NCBI GenBank assembly: GCA_020723385.1 | Contig: DYIZ01000040.1 | Coordinates: 1-42,119 of the forward strand | Direction: 5' to 3' | Length of the DNA: 42,119 bases | Source: Candidatus Aquidulcis sp. | Lineage (GTDB): Bacteria; Chloroflexota; Anaerolineae; Anaerolineales; UBA4823 | In this document: positions 1 through 42,119 of the stretch, piece by piece | Position numbering within the stretch: the first letter of the stretch is position 1 | Layout of the letters: each line of letters starts with the position of its first letter | Program-made: the position numbers and the translations under genes | The notes under the pieces: generated by a model | What the model saw: only the letters and a program-made list of their open reading frames with translations | Told to the model about the DNA's origin: nothing | The model's database searches: none

Positions 1-59
1 GGCTGTCCGATGCTGAAGTGCAGTTGGCAAAGTATCGTGAGGCGCTGAATACACCGTGA
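1..59 (+). CDS. C-terminal end of an upstream gene (partial)
   Basis: The frame beginning at base 3 reads LSDAEVQLAKYREALNTP and then stops with TGA at 57-59. The start lies outside the window. The residues look like an amphipathic C-terminal helix, but 18 residues are too few to name a family. It ends 45 nt before K1 in the same direction, so it probably belongs to the same transcription unit, which would mean the kinase block continues to the left. One other frame is also open to a nearby stop, so the frame choice is an inference. Confidence 0.4.
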   Translation, partial: LSDAEVQLAKYREALNTP

Positions 60-104
60 ACTGGTGAAAATGGCTCAGGAAGGCAGGAAGTTAGAAAAAT
101 CTTT

Positions 105-2567
105 ATGCCACTCTCCACAGGTCAAATTCTGAATAACCGTTACCGCATCGTCAAACTGCTTGGGCAGGGTGGTTTTGGCGCGGTGTATCGCGCCTGGGAC
201 ACCAGCTTCAACCTGCCTTGCGCGGTGAAGGAAAATAGTGAGGTTTCGGAAGCGGCGCAGCGGCAGTTTATGCGCGAAGCGCAGATTTTGCACACACTGC
301 GCCATCCTAACCTGCCGATGGTCAAGGATTATTTCTTTATTCCTGGGCAGGGGCAATACCTGGTGATGGATTTCGTGGAGGGGGAAGATTTATCGCAAAT
401 CCTCGAAAATCGGGGTGAGCCGATTCCCGAAAGCCAGGCGGTGGGATGGATCGAACAGATCTGTGACGCATTGAGTTACCTGCACTCGCAGGAGCCGCCC
501 ATTATCCACCGCGACATCAAACCGGCCAACATCAAAATCACGCCTAAAGGTCAGGCGGTGCTGGTGGATTTTGGCATCGCCAAGCTCTATGATCCCAAGT
601 CGAAGACGACCCTGGGGGCGCGCGCCGTCACACCAGGTTATGCGCCTTACGAGCAGTACGGCCAGGGCAGCACCGACGCCCGCACAGACGTGTACGCCAT
701 CGGAGCGACGCTATACACCCTGCTCACCGGACAGGAGCCGGTGGAGAGCATCCAGCGGGTAGCACAGGATACGCTGCCCACACCGCGCAGCCTCAACCCG
801 ATGATCTCAGCGGGAGTGGAGCAGGCAATTCTCAAAGCCATGTCAGTTGTGGCTGACCGGCGCTGGCCGACGGCAGATGAATTCAAACAAGCCCTGGCGG
901 CAAAGCCAGGTATTGTTCCCCAGCCTGCTTCGCCGCGCCGCCAACCGGTCATGCCAACGATACAGCCCACCCAGACAGTTATAAGTGAACCGGCACAAGC
1001 AACATCCCTGGGCAGGCCGGTTTCACCCAATTTACAGGCTGCCCTCGTTGTTGGCTCATCCAGCCGGAAATTCCCCTTGTGGGGTTGGGCGATCATAGCG
1101 GGCGGCATGTTACTGTTGGTAATGATAATGATTGTCAGCATACCTCTGATTCTTCCCCGGGCGGCCAAAACAACATTGGCTCCAACAGAGCCAGTAGCAG
1201 TAATCAACACGCAGCAAGCGCCAACAGCGGTTGTCGTTTTTCAACCTACAGTAACCAAAAGCCCAACCATCCCCCGAGTCACTCCCACCAAAACCGTTCA
1301 ACCGACACCAACTCAGCCCTGCGCCCCTGCCAGCAATGGCATATTGGCAAGTGTTGATCCTCGTGGCCAATATATTGTTTGGTGGCATAATCACAGCGGC
1401 AGCCGGGGTGAATTCCTTCTAAGTTTGGTTCAGCAGTTCAACGCTTCCAATGTTTGCGGTATAACTGTCGGAGCGGAGTACCAAGGAAGCTATAACGATC
1501 TCAGTGACAAAATGAATGCTGGATTGCAATCGGGCGATTTACCCGCCCTGGTTGTCGGCTATCAGAACAACGAAGCCTTCTACCAGAAGGTTGACGGCCT
1601 GGTAGACATGAATGTCTATGTTGATGATCTCACCTGGGGGTTGACTGAGGCTGAGATTGTTGATTTCTACCCTGGCCTTTGGATGCAATCTATCCACCCG
1701 GCGTACGATTACCAACGCCTGGGATTCCCGCCCAATCGCATGATGGAAGTGTTGTTCTACAATGCCACCTGGGCAAAGGAACTAGGCTTCTACAATCCCC
1801 CGACGTCGCCAATGGAATTCGAAGTGCAAGCCTGTGCCGGCGCGGCTGTAAACGGCGATGGAACCGGCGGATTCATCTTACGTGATGATGCCTCTGCCGT
1901 GGCAGCCTGGACGTTTGCTTTTGGCGGCACTGTATTAGCGGAAGATGGTGTAACCTATGTTTACAATTCACAGGCCACCATTGACGCTATGACGATGCTC
2001 AAGCGCATGTACGACAAGGGGTGTGCATATTTCTTCACTGAAGGCTACCCCGATCCTGAGTTTGCTGCCCGCCATGCACTTTTCACTATGGGTTCCACTT
2101 CGGGCATCCCCTTCTATGTCAATGATCTGGCTAATATCGGCAGCAGCGACGATTTCGCTGTTTTGGCCATCCCATACACAACCGAATACCCCGTTCAAAA
2201 CATCTACGGCGGCGATGTAATGATCCCCAAAACATCCCCCGAGCAGCAACTTGCAGCCTGGATTTTCATCAAGTGGTTTACATCTCCCGATATCCAGGCT
2301 GAATGGGTCAAGGCCACCAATTATTTCCCAACTCGCGCCACCACCAATGATTTTCTCGCTGATTACATGGCTTCAAATCCACAGTGGGCTGCTGCAAATG
2401 CTTTGTTGCCCTATGGGATATATGAGCCTCAACTGATCTCATACACGGAAGTTCGTGCTGAAGTAACATCAGCTTTTAATCGAATCATGCAAGGTGCAAA
2501 TATTCGAACAACACTCGATGAATTAACGCAAATAGCCAATCAATTACAAGCAGAGATGAGCAAATAG
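105..2567 (+). CDS. K1: Ser/Thr protein kinase fused to a family-1 solute-binding domain
   Basis: A receptor-like kinase of 820 residues. The cytoplasmic kinase domain (about 13-265) has the glycine loop GQGGFGAVY (20-28), the ATP-anchoring lysine K42 in CAVKEN, the catalytic loop HRDIKPAN (D137), DFG (155-157) and PYEQYG in place of the usual APE. A Pro-rich linker, one membrane helix (about 326-350) and a Thr/Pro linker follow. Residues about 420-820 resemble UgpB/MalE-type sugar-binding proteins and should lie outside the membrane. No ABC permease adjoins, so ligand sensing is more likely than transport (inference). The start is fixed by the [14 protein letters not shown] block shared with the other seven kinases. 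AGGAAG lies 14 nt upstream, a weak and distant ribosome site. The ligand is unknown; the activation loop keeps Thr residues that could be autophosphorylated. Confidence 0.93.
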
Positions 2568-2609
2568 TCTCCGTAAATATCCTCACAACTTTCAATTTCG
2601 AGAATAACC

Positions 2610-5600
2610 ATGCCCCTCTCCACTGGTCAAATCCTCAACAATCGTTACCGTGTCGTGCGTATGCTCGGACAGGGCGGGTTCGGTGCGGTCTACCGCGCCT
2701 GGGATATCAACCTCGAGCGCCCGTGCGCCATCAAAGAGAACCTGGACGCCTCCCCGGAGGCGCAAGCTCAATTCGGGCGCGAGGCGCGCATCCTGGCGAA
2801 CCTGATCCATCCCAACCTGGCGCGGGTGATTGATTACTTCTTCCTGCCCTCCCAGGGTCAGTATTTTGTGATGGATTACGTCGAGGGGGAAGATATGGCG
2901 CAGATGCTCGACCGCCTCGGCCCGCTGCCTGAAAACCAGGCCCTGCCGTGGATTGCCCAGGTATGCGATGCGGTGAGTTATCTGCACTCGCAGAACCCAC
3001 CCATCATCCACCGGGATATCAAACCTGCCAACATCAAAATCACGCCCGAAGGCCGCGCCGTGCTGGTAGATTTCGGCATTGCCAAGATTTACGACGCCAA
3101 ACTGCGCACCACCGTCGGGGCGCGGGCGGTCACGCCGGGTTTCTCGCCCCCCGAGCAGTATGGGCAGGGCAACACCGATCATCGCACCGACATCTACGCT
3201 CTCGGCGCTACCCTGTACACGGTGCTCACCGGGCAAACCCCTCCCGACAGTGTGGATTTGCTGGCCGGAAACGTGATGGGGCCGGCGCCGGCGCATATCA
3301 TCAACCGGCAGGTATCGGCCTCGATTGGCTCAGCGCTCGAAAAGGCCATGCAGCTCAACCGCACCTCGCGTTTCGGCACGATGACGGAATTCAAGTCCGC
3401 GCTATCCGGCGGATGGCAGCGCCCGTCCGGCCCGGTGCTGGCGACGGTGCTTGAATCGGATCCATCCCGCTCAACGGCCGCGCCGTCTGTCCCGGCGGCG
3501 GTTCAATATCCTTCGGCTTCGCTCACGCCTTCGATCCCCATCCCGATGCCGACCGCCGCGCCGCGGCGTCTGCCCTGGGTTTGGATCGCCGTGCTCGTGG
3601 GTGTGCTATGCCTGGGGGCAACCCTCGGCGGCGGGGCGATCATTTATGCGCTTGGCGTGCGCACCCCGGTTGTCGTCACGCAAATCGTGATGCTCCCCAC
3701 ATCCACCCGGCAGCCAACGGCGACGTCGGCCCCATCGGCCACAAATGTCCCACAGGCTACACTTGTTCCCACCTCCCCGCCGGCCGCCACCGAAGCGCCG
3801 GGGGCAACTCCCGCCACCGGCGGGATCATCTCACCGGACAACGCTTACCAGGTTTCCCAGGTTTATCGCTTCGGCAAAGGCACCATCAACAGCGTCGCCT
3901 GGCAGGACAGCCAAACCGTGGCCGTGGCAACCTCTTTGGGACTCTATCAATACAACATCTGGAGTTTCAACGAGAATTTTTATGGAAGCACGGACGGCTG
4001 GGTGACTAATTTGATCTACAATCCGGAGCGCCAACTGCTGGCGGCAGTCATAGATTACCGCGTGCAGGTTTGGGATACGTATGGCAATGTTCTGTATTGG
4101 TTGACCGATGAAAGCATTTCCAGCAATCTGGCTTTCAGCCCGGATGGCCGCTACCTGGCCGCCGGCAGCTATGACAATAACGTTCTCGTTTGGGATATGG
4201 ATGATGGTCATACCGTGGTGATCATGAGCGGGCATACCGAAACGGTGCGCTACGTGGCATTCGGCTCTGATGGGCGTACTGTGGCCTCGGGCGGCTACGA
4301 TGACACCGCCATCCTGTGGGATTTCTACACCGGCGAGAGACTGCACACGCTCACCGGTCATACGGATGACATTTACTCCCTGGCCCTCAGCCCCGATGGG
4401 CGGTGGCTGGCAACCGGCGGCGGGTACAATGATACCGTCGTCAAAGTGTGGGATGTATCCACCGGTAATTTACTACACACGCTGACCGGGCACGATGGCG
4501 CGATCTGGCGGCTGGAGTTCAGCCCGGACGGCCGATATCTGTTTTCGGTTAACTACGGCAAATTGTTCGTGTGGTGGGCCGACTCGGGCGGCTTGATCTA
4601 TTCAGATACCGATGCCGCCAATGCCGCCTTCAGCCCGGATAGCAGCTTGCTGGCAGTTGGTCATTACAATGATACGATGGCATTGCTCGACGCCGCCAGC
4701 GGGCAAGCGATACAGGTTGCGGATGTTTCGATCAGTGACATTTCTGCGATTTCCTTCAGCCCGGATGGAACCCAGGTTGCGCTGCTCACTTATGACAGCC
4801 AGTTATCCTTCTGGAACCTGAGCAACAATACGATGAGCATCCCCCTGCCGGACCATTATAGCAGTTTCGAATCGCTCCAGCTGAGTCCAGATGGACGCAC
4901 GCTGGCGGCATCGCTTTCAAAGACGGTGATGGTGTTCGACGCCGCCTCAGCCCAATTGATGTATACCCTCTATGGGCACTCAGAATACATCCACGACATG
5001 GCATTCAGCCCGGATGGGCGCACCCTGGCGACGGGCAGTTACGATAACCGCGTCATTCTATGGGATGTGGAGTCTGGATCATTGTTGAGAACTCTCGACG
5101 GTCATGGCAGCGATGTCGAGACGGTGGCCTTCAGCCCCGATGGGCGCTACGTTGTCTCGGGGGGTGACGACCACAACGCGATTGTTTGGGATGCCCAAAG
5201 CGGGGATTGGCTGGTCACCCTCAGCGGGCACACCGACTGGGTGTATGAGCTGGCCTTCAGCCCCGACGGCCGTTACCTGGCGACCTCGGGGGCTTACAAC
5301 GATAAAACCATCCGCCTGTGGCGCGTCTCCGACTGGCAGTTGATCTCGACGCTCAGCGGGCACAATGATATTGTGTACAATCTGGCCTTTTCACCCGATG
5401 GACAGTGGCTGGCATCGGGCGGCGGCTACGATGACAAAACTGTCCGGCTGTGGAATGTTGGCGGCGGTTACCTCGAACGAACCTTCACAGATTTCACCAG
5501 TGGTCTCGCCAAAATCATCTTCAGCAGCGATGGGAGCGTGCTCTACACCGGGAGTTGGGATGGCTACATCCGGGTTTGGAACATCGCCAACGGAGCGCTC

Positions 5601-5834
5601 CTTTACACACTGGAAAACAGTACCGGGCGCTTTTGCCTCGACCCGCGTGAGCAAATCCTGGCAGACGGCGACTATAGCAACGATCTGCGATTGTGGAACC
5701 TGGCGACGGGCGAATTGTTGATCGCACTCGACGGTTCTGTTGGCAGCCTCAACGGCATCGTCTTTGCCGGCGACGGCAGCCTCATCATCACTTCCGGTTA
5801 CGATGGTACCTTGCGTTGGTGGAGTATCCCATGA
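2610..5834 (+). CDS. K2: Ser/Thr protein kinase fused to a WD40 double propeller
   Basis: A 1074-residue kinase with an intact catalytic core: [10 protein letters not shown]42, [17 protein letters not shown] and SPPEQYG. A single membrane helix lies at about 322-348, starting LPWVWIAVLVGVLCLG, followed by a Thr/Pro linker. From about residue 415 to the end I count about 16 WD40-like units of the type FSPDGRYLATGSYDNRVILWD, enough for two propellers, some degenerate. By the one-helix topology the propellers are outside the cytoplasm. WD40 repeats are usually protein-interaction platforms, so the partner may be another surface protein (inference). The gene starts 42 nt after K1, and its stop overlaps the K3 start by 4 nt (ATGA), implying translational coupling. 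The kinase half belongs to the same sequence subtype as K4 and K7 (ENLDASPEAQ, PPDSVD). Confidence 0.93.
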   Translation: MPLSTGQILNNRYRVVRMLGQGGFGAVYRAWDINLERPCAIKENLDASPEAQAQFGREARILANLIHPNLARVIDYFFLPSQGQYFVMDYVEGEDMAQMLDRLGPLPENQALPWIAQVCDAVSYLHSQNPPIIHRDIKPANIKITPEGRAVLVDFGIAKIYDAKLRTTVGARAVTPGFSPPEQYGQGNTDHRTDIYALGATLYTVLTGQTPPDSVDLLAGNVMGPAPAHIINRQVSASIGSALEKAMQLNRTSRFGTMTEFKSALSGGWQRPSGPVLATVLESDPSRSTAAPSVPAAVQYPSASLTPSIPIPMPTAAPRRLPWVWIAVLVGVLCLGATLGGGAIIYALGVRTPVVVTQIVMLPTSTRQPTATSAPSATNVPQATLVPTSPPAATEAPGATPATGGIISPDNAYQVSQVYRFGKGTINSVAWQDSQTVAVATSLGLYQYNIWSFNENFYGSTDGWVTNLIYNPERQLLAAVIDYRVQVWDTYGNVLYWLTDESISSNLAFSPDGRYLAAGSYDNNVLVWDMDDGHTVVIMSGHTETVRYVAFGSDGRTVASGGYDDTAILWDFYTGERLHTLTGHTDDIYSLALSPDGRWLATGGGYNDTVVKVWDVSTGNLLHTLTGHDGAIWRLEFSPDGRYLFSVNYGKLFVWWADSGGLIYSDTDAANAAFSPDSSLLAVGHYNDTMALLDAASGQAIQVADVSISDISAISFSPDGTQVALLTYDSQLSFWNLSNNTMSIPLPDHYSSFESLQLSPDGRTLAASLSKTVMVFDAASAQLMYTLYGHSEYIHDMAFSPDGRTLATGSYDNRVILWDVESGSLLRTLDGHGSDVETVAFSPDGRYVVSGGDDHNAIVWDAQSGDWLVTLSGHTDWVYELAFSPDGRYLATSGAYNDKTIRLWRVSDWQLISTLSGHNDIVYNLAFSPDGQWLASGGGYDDKTVRLWNVGGGYLERTFTDFTSGLAKIIFSSDGSVLYTGSWDGYIRVWNIANGALLYTLENSTGRFCLDPREQILADGDYSNDLRLWNLATGELLIALDGSVGSLNGIVFAGDGSLIITSGYDGTLRWWSIP

Positions 5835-8203
5835 CCCTTTCTACCGGACAAATTCTCAATAACCGCTACCGCATTGTCAAAAAGCTCGGACAAGGCGGTT
5901 TTGGCGCGGTCTACCGCGCCTGGGATGTGAATTTCAACCTGCCCTGCGCCCTCAAAGAAAATACCGAAACCACCTCCGAGGCCCAGCGCCAGTTCATGCG
6001 GGAGGCGCAAATCCTGCACACGCTGCGCCACCCCGGCCTGCCGCTGGTCAAGGATCATTTCATCATCCCGGAGCAGGGGCAATACCTGGTGATGGATTAC
6101 ATCGAGGGCGATGATCTCTCGCAGATCATGGAGCAGGCGGGCGGCCCTCTGCCCGAGACGCAGGCGTTGGCCTGGATTGCCCAGGTTTGCGACGCGCTCA
6201 CCTATCTGCACACGCAAAACCCGCCGGTGATCCACCGCGACATCAAACCGGCCAACATCAAGATCACCCCCCAGGGGCAGGCGGTGTTGGTGGATTTCGG
6301 CATCGCCAAAATCTACGATCCGGGCACGCGCACCACATTGGGGGCGCGCGCTGTCACGCCCGGCTACGCGCCGTTCGAGCAATACGGGCAGGCGCCTACG
6401 GATGCCCGCACCGATGTTTATGCCCTGGGGGCCACGCTCTACTCGATGTTGACCGGGCGCGATCCCGTGGAAAGCATCACCCGCATGGCCGGGACGCCGC
6501 TGGCCGAGCCGAGGTCGCTGAACCCGGCGATTTCAGCCAACACCGAAAAGGCGCTGCTGCACGCCCTGGCGGTCTACCCGAACGAGCGCTTCCAGACGGT
6601 GGCGGAGTTCCGGTCGGCGCTGGTGGGGACCGGCCCTTTGCCCCCTGTGCAGAAACCCGCTTCCGCGCCAATCATGGCGACGGTTATGCCGACGGAGGTC
6701 ATGCCGCAATCACCGGTAGTCGCTGCGCCTCCTGCCCACATCCAGCCGCCCCCGCCGCTGAGACCTGTAGCGCTGCCCGACTCTGAGCGGAAACGAGGCG
6801 CTCCCTGGATTTTGTTCGCTATCCTCGGAGGCGTGCTGCTTCTCGGGTTGGTTGGGGGTCTGGCTGGATTGGCATATCTTCTGTGGCCCAGGGCAGCCAC
6901 CCCCACTTCGATCGCGGTCGCGCCGACCCGAATCGCCACCGAGGAATTGAGACCCACTGAACCGCCCGCACTCTCGCCGTCCGCCACCCGCAGGCCGACC
7001 TCCCAACCCACGGCCCGGCCCACCTCCACCCAGACACCCATACTCGAAGGGCCGTCTCGCCTGACCACGATCACATTATGGGAGCAGGAAGGCGACGATG
7101 TGGATTATTTTATGGACGACCTGATCGCAGATTTTCAGGCGCGTTATCCCAATGTCCGCGTGGAGCGCCTTCACTACGAGAATGAAGCCTTGCGGGAGCA
7201 TTTCCTTATCGCTGTCGCGGCCGGCGCTGGCCCGGATTTGATCCGCGCGCCGGGCGATTTCGTCGGGCCGCTCAACGAGGCAGACAGTATTGCCCCAGCG
7301 AATCAGTATTTCGACCAGAAGCTGCTTTTCCAGTTCTATTCCGGCGCCCTCGATGCGGCACGGGTAGGCAACGTGCTGTGGGGCGTGCCAGATAACTACG
7401 GCAACCACCTCATGCTGCTGTACAATAAGGATTTGGTTCCCCAGGCACCGGTCACTTTCGATGAGATGAAAGCATTGGCAAGAACATTGAGAAAGGGCGA
7501 TTCGTATGGCCTCGCCTTCAACCTCAATGAGCCATATTGGGGGGCAGGCTTCTTTGGGTCATTCGGGGGCTGGCCTCTGGATATAAATGACAATCCCCAG
7601 TTCGACAATCAGGCTTTCATTGACTATCTTCACTTTGTCAAGTCGTTGAAAGACGAAGACATCGTTCCTCAGGAGTGTGACTATCCCTGCGCCGATTCGG
7701 GTTTCAGAGAAGGCCGCTTCGCCATGATCATCAACGGCGATTGGTCTTTGGCTGATTATTCGAATGTTTTCGGCGACCGGTTAGGCGTCGCGCCGGTTCC
7801 CGCCATCAACGGACATGTTTTCACCGAAATGACCTCCAGTAAATTTTATATGGTCTCGAAGGCCGCGTTAGATGATCCCGACCATAAGGCATCGGTGGAG
7901 GTGTTCGTCGAATACATGACCTCCGCCGATGTGCAGCGGCGCTGGCTGCACGAGCAAAAACGACTGCCGTCCAACAGAGCCGTCGCCGAGGATACCGTCA
8001 TCACCACCGATCCGGTGTTGGCTGGCTCGATGGCCGCGTTGGCCAACGGGCGCGGTATGCCAGCAGCCCCGGAGATGCGCTGCGCCTGGGATGCCTGGCG
8101 AACCAACCTGGAGGGCGTGATGGCTGGCTCGCTCTCTCCCGAATTTGCATCTGCCCAGGCGCAATCTGCCGCTGATGAGTGTGTGGCGGCATTGAGGAAA
8201 TAG
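5831..8203 (+). CDS. K3: Ser/Thr protein kinase fused to a family-1 solute-binding domain
   Basis: A 790-residue protein. The open frame continues upstream into K2, but the family start block ([16 protein letters not shown]) and the ATGA overlap place the start at 5831. The kinase domain is complete, with [17 protein letters not shown] and APFEQYG. A membrane helix lies at about 324-350 and a Thr/Pro linker follows. Residues about 408-790 begin TTITLWEQEGDDVDYFMDDL and keep the MalE/UgpB pattern: an N-terminal strand, a GAGPDLI segment, LLYNKDL, and a late FREGRFAMIINGDWS segment. The predicted role is an extracytoplasmic sugar or oligosaccharide sensor that controls the attached kinase. The TAG stop codon is the first three bases of a repeat element. 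The kinase subtype matches K1 and K6 (EAQRQF, LRHPGLP, EPVESI... here DPVESI). Confidence 0.93.
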   Translation: MTLSTGQILNNRYRIVKKLGQGGFGAVYRAWDVNFNLPCALKENTETTSEAQRQFMREAQILHTLRHPGLPLVKDHFIIPEQGQYLVMDYIEGDDLSQIMEQAGGPLPETQALAWIAQVCDALTYLHTQNPPVIHRDIKPANIKITPQGQAVLVDFGIAKIYDPGTRTTLGARAVTPGYAPFEQYGQAPTDARTDVYALGATLYSMLTGRDPVESITRMAGTPLAEPRSLNPAISANTEKALLHALAVYPNERFQTVAEFRSALVGTGPLPPVQKPASAPIMATVMPTEVMPQSPVVAAPPAHIQPPPPLRPVALPDSERKRGAPWILFAILGGVLLLGLVGGLAGLAYLLWPRAATPTSIAVAPTRIATEELRPTEPPALSPSATRRPTSQPTARPTSTQTPILEGPSRLTTITLWEQEGDDVDYFMDDLIADFQARYPNVRVERLHYENEALREHFLIAVAAGAGPDLIRAPGDFVGPLNEADSIAPANQYFDQKLLFQFYSGALDAARVGNVLWGVPDNYGNHLMLLYNKDLVPQAPVTFDEMKALARTLRKGDSYGLAFNLNEPYWGAGFFGSFGGWPLDINDNPQFDNQAFIDYLHFVKSLKDEDIVPQECDYPCADSGFREGRFAMIINGDWSLADYSNVFGDRLGVAPVPAINGHVFTEMTSSKFYMVSKAALDDPDHKASVEVFVEYMTSADVQRRWLHEQKRLPSNRAVAEDTVITTDPVLAGSMAALANGRGMPAAPEMRCAWDAWRTNLEGVMAGSLSPEFASAQAQSAADECVAALRK

Positions 8204-8293
8204 CGTATGGCGAATGGCGTATAGCGTAAGACTCTTCCGGTATTTGCCATGAGCCATACGCTATAAGCCATCTGTGTGTTCTGGAAGGTCTCC
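8204..8293. repeat. Palindromic repeat between K3 and K4
   Basis: The 90-nt gap carries an imperfect inverted repeat: ATGGCGTATAGCGT at 8214-8227 pairs with ACGCTATAAGCCAT at 8258-8271, with one mismatch. The motif AAATAGCGTATGGC at 8198-8211, which includes the K3 stop codon, recurs at 34591-34604 in front of the uvrA-like gene. GGAAGG at 8283-8288 is the ribosome site for K4. Confidence 0.7.
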
Positions 8294-11257
8294 ATGCCTC
8301 TCACTCAAGGGATTATTCTCAATAACCGCTACCGCATCGTCAAGCTGCTCGGGCAGGGCGGGTTCGGGGCGGTTTACCGCGCCTGGGATATTAATCTCAA
8401 CCGGGCGTGTGCGCTCAAAGAGAATCTGGACGCCTCCCCCGAAGCGCAAGCCCAGTTCGGGCGCGAAGCGCTGATCCTCGCCAATCTCAATCATCCCAAC
8501 CTGGCGCGGGTTTCGGATTATTTCTTCATCCCTGACCAGGGACAGTATTTCGTCATGGATTTCGTTCAGGGCGACGATCTCCAGCAGATGTTGGATAGAG
8601 CGGTCAGCGGTCTCCCCGAAACGCAGGTTTTGCAATGGATCGCGCAAATCTGCGACGCGGTGGCTTACCTCCACGCTCAAAATCCGCCCATCATCCACCG
8701 CGACATCAAACCGGCCAATATCAAGATCACGCCCGAGGGGAAAGCGATTCTGGTAGATTTCGGCATCGCCAAGATTTACGACCCCAACCTGAAGACGACC
8801 GTCGGGGCGCGCGCCGTCACGCCGGGGTTCTCGCCCCCCGAACAATATGGGCAGGGCAAGACCGACAATCGCTCGGACATCTATGCCCTGGGGGCGACGT
8901 TGTATACCCTGCTCACCGGCCGCACCCCGCCCGACAGCGTGGACGTGATGACGGGCAACGCTCCGCCGCCCCTGGCCGCCCATTACGCCAACCGGCAGGT
9001 GAGCGAGTGGGTGGGTTCGGCGGTCGCCAGGGCGATGGCGCTCAACCGGACGGAGCGGTTCGCCAGCGTGGGCGATTTCAAGAACGCGCTCAGCGCCAGC
9101 CCATCTCCGCCCAGGCCGGCCGCGATTCACACGGTTTACGAGTTCCCCTCGGCGGTTGTATCCCAAACTACTGCCGCGCCCCCTGCGGCTGTGGCAGCTC
9201 CCCCCATCGCGCCAGCCTTCACCCCGCCGGCCTCGCGCCCGCTTCGCCGGGCGGTCCCATGGATTCCTATCATCGGCGCGTTGGTGCTGTGCGCGGTGTG
9301 CGGCGGATTGTACGGTCTGAGCCGCATCCCCAAGGCGACACAGGTCGCCACGCCAGAGTGGACGAAACCTGTCGCCGCAGTGAGCGGCATCCCCCCGACC
9401 ACGCCGTCCCCGGAGCCGACGCGCACGCCAACCGATACCGCTACGCCCATCCCGCCAACCGGGACGCACACTCTCACGCCGCTGCCGGTCAGCCGGGTCA
9501 TCGCGCCGGGTAACGCCGCCGATGTCATCGAACTCGAACGCTGGGGGCGGGGTATTCTGCTGGATGTGGCCTGGTCGCCGGACGGCGACTTGATCGCGGT
9601 TGCGACCTCGCTGGGAATTTACGTGTATGCGGCTGATTCCCTGGGCGAGGAGCTTTTCATCAACACGGGAGGATACGTTTACTCGGTCGCTTTCAGTCCC
9701 AATGGCGAGCAGTTGGCTTCCAGCGGAATGAATGGCGATTTGCGGCTGTGGAATGCGCGCAGCGGCGATCTCCTGCAGACCTACCGCGGTCACGAATCCA
9801 CCGTCCGGATGGTGGCTTTCAGCCCGGATGGGCGCATGTTAGCCTCGGGCGGCTCCGATTCGACGGTGCGGTTGTGGGACGTATCCAGCGGCGTGCTGCT
9901 GCAGACCTTGCAGCGAGATGGCGCTCTGCGTGTGGTATCTTTCAGCGCGGATAGCAGCCGTGTGGCCGGCGCGGGCAGCAGTAATTACGATATCCAGATA
10001 TGGGATACCGCCAGCGGCCAACTGGTGCAGACCCTCGCCGGTCATACAACAAGCGTGATGGGATTATCTTTTAGCCCGGATGGAAGCCATTTGGTTTCCA
10101 GCGGGTATGATGGCGTCCGTCTGTGGGATCTGCGGAATGGGAGCCAGCAGGCCACTTTGCTCGAGGGTTATACCCTGAGCCAGATTACCTTCAGCCCGGA
10201 TGGCAGCCTGATTGCCGGGGCAAGCGATGCGGATGTCTACTTATGGAATGGCTACGACGGTCAATTTTCTGTGTCGTTCGCCGGGCACCAAAGGCCGGTG
10301 CGCGATGTGGGCTTCAGCCCGGATGGCAGCCAGTTGACCTCGGCAGGCATGGATGGCGTGTTGAAAGTCTGGGAGATTAGCAGTGGGCAGGTGTTGGCGG
10401 CGCGTGACGACCACTCCACCTACGTTTACGGCCTGGCAGTCAGTCTGGATGGCAGCCAGCTTTTTACTAACACTTATAGCCCGAACACGTTGCAAGTGCT
10501 CGATCCCCAAACCGGGCAGGTATCCTGGTCTTTTGATTACACCGATTACATCAACGATTTGGCTCTCAGCCCGGATGGAACCAAGCTGGCCACAGCGGCT
10601 TCTGACCTGCGCCTGTGGGATGCGAAAACCGGGGAGCTGCTGTACACCCAGGAGTTAGGCTCGTCTCAGTACGTGGGCTGTCTTGATTACAGCCCGGATG
10701 GAATGGTGGTGGCGGCGAGCTGCGCTGACGACAAGTACGTTCATTACTGGAACGTCGAAACTGGGCAGTTGATTTATTCTACCGAGTATGAAGAAACAAT
10801 CGCTGCGCTGGCATTCAGCCCGGATGGATATACAATTGCGATTGCTTTGAACAATGCGAAGGTGTATGTCTGGAATTGGAAAGCCAGGGATCCGGTGACC
10901 ACGCTCGATATTCTCACCTATGCGGTAGCCTTCAGCACGGATGGCAGTCAGCTAGTGATGGCTGATAACAACGAGGTGGCTCTGCCCGTATGGGACACCG
11001 CCAGTTGGCAAATGGCGCGCACTATCAAGGGGCTGACGAATACCATATCTGTGCTGTCGTTTAACCGCTATGGCAACCTGCTCGTCACGGCAGATTATGA
11101 CAATAACATTATTCTATGGAACACCGAGACCTGGGAGCCGCTGACCACGTTGACAGGGCACACTTCATCCATTTCATCGCTCGCTTTCAGCCCGGATGGG
11201 ACGCGGCTATTCTCTGGGAGCTACGACGGCACGATCCGAATTTGGGGGCTGCCGTGA
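8294..11257 (+). CDS. K4: Ser/Thr protein kinase fused to a WD40 double propeller
   Basis: A 987-residue kinase starting [16 protein letters not shown]; an upstream in-frame ATG at 8276 is rejected because it lies in the repeat and outside the family alignment. GGAAGG sits 5 nt before the chosen start. The catalytic core is intact (K42, [24 protein letters not shown]). A membrane helix lies at about 319-342. From about residue 410 I count 14 WD40-like units, which fits two seven-bladed propellers. The kinase part is closest to K2 (ENLDASPEAQ, PPDSVD), and the sensor begins with a similar blade (VAWSPDGDLIAVATSLGIY in K4, VAWQDSQTVAVATSLGLY in K2). K2 and K4 are therefore probably a whole-gene duplicate pair whose blades later diverged. 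The sensor is predicted to face outward; its partner is unknown. Confidence 0.93.
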   Translation: MPLTQGIILNNRYRIVKLLGQGGFGAVYRAWDINLNRACALKENLDASPEAQAQFGREALILANLNHPNLARVSDYFFIPDQGQYFVMDFVQGDDLQQMLDRAVSGLPETQVLQWIAQICDAVAYLHAQNPPIIHRDIKPANIKITPEGKAILVDFGIAKIYDPNLKTTVGARAVTPGFSPPEQYGQGKTDNRSDIYALGATLYTLLTGRTPPDSVDVMTGNAPPPLAAHYANRQVSEWVGSAVARAMALNRTERFASVGDFKNALSASPSPPRPAAIHTVYEFPSAVVSQTTAAPPAAVAAPPIAPAFTPPASRPLRRAVPWIPIIGALVLCAVCGGLYGLSRIPKATQVATPEWTKPVAAVSGIPPTTPSPEPTRTPTDTATPIPPTGTHTLTPLPVSRVIAPGNAADVIELERWGRGILLDVAWSPDGDLIAVATSLGIYVYAADSLGEELFINTGGYVYSVAFSPNGEQLASSGMNGDLRLWNARSGDLLQTYRGHESTVRMVAFSPDGRMLASGGSDSTVRLWDVSSGVLLQTLQRDGALRVVSFSADSSRVAGAGSSNYDIQIWDTASGQLVQTLAGHTTSVMGLSFSPDGSHLVSSGYDGVRLWDLRNGSQQATLLEGYTLSQITFSPDGSLIAGASDADVYLWNGYDGQFSVSFAGHQRPVRDVGFSPDGSQLTSAGMDGVLKVWEISSGQVLAARDDHSTYVYGLAVSLDGSQLFTNTYSPNTLQVLDPQTGQVSWSFDYTDYINDLALSPDGTKLATAASDLRLWDAKTGELLYTQELGSSQYVGCLDYSPDGMVVAASCADDKYVHYWNVETGQLIYSTEYEETIAALAFSPDGYTIAIALNNAKVYVWNWKARDPVTTLDILTYAVAFSTDGSQLVMADNNEVALPVWDTASWQMARTIKGLTNTISVLSFNRYGNLLVTADYDNNIILWNTETWEPLTTLTGHTSSISSLAFSPDGTRLFSGSYDGTIRIWGLP

Positions 11258-11273
11258 AGAAATCCGGGGCTCC

Positions 11274-11397
11274 GGGAATTGCCGTGCCTAACTCGCTCAA
11301 AGGGGACGACAGTCCCCGTATCTGGCGGTTGGAACTCGCGAACCGCCAGGGCTTAGTCGCCGGACTGTCGTCCGGCGCGAGCGTCACGGCAATTCCC
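11274..11397. repeat. 124-nt multi-hairpin palindromic element between K4 and K5
   Basis: GGGAATTGCCGTG (11274-11286) is matched exactly by its reverse complement at 11385-11397. CTCGC (11292-11296) pairs with GCGAG (11377-11381). Inside are three hairpins: GGGGAC/GTCCCC (11302-11317), TGGCGGTT/AACCGCCA (11323-11348) and CCGGAC/GTCCGG (11360-11375). The first and third can pair with each other over 12 bases (11304-11315 with 11362-11373), so the element can form either a cloverleaf or one long hairpin. It looks like a miniature inverted-repeat element, but a structured RNA or intercistronic regulator is possible. Confidence 0.7.
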
Positions 11398-11435
11398 AAA
11401 GAGCCAGAAATCCACTCTCTCAAAAGGAATGTTCT

Positions 11436-13601
11436 ATGCCACTCAACTCTGGTCAAATCCTGAACAATCGTTACCGCATCGTCAAATTGTTGGGGGAGGG
11501 CGGGTTTGGCGCGGTCTACCGCGCCTGGGATATGAATCTCAACGGCCCGTGCGCGGTGAAGGAAAACAACGAAACCTCCCCCGACGCGGCGCGCCAGTTC
11601 GCCCGTGAAGCCTCGCTGCTCTTCAATTTGCATCACCCCAACCTGCCGCGCGTCACCGATCATTTCACCGTGCCGGGGCAGGGTCAATACCTGGTGATGG
11701 ATTTTGTCGAGGGGGAGGATATGCAGGCGATGCTGACACGAGCGGGCGGCGCGCTGCCCGAGGAGCAGGTGCTGGCCTGGGTGGCACAAATTTGCGATGC
11801 GCTGGCCTACATGCACGCCCAGAACCCGCCCATCATTCACCGGGATATCAAGCCCGGCAATATCAAGATCACCCCGGATGGCCGCGCTGTGCTGGTGGAT
11901 TTCGGCATCGCCAAAGCCTACGATCCGAACCTCGCCACCACCCAGGGGGCGCGCGCCGTCACCCCGGGTTTTTCACCCCCCGAGCAATATGGGGAAGGCA
12001 AGACCGACGCCCGCTCGGATGTGTACGCCCTGGGGGCCACGCTTTATACCCTGCTCACCGGTCAAATCCCGGCATCCAGTGTGGACATCATCGCCGGGAC
12101 GTCGCCGCTGCCCAAACCGGTGACGGTGGTCAACCCGCAGGTCACCGCGAAAGTGAGCGACGCCATCACCCGGGCGATGAATCCCGGCCGGACGGGGCGC
12201 TTCGGCAGTGTGAGTGAGCTGCGCGCCGCCCTGGGCCTGCCGACCGCTCCCCTGGCGCGGCCCGCCTCCGCTCCCATCATGGCGACGGTGGCGGCGACGG
12301 AATCTGCCTCCAGTTTATCGTCGGCGACGCTGCTGGCTACCGAGCCGCCGCCAGCGAGACCGTTTTCCGCTGAACCGCCCTCGAAGCCGGAGAAGCGCAG
12401 ATCGCGTGGCTGGATCTGGGCGGCGGCGGGCGGGGTGGCGCTGCTGGTGGTGTGCGGCGCGCTGGTGGGCGGTTTCTTCGCCCTGCGCCCGCTGATTTTC
12501 CCGGTTGCAACCGAAGCGCCAACGGCGGTGATGCTGGTTCCCACCCAGCCCCCGGCCAAGCCGACCAATCCGCCTCCCGCCCCCACGGATGTTCCCGCCC
12601 CAACCGATGCGCCAACGGCTGTCCCACAGGCTGCCATCGTCAAAGTTGGATTGGTGACCGACACCGGCGGGATCAACGATAGATCGTTCAACCAATCGGC
12701 CTGGATGGGCGTGCAGAAGGCCGCAAAGGAATTTGGCTTCGAGGCGCGCTACATCGAATCCAAGCAGCCAACGGATTACGAGAAGAATATTGATCAGTTT
12801 GCGACCGAAGGCTACGATGTGATCATCACGGTGGGTTTTTTCATGGGCGACGCCACGGCGATCAAAGCCAGGCAATATCCCGATATTCACTTCGCGGTGG
12901 TTGACAATGCCTATTTCCCCACGACAGGCTATGCGGCCTGCCCGGACACTGTGAAAGACTGTTACGACGATGGCGGCCTGAGTAATGTGACCAGCCTGAT
13001 GTTTCAGGAGGATGAGGTGGGTTTCCTGGCCGGTGTGCTGGCGGCAGGCATGACCAAAACCGATGTGATCTGTTCGGTGTCGGGCATCGAAATCCCGCCG
13101 GTGGCGCGCTTCGTCACGGGGTACCAGAATGGAGCGAAATGGTTCCGGCCGGGCATCCAGACGCTCAATGTTTATATCCCCTCGTTCACCGACCCGGCCA
13201 AAGGCAAAGAGGTGGCAATCAGCATGATCGGCCAAAATTGTGATGTGATCTTTGGCGTCGGCGGCAATACCGGCAACGGCGGCCTGCTGGCGGCAAAGGA
13301 AAAAGGCCTGATGGCAATCGGTGTGGATGTTGACCAATATCTTACATACCCGGAGGTTGGCAGCGCGCTGATCTCCAGTGCAATGAAGAATGTGGATACC
13401 GCCGTTTATGAGTACTTGAAGATGGCATCTTTGGGCAAGACGAAGTCCGGCATCATCACCGCTAACCTACGTAATCGCGGGGTGGGATTAGCGCCGTTCC
13501 ATGACTGGGAAGGCCAGGTTCCGCCGTCTGTACTTGGGAAAATCAAAGAAGCGATTGATGGGCTGATCAACGGAACAATCAGTACCGGGTACAAACCTTG
13601 A
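11436..13601 (+). CDS. K5: Ser/Thr protein kinase fused to a BMP/PnrA-type nucleoside-binding domain
   Basis: A 721-residue kinase. The core is intact: GEGGFGAVY, K42, HRDIKPGNIKI (Gly in place of the usual Ala), DFGIAK and SPPEQYG. A membrane helix lies at about 324-352, starting RGWIWAAAGGVALLVV. Residues about 400-721 match the basic membrane protein family (Med, TmpC/PnrA): KVGLVTDTGGINDRSFNQSA, then a GYDVIITVGF segment, HFAVVDNAYF and GVDVDQYLT. Known members bind purine nucleosides or act as surface lipoproteins. Here the domain is tethered to a kinase instead of a lipid anchor, so it probably reports nucleosides (inference). AAGGA about 7 nt upstream supports the start. The N-lobe resembles K8, while the C-lobe resembles K7, so the kinase domain looks mosaic. 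Confidence 0.92.
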   Translation: MPLNSGQILNNRYRIVKLLGEGGFGAVYRAWDMNLNGPCAVKENNETSPDAARQFAREASLLFNLHHPNLPRVTDHFTVPGQGQYLVMDFVEGEDMQAMLTRAGGALPEEQVLAWVAQICDALAYMHAQNPPIIHRDIKPGNIKITPDGRAVLVDFGIAKAYDPNLATTQGARAVTPGFSPPEQYGEGKTDARSDVYALGATLYTLLTGQIPASSVDIIAGTSPLPKPVTVVNPQVTAKVSDAITRAMNPGRTGRFGSVSELRAALGLPTAPLARPASAPIMATVAATESASSLSSATLLATEPPPARPFSAEPPSKPEKRRSRGWIWAAAGGVALLVVCGALVGGFFALRPLIFPVATEAPTAVMLVPTQPPAKPTNPPPAPTDVPAPTDAPTAVPQAAIVKVGLVTDTGGINDRSFNQSAWMGVQKAAKEFGFEARYIESKQPTDYEKNIDQFATEGYDVIITVGFFMGDATAIKARQYPDIHFAVVDNAYFPTTGYAACPDTVKDCYDDGGLSNVTSLMFQEDEVGFLAGVLAAGMTKTDVICSVSGIEIPPVARFVTGYQNGAKWFRPGIQTLNVYIPSFTDPAKGKEVAISMIGQNCDVIFGVGGNTGNGGLLAAKEKGLMAIGVDVDQYLTYPEVGSALISSAMKNVDTAVYEYLKMASLGKTKSGIITANLRNRGVGLAPFHDWEGQVPPSVLGKIKEAIDGLINGTISTGYKP

Positions 13602-13726
13602 CCCCTAAAAACCGGAATCAAACAGGGATGGACAGGATAAACAGGATAAAACCTATAAATCCTAAAAATCCCGTTCATCCCTGTTTTGCATCCATGCAAC
13701 GCATCCAAATGTAATGTGAAGAAACT
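13602..13726. repeat. Palindromic repeat between K5 and K6
   Basis: AAACAGGGATG at 13620-13630 is matched by CATCCCTGTTT at 13676-13686. The interior is A/T-rich with partial direct repeats (GACAGGATAA, ACAGGATAAA). The rest of the 125-nt gap shows only a weak ribosome site, GAAGAA, before K6. I recognise this as a type of dispersed intergenic palindrome but cannot assign a family. Confidence 0.6.
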
Positions 13727-15166
13727 ATGCCCCTCAATACCGGACAAATTCTCAACAACCGCTACCGCATCGTCAAGAAACTCGGCGAGGGCGGGTTCGG
13801 CGCGGTGTACCGCGCCTGGGATACGACTTTCAACCTGCCGTGCGCGCTGAAGGAAAATATCGAGACCTCGCCCGAGGCGCAGCGCCAATTCGAGCGGGAA
13901 GCGCGGCTGCTGCGCGTGCTGCGCCATCCCAACCTGCCTTCGGTGAGCGATTATTTCATCGTTCCGGGGCAAGGCCAATACCTGGTGATGGATTTCGTCG
14001 AGGGGAAAGACTTACAGGTTATCCTCGAAGAGAATGGGACGCCCCTGCCCGAGGGTCAGGCGCTGGCCTGGGCGGCGCAAATCTGCGACGCGCTCGACTA
14101 CCTGCACTCGCAAAATCCGCCCATCATTCATCGGGATATCAAGCCCGCCAACATCAAGATTACCCCGCAGGGCCAGGCGATGCTGGTGGATTTCGGCATT
14201 GCTAAAGTGTACGATCCCAATGCGAAGACGACCCTGGGGGCGCGCGCCGTCACGCCGGGCTACTCGCCAGCGGAGCAGTATGGCCAGGGGACAACCGACG
14301 CCCGCTCGGACATCTACGCCCTGGGAGCCACGCTGTACGCCGCGTTAACCGGCCAGCAGCCCACCGAGAGTGTGCAGCGCACGGTGGGCATCACCATGCC
14401 GCTGCCGCGCGCCCTCAACCCGGCGCTATCCGATGCGGTGGAGGGCATCATCCTCAAAGCGATGGAAATGCTGCCTGCCCTGCGGTACCAGACGGCGCGT
14501 GAATTTCGGGCCGCGCTGGGGAAGCAGCAGGCTGTGACGCCTGCTGCGCCGCTTGCCGCGCCGCTCCCTGCGCCGCCTGCCGCTCCTGCTCGTCCGCCAT
14601 CCCAGCCGACGTTACCGCCCATTTCGCAGCCGCCATCCCGCGTGGGGTCTTCCCCGGTAGCTGCCCGTCCCACCGATTACACGCCCCCTCCACAGTCCGT
14701 TTCACCGGTTTACACGCTGCCGGTTGTAGCCGCCCCGGCCGCGCCGCGCAAAAAGTGGCTGCCGTGGGCGATATTCGGGAGCATTGTGATCGTGCTGCTG
14801 GCCGGTGGAGGATTGCTGGCCGGAGGCGGCGCGCTCTTGGCCCGGAAATCCACCGCTGCCCCGACGGCGACGTTTACTCCCGTGCCTGCCCTGGCGAGGC
14901 CCTCGCCGACCCAAACCGCCTCGCCCACCCGCACGGCGACCGCCAGCGCGACGCAGACGGCTACAATCGTGCCGACTTTCACCTTTACGCCGACCACAGC
15001 CTCAACCGATACACCCACAATGCCGCCGACCGCCAGCCCGACGGCGACGGCTACCGCGACGCGTACGCTGCGCCCTCCGACGCAGAAGCCGCCCACTCAG
15101 CCGCCGCCCACTCAGCCGCCGCAAGAGCCGCCCACAGACGAACCGCCGACGCCCGCCAACCCCTGA
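13727..15166 (+). CDS. K6: Ser/Thr protein kinase with a Thr/Pro tail and no sensor domain
   Basis: A 479-residue kinase, the shortest of the eight. The catalytic core is complete (GEGGFGAVY, K42, [24 protein letters not shown]). A Pro/Ala-rich linker leads to a membrane helix at about 344-370. The remaining roughly 105 residues are almost only Thr, Pro, Ala and Ser, ending in repeated PPTQ and PPT units. Where its paralogs carry a folded module, this one stops. The next gene starts 5 nt later and encodes a secreted propeller protein, so the sensor may be supplied in trans (inference). Loss of a module by deletion is the alternative. The kinase subtype is that of K1 and K3. The tail could span a cell wall or carry O-glycans. 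Confidence 0.92.
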   Translation: MPLNTGQILNNRYRIVKKLGEGGFGAVYRAWDTTFNLPCALKENIETSPEAQRQFEREARLLRVLRHPNLPSVSDYFIVPGQGQYLVMDFVEGKDLQVILEENGTPLPEGQALAWAAQICDALDYLHSQNPPIIHRDIKPANIKITPQGQAMLVDFGIAKVYDPNAKTTLGARAVTPGYSPAEQYGQGTTDARSDIYALGATLYAALTGQQPTESVQRTVGITMPLPRALNPALSDAVEGIILKAMEMLPALRYQTAREFRAALGKQQAVTPAAPLAAPLPAPPAAPARPPSQPTLPPISQPPSRVGSSPVAARPTDYTPPPQSVSPVYTLPVVAAPAAPRKKWLPWAIFGSIVIVLLAGGGLLAGGGALLARKSTAAPTATFTPVPALARPSPTQTASPTRTATASATQTATIVPTFTFTPTTASTDTPTMPPTASPTATATATRTLRPPTQKPPTQPPPTQPPQEPPTDEPPTPANP

Positions 15167-15171
15167 AAACT

Positions 15172-17601
15172 ATGACTATCTCGAAAAACAATCATGCCGT
15201 CCATTTGGCAGTTATCATTTCCCTGTTAATTCTGCTCGCTTCCAGCGGGATCAGCCCAACTTTTGCCGTCTCCTCCCAGGCCGATTCCAATGCCCCGAAC
15301 ACACCGCCTTTTGAGGACAGCGGGATTACCCTGCAATCGGTTTACTTAGGCGAGGCAGCCTGGGGCGACTACGACAACGACGGCGATTTGGATATACTGA
15401 GAGCGGGCGGCGGAAACACACAGGTCTACCGGAACGATGGAGGCAGCGGTTTCACCGACATAAACGCTGGGCTGAAGGGACTTGAGTATAGCTCGGTTGC
15501 CTGGGGAGATTCCGACAAAGATGGTGATCTTGATTTTCTCCTCATTGGATGGGATGGCTCGAACGGCAGTCGAATGGCCTATCTCTACCGGAATGATGGA
15601 GGAGATGTATTTACCAAGGTCACTATCGGGCCTGGACTGTCCAATGGCTCTTGCACGTGGGCTGATTATGATAATGATGGGGATCTGGATTTTCTGCTGA
15701 CGGGTTGGGATGGCACATATCCGGATTCCCGGTTGTACCGAAATAATGGAGCGGGTACTTTTTCCGAGGTCACCGCAACGATTATGGCGGCTACCAATAG
15801 TCATGTAGCTTGGGGAGATTACGACAATGACGGAAATCTAGATATTCTGATGGTAACCGGGGCAGCCTCCGTCATTTATCGAAATGATGGGGCAGGTATT
15901 TTTACGGACATCGGTGCGGGCCTGGAAGCTATATCTGGTTCTGTGGCCTGGGGAGATTACGATAATGACGGCGATCTGGATGTATTGATGTCCGGTTACA
16001 TCAGCGGGGGAAATGTGTCAAAAGTATATTCCAACGAAGGAGGGGGTGTATTCACTGACATCAATGCCAGCCTGGCCTCAGGCCCCTGGTCATCGGCCGC
16101 CTGGGGTGATTATGACAACGATGGCGATCTCGACATCTTACTGACGGCAGAAGTTACCGGCGTTCAAGTCACCAAAGTCTACCGGAACGATGGCGGCGGC
16201 GCGTTTACCGACATCAACGCCGGGCTGCCTGCTGGAACTTACATCGCCTGGGGCGATTATGACAACGATGGCAAGCTGGATATCCTGCTCGGCGGGATGT
16301 CTGTCACCAAGATTTACCACAATATCACCGCCAGCGCCAACACACCGCCATCTGCGCCGACTGGCTTGTCAGCTTCGATAGCCGATGGAATTGCCGCATT
16401 TGGCTGGAACCCGGCGGAGGATGACCAGACTCTGCCCGAGGGCCTGACCTATAATCTGCGCCTCGGCACGACGCCGGGAGGCAGCGAAATCGCGGTTCCA
16501 ATGGCTGACCTGGACAGCGGGTACCGCCGCCTGCCCGCCTTGGGAAACACCAACCTGGGGATCACGGCAACCCTTGGCGGTCTGGATTTGCCGCCATTTT
16601 CCACGTATTACTGGAGCGTCCAGGCTGTTGATTCCGCCTGGGCCGGCTCGCCCTTCGCACTCGAAGGCAGTTTTAGCGTACCGTTGGGAGTACCAGCCCT
16701 TGATTCCATCGCAAATACGGATAGAGATGGGGATTACACACTTTCCTGGAATGTCGTGCCATACGCTACCACCTACACGTTGGAAGAAGACAATGATCCC
16801 GGCTTCCTCTCGCCTGCAACCCGTTATCAGGGCGTGCAACACCAGTATCAAGTGAATGATCAACCGAGTGGGGGTTGGTATTATCGAGTCAGGGCTTCGA
16901 ATGCCAATGGTGAAAGCGTCTGGAGTTCGACGCAAACTGTTTGCGTTCAAGGCTGGATCTATCTGCCGGTGATGATGCGCCGCTATCCGCCTATCCCGGA
17001 TGCGCCGGCCCTCTATGGGATCAGCAATCCCGGCGGCGATGACAACTACTCAGTTAGTTGGAGCCCCGCCGACCTGGCCGAGAGTTACATTCTCGAAGAA
17101 TCTATCAACAGCGATTTCTCAGACGCGACCCAGGTTTATAACGGAGTAGGCACTTCCACCGACATCAACAGCAAAGACCCAACCCGCTATTACTATCGCG
17201 TCAAGTCCCACAATGCCTACGGCGACAGCGGCTGGTCGAACGTTCAGTCGGTAGACGTGTTTTGGGAACTCGAACCCAACGATATCTATCTGCAAGCCAA
17301 CGGCCCGCTGCTCTCCGGCCTGCCTTATTACGGCTACCCCAATGACCAGAAGGATTACTTCAGCTTCTACCTGCCCACGGCAGGAACGATCAGCATTGAC
17401 CTCACCAACCACACCGGCGGCGGGGTGCAGGTACAGCTATTCTACGAGGTCGCCGACGCCGGCCACCGGGTGGGATTCGATTACGACGCCCCGTATCACA
17501 TCGCGTATTCCGGCGCGGCGGGGTGGTACTACGTTTATATCTACACCGCTTCTGGCTTCAATACAAGCACGCCGTACACCTTGCAAGTGACGTATCCATA
17601 A
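15172..17601 (+). CDS. Secreted FG-GAP/VCBS seven-repeat propeller protein with Fn3-like and PPC-like domains
   Basis: An 809-residue protein. The frame is open much further upstream inside K6, but a clear signal peptide (MTISKNNHAVHLAVIISLLI onward) sets the start at 15172, 5 nt after the K6 stop. Seven repeats with the core AWGDYDNDGDLDIL follow (residues about 60-390). The DxDxDG spacing is the calcium site of integrin-type FG-GAP/VCBS propellers. Two to three fibronectin-III-like domains come next, split by the motif IYLPVMMRRYPP. The last roughly 115 residues, starting ELEPND and ending in TPYTLQVTYP, resemble the bacterial pre-peptidase C-terminal (PPC) domain. No catalytic domain is visible. 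It probably binds a ligand or surface polymer outside the cell and may work with K6 (inference). Confidence 0.88.
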   Translation: MTISKNNHAVHLAVIISLLILLASSGISPTFAVSSQADSNAPNTPPFEDSGITLQSVYLGEAAWGDYDNDGDLDILRAGGGNTQVYRNDGGSGFTDINAGLKGLEYSSVAWGDSDKDGDLDFLLIGWDGSNGSRMAYLYRNDGGDVFTKVTIGPGLSNGSCTWADYDNDGDLDFLLTGWDGTYPDSRLYRNNGAGTFSEVTATIMAATNSHVAWGDYDNDGNLDILMVTGAASVIYRNDGAGIFTDIGAGLEAISGSVAWGDYDNDGDLDVLMSGYISGGNVSKVYSNEGGGVFTDINASLASGPWSSAAWGDYDNDGDLDILLTAEVTGVQVTKVYRNDGGGAFTDINAGLPAGTYIAWGDYDNDGKLDILLGGMSVTKIYHNITASANTPPSAPTGLSASIADGIAAFGWNPAEDDQTLPEGLTYNLRLGTTPGGSEIAVPMADLDSGYRRLPALGNTNLGITATLGGLDLPPFSTYYWSVQAVDSAWAGSPFALEGSFSVPLGVPALDSIANTDRDGDYTLSWNVVPYATTYTLEEDNDPGFLSPATRYQGVQHQYQVNDQPSGGWYYRVRASNANGESVWSSTQTVCVQGWIYLPVMMRRYPPIPDAPALYGISNPGGDDNYSVSWSPADLAESYILEESINSDFSDATQVYNGVGTSTDINSKDPTRYYYRVKSHNAYGDSGWSNVQSVDVFWELEPNDIYLQANGPLLSGLPYYGYPNDQKDYFSFYLPTAGTISIDLTNHTGGGVQVQLFYEVADAGHRVGFDYDAPYHIAYSGAAGWYYVYIYTASGFNTSTPYTLQVTYP

Positions 17602-17677
17602 TGGCGACACCTGCAAGAGTACAACTCCCACAATTTGCCGAGCCGCCTCAGGCATCGAATGTCTTTAGAGGAATTTG

Positions 17678-19600
17678 ATGATGGTGAATCGAAGTACTCG
17701 CCGGGTAATGAAGTCCGTTATCGTACTTTTTCTTGCATTGTCGGTATTGGCTTCTACTCCTGCCAGCGGGAAGAATAATCCAGAGCTAATGCTTTCGGTT
17801 GCCGAAAAATACTCGGAACGGTTGGGCTCCTTTGAAAACTGCGGCATCCCGCTGGCCGATGTCGAGACCGGTTCGCAAGCTTGTAGTGACAGTTCTAATG
17901 GAGACTTACAAGTCGAATCGACAATAAATCCGAATAAACTACAATTGGCGGGTGACGCTAGTTTTCCCCAATTAAACCTGAACTGTACCTTTCAGATTGT
18001 AGATGATACGGATGTTCGTGAAACTGATATCGCTTTAGATGCATCTGGCTACCCTCGCATCAGTTATTATGACGATACTAACCATGACTTGCGATACGCT
18101 TACCAAACTATTTCTGGGTGGATGACTCAGACTATAGATAGTTATGGTGAGGTTGGTGATGCTTTATCTCTGGTCTTGGACAATAACGGTTATCCCCATA
18201 TCAGTTACGTTGATGAAACTAATTATTATCTGAAATATGCCCATCAAGATGCCTCTGGCTGGCATATAGAAGTCGTGACGACAGGAGGTTCTCGGTTAAC
18301 CTCTTTAGCCTTGGATAGTAACGATTACCCACATATCAGTTATCTACATAACCTATATTACCTGAAACATGCCTATCAGGATGCCTCCGGTTGGCATTTT
18401 TCAAATGCAGGTGTTCAAGGCCCTACTTGGTCTCCATCCCTGGTTTTGGATCACAACAATTATCCTCACATTGGATATGCCAACTCCCCTGATTTTTTGA
18501 GTGTCTACAGCCTGGGATACACTTATCAGGACGAATCAGGCTGGTATACCGAAACACTAGACAGCATCGGGGATATCAGTGGTGTTAGCCTGGAACTAGA
18601 CACAGAAGGCTATCCCCATATCATCTACAATAATAATGGTTCTCTAAAATACACCTATCAGGATTCGTTAGGCTGGCATATCCAGGATATAGAGGATACC
18701 GGGGATGGATTCCGGTTATCTCTGGTTCTGGATAATAACGATTATCCACATTTTAGCTATGTCGTTGATTCTGGTTATGGTTATAATAATTTAATGTACG
18801 CCTATCAGAGTATTTTGGGCTGGCACATCCAAACTATAGACAATGAAAACAACGCTAACTTCTCCTCCCTCGCCTTAGACAAGGATGCATTTCCTCATTT
18901 CAGCTATCGCGGCGATGTGGGTCTGATGTATGCATTTTGCACACCTGTCTATCAATTGTATCTGCCGCTTGCGACTCGTCGGTATCCGCCTCTTCCCGAA
19001 ATCCCCACTCTTTCTACTATTGCCAACCCCGATGGCAATGGCAGCTACACGGTCAGTTGGGGCAGCGCCTATCCGGCTGAAAGTTACATCCTCGAAGAAT
19101 CTATCAATGGCGATTTCTCTGGTGCAACCCAGGTTTACAATGGGTCGGAAACTTCCACAACCATCAGCGGCAGAGAACCCACCCGCTACTACTACCGCGT
19201 CAAAGCCCATAATTCCTATGGCGACAGCGGATGGTCGAATTCACAGTCTGTGGATGTAGTCTGGGAGCTTGAACCCAACAACGATTACCTGCACGCCAAC
19301 GGCCCGCTGCTCTCCGGTTTGGCTTATTACGGTTTTCCCAACGATCAAAAAGACTATTTCAAGGTCTACCTCCCCGCCGATGGCGCTCTCACCATTGACC
19401 TTACCAACCACACCGGCAGCGGGGTGCAATTGCAGCTATTCTACGAGGTCGCCGACGCTGCCCACCGGGTGGGATTCGATTACGACGCCCCATATCACAT
19501 CACGTATTCCGGCGCGGCGGGCTGGTATTATGTTTACGTTTACACTGAGTCCGGTTTCAACAGTGCTACACCATACACCTTGCAAGTGATCTACCCATGA
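17678..19600 (+). CDS. Secreted seven-repeat propeller protein with Fn3-like and PPC-like domains
   Basis: About 640 residues. GAGGA at 17668-17672 lies 5 nt before ATG 17678; a TTG at 17675 and an ATG at 17681 are alternatives. A signal peptide occupies about the first 32 residues. Seven units of the type LVLDNNGYPHISYVDETNYY...LKYAHQDASGWHIE follow, a repeat different in sequence from the previous gene but again seven in number. The motif LYLPLATRRYPPLP leads into one Fn3-like domain and a PPC-like domain. The DNA for the C-terminal domain is nearly identical to the previous gene (for example 17453-17540 against 19447-19533), although the propellers are unrelated in sequence. Coding is noticeably AT-richer in the propeller than in the C-terminal part. 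I do not recognise a named family for the repeat; a binding role is inferred. Confidence 0.86.
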   Translation: MMVNRSTRRVMKSVIVLFLALSVLASTPASGKNNPELMLSVAEKYSERLGSFENCGIPLADVETGSQACSDSSNGDLQVESTINPNKLQLAGDASFPQLNLNCTFQIVDDTDVRETDIALDASGYPRISYYDDTNHDLRYAYQTISGWMTQTIDSYGEVGDALSLVLDNNGYPHISYVDETNYYLKYAHQDASGWHIEVVTTGGSRLTSLALDSNDYPHISYLHNLYYLKHAYQDASGWHFSNAGVQGPTWSPSLVLDHNNYPHIGYANSPDFLSVYSLGYTYQDESGWYTETLDSIGDISGVSLELDTEGYPHIIYNNNGSLKYTYQDSLGWHIQDIEDTGDGFRLSLVLDNNDYPHFSYVVDSGYGYNNLMYAYQSILGWHIQTIDNENNANFSSLALDKDAFPHFSYRGDVGLMYAFCTPVYQLYLPLATRRYPPLPEIPTLSTIANPDGNGSYTVSWGSAYPAESYILEESINGDFSGATQVYNGSETSTTISGREPTRYYYRVKAHNSYGDSGWSNSQSVDVVWELEPNNDYLHANGPLLSGLAYYGFPNDQKDYFKVYLPADGALTIDLTNHTGSGVQLQLFYEVADAAHRVGFDYDAPYHITYSGAAGWYYVYVYTESGFNSATPYTLQVIYP

Positions 19601-19612
19601 TCGAGATGACTT

Positions 19613-21112
19613 ATGCACATCACTCGAATCCTCCCTGTTCGTTTATTGGCTCTCACGATTTTGCTTGGCGTTTTGGGATATAGCCCCGCAGCCTCGCGTG
19701 CCTTGCCCGCAGACATCGAGTGGCGCGCCGAAGTAGTTAATAGTGGAGATGTAGGTGGATACTCGCCGCTGGCCTTGGATAGTAATGATTACCCTCATAT
19801 TGTTTATCCGTCGAGCCAGGATGGCGTTGATTTTCTGCGGTATCTCTGGCGGGACGCAGCCGGCTGGCATAGCGCTAACATTAACACCCCAGGTTACATC
19901 GGCGATGTATCTCTTGCCTTGGACGCCAACGGCTATGGTCGTATCAGCTTCTCGGGTTTCAGCGGTTGGGGCTATAACCCGTTGCAATACGCCTGGCAAA
20001 ACGCATCAGGATGGCATATCGAAGTGGTTGATCAGGATGTAGCAGTTGTCTTTGCCCCCTCCCTGGTTTTAGATTCCAGCGGGTACGCTCACGTTTCTTA
20101 CTGCGCTTCGGATGAAAGCGACAATTATTCCTTGAAATACGCCTGGCAAGACGCAGGCGGTTGGCATTTGACGACGGTAGATAATACCGGGCAGGTTGGG
20201 CTGTTCAACTCGCTGGCGCTGGACGGCAATGGTTACGCCCACATCAGCTATCTGGATGATTCCAATCACGATTTAAAGTATGCCTGGCAGGACGCGGGCG
20301 GTTGGCATTTGACAACGGTAGACGGTGATGGGAATGTCGGGGCGCATACCTCCCTGGCTTTGGATCATGATGGTTATGCTCATATCAGTTATTGTTCATT
20401 TGGATCGGAATGGTATTACGAACATGATCTGATGTATGCTTGGCAGGATGCTGGAGGCTGGTATACCGCCACGCTGGATTACGTCAACGTGGGCGCATAT
20501 ACCTCGTTGGCGCTCGATCAGGATGATTACGCCCACATCAGTTACCAGCTTACCGTTGGGGATGATCTGAAATATACCTGGCAAAATACTGATGGCTGGC
20601 ATACAACCACAGTGGATAGCTCGGGGGGCGGCTATTCTTCGCTCGAGCTGGACAACCGTGGAATGCCTCACGTCACTTATCAAACCGATGTCGGCTTAAA
20701 ATACGCCCACGCGGGCTATTTCCTTCATCTCCCCTTGATAGGCAAGTCATTCCTCCCCTGCTTCTCCGGCGCTTTCGAGGTCGAGCCTAACAACGCCTAC
20801 CTCCAATCCACCGGCCCCCTGTGCAGCGGGCAGACCGTCTCCGGCTATCCCGACGACCAAAAGGATTACTACAGCGTCTACCTCCCCGCCGGCGGCACGC
20901 TCACTATTGACCTCGCCAACCACACCGGCAGCGGGGTGCAGTTGCAGCTTTTCTACCAGGTCGCCGATGCCGATCACCGCGTGGGATTTGATTACACTTC
21001 GCCTTACCGAATCGTATACACAGGGCAGGCAGGGTGGTATTATATTTACATCTACACCGAGTCCGGCTTCAACACCGCCACGCCGTACACCTTGCATGTG
21101 ACTTACCCCTGA
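19613..21112 (+). CDS. Secreted seven-repeat propeller protein with PPC-like domain
   Basis: A 499-residue protein with a signal peptide (MHITRILPVRLLALTILLGV onward). Seven repeats of the type LALDGNGYAHISYLDDSNHD...LKYAWQDAGGWHLTTV follow; these are the same repeat family as in the gene before. The motif FLHLPLIGKSFLP then leads directly to a PPC-like domain (FEVEPNNAYLQS to TPYTLHVTYP), without the Fn3-like domain of its two neighbours. It starts 12 nt after the preceding stop, and K7 starts 12 nt after its own stop, so all are probably co-transcribed. No catalytic residues are seen. It could be an extracellular ligand, substrate or co-receptor of the kinases, which is inferred from position only. 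Confidence 0.86.
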   Translation: MHITRILPVRLLALTILLGVLGYSPAASRALPADIEWRAEVVNSGDVGGYSPLALDSNDYPHIVYPSSQDGVDFLRYLWRDAAGWHSANINTPGYIGDVSLALDANGYGRISFSGFSGWGYNPLQYAWQNASGWHIEVVDQDVAVVFAPSLVLDSSGYAHVSYCASDESDNYSLKYAWQDAGGWHLTTVDNTGQVGLFNSLALDGNGYAHISYLDDSNHDLKYAWQDAGGWHLTTVDGDGNVGAHTSLALDHDGYAHISYCSFGSEWYYEHDLMYAWQDAGGWYTATLDYVNVGAYTSLALDQDDYAHISYQLTVGDDLKYTWQNTDGWHTTTVDSSGGGYSSLELDNRGMPHVTYQTDVGLKYAHAGYFLHLPLIGKSFLPCFSGAFEVEPNNAYLQSTGPLCSGQTVSGYPDDQKDYYSVYLPAGGTLTIDLANHTGSGVQLQLFYQVADADHRVGFDYTSPYRIVYTGQAGWYYIYIYTESGFNTATPYTLHVTYP

Positions 21113-21124
21113 TTGGAAACCATC

Positions 21125-23620
21125 ATGCCCCTCGAAACCGGGAAAATTCTCAACAACCGTTACCGCATCGTCAAGCTGCTCGGACAGGGCGGCTTTGGGG
21201 CGGTCTACCGCGCCTGGGATATGACCCTCAACCGCCCGTGCGCCGTCAAAGAAAACCTGGATGCTTCGCCCGAGGCGCACAATCAATTCAATCGGGAAGC
21301 GATCATCCTGGCGAATCTGAACCACCCCAATCTCGCCCGCGTCACCGATTATTTCTTCATCCCCGGCCAGGGTCAATACTTCGTGATGGATTTCGTCGAG
21401 GGCGAGGATTTACAGCAGATTCTCGATCATGCCAGAAGCCCGCTGTCCGAAGACCAGGCGCTGCCCTGGATCGTCCAGATTTGCGACGCGCTCGAATACC
21501 TGCACACGCAAACCCCGCCCATCATTCACCGCGACATCAAACCGGCCAATATCAAGATCACGCCGCAAGGCAAAGCCATGCTGGTGGATTTCGGCATCGC
21601 CAAAATTTACGACGCGAAGCTGAAAACGACCGTTGGCGCCCGCGCCGTCACGCCGGGTTACTCCCCGGTGGAGCAGTACGGACAAGGGGTCACCGATGGC
21701 CGCTCGGATCTCTATTCCCTGGGGGCCACGCTCTACACGCTGCTCACCGGCCTGACGCCCCCCGACAGTGTGGACATCGTTTCGCACAATGCCCCGCCTC
21801 CCCAGCCGGTGAATGTTGTCAACCCGCGCATCACAGCCGGCCTGGGAGGAGTCGTCGCCCGGGCGATGCAAACCGACCGCACCGGGCGTTACAGCACCGT
21901 TGGCGAGTTCAAACGCGCCCTGGCTGCCGCCGCCGGGCCTGCGCCTGCGGCGGAACTGCGTGAAGTTTCACCTACTTTGATGCAGACGGTTGCCGCTCCC
22001 ACTGCCGCGCCAGTCGCGGGAACCCTGGAAGGGAGCGCCCCCTCGGTTGATTTTCCTGCCCCAAGCGCCAAATCGCTCCCCTGGATTTGGATCCCTGCCG
22101 TTGGGATCATGTTGATGCTGTGTGTGGCTTTATCCGCCGGTGGGATTTACCTGTTTCGCCCGCGCACCCCTCAGGCGATCGTCGTCACACAGATCGTCGA
22201 GAAGCCGGTGGAGGTGATTCAAACCGGTGAACCCAAAGTCGTAGAAGTTGTCATTACCGCGACGCCAGTTCCGACCAAGCCGCCCGCCCCTACCGAACTG
22301 CCCGGGCCAACCCTCACCCCAACGATCGGCCCGCCGCCCGAGCTGCGCTGGTTTATTGGCCTGGGCCAGGGCAGCGAGCCAAATCTGGTAGAGGCCGAAC
22401 AGGCGGTCGTGGACCAGTTCAATGCCGCTCACCCCGGTATCCACCTGACCCTGGAAATCGTCGCAAACGACAGGGCCTACGATGTTCTGACCGCCGAGAT
22501 CGCCGCCGGCAACCCGCCCGACATCGTCGGCCCGGCAGGACTCTCGCCAATCGAGCAATTCCACGGCCATTGGCTGGATCTCAGCCCGTACATTGCCGCT
22601 GCCGATTACGATTTGTCACAATTCGAGCCGAGAACGGTCAGCCAGCTCGATACCGCCGAGGGTCAGATCGCCCTTCCTTTCAAAGTTTTCCCGGGGGTGC
22701 TTTTTTACAACAAGCAATTGTTTGACAATGCCGGGTTGAATTATCCGCCCGCCCGCTACGGTGTGCCTTATCGCTGGCCCGATGGCAGCACCGACGAGTG
22801 GAACTTCGACACCCTGCGCACCCTGGCAATGCGCCTGACCCTCGACAACGCCGGAAGAGACGCTGCCAACCCGTCCTTCAATACTAACAATATTGTGCAG
22901 TACGGCTTCGCCTACCAATGGCTGGATATCCGCCAGGTTGGAACTTACTGGGGCGTGGGCAGCCTGGTCGCCGCGGATGGCCGCACAGCGCAGCTCCCCG
23001 ACCCCTGGCGGGACAGCCTCCACTGGGCCTTTAACGGCATTTGGATAGATCATTTCATGCCAGACAACAGCGTGGTGGGCAGCGCAGAATTCAGTGAGGG
23101 TAACGTCTTCAACTCCGGCAGAATCGCTATGGCGCTCAACCATGCCTGGTATACCTGTTGTATGCCTAATCTCAGCGAGAAATGGGACCTGGCTGCCGTT
23201 CCATCATACAAGGGACAGGTAACAACCCCGGCGCACCATGATACTTTTTACGTCCTCAACTCGACTCAATACCCGGAGCAGGCCTTCGAGGTGATCCAAT
23301 ACCTGGTTGGCGATGCAGCTCAAGCCTTGCACACCGCCTACGGCGTTAGTATGCCCGCCCGCCGCGCCGATCAGGCTGCCTACTTCGATGGGCTGGATCA
23401 ACAATTTCCCTGGGGCGTCAACTGGCAAGTTGCCATTGACAGCCTGGCTTACCTCGCCGTTCCTTCGCATGAGAGCTATATGCCTGGCTATAATGAGGCC
23501 GCCGGTTATTGCAGCACTCTCTGGTATGACACCATATCCGGCAATAGCAGCATTGACTTGGACTACGAGCTTGATCGGTTCCTCGCGGATTTACAGGCCT
23601 TGTTCGACAGGAATCCGTAG
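21125..23620 (+). CDS. K7: Ser/Thr protein kinase fused to a family-1 solute-binding domain
   Basis: An 831-residue kinase. A TTG at 21113 extends the frame by four residues but is rejected; [16 protein letters not shown] at 21125 matches the paralogs and has GGAA upstream. The core is intact ([10 protein letters not shown]42, [24 protein letters not shown]). A membrane helix lies at about 318-345, starting LPWIWIPAVGIMLMLC. Residues about 404-831 are a UgpB/MalE-like binding protein: VVDQFNAAHPGIHLTLEIVA, then AGNPPDIVG, VLFYNKQLFDNAGL and a late GRIAMALNHAW segment. Its kinase half belongs to the K2/K4 subtype, whereas the other two SBP kinases (K1, K3) use the other subtype. The same sensor family is thus attached to two kinase lineages. 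The predicted ligand is a sugar or related solute. Confidence 0.93.
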   Translation: MPLETGKILNNRYRIVKLLGQGGFGAVYRAWDMTLNRPCAVKENLDASPEAHNQFNREAIILANLNHPNLARVTDYFFIPGQGQYFVMDFVEGEDLQQILDHARSPLSEDQALPWIVQICDALEYLHTQTPPIIHRDIKPANIKITPQGKAMLVDFGIAKIYDAKLKTTVGARAVTPGYSPVEQYGQGVTDGRSDLYSLGATLYTLLTGLTPPDSVDIVSHNAPPPQPVNVVNPRITAGLGGVVARAMQTDRTGRYSTVGEFKRALAAAAGPAPAAELREVSPTLMQTVAAPTAAPVAGTLEGSAPSVDFPAPSAKSLPWIWIPAVGIMLMLCVALSAGGIYLFRPRTPQAIVVTQIVEKPVEVIQTGEPKVVEVVITATPVPTKPPAPTELPGPTLTPTIGPPPELRWFIGLGQGSEPNLVEAEQAVVDQFNAAHPGIHLTLEIVANDRAYDVLTAEIAAGNPPDIVGPAGLSPIEQFHGHWLDLSPYIAAADYDLSQFEPRTVSQLDTAEGQIALPFKVFPGVLFYNKQLFDNAGLNYPPARYGVPYRWPDGSTDEWNFDTLRTLAMRLTLDNAGRDAANPSFNTNNIVQYGFAYQWLDIRQVGTYWGVGSLVAADGRTAQLPDPWRDSLHWAFNGIWIDHFMPDNSVVGSAEFSEGNVFNSGRIAMALNHAWYTCCMPNLSEKWDLAAVPSYKGQVTTPAHHDTFYVLNSTQYPEQAFEVIQYLVGDAAQALHTAYGVSMPARRADQAAYFDGLDQQFPWGVNWQVAIDSLAYLAVPSHESYMPGYNEAAGYCSTLWYDTISGNSSIDLDYELDRFLADLQALFDRNP

Positions 23621-23625
23621 GTTGT

Positions 23626-25530
23626 ATGCCCCTCACCACCGGACAAACGCTCAATGATCGTTACCGTATCGTCAGCTTGCTCGGGCAGGGCGGCTTTGGC
23701 GCGGTGTATCGCGCCTGGGATCTGAATCTCAACCGGGCGGTAGCGGTCAAGGAAAACCTGGAAGCCTCCGAAACAGCAGCCCGCCAGTTCACCCGCGAAG
23801 CCTCCATCCTCGCCAATTTGCATCATCCCAACCTGCCGCGCGTCACCGACTACTTCTTCATCCCAGATCAGGGACAGTATCTCGTGATGGATTTCGTCGA
23901 GGGGAAAGATTTGCAAACTCTCCTCGAAGAGAAGGGGGTGCCGCTGTCCGAGGGGGATGCGCTGGCCTGGGTGAGCCAGATCTGTGACGCGCTGACCCAC
24001 CTGCACGCCCACAAACCGGCGATCATCCACCGCGACATCAAGCCCGCCAATATCAAGATCACCCCCGAGGGTAAAGCCGTCCTCGTGGATTTCGGCATCG
24101 CCAAAGTCTACGACGCCAACGCGCCCACAACCCTCGGCGCGCGCGCCATCACCCCCGGTTATTCGCCGCAGGAGCAGTATGGGCGCGGCGGCAAGACCGA
24201 CGCCCGCTCGGATGTGTATGCCCTGGGGGCCACGCTGTATGCGCTGCTGGCCTGCCGCGAGCCAGTGGAATGCGTGGAGCGCAGCATGGGCGTACCTTTG
24301 CCGGCCCCGCGCAGCCTCAACCCGGCCATTGCGCCCCGCGTCGAGGCTGCCATACTCCGGGCGATGGCCATGCGCCCGGACGATCGCTTTCAATCCATGG
24401 CCCAATTCAAAGCAGCCCTGCACGGGCTGCCCTCCACGCCCGCCGTATCGCCCGAGGGCCGCGCGTCATCTGCGCCAGTCACCGGCGGCCGCGCTGAGGT
24501 TCGGTCACTCCCCGGAGCGCCCAGGCGCACGGTTCCCTGGGTGTGGGCGGGGCTGGCAGTCACCGTGCTGTGTATCGCCAGCGCAGCGGTTGCCGGGTTC
24601 AGCCTGCTCGATTTCAACCCGAAGCCAGTCACAATGACTGCCACCCCCACCCAATTAACACTCACGGGTGGGGCTACCGCGATACCGTCGCCTGTTCCAT
24701 CCGTATCCCCTGCCCTCTCCCCGACGATCACAGTCACCTCCCCGCCCCGCGCCGGCGACCAGCGGGTCAATGCGATCAGCGGCTCGACGCTCGTCTACAT
24801 CCCCGCGGGTCAATTCGAGATGGGCGTGACAGCCGTCCAAGCGCAGACACTCATCAATCTGTGCCCAAAATGCCCGATCAACACCTTCGATCATTCCCAG
24901 CCAGCCCACCCGGTCAGCTTGAGCGCCTATTGGATAGAGCTGACCGAGACGACCAACGCCCAATATGCTGGCTGCGTGGCGGCCGGGGTCTGCCTGCCGC
25001 CTTCGTCCTTTGGCTCGGATACCCGCCAGAGTTATTATGATGACCCGGTGTACGCAAATTTCCCGGTGATCTTCGTCAACTGGCAAAGTGCAGTCACCTA
25101 TTGCCAATGGGCCGGGGGGCGCCTGCCCACCGAAGCCGAGTGGGAATACGCCGCGCGCGGCGGCGATGGGCGTCTGTTCCCGTGGGGCAGCCAGCCGCCC
25201 GGCCCCGGCCTGGCGAACTCCGGCCAGATGGTCGGCGACACGACCGAGGCTGGCGCGTACCCGCTGGGAGCCAGCCCCTTCGGCCTGCTCGATATGGCGG
25301 GCAACGTGTGGGAATGGGTGGCCGATTGGTGGGAATCGGATTATTACGTCAATTCCCCTGCCGAGAACCCCCAGGGGCCGCCATCGTCCAGCGACGGGCG
25401 GCGCGTTGGGCGCGGCGGATCGTACTATTGGGGTGATGGCTTTGCCAGCGCCGTTTATCACGATTGGTACGATCCCGAAAAAGCCAACGCTGGGGTGGGT
25501 TTCCGCTGCGTGGTGGATGCCGAGCCATGA
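23626..25530 (+). CDS. K8: Ser/Thr protein kinase fused to an FGE-fold (SUMF1-type) domain
   Basis: A 634-residue kinase starting 5 nt after K7. The core is complete ([40 protein letters not shown]). A membrane helix lies at about 303-328. Residues about 381-634 are an FGE/SUMF1 domain: STLVYIPAGQFEMG, WQSAVTYCQWAGGRLPTEAE, DMAGNVWEWVADW, RGGSYYWG and the terminal GVGFRC. The paired catalytic cysteines that true formylglycine enzymes carry shortly before GFRC are absent: SAVYHDWYDPEK stands there. The domain is therefore more likely a C-type-lectin-like binding module than an enzyme. FGE-type domains on kinases are known, for example chlamydial Pkn1. This is the last kinase in the block and is followed by a strong palindrome. 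Confidence 0.92.
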   Translation: MPLTTGQTLNDRYRIVSLLGQGGFGAVYRAWDLNLNRAVAVKENLEASETAARQFTREASILANLHHPNLPRVTDYFFIPDQGQYLVMDFVEGKDLQTLLEEKGVPLSEGDALAWVSQICDALTHLHAHKPAIIHRDIKPANIKITPEGKAVLVDFGIAKVYDANAPTTLGARAITPGYSPQEQYGRGGKTDARSDVYALGATLYALLACREPVECVERSMGVPLPAPRSLNPAIAPRVEAAILRAMAMRPDDRFQSMAQFKAALHGLPSTPAVSPEGRASSAPVTGGRAEVRSLPGAPRRTVPWVWAGLAVTVLCIASAAVAGFSLLDFNPKPVTMTATPTQLTLTGGATAIPSPVPSVSPALSPTITVTSPPRAGDQRVNAISGSTLVYIPAGQFEMGVTAVQAQTLINLCPKCPINTFDHSQPAHPVSLSAYWIELTETTNAQYAGCVAAGVCLPPSSFGSDTRQSYYDDPVYANFPVIFVNWQSAVTYCQWAGGRLPTEAEWEYAARGGDGRLFPWGSQPPGPGLANSGQMVGDTTEAGAYPLGASPFGLLDMAGNVWEWVADWWESDYYVNSPAENPQGPPSSSDGRRVGRGGSYYWGDGFASAVYHDWYDPEKANAGVGFRCVVDAEP

Positions 25531-25533
25531 AAT

Positions 25534-25593
25534 TTCACCGCAGGGACGCAGAGTACGCAGAGTTTAAAAACTCTCTGCGCTCTCTGCGGTGAA
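25534..25593. repeat. CACCGCAG-type palindrome, probable terminator after K8
   Basis: TTCACCGCAG (25534-25543) is matched by CTGCGGTGAA (25584-25593). The interior repeats ACGCAGAG twice on the left and TCTCTGCG on the right around TTTAAAAA. It starts three bases after the K8 stop and would end the kinase transcript. This sequence type is a dispersed intergenic palindrome I recognise from environmental genomes. The rest of the gap, to 25678, is AT-rich and may hold the promoter of the next gene, but no convincing -35/-10 pair is seen. Confidence 0.65.
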
Positions 25594-25678
25594 TCCCTTG
25601 TTAGGCAGTGCTATAGATACAACGACAGCAAGCAAGAATTGATAAGCAGTAAATTAGTGTAAAAGAAAGACATCTGCA

Positions 25679-26938
25679 ATGCGTATCACGATTTTATCAC
25701 TCGGCTCACGCGGCGATGTGCAGCCCTTCATCGCATTGGCGGTAGGGTTGCAAAAAACAGGCCGCCACAAAGTACGCTTCGCCGCGCCCGATAATTTCGA
25801 GTCGCTTGCGAGAGAATACAGCCTAAACTTTTCTCCACTTGGTGTGGATACGCAGAAAATGCTGGGACCAGGCGGCATAGACCCCGATCAAAACCTCCTG
25901 CTGTGGTTTTCGGAAGTTCTCCGCTCAATGAAACCTCTGGCCGAGCGAATTACAGAAAGTACATGGCTGGCTTGTCAGGACGCGGAGTTTATCATCTACT
26001 CACTGGTGGGGATTGGGGCTTATCATGTAGCTGAGAAATTAGGCGTTCCTTGTATGATGGCATCCCCAATACCAGGGGTTACCCCCACGCGTGCGTACCC
26101 CAATCCGAATGGCATTTTCCCATCATTGCCTCTGGGTGGGGGATACAATAGACTGACTCACATTCTCTCAGGGCAACTCTTTCAAATATTCACGGGGCCT
26201 TTGATCAACCGCTGGAGAAAAGAAAAACTCCATTTGCCGGCAATTCCCTTTGGCAAGAACCCCTATTTCCACATGGGCGGTCGCCCCCAGCCCATCTTGG
26301 GCAGTTACAGCCCCATCATTTCACCCAAACCGCCCGATTGGGGAGACAACATCCACGTTTGTGGTTACTGGTTTCTTGACCCCGCGCCAGATTGGCAACC
26401 GTCTGCCCAATTAATTGCTTTTCTCGAAGCAGGCGCGCCGCCTGTATATATTGGCTTTGGCAGCATGGCAAACCGCGCTCCCCAGAAAATGGCCCAACTC
26501 GTGCAGGAAGCATTAGTGTTATCAGAGCAGAGGGGCATACTCGCTGCAGGTTGGGGTGGACTAGATAACGCTAATTTACCTGATAATATTTTTGCGCTGG
26601 ATTCTACCCCCCATGCCTGGTTATTTCCTCGTACGGCGGCGGTGGTACACCATGGTGGCGCAGGCACAACAGGAGCCGGGTTCCGCGCCGGCATACCCTC
26701 TGTCCTTGTGCCGCATCTGGGCGATCAACCCTTCTGGGCTAAACGGGTGACAGAATTGGGCGTTGGTCCCCAACCCATACCACGCAATAAACTGACTTCA
26801 GACCGATTAGCAGCAGCCATCACCACTGCCACCACAGACCAAAATATGCAAGCACGCGCAGCAGCCTTAGGTGAACGTATTCGGGCAGAAGATGGTGTTG
26901 CGCGAACAATTGAGATTATTGAAGGTTTTTCCCAATGA
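25679..26938 (+). CDS. Glycosyltransferase, GT1/GT28-type (MurG-like N-domain, UGT-like C-domain)
   Basis: A 419-residue enzyme that transfers sugar from a nucleotide donor to a lipid or small-molecule acceptor. The N-terminus MRITILSLGSRGDVQPFIAL has the GSRGDVQP motif of the sterol- and macrolide-glucosyltransferase group. The C-domain carries VYIGFGSMANRAP, the donor-binding HHGGAGTTGAGFRAGIPSVL (about 324-343) and LGDQPFWAKRV, where the DQ pair contacts the sugar donor. The length is normal for the family. The acceptor cannot be told from sequence; glycolipids and carotenoid-like lipids are candidates. It stands alone, with 148 nt upstream and 230 nt downstream, and its codon use is AT-richer than in the kinase block. 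Only a weak AGAAAGA ribosome site precedes the start. Confidence 0.9.
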   Translation: MRITILSLGSRGDVQPFIALAVGLQKTGRHKVRFAAPDNFESLAREYSLNFSPLGVDTQKMLGPGGIDPDQNLLLWFSEVLRSMKPLAERITESTWLACQDAEFIIYSLVGIGAYHVAEKLGVPCMMASPIPGVTPTRAYPNPNGIFPSLPLGGGYNRLTHILSGQLFQIFTGPLINRWRKEKLHLPAIPFGKNPYFHMGGRPQPILGSYSPIISPKPPDWGDNIHVCGYWFLDPAPDWQPSAQLIAFLEAGAPPVYIGFGSMANRAPQKMAQLVQEALVLSEQRGILAAGWGGLDNANLPDNIFALDSTPHAWLFPRTAAVVHHGGAGTTGAGFRAGIPSVLVPHLGDQPFWAKRVTELGVGPQPIPRNKLTSDRLAAAITTATTDQNMQARAAALGERIRAEDGVARTIEIIEGFSQ

Positions 26939-27168
26939 GTCGCAGTAACGCTCTCAGTCGAGGGAGTATTGTACAGATAATTACAGCACCACATCGGTAT
27001 CTGGTGGGCGCTGCCCAACCCGGTTTGCAAGAGACTCGGCTTCGCCTCAGGGTACGCGGCGCGAATATTAACAATCAGTTATAGCCAAAAAGTGTTTCGG
27101 GCGAAAAACGCCGAGCACCTGAAACAAACGTTGGTGCAGTAGACTCAAACTTATCTATCGAGGACATC
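26939..27168. other. Intergenic stretch with no gene
   Basis: No frame here reads like protein. A small imperfect hairpin is present: GTTTCGGGCG and the region ending CCTGAAAC (about 27088-27122), with GGCG/CGCC inside. GAGGA just before 27169 is the ribosome site of the next gene. No clear promoter is seen. Confidence 0.4.
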
Positions 27169-28161
27169 ATGGAGCAAGCCAAAACCTGCCCGAAATGCTA
27201 CACCCCCAACCGCCCCCAGGCCAAATATTGCGCCCAGTGCGGCCAGCCGCTCGGCGCGGCGCGGGTCATCTCGCCGCCCCAGGGAGCGGCGACGGTGTAC
27301 TGCCCGCGCTGCCGCGCCTCGAACCGCGCGGATGCCCGCAACTGCGCCCAATGCGGCCAGCCGCTGCTGCAAGTGGTCATGCCGCCAGTGCAGAAAAAAT
27401 CGTCCTCAGTTAACATCTGGCTGATCGTCGGAGGCGTGATTTTGATCGCTGTTTGCTGCCTGGGGGTGATCGTAGCTGGCGTGGCGGGCGTTCTGTTGGG
27501 TGATGCGTATGCCGCCGCGATGGTGCAGCCAGTGGAAGTCACGCTGCCGCCCCACCCGACGAGCACACGCGCTCCCGTGCGGCTCAGCCCCACCCACACC
27601 AGCACCATCCCCCTCACCGATACACCCACACCAACCGCCTCGCCGCTGCCAGTGTTGACCGATACGCCCACCCCACTTCCCACGCGCCGCCCAACCGATA
27701 CGGCAACGCCCCTGACGGGCGCCCCGGGGCCTTTCGCTCCCAAAGAAGGCGCGTACGCTCCGGATTTCACCCTGCTTGACGTGATCACGGGGGAGATGGT
27801 CTCGCTGAGCCAGTTCTACGGCCAGCCGGTAATGATCAACTTCTGGGCGACATGGTGTACCTACTGTGTCCAGGAAATGCCCGCCATCCAGTCAGCTTAC
27901 GAACAGCATCTGGCCGAGGGGCTGGTGATCCTGGCGGTGAATGTCGGCGATACAGAACATGAAGCCCGTTCCTTCGCCGATGATGAGGGCCTGACTTTCA
28001 ATGTCCTGCTCGACCCCTACAGCGATATGAATGCGCTGTACGAGCTGGAGGGCTATCCCACCAGCATTTTCGTCAAGCCGGATGGGATGATCGCTTACGT
28101 CCAGCTCGGTTCGATGGAGGGCTATGAGCTGGAGGAATACCTGGCGTTGATCCTGGAATAG
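27169..28161 (+). CDS. Membrane protein with double zinc ribbon and TlpA/ResA-type thioredoxin domain
   Basis: A 330-residue protein. The cytoplasmic head has two zinc ribbons, C7-C10/C21-C24 and C45-C48/C59-C62, each ending CAQCGQPL. A membrane helix lies at about 82-110, then a long Thr/Pro linker. Residues about 190-330 are a TlpA/ResA-like thioredoxin domain with the active site WCTYC (C230, C233) and the cis-Pro segment GYPTSIF. Known members reduce or exchange disulfides outside the membrane, often in cytochrome c or secreted-protein maturation. The layout (cytoplasmic head, helix, Thr/Pro linker, outer domain) is that of the kinases with the head exchanged. A strong hairpin follows the stop. 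Role of the ribbons is unknown; protein or nucleic-acid contacts are possible. Confidence 0.9.
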   Translation: MEQAKTCPKCYTPNRPQAKYCAQCGQPLGAARVISPPQGAATVYCPRCRASNRADARNCAQCGQPLLQVVMPPVQKKSSSVNIWLIVGGVILIAVCCLGVIVAGVAGVLLGDAYAAAMVQPVEVTLPPHPTSTRAPVRLSPTHTSTIPLTDTPTPTASPLPVLTDTPTPLPTRRPTDTATPLTGAPGPFAPKEGAYAPDFTLLDVITGEMVSLSQFYGQPVMINFWATWCTYCVQEMPAIQSAYEQHLAEGLVILAVNVGDTEHEARSFADDEGLTFNVLLDPYSDMNALYELEGYPTSIFVKPDGMIAYVQLGSMEGYELEEYLALILE

Positions 28162-28175
28162 AAAGGGAGATAGAG

Positions 28176-28228
28176 CGGAAAATTAGGCGTGTTGGTCAGC
28201 TACGCTGACCAACACGCCTAATTTTCCG
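28176..28228. terminator. Perfect 25-bp hairpin, bidirectional terminator
   Basis: Arms 28176-28200 and 28204-28228 are perfect reverse complements around the loop TAC. The element lies between two converging genes, the TlpA-like protein (ends 28161) and an ABC permease (ends 28298). The base of the stem is AT-rich and the top GC-rich, so it can stop transcription from either side. TTATTCCCTTTT follows on the right. Confidence 0.85.
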
Positions 28229-28297
28229 GGTTATTCCCTTTTCTTGCTTTGGGAAGTGACAGGACGGAAAAGGGGAGCTGAATCCCAAAGGATCGAA

Positions 28298-29089
28298 TCA
28301 GCTCGATGCGCTGGCGTAGCGCCGCGTCCCAAAACGGAACAGCAGCGAAGCCGCGCCGACCAGCACGACCGCCAGCCCGACCATGCCTGCCAGCGCTCCG
28401 GGGGACGAGGCGCCGGAGAGCATCCCGGCGGGCACAGTGGTGATAATCCCGACCGGGATGACCCACGTCAGCAGCAGCCGCAGCCAGCCTGGATACAGCC
28501 CCAGCGGGTAGCGCGCCATCTGGAAGACGCCGTCGAACACCCAGGTAAAGAGCACCCCCGGACTCCAAAAAACCAGCGCCGTAAAGGCCAGCAGGATGGC
28601 GTACAGGATAGCGACAGCGGCGGCCAGGGCGATCACGAACCCGGCGATGCGCGCCGCCGAGAGCGTCTGGCCCAGGCGGGATACAGCCACCCCAAGAGTT
28701 CCCAAACCCAAAGCGAGATCGAACAGCGAGAAGATACGCCATTTGCGGAAGCTCGCCAGGAATTGAGTATCCACCGGGCGCAGCAGCACGAAATCCAGCC
28801 GCCCGCTCCACACATCGCCGTCCATCCCGGCCAGCGCTTCCAGGCTGGGGCCGATGAACAGGCTGCGCACCGCCCCCACGCTGAGATAGACTCCCAGCAG
28901 CGCCAGCGTGCTGGCGAAGCTCCAGCCCTGCACCGATTCCACCTGTCCGAACAGAACGAATATGCCCAGCACGCCTGTCCCCAGGTTGAGCAGCGAATAC
29001 AGCAGGCCGATGGCAAAATTGGCCCGGTAAGCCGTCTCCTCCTGCACCGAAGCGCGGGCGAAAAGAGAGATAAGTTTCAAATAACGCAT
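28298..29089 (-). CDS. ABC-2 type exporter permease (DUF990-like), second permease
   Basis: A 263-residue membrane protein with six or more hydrophobic segments. It starts MRYLKLISLFARASVQEETA and includes SGRLDFVLLRPVDTQFLASF, a cytoplasmic segment typical of the DUF990 branch of ABC-2 permeases, and ends in LLFRFGTRRYASASS. It pairs with the permease and ATPase upstream to form a half-transporter set for export of an unknown substrate, possibly a drug or lipid. GAGGTG 5 nt before the ATG is a good ribosome site. A 99-nt gap with a hairpin separates it from the first permease. Confidence 0.88.
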   Translation of the reverse strand: MRYLKLISLFARASVQEETAYRANFAIGLLYSLLNLGTGVLGIFVLFGQVESVQGWSFASTLALLGVYLSVGAVRSLFIGPSLEALAGMDGDVWSGRLDFVLLRPVDTQFLASFRKWRIFSLFDLALGLGTLGVAVSRLGQTLSAARIAGFVIALAAAVAILYAILLAFTALVFWSPGVLFTWVFDGVFQMARYPLGLYPGWLRLLLTWVIPVGIITTVPAGMLSGASSPGALAGMVGLAVVLVGAASLLFRFGTRRYASASS

Positions 29090-29114
29090 TTGAACACCTC
29101 GAATAATCCTTTCC

Positions 29115-29153
29115 CTCCCCCAAATACGGCGTTCTTTGCCGTATTTGGGGGAG
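29115..29153. repeat. 16-bp hairpin between the two permease genes
   Basis: CTCCCCCAAATACGGC (29115-29130) is exactly matched by its reverse complement at 29138-29153, with a 7-nt loop. It lies inside the ABC operon, so it may attenuate transcription or protect the upstream message rather than end it fully. Confidence 0.65.
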
Positions 29154-29188
29154 AGTCGGTAAAGAACACCGGCGGGAGGGGGCAGTGG

Positions 29189-30073
29189 CTACCCTCCCAC
29201 CGCCGAATAGCGGCGCACACCCTGCCGCCACATCAGCGCCGACAGTCCGAGCGCCAGCGCCAGCCAGCCGAGCTGCACCGCAAAGCCCAGCGCCAGCCCG
29301 ACGGGATCCACCTGCCCGGTGAGTATCTCCACCGGGAAGCCGACCATATACCGGAAGGGCAGCGCCACAGCGGCGGAATGGAGCAGACCGGGCAGCAGCG
29401 CCACCGGCGCGACCTGACCCGCCAGCAGGAAAACCAGCGAATCCTGCACCGCCAGCAGCGCGTCGGCGCGGGTGGCCCAGAATGCCAACAGCGCCAGCCA
29501 GTACCCCCAAAAGAAGCGCAACGCCCACGCCAGCAGCAGCGCCGGGAGAAAAGCCAGCACGTTACCGGGGGTGAGGTGCATCTCCGGGCGCAGGATCAAC
29601 GCCAGCACGATCACCACCGGCAGATCGAAAGCCAGGTAAACCACTTTCCCGGCCAGCTCGCTGGACAATGCGTCGAACAACGGATGCAGCGGGCGCATCA
29701 ACAGGCGGTTCATCTGCCCGTAACGGATGAGATCGCCCACCGTCCAGTTGGTTTGCGAATAGGTGATCTGGTTGACCAATATCAACGCCAGGTAGTACGC
29801 CACGAACTCGCCGCGCGTCATCCCGCCGATGGCGCGCCCCCCGGCGGCGGTGGCCCACACCAGCAGGTAGATCAGCGGGGGGATCATCCAGCCAAAAGCC
29901 AGGATGAAGAAGAAACTGCGATATTGCAGCCAGGAAGCCCACGTCCCCCGGATCAGCGCCCACCCCCCGCGCAAATTCACCGAGGTTCGTAGTATGCGCT
30001 TTAGCGCAGAGAAAGGCGCTGAAGCGCCCACTACGAACGGCTTGCGAGATTTGCCCATTTGCTGATTTGTCAT
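29189..30073 (-). CDS. ABC-2 type exporter permease (DUF990-like), first permease
   Basis: A 294-residue membrane protein whose ATG overlaps the stop of the ATPase gene by 4 nt, which fixes the start and implies coupling. It has about six hydrophobic segments; GQMNRLLMRPLHPLFDALSS corresponds to the LRP-type cytoplasmic segment of the DUF990 family, and it ends MWRQGVRRYSAVGG, resembling its partner permease. The first roughly 35 residues are unusual: they include a stretch (about residues 13-30) encoded by a 54-nt palindromic repeat at 29985-30038. The conserved part begins at about residue 35 with GGWALIRGTWASWLQYRSFF. It forms the membrane pore with the second permease. Confidence 0.88.
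   Translation of the reverse strand: MTNQQMGKSRKPFVVGASAPFSALKRILRTSVNLRGGWALIRGTWASWLQYRSFFFILAFGWMIPPLIYLLVWATAAGGRAIGGMTRGEFVAYYLALILVNQITYSQTNWTVGDLIRYGQMNRLLMRPLHPLFDALSSELAGKVVYLAFDLPVVIVLALILRPEMHLTPGNVLAFLPALLLAWALRFFWGYWLALLAFWATRADALLAVQDSLVFLLAGQVAPVALLPGLLHSAAVALPFRYMVGFPVEILTGQVDPVGLALGFAVQLGWLALALGLSALMWRQGVRRYSAVGG
29985..30038. repeat. 54-nt palindromic repeat inside a coding region
   Basis: GTTCGTAGT (29985-29993) is matched by ACTACGAAC (30030-30038). Two hairpins lie within: GCGCTTTAGCGC (29996-30007) and GGCGCTGAAGCGCC (30015-30028). The length is a multiple of three, and the permease frame stays open through it, encoding VGASAPFSALKRILRT-like residues. Confidence 0.75.
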
Positions 30074-31071
30074 CCTTGCACCCCCTCCTGATACACCTGG
30101 TCAATCACCGCTTCGATGGGCGGATCTTCCACGGTCAGGTCAACCACCGGAAGGGATTGCAGCAATTTGGCGGTGATCTCCGGGGCGGCGGTGCGCGCCA
30201 CCCGCAGGGTCAGGTGATTCCCGTTGGCCTCGATCACCTCGGCTCCGGCTGGAATCCCTCCACGGTCTTCGGTCAACGGTCTTCCGTCTTCCAGAGTCAC
30301 CCGCACCAGCTTGAACGGCGCCATTTTCTGCGCCAGGCTGCCCAATTCGCCGTCGTAGAGCAGCTTGCCGTGGTGGATCAGGATCACGCGCGGGCAGAGC
30401 GCCAGCACGTCGGCCATGTAGTGGCTGGTGAGCAGCACGGTGACGCCGCTGCGGCGGTTGTACTCGGCCAAAAAGCGGCGCAGGCGAAGCTGCATCGAAA
30501 CGTCCAGCCCGAGCGTGGGTTCGTCGAGGAACATAATCGCGGGCTGGTGCAGCAGCCCGGCCACCAGCTCGCACTTCATGCGCTCGCCCAGCGACAGGTC
30601 GCGCACCGGCTTGGTCAGCAGCTCGGCCATTTCGAGCAGGTCGAACAGTTCGTCGAGGGTTTGGCGCAGGCGGGCGGGCGGCACACTATAGATTTCACCG
30701 ATCACGCGGAACGAGTCCAGCGGCGGAATATCCCACAGCATCTGACTTTTATTACCCAGCACCATGCTGATCTGCCGCAGGTAGGCGGGCCTGCGCTCCC
30801 AGGGGACGAACCCGGCGACATGCGCCTGGCCCGCAGAGGGGTGGAGCAGCCCGCAGAGCATCTTAAGCGTGGTGGTCTTGCCCGCCCCGTTGGGGCCGAT
30901 CAGCCCAACCATTTCTCCCTGCTGGATGGTGAAGTTGATCTCCTGCACAGCGTGGACATCGTTGTAGGTGCGGCGCGCCAGGCTTTTCAGGGCCGCTTTC
31001 AGCCCACCGGCGCGCACGGGGACGCGGTAGGTTTTCGATAAACTTTGGACGGATATTTGTGCTTCGGTCAC
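30070..31071 (-). CDS. ABC exporter ATP-binding protein (NatA/DrrA-like)
   Basis: A 333-residue ATPase that powers the two permeases encoded after it. Visible motifs are Walker A GPNGAGKTT (59-67), the signature LSLGE (159-163), Walker B IMFLDEP (179-185) and the switch histidine in LLTSHYM (H217). The N-terminal extension QSLSKTYRVPVRAGGLKAAL is typical of the subgroup that partners DUF990 permeases. About 110 residues after the ATPase core form a C-terminal regulatory domain. The start is GTG at 31071, with the strong ribosome site GAGGAG 7 nt upstream. The substrate cannot be read from sequence; antibiotic or other small hydrophobic compounds are the usual guess for this family. Confidence 0.92.
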   Translation of the reverse strand: MTEAQISVQSLSKTYRVPVRAGGLKAALKSLARRTYNDVHAVQEINFTIQQGEMVGLIGPNGAGKTTTLKMLCGLLHPSAGQAHVAGFVPWERRPAYLRQISMVLGNKSQMLWDIPPLDSFRVIGEIYSVPPARLRQTLDELFDLLEMAELLTKPVRDLSLGERMKCELVAGLLHQPAIMFLDEPTLGLDVSMQLRLRRFLAEYNRRSGVTVLLTSHYMADVLALCPRVILIHHGKLLYDGELGSLAQKMAPFKLVRVTLEDGRPLTEDRGGIPAGAEVIEANGNHLTLRVARTAAPEITAKLLQSLPVVDLTVEDPPIEAVIDQVYQEGVQG

Positions 31072-31105
31072 GATTGATCTCCTCGTTTGATGGTCCCTGT
31101 CCCCT

Positions 31106-31141
31106 ATCCCTTATTCCCTCAAAGGAGAGGAGATAAGGGAT
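31106..31141. terminator. Hairpin between the RibD-like gene and the ABC operon
   Basis: ATCCCTTAT (31106-31114) pairs with ATAAGGGAT (31133-31141), and CCTC/GAGG extends the stem inside. It lies just after the RibD-like gene and 35 nt before the ATPase start on the minus strand, so it can end the first transcript or form a leader of the second. Confidence 0.5.
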
Positions 31142-31150
31142 GTTGGTTCC

Positions 31151-31825
31151 CTACCGCGCCACCTCGTACCGCAGCCAGACCAGATTCTCTCCGATCCGCT
31201 CGAGGTGGATCAACTTCAGGGGGATGACACCCTCCTCGCTGGTCAGATCGGGGGCGGTGAACATCGAGCGGGGCGAGCTTCCCCCCACCATGCAGGGATC
31301 GAGCAGCACGCTGACCTCGCTGACCAGCCCGGCGCGCAGCAGGACGCCGTTGAGCGTACCGCCGCTGTCCACGCGCACAGAGTTGATCCCGAAGCGGCTA
31401 TTCAACTCCTCCAGCGCGGCGCGCAAATCCACGTGGTCTTCCCCGGCGATGATGTGATCAATGCCGCGCCGGGCCAGGTCAGCCACATAATCGGCAGGCG
31501 TAGCTTGCGAGCACAGCACGATGATGTTGCGCCAGAAAGGCTGCGAGCGCAGGGAATTCCAGTTACGGATGCGCCCGCGGCTGTCCACCACGACGAGGTG
31601 CGGCACTGCCAGGGGGTGATATTCCGCTGGCGGGGTGACGGTTTCCGCATCGGGGGCGGGCGCCGGCCCGTCCGCCGCCAGAATAGTGTCGCTCCCCGAC
31701 AGCATGGCGTCGGCATTCCAGCGCGAGGCCAGCTCGTAGTAGATGCCCATGTCAATCTTCCCGCTGCCGAAATCCATGCGTCCATCCACGCTGACGCCGT
31801 TGAAGAGGATCACTTGAGGTAGCAT
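31151..31825 (-). CDS. RibD C-terminal-domain (dihydrofolate-reductase-fold) protein
   Basis: A 224-residue protein. The frame extends upstream to 31894, but CAGGAGA just before ATG 31825 and the start MLPQVILFNGVSVDGRMDF, where the family's first strand begins, place the start there. Other family features are an internal VVDSRGRIRNW strand, a HIIAGEDHVDLRAALEEL segment and VRVDSGGTLNGVLLRAGLVS near the NADPH-binding end. RibD-type reductases reduce a ribosylamino-pyrimidine in riboflavin synthesis, but stand-alone copies like this often have other, unknown substrates. No other riboflavin gene is nearby. A 36-bp repeat with a dyad lies about 85-120 nt upstream. Confidence 0.85.
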   Translation of the reverse strand: MLPQVILFNGVSVDGRMDFGSGKIDMGIYYELASRWNADAMLSGSDTILAADGPAPAPDAETVTPPAEYHPLAVPHLVVVDSRGRIRNWNSLRSQPFWRNIIVLCSQATPADYVADLARRGIDHIIAGEDHVDLRAALEELNSRFGINSVRVDSGGTLNGVLLRAGLVSEVSVLLDPCMVGGSSPRSMFTAPDLTSEEGVIPLKLIHLERIGENLVWLRYEVAR

Positions 31826-31908
31826 TTTTGTCTCCTGTGTGGTTGAAGGTCGGAAGGTTGAAAGTTGAAGGTTGGGCTGCGACCGAACTTTCAACTTGCA
31901 ACTTCCAA

Positions 31909-31944
31909 CTCTATTCTACAACCCTGGTGTGCAAGTGGAGGGTT
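31909..31944 (-). promoter_or_regulatory. 36-bp repeated element with inner dyad, upstream of the RibD-like gene
   Basis: This matches 34646-34681 at 34 of 36 positions. On the minus strand it begins AACCCT and has AGGGTT 13 nt later (plus-strand dyad 31920-31925 and 31939-31944), followed by TTGTAGAATAGAG, which has a -10-like TAGAAT. It points into the RibD-like gene. A shared promoter or operator is likely; a dispersed repeat is the alternative. Confidence 0.5.
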
Positions 31945-32009
31945 GGCAGCAGCAAAGACCCCCGGAGTATCCAAAACTCCAGGAGTCTTTGACAATCGAA
32001 CCATGAGAA

Positions 32010-34553
32010 TTACCGCAAAAACTGGCCCGTATACGATCTTTCCACCTGGGCCACCTGTTCGGGCGTGCCTTCGGCCACGATTTCCCCGCCGGACGCGCCG
32101 CCATCCGGGCCGAGGTCAATCACCCAATCCGCCGAGCGAATCAACTCCAGGTTATGCTCGACGACGATGACGCTGTTTCCGTTATCAACGAGGCGTTGCA
32201 AAACTGCCAGCAGGCGAATGGTATCGGCGAGGTGCAAGCCCGTCGTCGGTTCATCGAGCAGGTAGAGGGTTCGTCCTGTGGCGCGGCGTCCGAGTTCCTT
32301 GGCGAGTTTGACGCGCTGGGCTTCTCCGCCTGAGAGCGTGGTGGCAGGCTGGCCGAGCTGCAAGTAGCCCAGGCCTACGTCCGACATGACTTGCAGGCGG
32401 GATGCAGCCGCGGGAACATCCTCAAACAAAGCCAGAGCCTCTTCGACAGTCATGTTCAACACCTGCGAAATATCGTAGCCGCGATACTTGATTGCCAGCG
32501 TCTCACGCTTGAAACGGCGACCGTGACAGGCAGGGCAGCGCACTTCGACATCGGGCAGGAAGTGCATTTTAACGGTCAGTGTGCCTGCCCCTTCGCAGCG
32601 TTCACAGCGCCCCCCCGGATGGTCTTTATCCGCAGGAACATTGAACGAAAAATGGCGCGCGGTCACTCTATTCTTTTTGGCGTCGGGCGTGGCGGCAAAC
32701 GCCTCGCGGATGGGCGTGAACGTATCGGAGTAAGTGGCGGCGTTCGAGCGCGGGATGCGCCCAATGTGAGCCTGGTCAATGGTGATAACCTTGTCAATGT
32801 GCTCCCAGCCGGTGATCGAGTCATGTTCGCCTGGGATTTCCGCTGCGCCATTCAACCTTTGGCGCGCGGCAACATCGAGAATGTCAAAGATCAGCGAGGA
32901 TTTGCCCGAACCAGAGACGCCCGTCACCGCCACCAGCAGTCCAAGCGGAATCTTCACAGTCAGGTTTATTAAGTTGAACTGGCGCGCCCCCCAAATCGTC
33001 AACGCTTTGTGTGGGTCGGATTGCCAGCTCGACCTACGGCGTGCGGGCAGCGGCGCTGTCACCGTTCCGGCGATGAATGCGCCTGTCAGCGACTCTTTGG
33101 TTTTGGCTACTTCATCCGGCGTCCCCGCGGCAACGATTTGCCCGCCATGTTTGCCGCCGCCCGGCCCCACGTCTATCAGATAGTCGGCGGCTTTGATGAG
33201 ATCGAGATCGTGCTCCACCACCAGCACAGTATTGTCCAAATCGCGCAGGCGGCGCAGAACGTTGATGAGACGCTGCGTATCGCGTGGATGAAGGCCAATC
33301 GTCGGCTCGTCGAGGATGTAGAGCACGCCGGTCAACCCGGACCCGAGCAGGGCTGCCAATCGAAGGCGTTGGGCTTCGCCCGCAGAGAGAGTCGGCGAAG
33401 AGCGTTCGAGCGACAGGTAGCCAACGCCCACCTCGAGCAAGCGTCCAACGCGCTCGTACAGGTCATCCAAAATGGGGCGGGCGATCAACATTTCTTCTGA
33501 AGTGAACTGCGGGGGCAGACTTTTGAGCCAGGCGTCGAGGTCGTTGAGCGGCAGTTGCGAAACGGTGATAATGGTTTTGCCTGCTACTGTCACGGCGCGG
33601 CTTTCGGGACGCAGGCGCGTGCCATCGCAATCCATGCATGGCTGGGAAGTGAATAAGCCCTCCAGTTTTTCAAGGTAAGCGGCGTTAGCGCCGTGCTCAT
33701 CGTAACGGCGTTGCAGGTTGGTGACCACGCCTTCGAATCGTCCCTGCGCGTTGGTGGCGGGTGGTTTGACGTTTGGGAAGTGGCGGCGGAACTGTGGACT
33801 CTCCGTGCCGTACAGCAACAGGTCGCGTTGAATGGGCGTGTAATCCTTGATAGCTTTGGCAGGGTCGAATTCGAAACCAAAATATTTGCCTGTGTTTTTC
33901 AAAATCTGGCTGTAGTGATTGACATGGAATTCGATCCAACCATCCACGGCATATTCGAGGATGCTCCTGGTTTCGTCGAGCAGACGGCTGACGATGACCT
34001 GCCGCACCACGCCCAACCCTGTGCAGGTGGGGCAGGCGCCTGCGGGCTTGTTGAAAGAAAAATTGGCCATGCCCATCTCGGGTAATTTCGCGCCGCAACG
34101 CGGGCAGGGATAGGTTCCATCGGGGCTTTCATCGGATTCGTCCTGCCAGTTATCGTCGGGGGATTCATAAGTGGGGGGCGGGACATCTTTCCCGCACTGG
34201 GGGCAGGGGCGGTGCCCGAGGCGGGCGTACAAAACTCGCAGATAGGTGAAGATTTCGGTGACAGTCCCCACCGTCGAGCGGGGACTGTGATTGGTCAGGA
34301 ATTGGTCCACGCTGATGGACGGGGACAAGCCAACGATAGAATCCACAGGTGGTTTGCTCAATCCACCTGTGACCAGACCGAGCGATTCCATATACTGCCG
34401 CTGACCTTCTTTGTGCAGGATGTCGAAGGCCAGGGTGGATTTGCCCGACCCCGACAGGCCGGTGAAGACAACGAGCTGGTTCTTGGGAATGGACAGGGTA
34501 ACGTTTTTGAGATTGTGCAGGCGGGCGTTTTTGATGGTAATGGCAGATTGCAT
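32010..34553 (-). CDS. uvrA: UvrA-like double ABC ATPase (short, class II type)
   Basis: An 847-residue protein; canonical UvrA is about 940. It has two ABC modules with Walker A GLSGSGKST (33-41) and GVSGSGKSS, signatures LSAGEAQR and LSGGEAQR, and Walker B segments LYILDEPTIGL and LYLLDEPTTGL. Zinc sites are CPQC...CPRC near 117-155, CPTC, CMDC, and CERC...CPAC before the second signature. The block between the first zinc site and MANFSFNKPAGACPTC is shortened, which in class II UvrA proteins reflects loss of the UvrB-binding domain. It may therefore act in drug tolerance or damage sensing rather than full excision repair (inference). AAGGAG lies 6 nt before the ATG. Regulator genes flank it. 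Confidence 0.9.
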   Translation of the reverse strand: MQSAITIKNARLHNLKNVTLSIPKNQLVVFTGLSGSGKSTLAFDILHKEGQRQYMESLGLVTGGLSKPPVDSIVGLSPSISVDQFLTNHSPRSTVGTVTEIFTYLRVLYARLGHRPCPQCGKDVPPPTYESPDDNWQDESDESPDGTYPCPRCGAKLPEMGMANFSFNKPAGACPTCTGLGVVRQVIVSRLLDETRSILEYAVDGWIEFHVNHYSQILKNTGKYFGFEFDPAKAIKDYTPIQRDLLLYGTESPQFRRHFPNVKPPATNAQGRFEGVVTNLQRRYDEHGANAAYLEKLEGLFTSQPCMDCDGTRLRPESRAVTVAGKTIITVSQLPLNDLDAWLKSLPPQFTSEEMLIARPILDDLYERVGRLLEVGVGYLSLERSSPTLSAGEAQRLRLAALLGSGLTGVLYILDEPTIGLHPRDTQRLINVLRRLRDLDNTVLVVEHDLDLIKAADYLIDVGPGGGKHGGQIVAAGTPDEVAKTKESLTGAFIAGTVTAPLPARRRSSWQSDPHKALTIWGARQFNLINLTVKIPLGLLVAVTGVSGSGKSSLIFDILDVAARQRLNGAAEIPGEHDSITGWEHIDKVITIDQAHIGRIPRSNAATYSDTFTPIREAFAATPDAKKNRVTARHFSFNVPADKDHPGGRCERCEGAGTLTVKMHFLPDVEVRCPACHGRRFKRETLAIKYRGYDISQVLNMTVEEALALFEDVPAAASRLQVMSDVGLGYLQLGQPATTLSGGEAQRVKLAKELGRRATGRTLYLLDEPTTGLHLADTIRLLAVLQRLVDNGNSVIVVEHNLELIRSADWVIDLGPDGGASGGEIVAEGTPEQVAQVERSYTGQFLR

Positions 34554-34568
34554 GGAAACTCCTTGGGG

Positions 34569-34604
34569 AAATAGCGTATAGCGTATGGCAAATAGCGTAT
34601 GGCG
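34569..34604. repeat. TAGCGTATGGC repeats before the uvrA-like gene
   Basis: AAATAGCGTATAGCGTATGGCA and AAATAGCGTATGGCG lie in tandem. AAATAGCGTATGGC at 34591-34604 is identical to 8198-8211 after K3. Just beyond (34612-34643) an 8-mer of the TTACTTGT type repeats about four times. Confidence 0.65.
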
Positions 34605-34645
34605 ACCTGATACTTGTTTACTTTTTTACTTGTCTACTTGCCTAT

Positions 34646-34681
34646 CTCTATTTTACAACCCTGGTGGGCAAGTGGAGGGTT
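34646..34681 (-). promoter_or_regulatory. 36-bp repeated element with inner dyad, upstream of the uvrA-like gene
   Basis: The second copy of the element at 31909-31944. The dyad AACCCT/AGGGTT lies at 34657-34662 and 34676-34681. On the minus strand it is followed by TTGTAAAATAGAG with a -10-like TAAAAT, about 95 nt before the uvrA-like start. It also lies about 60 nt before the divergent AraC-type gene, so it could serve both. Confidence 0.5.
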
Positions 34682-34728
34682 TGATGTTTGTCCGTAAGCA
34701 CGCAAATGAGCAGGTTTACCGCTGGTAG

Positions 34729-34734
34729 TATAAT
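34729..34734 (+). promoter_or_regulatory. TATAAT -10 box of the AraC-type regulator
   Basis: A perfect TATAAT ends 6 nt before the ATG at 34741, so transcription would begin at or next to the start codon, giving a leaderless message. No good -35 is seen 17 nt upstream. The call rests on one hexamer. Confidence 0.4.
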
Positions 34735-34740
34735 GCCGAT

Positions 34741-35688
34741 ATGCAAACCGACCGTTCGCGCCAGTTCTACATTGCCCGGCTCAATAAAGTGCTCGATGCC
34801 ATTCGCGCCAATCTCGACCAGCCTTTGACGCTGGATATGCTGGCAGGCGTGGCGGGGTTCTCGCCTTTCCACTTCCACCGAATCTTCAAAACCCTGGTTG
34901 GCGAAACGCTCGGGGAGTATATCCAGCGCGCCAGGCTCGAAAAGGCGGCTAATTGGCTCGCGGCCCGCCCAGATCAAACGGTGCTGGAGATCGCCATCGG
35001 CTGTGGATTCACCAGCGCAGCGATCTTCTCACGGGCGTTCCGGTCGCGCTTTGGGGCCAGTCCCAGCCAATTCCGTCGGAAATATAGCAATCCAGGCAAA
35101 GTGGAGCGCAATGGGGGCAAAGACTCACCAGAACTTCCAGTCTACAATGTGGGCAGTGATTCACCTATATTCGAAAGGAGACAACTGCCCATGGACGTTC
35201 AAGTCAAAACCCTGCCTGCATTTCACGTCGCTTATGTCCGTCACATCTACGGATACAGCAAAGGTGTGCGCAATCCCCAAATTGGCGAGGCCTTCCAGAA
35301 AGTGACCCGCTGGGCGGGGGCGCGTGACCTGATGGGGCCGGATACCCTGGTGATCGGCATCCCCTATGATAACCCCGAAATCACCCCCAACGACAAGTGC
35401 CGCTACGATGCCTGCGTCACCGTGCCCGAGTCGGTGAAAGCCGAAGACGGCGAGATCGGCATCCAGGATATTGCGGGCGGCAAGTATGCAATCTGCCGGA
35501 TCGAAGTAAGCCCCTTGGAGGCGCACAAAATCGCCGAAATGGTGGACCACCTGTACGGGGATTGGCTGCCCGACAGCGGCTACCAGGCCGATGACAAGCC
35601 GCCGCTGGAGATTTACTACCCCACACCGGACAAACCGGCCGGGACGTGGATCAGCATGGCCTACTGCCTGCCGCTCGAGCCGTTGTAA
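34741..35688 (+). CDS. AraC-family regulator with GyrI-like effector domain
   Basis: A 315-residue transcription factor. Residues about 8-110 are the double helix-turn-helix of AraC/XylS proteins: LTLDMLAGVAGFSPFHFHRI and LEIAIGCGFTSAAIFSRAFR, then FGASPSQFRRKY. Residues 151-315 (MDVQVKTLPAFHVAYVRHIY onward) are a GyrI-like small-molecule-binding domain, as in Rob and many multidrug-response regulators. No ribosome site precedes the ATG, in line with the leaderless promoter proposed. Inside the gene, AAAGGAG at 35174-35180 stands 10 nt before ATG 35191, exactly where the GyrI-like domain begins, so a shorter second product is conceivable. It is divergent from the uvrA-like gene and may control it (inference). 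Confidence 0.9.
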   Translation: MQTDRSRQFYIARLNKVLDAIRANLDQPLTLDMLAGVAGFSPFHFHRIFKTLVGETLGEYIQRARLEKAANWLAARPDQTVLEIAIGCGFTSAAIFSRAFRSRFGASPSQFRRKYSNPGKVERNGGKDSPELPVYNVGSDSPIFERRQLPMDVQVKTLPAFHVAYVRHIYGYSKGVRNPQIGEAFQKVTRWAGARDLMGPDTLVIGIPYDNPEITPNDKCRYDACVTVPESVKAEDGEIGIQDIAGGKYAICRIEVSPLEAHKIAEMVDHLYGDWLPDSGYQADDKPPLEIYYPTPDKPAGTWISMAYCLPLEPL

Positions 35689-35704
35689 CAAGGTGGGAGG
35701 AACT

Positions 35705-35757
35705 CCGGATTTTGGGGTGTGCGGGCGGCTACGCCGCCCGCACACTCCAAAATCCGG
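35705..35757. terminator. 25-bp hairpin, bidirectional terminator
   Basis: Arms 35705-35729 and 35733-35757 pair with a single G-T wobble around the loop TAC. The element separates the converging AraC-type (ends 35688) and MerR-type (ends 35774) genes. Geometry equals that of 28176-28228 although the stem sequence differs. Confidence 0.85.
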
Positions 35758-35773
35758 GAATCATCCCGTTAGT

Positions 35774-36532
35774 TTACGTTTGCCTGCGGATCGTCTCCTC
35801 TAGCAAACGGATGGCCTGGACGGCGCGCTGCTCCACATCGGTCAGGGTGGACAGCCAGCGGTCGTTGGCGGAGAGCACATCTTCATCCGGGCGGGGGGTA
35901 TCCAGCGCCTGGCGCAGATTTTCGGTTTGTCCCCGGTCGAATTGCAACAACATGCGCAGAACGGCCATGGCGCTGTACCCGCTGCGCATTAACATACGGA
36001 TCACGCGCAGGCGGCCGATTTCCGGCGCGCCGTAGAGCCGGTAGCCATTGTGGGGGTCGCGCGGCACGACGATCAACCCATTGCGCTCCCAGTTACGCAG
36101 GGAGTCGATGGTGGTGTTGAGCAGGCGGGCGGCATCGCCGATGCGCAGCTCGCGCCCGGCGGCTTCGGCGGGCGCGCCGCTGGCCCATCTTTCGAGGAAA
36201 GCCGCCGCAGCCTCAGCCTGGGCGCGCTCGGCCTGGATCAGCGCGACCAATTGATGGGCCATCTCCAGCGCGCCGCCCAGGTCGCCGCTGGCCGATTTCC
36301 TGACCAGCGCCAGCCCGGCCTGGCGGATGTTCTTTCCGGGCCAGCCGCCGTGCATGACGACGCGCGCCAGCCGCAACTGGTCGAGGTGCGCCACAGTGAA
36401 GCGCCGGTAGCCCTTGGGGCTGCGCGTCACTGGCGGGAGAAAGCCCCATGCTTCGTACAGGCGCACGGTGTTGGGGTGGATGCCCACGGCGCGGGCGAGA
36501 TCGGTGGTGCGGAGGTATTTCATGGGGGTCAT
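35774..36532 (-). CDS. MerR-family regulator with two DNA-binding domains
   Basis: A 252-residue regulator. Residues about 5-60 form one MerR winged helix (LRTTDLARAVGIHPNTVRLY, then GYRRFTVAHLDQLRLA). Residues about 128-185 form a second (LRIGDAARLLNTTIDSLRNW, then GYRLYGAPEIGRLRVI). Ordinary MerR proteins have one, followed by a coiled coil and an effector domain; here no separate effector domain is seen. The protein may bind as a pseudo-dimer or recognise two half-sites. The ATG at 36532 overlaps the stop of a broken upstream frame (ATGA); ATG at 36523 is an alternative. Neither has a good ribosome site, so translation was probably coupled to the lost gene. Target genes are unknown. Confidence 0.87.
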   Translation of the reverse strand: MTPMKYLRTTDLARAVGIHPNTVRLYEAWGFLPPVTRSPKGYRRFTVAHLDQLRLARVVMHGGWPGKNIRQAGLALVRKSASGDLGGALEMAHQLVALIQAERAQAEAAAAFLERWASGAPAEAAGRELRIGDAARLLNTTIDSLRNWERNGLIVVPRDPHNGYRLYGAPEIGRLRVIRMLMRSGYSAMAVLRMLLQFDRGQTENLRQALDTPRPDEDVLSANDRWLSTLTDVEQRAVQAIRLLEETIRRQT

Positions 36533-36657
36533 CGGGTCTTGCGCCAGTACAGCCAGGCAAAGATTTCCAGCCAGACGAAGTAGAACGCCATCAGCAACCG
36601 CTGGTGGATGCCGTAATAGCGATACCAGGCGTCGAACAGGCTGCCCAGGATCTTACG
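36529..36657 (-). pseudogene. C-terminal remnant of a lost membrane-protein gene
   Basis: On the minus strand 42 sense codons read like true protein, with GIHQRLLMAFYFVWLEIFAW as an aromatic membrane helix and WRKTR at the end. The TGA overlaps the MerR start. An in-frame TAG at 36658-36660 ends the open stretch, no plausible start exists and no protein-like sequence lies beyond. The family is not recognised. It was presumably the first gene of a two-gene operon with the MerR regulator. Confidence 0.5.
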
Positions 36658-36711
36658 CTAGTGGTGACTTTCTGCTAAAGATACGATATTATCTACTCAG
36701 CCACTCTTTGC

Positions 36712-36911
36712 CGCCGATTGAAATCGGCGTCTGATATAGCCAAAAACCTGCTGAAGCAGGTTTAAAATATTGGTGGCAACCCGCTTCAGCGGGTTTGAAT
36801 TTTTTAGGCATCGGATTCATCCGATGGCAGGCTGATCAGTTGCCCAGGTGGGATTGCTTATATCATAACTCGTAATTATTCCGCCTGTAATCCGCTGGCG
36901 ATTGAAATCGC
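36712..36911. repeat. Cluster of five short hairpins with TGAA/TTCA centres
   Basis: Five perfect palindromes follow each other: CGCCGATTGAAATCGGCG (36712-36729), AAACCTGCTGAAGCAGGTTT (36744-36763), AACCCGCTTCAGCGGGTT (36778-36795), CATCGGATTCATCCGATG (36809-36826) and GCGATTGAAATCGC (36898-36911). Stems differ, the centre is always TGAA or its complement TTCA. The remaining bases of the 36661-37071 gap show no gene and no promoter I can support. Confidence 0.75.
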
Positions 36912-37071
36912 TGCAACGGCAGCTAAAGAACAGCCGGTTGCAAATCCCCATCCTTCGTTACACTCAGGACAGGTACTTTGTGGGGTTCAGTCCACCGAAG
37001 GGCGGACTTTGCAGGTGTTGGTGCAGTTTCAACTGCCGAAATGGGGCTGGCTGAGCAATTACCATAAGTTC

Positions 37072-37506
37072 TTAGCGCAATCTACTTGGGTCATTCCATA
37101 AAATTCGTTCTTGCTTACGCCATAAGAGCAGCAACAGCCCTGAAAAGATCGGAGGCGAATAGTAATCATTTTTCTCTTTGACCCAAACACCGTTGCGTAA
37201 AAATTCAACTCTCCAGTGATATGCTACTCCTGCTCTGCTGATTTCATGTAAACGTGCTTCTCCGCGTAGACCAGCCTGAAATTTCGGGATTGCTTTTTCT
37301 TTATTCAAGCCATAATCAACCCAAGCCCCAAAAACCGGAACAACCTCCTGAATAGCGTCAACCAATTTAACCGCGAAACCATTATCTGTACTCGAAGGAA
37401 CACAGATGGACGAATCGGTTCGTTCGATTGCTAGTCGGGGAAACTCATGCCGTAGATCAGCCTCGAGTTTATCAATAAGCGGACTGGAGAGGTTTTTCCT
37501 GGTCAT
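37072..37506 (-). CDS. Hypothetical protein
   Basis: A 144-residue protein I do not recognise. It starts MTRKNLSSPLIDKLEADLRH. A mid-segment KAIPKFQAGLRGEARLHEIS and WRVEFLRNGVWVKEKNDYYS suggest a small alpha/beta fold. The C-terminal FSGLLLLLWRKQERI is hydrophobic but too short to be a sure membrane helix. It lies 15 nt after the next small gene in the same direction, so the two are probably co-transcribed. Both are AT-richer than the flanking DinB-like and MerR genes, which hints at acquisition. No ribosome site is visible, so the start is uncertain. A role as an immunity or effector protein is possible but nothing shows it. Confidence 0.65.
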   Translation of the reverse strand: MTRKNLSSPLIDKLEADLRHEFPRLAIERTDSSICVPSSTDNGFAVKLVDAIQEVVPVFGAWVDYGLNKEKAIPKFQAGLRGEARLHEISRAGVAYHWRVEFLRNGVWVKEKNDYYSPPIFSGLLLLLWRKQERILWNDPSRLR

Positions 37507-37521
37507 TAAGGGTTATTTGAG

Positions 37522-37815
37522 TTATACGGTTGTTTCAGACCAATAACGGTCGTACCACTCGCAAACTTGGCGAGCAAACAACTCAATCCCATTAAAGGTA
37601 GTCCCATACCGTAAGTCAGCCTCGCCCTTGATGCGCGCTACTAGGTCACATTCACTTGCGCTCTGTTCGAGCAATCGCATGATGGGACCAACGAGATCCT
37701 CGTATTCATCGCGTGGAGAGCCTGCTGCAATTGCACCTATTGGATCCCAGGCGTTTACAAGATCACGAAGTTCTGTCCAGCGACGACGAGATTCGAATTT
37801 ATCAAGATGTCTCAT
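37522..37815 (-). CDS. Small hypothetical protein (DUF1871-like)
   Basis: A 97-residue soluble protein. The pattern LRDLVNAWDPIGAIAAGSPR, then DEYEDLVGPIMRLLEQSAS and a closing helix, resembles small proteins with an LxxWDPIG...DEYDxxxxPI pattern, some annotated DUF1871, a few near toxin-immunity loci. The resemblance is by eye. AAGGTG 8 nt before the ATG is a good ribosome site. It sits 20 nt after the DinB-like gene and before the 144-residue gene, in one direction. Confidence 0.7.
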   Translation of the reverse strand: MRHLDKFESRRRWTELRDLVNAWDPIGAIAAGSPRDEYEDLVGPIMRLLEQSASECDLVARIKGEADLRYGTTFNGIELFARQVCEWYDRYWSETTV

Positions 37816-37835
37816 TCAATCAACACCTTACACAA

Positions 37836-38303
37836 TCATCCTTTCGCTCGCCTCTCCCACATCTGCCTCGTGATCTGGATATGCCCAAGGTGCAGCGCGG
37901 TGTGCTCCAGCGCGTGCAGCACTGCCCAGGCGACGGTGAACTGTCGCCCATCCCGCGGCGAAGTGCGCGCCGCGTCGAGATCGGCGAGCGGCAACCGGGC
38001 CAGCGCGCCCTGGGCGTAAGCGGTCGCGTCTGCCAGGCGCTGCATCAACGCGGCGGCATCCAGCCCTCGGACGCGGAACTCGGCATCCCGATCGCGGCCG
38101 GATGGCTCCTGCATGGCGACATCGCCGATCCAGTAGCGTTCCGCGCCGGTGAGATGCACCACCAGCACGCCAATGGAATTCATCTCTGCTCCCGGCGCCC
38201 AATCCAGCGCCTCCAGCGGCAGCCCCTCGACGGCCTGGGCAATATCGGCGTGCAGCCGTTCGAGCCGGTCCAAGTATTCATCGAAAATTATAGGCATCAT
38301 CAT
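37836..38303 (-). CDS. DinB-superfamily protein
   Basis: A 155-residue protein of the DinB/YfiT four-helix bundle family. The three metal-binding histidines can be placed: one in LVVHLTGAERYWIGD and two in HALEHTALHLGHIQITRQMW. The length is normal. Members bind a divalent metal; some transfer or conjugate small thiols, most have no known substrate. Two ATGs stand in tandem at the start. The 37-nt gap to the aminotransferase gene upstream is filled with TTCAAC/TTGCAAC heptads. Co-transcription with the aminotransferase is likely. Confidence 0.85.
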   Translation of the reverse strand: MMMPIIFDEYLDRLERLHADIAQAVEGLPLEALDWAPGAEMNSIGVLVVHLTGAERYWIGDVAMQEPSGRDRDAEFRVRGLDAAALMQRLADATAYAQGALARLPLADLDAARTSPRDGRQFTVAWAVLHALEHTALHLGHIQITRQMWERRAKG

Positions 38304-38340
38304 CGAGAACCTTCAACTTTCAACCTGCAACTTGCCACCT
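38304..38340. repeat. Heptad repeats in the leader of the DinB-like gene
   Basis: About six imperfect copies of a TTCAACC/TTGCAAC unit fill the whole gap between the DinB-like start and the aminotransferase stop. The same unit precedes the RibD-like gene (31852-31900) and the epimerase (41333-41365). Confidence 0.6.
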
Positions 38341-39684
38341 TCAACTTGCAACCTTATCCGTAATTTCCAGCGCCTTGTTTAGCACCGCGAACCCCTCGGC
38401 CAACTGCTCCTCGCTGATGATGAGCGGCGGAATGATGAGGACGGTGTGCCAGTGGGTGTACAGATACAGATTGTGATCGAGACAATATTTTCGGAAGGCG
38501 GCCATCTCGGGGGATGAGCCGTTCCAGGGGGCCATCGGCTCTTTGGTTTGGCGATCCTTCACGAGTTCGATGATCCCAAACAGCCCGATGTTGCGCACCT
38601 CGCCCACGGAGGGGTGCTGTTCCCCCAGGTCGGTCAGCATCCGGTGGAGCACCGGCCCCATCGCCGCCGACCATTCGACGATGCGATCCTCCTGCATCAC
38701 CCGGATGTTGGCAATCGCCGCGGCCAGCGAGATGGGGTGGGCGGTGTAGGTCAGCCCGGATTCGAAAACCCGCTCATCGAAGAAATGGGCGATTTCTTCC
38801 TTCATGCCCACTGCGCCCAGCGGGGCGTAGGCCGAAGTCAGCCCTTTGGCCATGGTCATCAGGTCGGGTTTGACGGCCCAGTTGTCCACCGCGAACCATT
38901 TGCCGGTGCGCCCGAAGCCGCTCATCACCTCGTCGGCGATGAGCAGGATGCCGTAGCGGTCGCACAAGGCGCGCACGCCTTGCAGGTAGCCCTCGGGCGG
39001 GATGATGATCCCATTGGTTCCGGTGACCGACTCGACGAGAATCGCGGCGACGGAGTCAGGCCCTTCGTAGCGGATGATCTCCTCGAGGTGATTGAGGTAA
39101 TCGAGGCTGAAATCGGCCTCCGAGATGTCGGGGTTGGCGCGGTGGAAGGTGGAGCGGTAGCGATAAGGGTCGAGGAAATGGACGACGCCGGGCATGAGCA
39201 TCGGCTCCCAGGCCACACGGCGCGGGTCGCCGGTGGCAGCCATCGCACCGGCCGAAGCGCCGTGATACGAGCGATAACGGGTCAGAATCTTGTGCCGCCC
39301 GGTGTAGGCGCGCGCCAGTTTGATGGCGTTCTCGTTGGCGTCCGCACCGCCCAGGGTGAACAGGAAGCGCTGCAGGCCGGGGGTGATCTCGGAGAGCAGC
39401 TTGCCCAACATCGCACGCGGTTTGGTCGCCATGCCGGGGGCGGCATAGGGCAATTCACGCGCCTGCTCGGCGATGGCGTTGATCACACGCTCATCGCCGT
39501 GCCCGATGTTGCAGCACATGGTCATCGAGTTGAAGTCCAGGTAGCGTTTGTCGTTCACATCCCAGAAATACACGCCCTTGGCGCGCTTGACCGGGATGGG
39601 GGAGACTTTGGCCTGGGCCGACCAGGTCCAGAAGCCGTGTTCCATTGCGAGGGGGAGAATGTCAGAATCGGGAATGTCGAACAT
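38341..39684 (-). CDS. Class III pyridoxal-phosphate aminotransferase
   Basis: A 447-residue enzyme. The frame runs upstream to 39789, but GAGG 6 nt before ATG 39684 and the family's usual start support MFDIPDSDILPLAM. PLP residues are visible: GGADANENAIKLARAYTGR near 112-130, D251 in LIADEVMSGFGRTGKW and the Schiff-base lysine K280 in TMAKGLTSAYAPLGA. The family moves an amino group from an omega-amine, beta-alanine, taurine or similar donor to pyruvate or 2-oxoglutarate. The overall pattern is nearest to the taurine/omega-amino-acid branch, but the donor cannot be fixed by eye. No taurine-uptake or desulfonation gene is nearby. Confidence 0.9.
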   Translation of the reverse strand: MFDIPDSDILPLAMEHGFWTWSAQAKVSPIPVKRAKGVYFWDVNDKRYLDFNSMTMCCNIGHGDERVINAIAEQARELPYAAPGMATKPRAMLGKLLSEITPGLQRFLFTLGGADANENAIKLARAYTGRHKILTRYRSYHGASAGAMAATGDPRRVAWEPMLMPGVVHFLDPYRYRSTFHRANPDISEADFSLDYLNHLEEIIRYEGPDSVAAILVESVTGTNGIIIPPEGYLQGVRALCDRYGILLIADEVMSGFGRTGKWFAVDNWAVKPDLMTMAKGLTSAYAPLGAVGMKEEIAHFFDERVFESGLTYTAHPISLAAAIANIRVMQEDRIVEWSAAMGPVLHRMLTDLGEQHPSVGEVRNIGLFGIIELVKDRQTKEPMAPWNGSSPEMAAFRKYCLDHNLYLYTHWHTVLIIPPLIISEEQLAEGFAVLNKALEITDKVAS

Positions 39685-39949
39685 GGGGGCCTCAGTTGTC
39701 AGTTTGTGGTTGGGAGTTGGCAGTGAGGCGAATCCTAACACAAAAGGGGAGAGGGGATAAGGGAGAGCGGCAGATATTGGTGACCGCAAACGGTTGCTAT
39801 CCCACGGCCTGTTTGGTAAGATTAACGGACTTACTTGCGGTCAGCGCCGGCATCTGGCAAGGAAGGCCCCACCACTTCTCAGGCTCTTCCATCAAATACG
39901 GACGACCCACAAATCATCACTGCCGAGAATCACACACTGGAGATAGGTA
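39685..39949. other. Divergent intergenic region
   Basis: 265 nt between the aminotransferase (minus) and a membrane-protein gene (plus). It holds a GTTGTCAGTTTGTGGTTGGG-type heptad stretch (39692-39728) and a dyad TGACCGCAA (39781-39789) / TTGCGGTCA (39835-39843) 45 nt apart, which could be an operator. GGAG and AGG before 39950 are the next ribosome site. No gene is seen. Confidence 0.4.
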
Positions 39950-40681
39950 ATGTCTGACACTACACGGATGTGGGTTGAAGTTATTTTCAACATCAGTTAT
40001 CTGATCGTCGTCTGGGGGCTGGTCGCTGCCATGCTCGTCCGTCGGGCTAAGGTAGCCCCTCAGAACCAGCGCACAGCCGCAGTGGTTCTTTGGGCATTCG
40101 GCCTGCTGGCCCTCGGCGATACGGGGCATGTCGGTTTCCGGGTTTGGGCGTATGCGTTGGGGGATCTGAATGCCCGTATCTCGGTGATGGGTCTCTCTAT
40201 TGGCTTGATCGGATTGGGCACACTGATGACCTCGGTGACGGTGACGCTTTTCTATATGCTGATGGTAGAGTTCTGGCGGACACGCTTCGAGAAGCATTAT
40301 GGCTGGTTTGGCTATTTGCTGCTCCTGGCAGGCATCGTGCGGTTTGTCCTGATGATCCCAGCAGCCAACGCCTGGGACAGCGTGACCCCGCCTCAGCCGT
40401 GGTCAATCATCCGTAACCTGCCGTTGATGCTCCAGGGATTGGGGGTGACATACCTGATCCTGCGGGATGCCATAACCCACCGGGATCGGGCATCCCTTTG
40501 GGTCGCGGGTTTGATCCTGGTCTCGTTTGCCTGTTATATCCCGGTCATTTTCCTTGCACCGCAGTATCCCCTGGTTGGGATGTTGATGATACCCAAAACC
40601 CTGGCTTACCTGGGGGTAGCTGTGGTAGCATATATCGAGCTTTACGGCTATTCCCGGCAAGCAGCAATCGGCTCCATTTAG
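39950..40681 (+). CDS. Multi-pass membrane protein, unknown function
   Basis: A 243-residue protein with about seven hydrophobic helices, starting MSDTTRMWVEVIFNISYLIV. Features are LGDTGHVGFRVWAYALG in the second to third helix, FWRTRFEKHYGWFGYLLLLA and a C-terminal AYIELYGYSRQAA. The charge pattern suggests the N-terminus is outside. I do not recognise a family. A good ribosome site (GGAGATAGG) precedes it. It ends 62 nt before another small membrane-protein gene in the same direction. Confidence 0.75.
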   Translation: MSDTTRMWVEVIFNISYLIVVWGLVAAMLVRRAKVAPQNQRTAAVVLWAFGLLALGDTGHVGFRVWAYALGDLNARISVMGLSIGLIGLGTLMTSVTVTLFYMLMVEFWRTRFEKHYGWFGYLLLLAGIVRFVLMIPAANAWDSVTPPQPWSIIRNLPLMLQGLGVTYLILRDAITHRDRASLWVAGLILVSFACYIPVIFLAPQYPLVGMLMIPKTLAYLGVAVVAYIELYGYSRQAAIGSI

Positions 40682-40743
40682 AATAATGGCTCTCCTGTCA
40701 AAAACGGATGCCCCAGAATAATTCACGGCCTGTGGAGGAACCT

Positions 40744-41148
40744 ATGCTTTCAATTGTTTTATGGTTACACAATGTATTGAGGTGGCTGGTGGTCGTCGCG
40801 GGTGTGGCCGTGCTGGCGCTCGAATACGTGGGCTGGCTGGGCAAACACGAGTGGAAACCTACCAATAAAATATTGGGAATGATCTTTACTTCAGCGCTGG
40901 ATGTGCAAATGCTGCTGGGCATCATCCTGATGTTTGTACTCGGTTTCGGGAACCTGGGATTCTTTCTCTCGATGCACATCCCCGAAATGTTCATCGCCAT
41001 CGTTCTGGCGCACGTGGGCAGCCAATTGGCCAAGCGCGGAGCGACGGATGTCGCCAAGCACCGCCGCGCGGCGATCTGGTATACCATCGCAATACTCCTT
41101 ATCCTGATGTTCATTCCCTGGCAGCGGCCGCTGCTTCCGGGGATGTAA
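40744..41148 (+). CDS. Small four-helix membrane protein, unknown function
   Basis: A 134-residue protein. The frame starts at 40708, but GGAGGAACCT directly before ATG 40744 decides the start: MLSIVLWLHNVLRWLVVVAG. Four membrane helices follow. Paired histidines are found in LHNVLRW and SMHIPEMF...LAHVGSQ, a spacing that recalls small haem- or quinone-binding membrane proteins, but no family is certain. It may work with the membrane protein encoded 62 nt upstream. Confidence 0.78.
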   Translation: MLSIVLWLHNVLRWLVVVAGVAVLALEYVGWLGKHEWKPTNKILGMIFTSALDVQMLLGIILMFVLGFGNLGFFLSMHIPEMFIAIVLAHVGSQLAKRGATDVAKHRRAAIWYTIAILLILMFIPWQRPLLPGM

Positions 41149-41193
41149 TTCCCTCTCTCGTTCGTATGGCCGGTTCGCGGCCAGACGGAAAAT

Positions 41194-41246
41194 CCGAAAA
41201 TTCGGTTTTCACACCTGCTTTGCAGGTGTGAAAACCGAATTTTCGG
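41194..41246. terminator. Perfect 25-bp hairpin, terminator
   Basis: Arms 41194-41218 and 41222-41246 are perfect reverse complements around TTT. It lies 45 nt after the small membrane-protein gene and before the epimerase promoter, so it ends the upstream message. Confidence 0.83.
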
Positions 41247-41307
41247 TCTCCTCACGGCAAAGGTGAACGACATTACATGCGTAGTCAAGCCGCTCCCCGC
41301 CCCATGC

Positions 41308-41313
41308 TATAAT
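41308..41313 (+). promoter_or_regulatory. Extended -10 promoter of the epimerase gene
   Basis: ATGCTATAAT gives a TGnTATAAT extended -10 box. No -35 consensus is seen at the right distance, which extended -10 promoters tolerate. The leader of about 45 nt carries the heptad repeat and no ribosome site. Confidence 0.55.
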
Positions 41314-41332
41314 CGCTGTCAGCAGTCAGTCA

Positions 41333-41365
41333 CTTTCAACCTTCAACCTTCCACTTGCAACCTTT
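41333..41365. repeat. Heptad repeats in the epimerase leader
   Basis: CTTTCAACCTTCAACCTTCC and ACTTGCAACCTTT form about four imperfect heptads immediately before the start codon. Confidence 0.6.
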
Positions 41366-42119
41366 ATGATTCTCGTCACCGGCGGCACCGGCTTCATCGG
41401 GCAAGCACTTATACGTCACCTCGTCGAGGCGGGCCATCCTGTGCGCACGCTGATCCGCCCCTCGCCGAAATCCCCCAACCTGCCGCGCGGCGTGCCGGTC
41501 GAGGTGGCTGTTACCAGCCTGGCGGACCCGCGCGGGCTGCGCGCCGCCCTGGTCGGTGTGGACACGGTGTACCACCTGGCGGGCGGGGAGTGGCGCGGCG
41601 CACGGGTAGATTTGCTGGAGAGCGATATCCAGACCACGCAAGCCGTCGCCCAGGCCGCCGCTGACGCCAGGGTCGAGCGCATCTTCTACGTCAGCCATCT
41701 CGACGCCGACCGCCGCTCGGCCTACCCGGTGCTGAAGGCCAAAGCTATCGCTGAAGAACACATCCGCCGCAGCGGGGTTAATTTCACCATCCTGCGCTCG
41801 GCGATCGTCTTCGGCCCGCACGATGGCTTCACCACCGGGCTGGCGTATTTAATGCACATCATGCCGTTGATTTTCTTTGTCCCCGGCGACGGACGCACGG
41901 CGCTCCAGCCGCTGTGGGTGGAAGACCTGGCGACCTGCCTGACCTGGGCACTCGACAACGACGACACCCGCAATCAGACCTACGAGATCGGCGGGCCGGA
42001 ATACCTGACCTTCAGCCAGATTTGCCAGACCGTCGCCGAGACAATCGGAATCCACCGCAGGTTGATCCCGCTCCCGCCACCTTACCTGCGCGGGCTGACG
42101 GTTTTTCTGGAGCAGGCCA
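41366..42119 (+). CDS. NAD(P)-binding epimerase/SDR, N-terminal part (runs off the window)
   Basis: At least 251 residues of an atypical short-chain dehydrogenase / NAD-dependent epimerase. It starts MILVTGGTGFIGQALIRHLV, with the Rossmann motif TGGTGFIG, then VDTVYHLAGGEW, ERIFYVSHLDADRRSAYPVL, a YxxxK-like YPVLKAK, and FTILRSAIVFGPHDGF. The late part WVEDLATCLTWALDN and YEIGGPEYLTFSQICQTVAE matches the NDUFA9/YwnB-like group, which often has no fixed substrate and in several lineages acts on lipids or quinones. The stop lies beyond the end of the window. The ATG is chosen because it begins the first strand; no ribosome site is visible. Confidence 0.87.
   Translation, partial: MILVTGGTGFIGQALIRHLVEAGHPVRTLIRPSPKSPNLPRGVPVEVAVTSLADPRGLRAALVGVDTVYHLAGGEWRGARVDLLESDIQTTQAVAQAAADARVERIFYVSHLDADRRSAYPVLKAKAIAEEHIRRSGVNFTILRSAIVFGPHDGFTTGLAYLMHIMPLIFFVPGDGRTALQPLWVEDLATCLTWALDNDDTRNQTYEIGGPEYLTFSQICQTVAETIGIHRRLIPLPPPYLRGLTVFLEQA

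What the first reader, a model, noticed from the sequence alone, without database searches (positions are those of the whole stretch)
36712..36911. Hairpin cluster with constant TGAA centre and unrelated stems
Seen: five palindromes of 14-20 bp differ in stem sequence but all centre on TGAA or TTCA. A sixth, GGCGCTGAAGCGCC, sits in the permease gene at 30015-30028. Conservation of the centre with freely covarying stems is unusual for a copied repeat and suggests selection on shape plus centre, such as recognition by a REP-type transposase or an RNA-binding protein.
Basis: seen in the sequence. Interest (0 to 1): 0.65.

Follow-up and report, generated by a model that had tools for sequence, protein, structure and literature searches.

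The report
Mobile DNA hairpins sharing one loop
The hairpins are parts of small copied DNA elements that a single-strand DNA transposase probably recognises by a four-base loop rather than by the stem sequence, and the loop differs between branches of that enzyme family.

Summary
In detail: five palindromes at 36712-36911 centre on TGAA/TTCA. In 1.50 Mb of this genome that centre occurs 35 times (arm at least 6), against 3.3 +/- 1.8 in shuffles.

The hairpins belong to two adjacent copied elements. Element 1 (about 36710-36826) has four hairpins; 14 full-length copies exist in the genome. Its stems are conserved between copies, so they do not covary freely. Element 2 (about 36897-37041) is a second family. 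The 'sixth' hairpin is half of a GTAG-tagged REP doublet.

Three-hairpin cassettes related to element 1 flank a Y1 transposase gene in this genome. The protein passes NCBI's IS200/IS605 model, not RAYT, and has the Y---Q--HH signature of TnpAY1 'subclass 1.2', described as generally lacking terminal structures.

In the genome's phylum (probably Chloroflexota) one branch of these transposases is flanked by TTNA-centred hairpins, another by CTNC. A prediction written before fetching new loci held: majority class right in 36 of 57 and 21 of 24 loci, wrong in 0 and 1, undecided in 21 and 2. TTNA matches the in vitro loop requirement of a Marinomonas TnpA-REP. Mobilisation is inferred, not shown.

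The parts
36710..36826 (.). Element 1: tnpA-less (MITE-like) element of four hairpins, outer-inner-inner-outer; borders good to a few bases
   Evidence: 34 BLAST matches in the own genome, some of them sub-matches within one copy; 14 full-length copies counting this one. Of the other 13, 12 begin at query 10-14 (36709-36713) and all 13 end at 125-136 (36824-36835)
36712..36729 (.). Hairpin 1, outer left: CGCCGAT-TGAA-ATCGGCG
   Evidence: folds as ssDNA
36731..36734 (-). Guide-like NNAG (TCAG, read on the minus strand) one base 5' of hairpin 1 read as TTCA
   Evidence: sequence; in clade I loci TAG lies within 9 bases 5' of 43 of 145 TTNA hairpins, against 7 of 145 on the other strand
36744..36763 (.). 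Hairpin 2, inner left: AAACCTGC-TGAA-GCAGGTTT
36778..36795 (.). Hairpin 3, inner right: AACCCGC-TTCA-GCGGGTT; also the one terminator-like site of the region
36804..36807 (+). Guide-like NNAG (TTAG) one base 5' of hairpin 4
   Evidence: at the same place in copies TTAG, ATAG, TCAG, CGAG or GCAG
36809..36826 (.). Hairpin 4, outer right: CATCGGA-TTCA-TCCGATG
36897..37041 (.). Element 2: second repeat family; outer TGAA/TTCA hairpins, inner CTNC-type hairpins that are clear in several other copies
   Evidence: 15 matches in the own genome counting itself, best other 92% over query 13-157
36898..36911 (.). Element 2 outer left hairpin GCGAT-TGAA-ATCGC
36989..37008 (.). Element 2 inner hairpin AGTCCACC-GAAG-GGCGGACT (one mismatch), centre of the CTNC class
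   Evidence: perfect 8-bp stems at this place in L329, L331, L332
37023..37036 (.). Element 2 outer right hairpin GCAGT-TTCA-ACTGC
29989..30034 (.).

Best explanation
The cluster is two neighbouring non-autonomous mobile elements made of hairpins that, as single-stranded DNA, are read by Y1 (HUH) transposases of the IS200/IS605 superfamily. Shown: element 1 is a dispersed repeat of four hairpins, and relatives of it flank a Y1 tnpA gene. Shown: in the genome's phylum, hairpins beside one branch of these transposases mostly have the centre TTNA and those beside another branch mostly CTNC, with many stems and a variable third position. Inferred: the transposase binds folded single strands (as known for IS200/IS605, on the lagging-strand template), checks the loop (T at position 2, and the identity of positions 1 and 4) and the pairing of the stem, uses the 5' NNAG as guide, cleaves and rejoins the strand, and so copies or moves tnpA-less units in trans. 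The constant centre is then the recognition signal. The stems need only pair, and differ because the four hairpins and the families arose separately.
For: Dispersed copies. Loop bases T, T and A are invariant at all four hairpins in 14 copies; only the N position varies (1 of 14 at the inner left hairpin, 3 of 14 at the inner right). Stems are 94-100% conserved against 67% for spacers and 51% for flanks. A Y1 tnpA in the same genome sits between two three-hairpin cassettes with centres TGAA, TTAA, TTCA and GTAG 5' of the right outer hairpin. One cassette matches element 1 (E 4e-4), and solo three-hairpin copies L324/L326 bridge the two forms. Training set: clade I 144 of 168 hairpins TTNA (48 of 62 loci), clade II 73 of 111 CTNC (24 of 26 loci). 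Hold-out, prediction written first: clade I TTNA majority 36 of 57, CTNC majority 0; clade II CTNC majority 21 of 24, TTNA majority 1. Distance control: clade I TTNA 140 in 47.1 kb within 400 bp of the gene against 6 in 72.7 kb beyond 600 bp. The 5' tag is strand-specific. In vitro precedent for TTNA with a free stem: PMC8266576.
Against: No transposition, excision or binding was shown. The genome's tnpA cassettes share the inner stem with element 1 but not the outer stems, so a cognate pair is likely, not proven. In the hold-out 21 of 57 clade I loci have no TTNA majority (15 have no 4-nt hairpin at all, 6 have neither class). The predicted 'all four bases at N' failed there: TTAA was 0 of 140, though 13 of 144 in training. 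Some clade I loci have 3-nt loops instead (e.g. L204, L228, L416). 15 of 111 (training) and 16 of 109 (hold-out) clade II hairpins are TTNA. Among copies of element 1, departures from the main pair are 19 broken, 3 wobble and only 2 compensatory of 406 pair cells. With loops of 3-5 nt allowed, GTAG-tagged hairpins in the own sample are led by GCC (10) and GGC (9), ahead of TTTA (8) and TTCA (5) of 107. Clade supports are weak (0.62 and 0.38). No clade II transposase was recognised among the six Y1 matches of this genome.
Confidence: 0.75

Rival explanations
1. The hairpins act mainly as RNA: transcription terminators or 3'-end stabilisers between the gene ending at 37072 and the MerR-like gene starting at 36532, kept for that role.
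For: They lie between predicted genes. The element folds strongly as RNA (z -6.2). Hairpin 3 is scored as terminator-like, 1 found in 36400-37200 against 0.7 +/- 1.0 in shuffles. In 12 of 14 copies the inner right stem ends in a run of 4-5 T, in the others 2-3. REPs are known to do this (passage of PMC6006769).
Against: It does not explain why the centre is the same in unrelated stems, why it follows the transposase branch, or why the hairpins pile up within 400 bp of tnpA. It could hold as a side effect of the first explanation.
Confidence: 0.12
2. These are decayed ends of ordinary IS200/IS605 (subclass 1.1) insertion sequences, with no special loop rule.
For: The transposase passes NCBI's IS200/IS605 model, and its nearest solved relative is ISHp608 TnpA.
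Against: The Y---Q--HH signature is in 58 of 62 clade I and 24 of 26 clade II training proteins but 0 of 6 IS608-like ones. Of the contigs with a match to element 1 only C176 also has a Y1 match. The loop class follows the branch in a hold-out.
Confidence: 0.1
3. Chance palindromes plus base composition.
For: Single short palindromes do occur by chance; W 1603-1618 and L025 10933-10948 may be such.
Against: 35 against 3.3 +/- 1.8 in shuffles; dispersed copies.
Confidence: 0.01

Closest known systems
TnpAY1 subclass 1.2 (Quentin et al. 2018, PMC6006769; section on it read)
   Same: Y---Q--HH motif, close to IS200 TnpA, low copy number of the gene
   Different: [quoted passage not shown] Here 48 of 62 clade I and 24 of 26 clade II loci have class hairpins, in a phylum that is probably Chloroflexota.
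REPMb / TnpA-Mb of Marinomonas sp. MWYL1 (PMC8266576; Results read)
   Same: Loop T12-T13-N14-A15 with N free; stem must pair but its sequence matters little; last two bases of the 5' guide matter most with a CT site
   Different: That enzyme is a group 3 TnpA-REP with GTAG; here the protein is IS200-like, element 1 carries four hairpins, its tags are loose NNAG, and another branch uses CTNC.
GTAG REPs, REPtrons and TIRtrons (Di Nocera et al. 2013, PMC3733652; two sections and passages read)
   Same: Short hairpins with a 5' unpaired motif, dimers and clusters, TY loops, stem variants, double palindromic TIRs beside Y1 genes; Chloroflexi named among the phyla with GTAG repeats
   Different: In the parts I read: no report of loop class following transposase branch, or of TTNA/CTNC arrays beside Y---Q--HH proteins
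IS608 and ISDra2 (IS200/IS605)
   Same: Y1 HUH transposase; a T in the hairpin loop is contacted (PMC8266576 discussion)
   Different: Subterminal hairpins at the left and right ends of a unit with its own gene (PMC6006769 passage); no tnpA-less four-hairpin unit that I know of (recalled)

Membership tests
RAYT / REP-associated tyrosine transposase (NF047646) | protein passes the curated RAYT model | tested here: not met
   22.9 bits, cut-off 80
RAYT / GTAG REP | GTAG directly 5' of the hairpin | tested here: inconclusive
   element 1 has TTAG/TCAG; GTAG is present at the right outer hairpins beside tnpA in L001/L143 and at the doublet 29989-30034
IS200/IS605 family | Y1 transposase passes the family model, HUH plus Tyr | tested here: met
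   83.3 bits, cut-off 55; Pfam Y1_Tnp 88.8 bits; DHLH and Y---Q in the sequence
IS200/IS605 family | excision and insertion beside a fixed tetranucleotide | not testable with these tools
   needs empty sites or an assay
TnpAY1 subclass 1.2 | Y---Q--HH signature | tested here: met
   P0001 has YVEAQKRHH; training: 58 of 62 clade I, 24 of 26 clade II, 13 of 13 clade III, 0 of 6 IS608-like; hold-out: 50 of 57 and 22 of 24
TnpAY1 subclass 1.2 | generally no typical terminal secondary structure | tested here: not met
   48 of 62 clade I and 24 of 26 clade II loci have class hairpins within 400 bp. The paper says 'generally'; its other features (C-terminal domain, its own HMMs) were not tested
REPIN / MITE | dispersed, tnpA-less, inverted hairpin units in many copies | tested here: met
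   34 BLAST matches, 14 full copies on both strands
REPIN / MITE | mobility shown | not testable with these tools
   only 2 of 37 other genomes of the family have a match, both partial; this fits recent spread but is not proof

The most novel reading that the evidence does not exclude
Y---Q--HH ('subclass 1.2') transposases are active REPtron-like systems with a loop code. The second loop base is T, the third is free or nearly so, the first and fourth are set by the enzyme branch (T..A in one, C..C in another), and the stem need only pair. If so, the code can be read from genome sequence alone and switched by changing the enzyme.
Probability: 0.48. Interest if true: 0.72.

Novelty: new variant of a known kind. 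Interest (0 to 1): 0.57.

Why it matters
A subclass of single-strand transposases that was reported as generally lacking recognisable DNA structures turns out, in this phylum, to come with hairpin arrays whose loop class can be predicted from the protein branch. That gives natural support to a loop rule that I know only from one in vitro SELEX study. It offers two branches (TTNA and CTNC) in which the residues that read the loop could be mapped by swaps. It may also explain other hairpin clusters in these genomes.

Tried and rejected
Tried and rejected. Rfam at gathering scores on the window: no match. Synteny with L027 to find an empty site: of five window proteins only the AraC-like one matches, so no empty site. 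Covariation within element 1 as proof of pairing: 2 compensatory against 19 broken cells, not used as support. Tag-selected test: with CCGGA[GT]T 7 of 13 hairpins are TTCA or TTTA (reversed tag: 1 hairpin, other centre); with CGGA[GT]T 9 of 26 against 2 of 14 for the reversed tag; with GGA[GT]T 14 of 82 against 2 of 37 listed; with GTAG 13 of 107, behind GCC and GGC taken together. I call this weak. Plasmid records for a cross-phylum test: 371 records, all under 60% identity; the 40 listed were not followed. The one genome-contig scan went to the AraC-like gene and helped little. Terminator scan: see the first rival.

Rows dropped. Of 147 training loci 134 had a Y1 hit, 125 were non-redundant and 116 entered the tree (score >=80, length >=100); 28 of these lie outside clades I and II. 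Of 110 loci given to the hold-out script, 27 were duplicates of training or of each other, and 2 more (L349, L354) were >=95% identical to training. Near relatives among these 81 were not collapsed: 13 pairs are 80-95% identical. Clades were defined after seeing the flanks in the training set, which is why the hold-out was made.

Full report
What is there. The five palindromes are real and at the stated coordinates. In the window 5 of 20 perfect palindromes with a 4-nt centre and arm >=6 are TGAA/TTCA; 300 order-1 Markov shuffles give at most 1. I took 80 stretches of the same genome, which with the window make 1,502,469 of 6,434,379 bases. There TGAA/TTCA is the commonest of all centres: 35 of 622 at arm >=6, next 14, against 3.34 +/- 1.82, maximum 8, in 100 shuffles. 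Together the TTNA centres (TTCA, TTTA, TTGA, TTAA) number 55, against 9.7, maximum 20. The best relative of the one window protein scanned against named genomes is an Anaerolineae MAG (58% identity, next 42%), so 'probably Chloroflexota' is an inference from one protein.

Two elements, not one cluster of free hairpins. BLAST of 36700-36835 against the whole genome gives 34 matches, some of them sub-matches within one copy. Fourteen are full-length: the query itself and 13 others at 75-85% identity. In 12 of the 14 all four hairpins are perfect at arm >=5 and in the same order: outer TGAA, inner TGAA (TAAA in one), inner TTCA (TTTA in three), outer TTCA. L310 and L318 have a broken inner left stem. 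Over these 14 copies the T, T and A of every loop are invariant and only the N position varies. Mean stem conservation is 94-100% per hairpin, spacers 67%, flanks 51%. So each stem is a fixed part of a copied repeat. Departures from the main base pair are 19 broken, 3 wobble and 2 compensatory of 406 cells, so compensation is not the evidence here. Two further copies (L322, L323) have an insertion in the right outer hairpin. Of 37 other genomes of the same family only two have a match, both partial, so the family is close to private to this genome. The hairpins at 36898-36911 and 37023-37036 are the outer pair of a second repeat (15 matches counting itself, best other 92%). Several of its other copies show inner hairpins centred CTCC, CTTC, GAAG, CTGC, GCAG or GTAG, i.e. 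the CTNC class met below. The hairpin at 30015-30028 is the right half of a GTAG-tagged REP doublet, tags outside, with 5-bp stems, 2-nt spacers and TTTA/TTCA loops. It lies inside the first codons of the permease reading frame 29189-30073, or before its true start if that is a downstream GTG or TTG. In the own sample GTAG-tagged hairpins with a 4-nt centre are 44 of 4084 oriented hairpins (arm >=5), and TTTA (8) and TTCA (5) are the commonest among them. When 3- to 5-nt loops are allowed, GCC (10) and GGC (9) come first of 107.

A transposase of the right kind. The genome has six Y1_Tnp matches. One (L001, protein P0001) lies between two three-hairpin cassettes, each outer TGAA, inner TTAA, outer TTCA, with GTAG before the right outer hairpin. 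A cassette matches element 1 at E 4e-4. Solo three-hairpin copies with outer stems like element 1's and the TTAA inner hairpin (L324, L326) link the two forms. P0001 passes the IS200/IS605 model (83.3 bits, cut-off 55) and fails the RAYT model (22.9, cut-off 80). Its best matches among solved structures are ISHp608 transposase (2a6m, 2vhg and others) and 2xm3/2xqc, which I recall as ISDra2 TnpA. It has the Y---Q--HH signature, a distinctive feature of 'subclass 1.2' in PMC6006769 (section read). The other five Y1 matches are of other kinds or fragments.

Loop class follows the enzyme. From searches in relatives, order and phylum and the own genome, 147 loci gave 125 non-redundant Y1 genes; 116 entered a tree. 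In clade I (62 loci, local support 0.62) 144 of 168 hairpins with a 4-nt centre and arm >=6 within 400 bp are TTNA, with N = C 68, G 32, T 31, A 13 and 64 distinct inner 6-nt stems; 48 of 62 loci have at least one, and 3 of 62 have a CTNC hairpin. In clade II (26 loci, support 0.38; most proteins with 'TWDR') 73 of 111 are CTNC, in 24 of 26 loci, and 15 are TTNA, in 4 loci. At least some of these TTNA hairpins look like outer hairpins around an inner CTNC pair (L241; L430), as in element 2. Fisher tests on loci give p 1e-7 and 4e-16, but loci are related and the classes were seen first. So I wrote a prediction before fetching 60 new regions by rank; 21 further new loci came. Loci were assigned by HMMs made from the training set. 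57 new clade I loci gave TTNA majority 36, CTNC majority 0, no 4-nt hairpin 15, neither 6. 24 new clade II loci gave CTNC majority 21, TTNA 1, neither or tie 2. By hairpins: clade I 140 TTNA, 0 CTNC, 24 other; clade II 80 CTNC, 16 TTNA, 13 other. The closest protein to the training set is 82% identical. One part of the prediction failed: not all four bases were seen at N in clade I (TTCA 72, TTGA 38, TTTA 30, TTAA 0). Distance control on the training set: clade I TTNA 140 of 164 within 400 bp (47.1 kb) against 6 of 36 beyond 600 bp (72.7 kb); clade II CTNC 75 of 112 (20.1 kb) against 12 of 28 (17.4 kb). Stem information over training and hold-out is 0.17-0.84 bits per position in clade I (108 distinct stems of 189) and 0.5-1.91 bits in clade II (29 of 90), so 'free stem' is true of clade I and only partly of clade II. 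The 5' side is strand-specific: TAG in 43 of 145 clade I hairpins against 7 on the other strand, CGAA in 28 of 91 clade II hairpins against 3.

How it probably works. In PMC8266576 (Results read) the Marinomonas TnpA-Mb needs T12, T13 and A15 of a TTTA loop and does not care about N14. A swap of its whole stem to the complement had a moderate effect and a mismatch a serious one. Its guide's last two bases, AG, are the ones strongly selected with a CT site. The natural pattern here, T-T-N-A loops, diverse paired stems and NNAG guides, is the same rule. The same paper's discussion (part 1 read) says that IS608 and ISDra2 TnpA contact a T in the hairpin loop. I infer that clade I TnpA binds folded single-stranded hairpins through the loop, that the second-position T is the common contact, and that positions 1 and 4 are read by branch-specific residues. 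Cleavage, rejoining and trans-mobilisation of the tnpA-less elements are inferred from the family, not shown. A role as transcription terminator is not excluded: hairpin 3 scores as terminator-like (1 found, 0.7 expected), and in 12 of 14 copies its stem ends in 4-5 T.

What is known and what is new. REPs beside Y1 genes, TY loops, stem variants and double palindromic TIRs are known (PMC3733652, two sections and passages read). Subclass-specific REP types are known for class 2 proteins (PMC6006769, section read). [quoted passage not shown] Seven searches of the held library listed no paper whose title or abstract start links Y---Q--HH transposases or Chloroflexota with such hairpins. For papers other than these three I saw listings only, no search used the loop motifs as terms, and most subscription journals are not held. 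I therefore call it a new variant of a known kind.

Limits. The genome is a draft (95.6% complete, 4.5% contamination, 239 contigs), and no clade II transposase was recognised in it to match element 2. Clade supports are weak. Some clade I genes have 3-nt loops. No empty site was found.

Noticed in passing
own-genome sample, e.g. L145:7408-7458, L126:1470-1521, L137:1027-1074: A further doublet family with outward tags: CCGGA(G/T)T-hairpin(TTCA)-short spacer-hairpin(TGAA)-A(C/A)TCC; stems vary (gcaggc, gcgggc, gcagac, gcggac, gcggcc)..
   Followed up: partly
flanks of L281, L283, L285, L290 (proteins with TYSQIYIQVVFAVK near the start): A third Y---Q--HH branch has 3-nt loops on GACCCC-like stems. 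All 16 with inner arm CCC/CCT fit GNN in one orientation (9 of 12 with other arms), like the G13 requirement of the S. maltophilia REP (PMC8266576). About 44% would fit by chance, and the hairpins are related copies.
   Followed up: partly
L322 and L323: Two copies of element 1 carry a 17-nt, partly palindromic insertion at the right outer hairpin.
   Followed up: no
window 5903-5920, 11508-11525, 13799-13816: Three near-identical perfect palindromes GGCGCGGT(C/G)TACCGCGCC within 8 kb.
   Followed up: no
L004 (C74 end), L005 (C95 end): Two contigs of the draft genome end inside very similar IS608-like tnpA starts, as expected where a multi-copy insertion sequence breaks an assembly.
   Followed up: no
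window 29989-30034: A REP doublet lies within the first codons of the predicted ABC permease frame, next to the ATGA overlap with the ATPase gene; either an in-frame insertion or a wrong start codon.
   Followed up: partly
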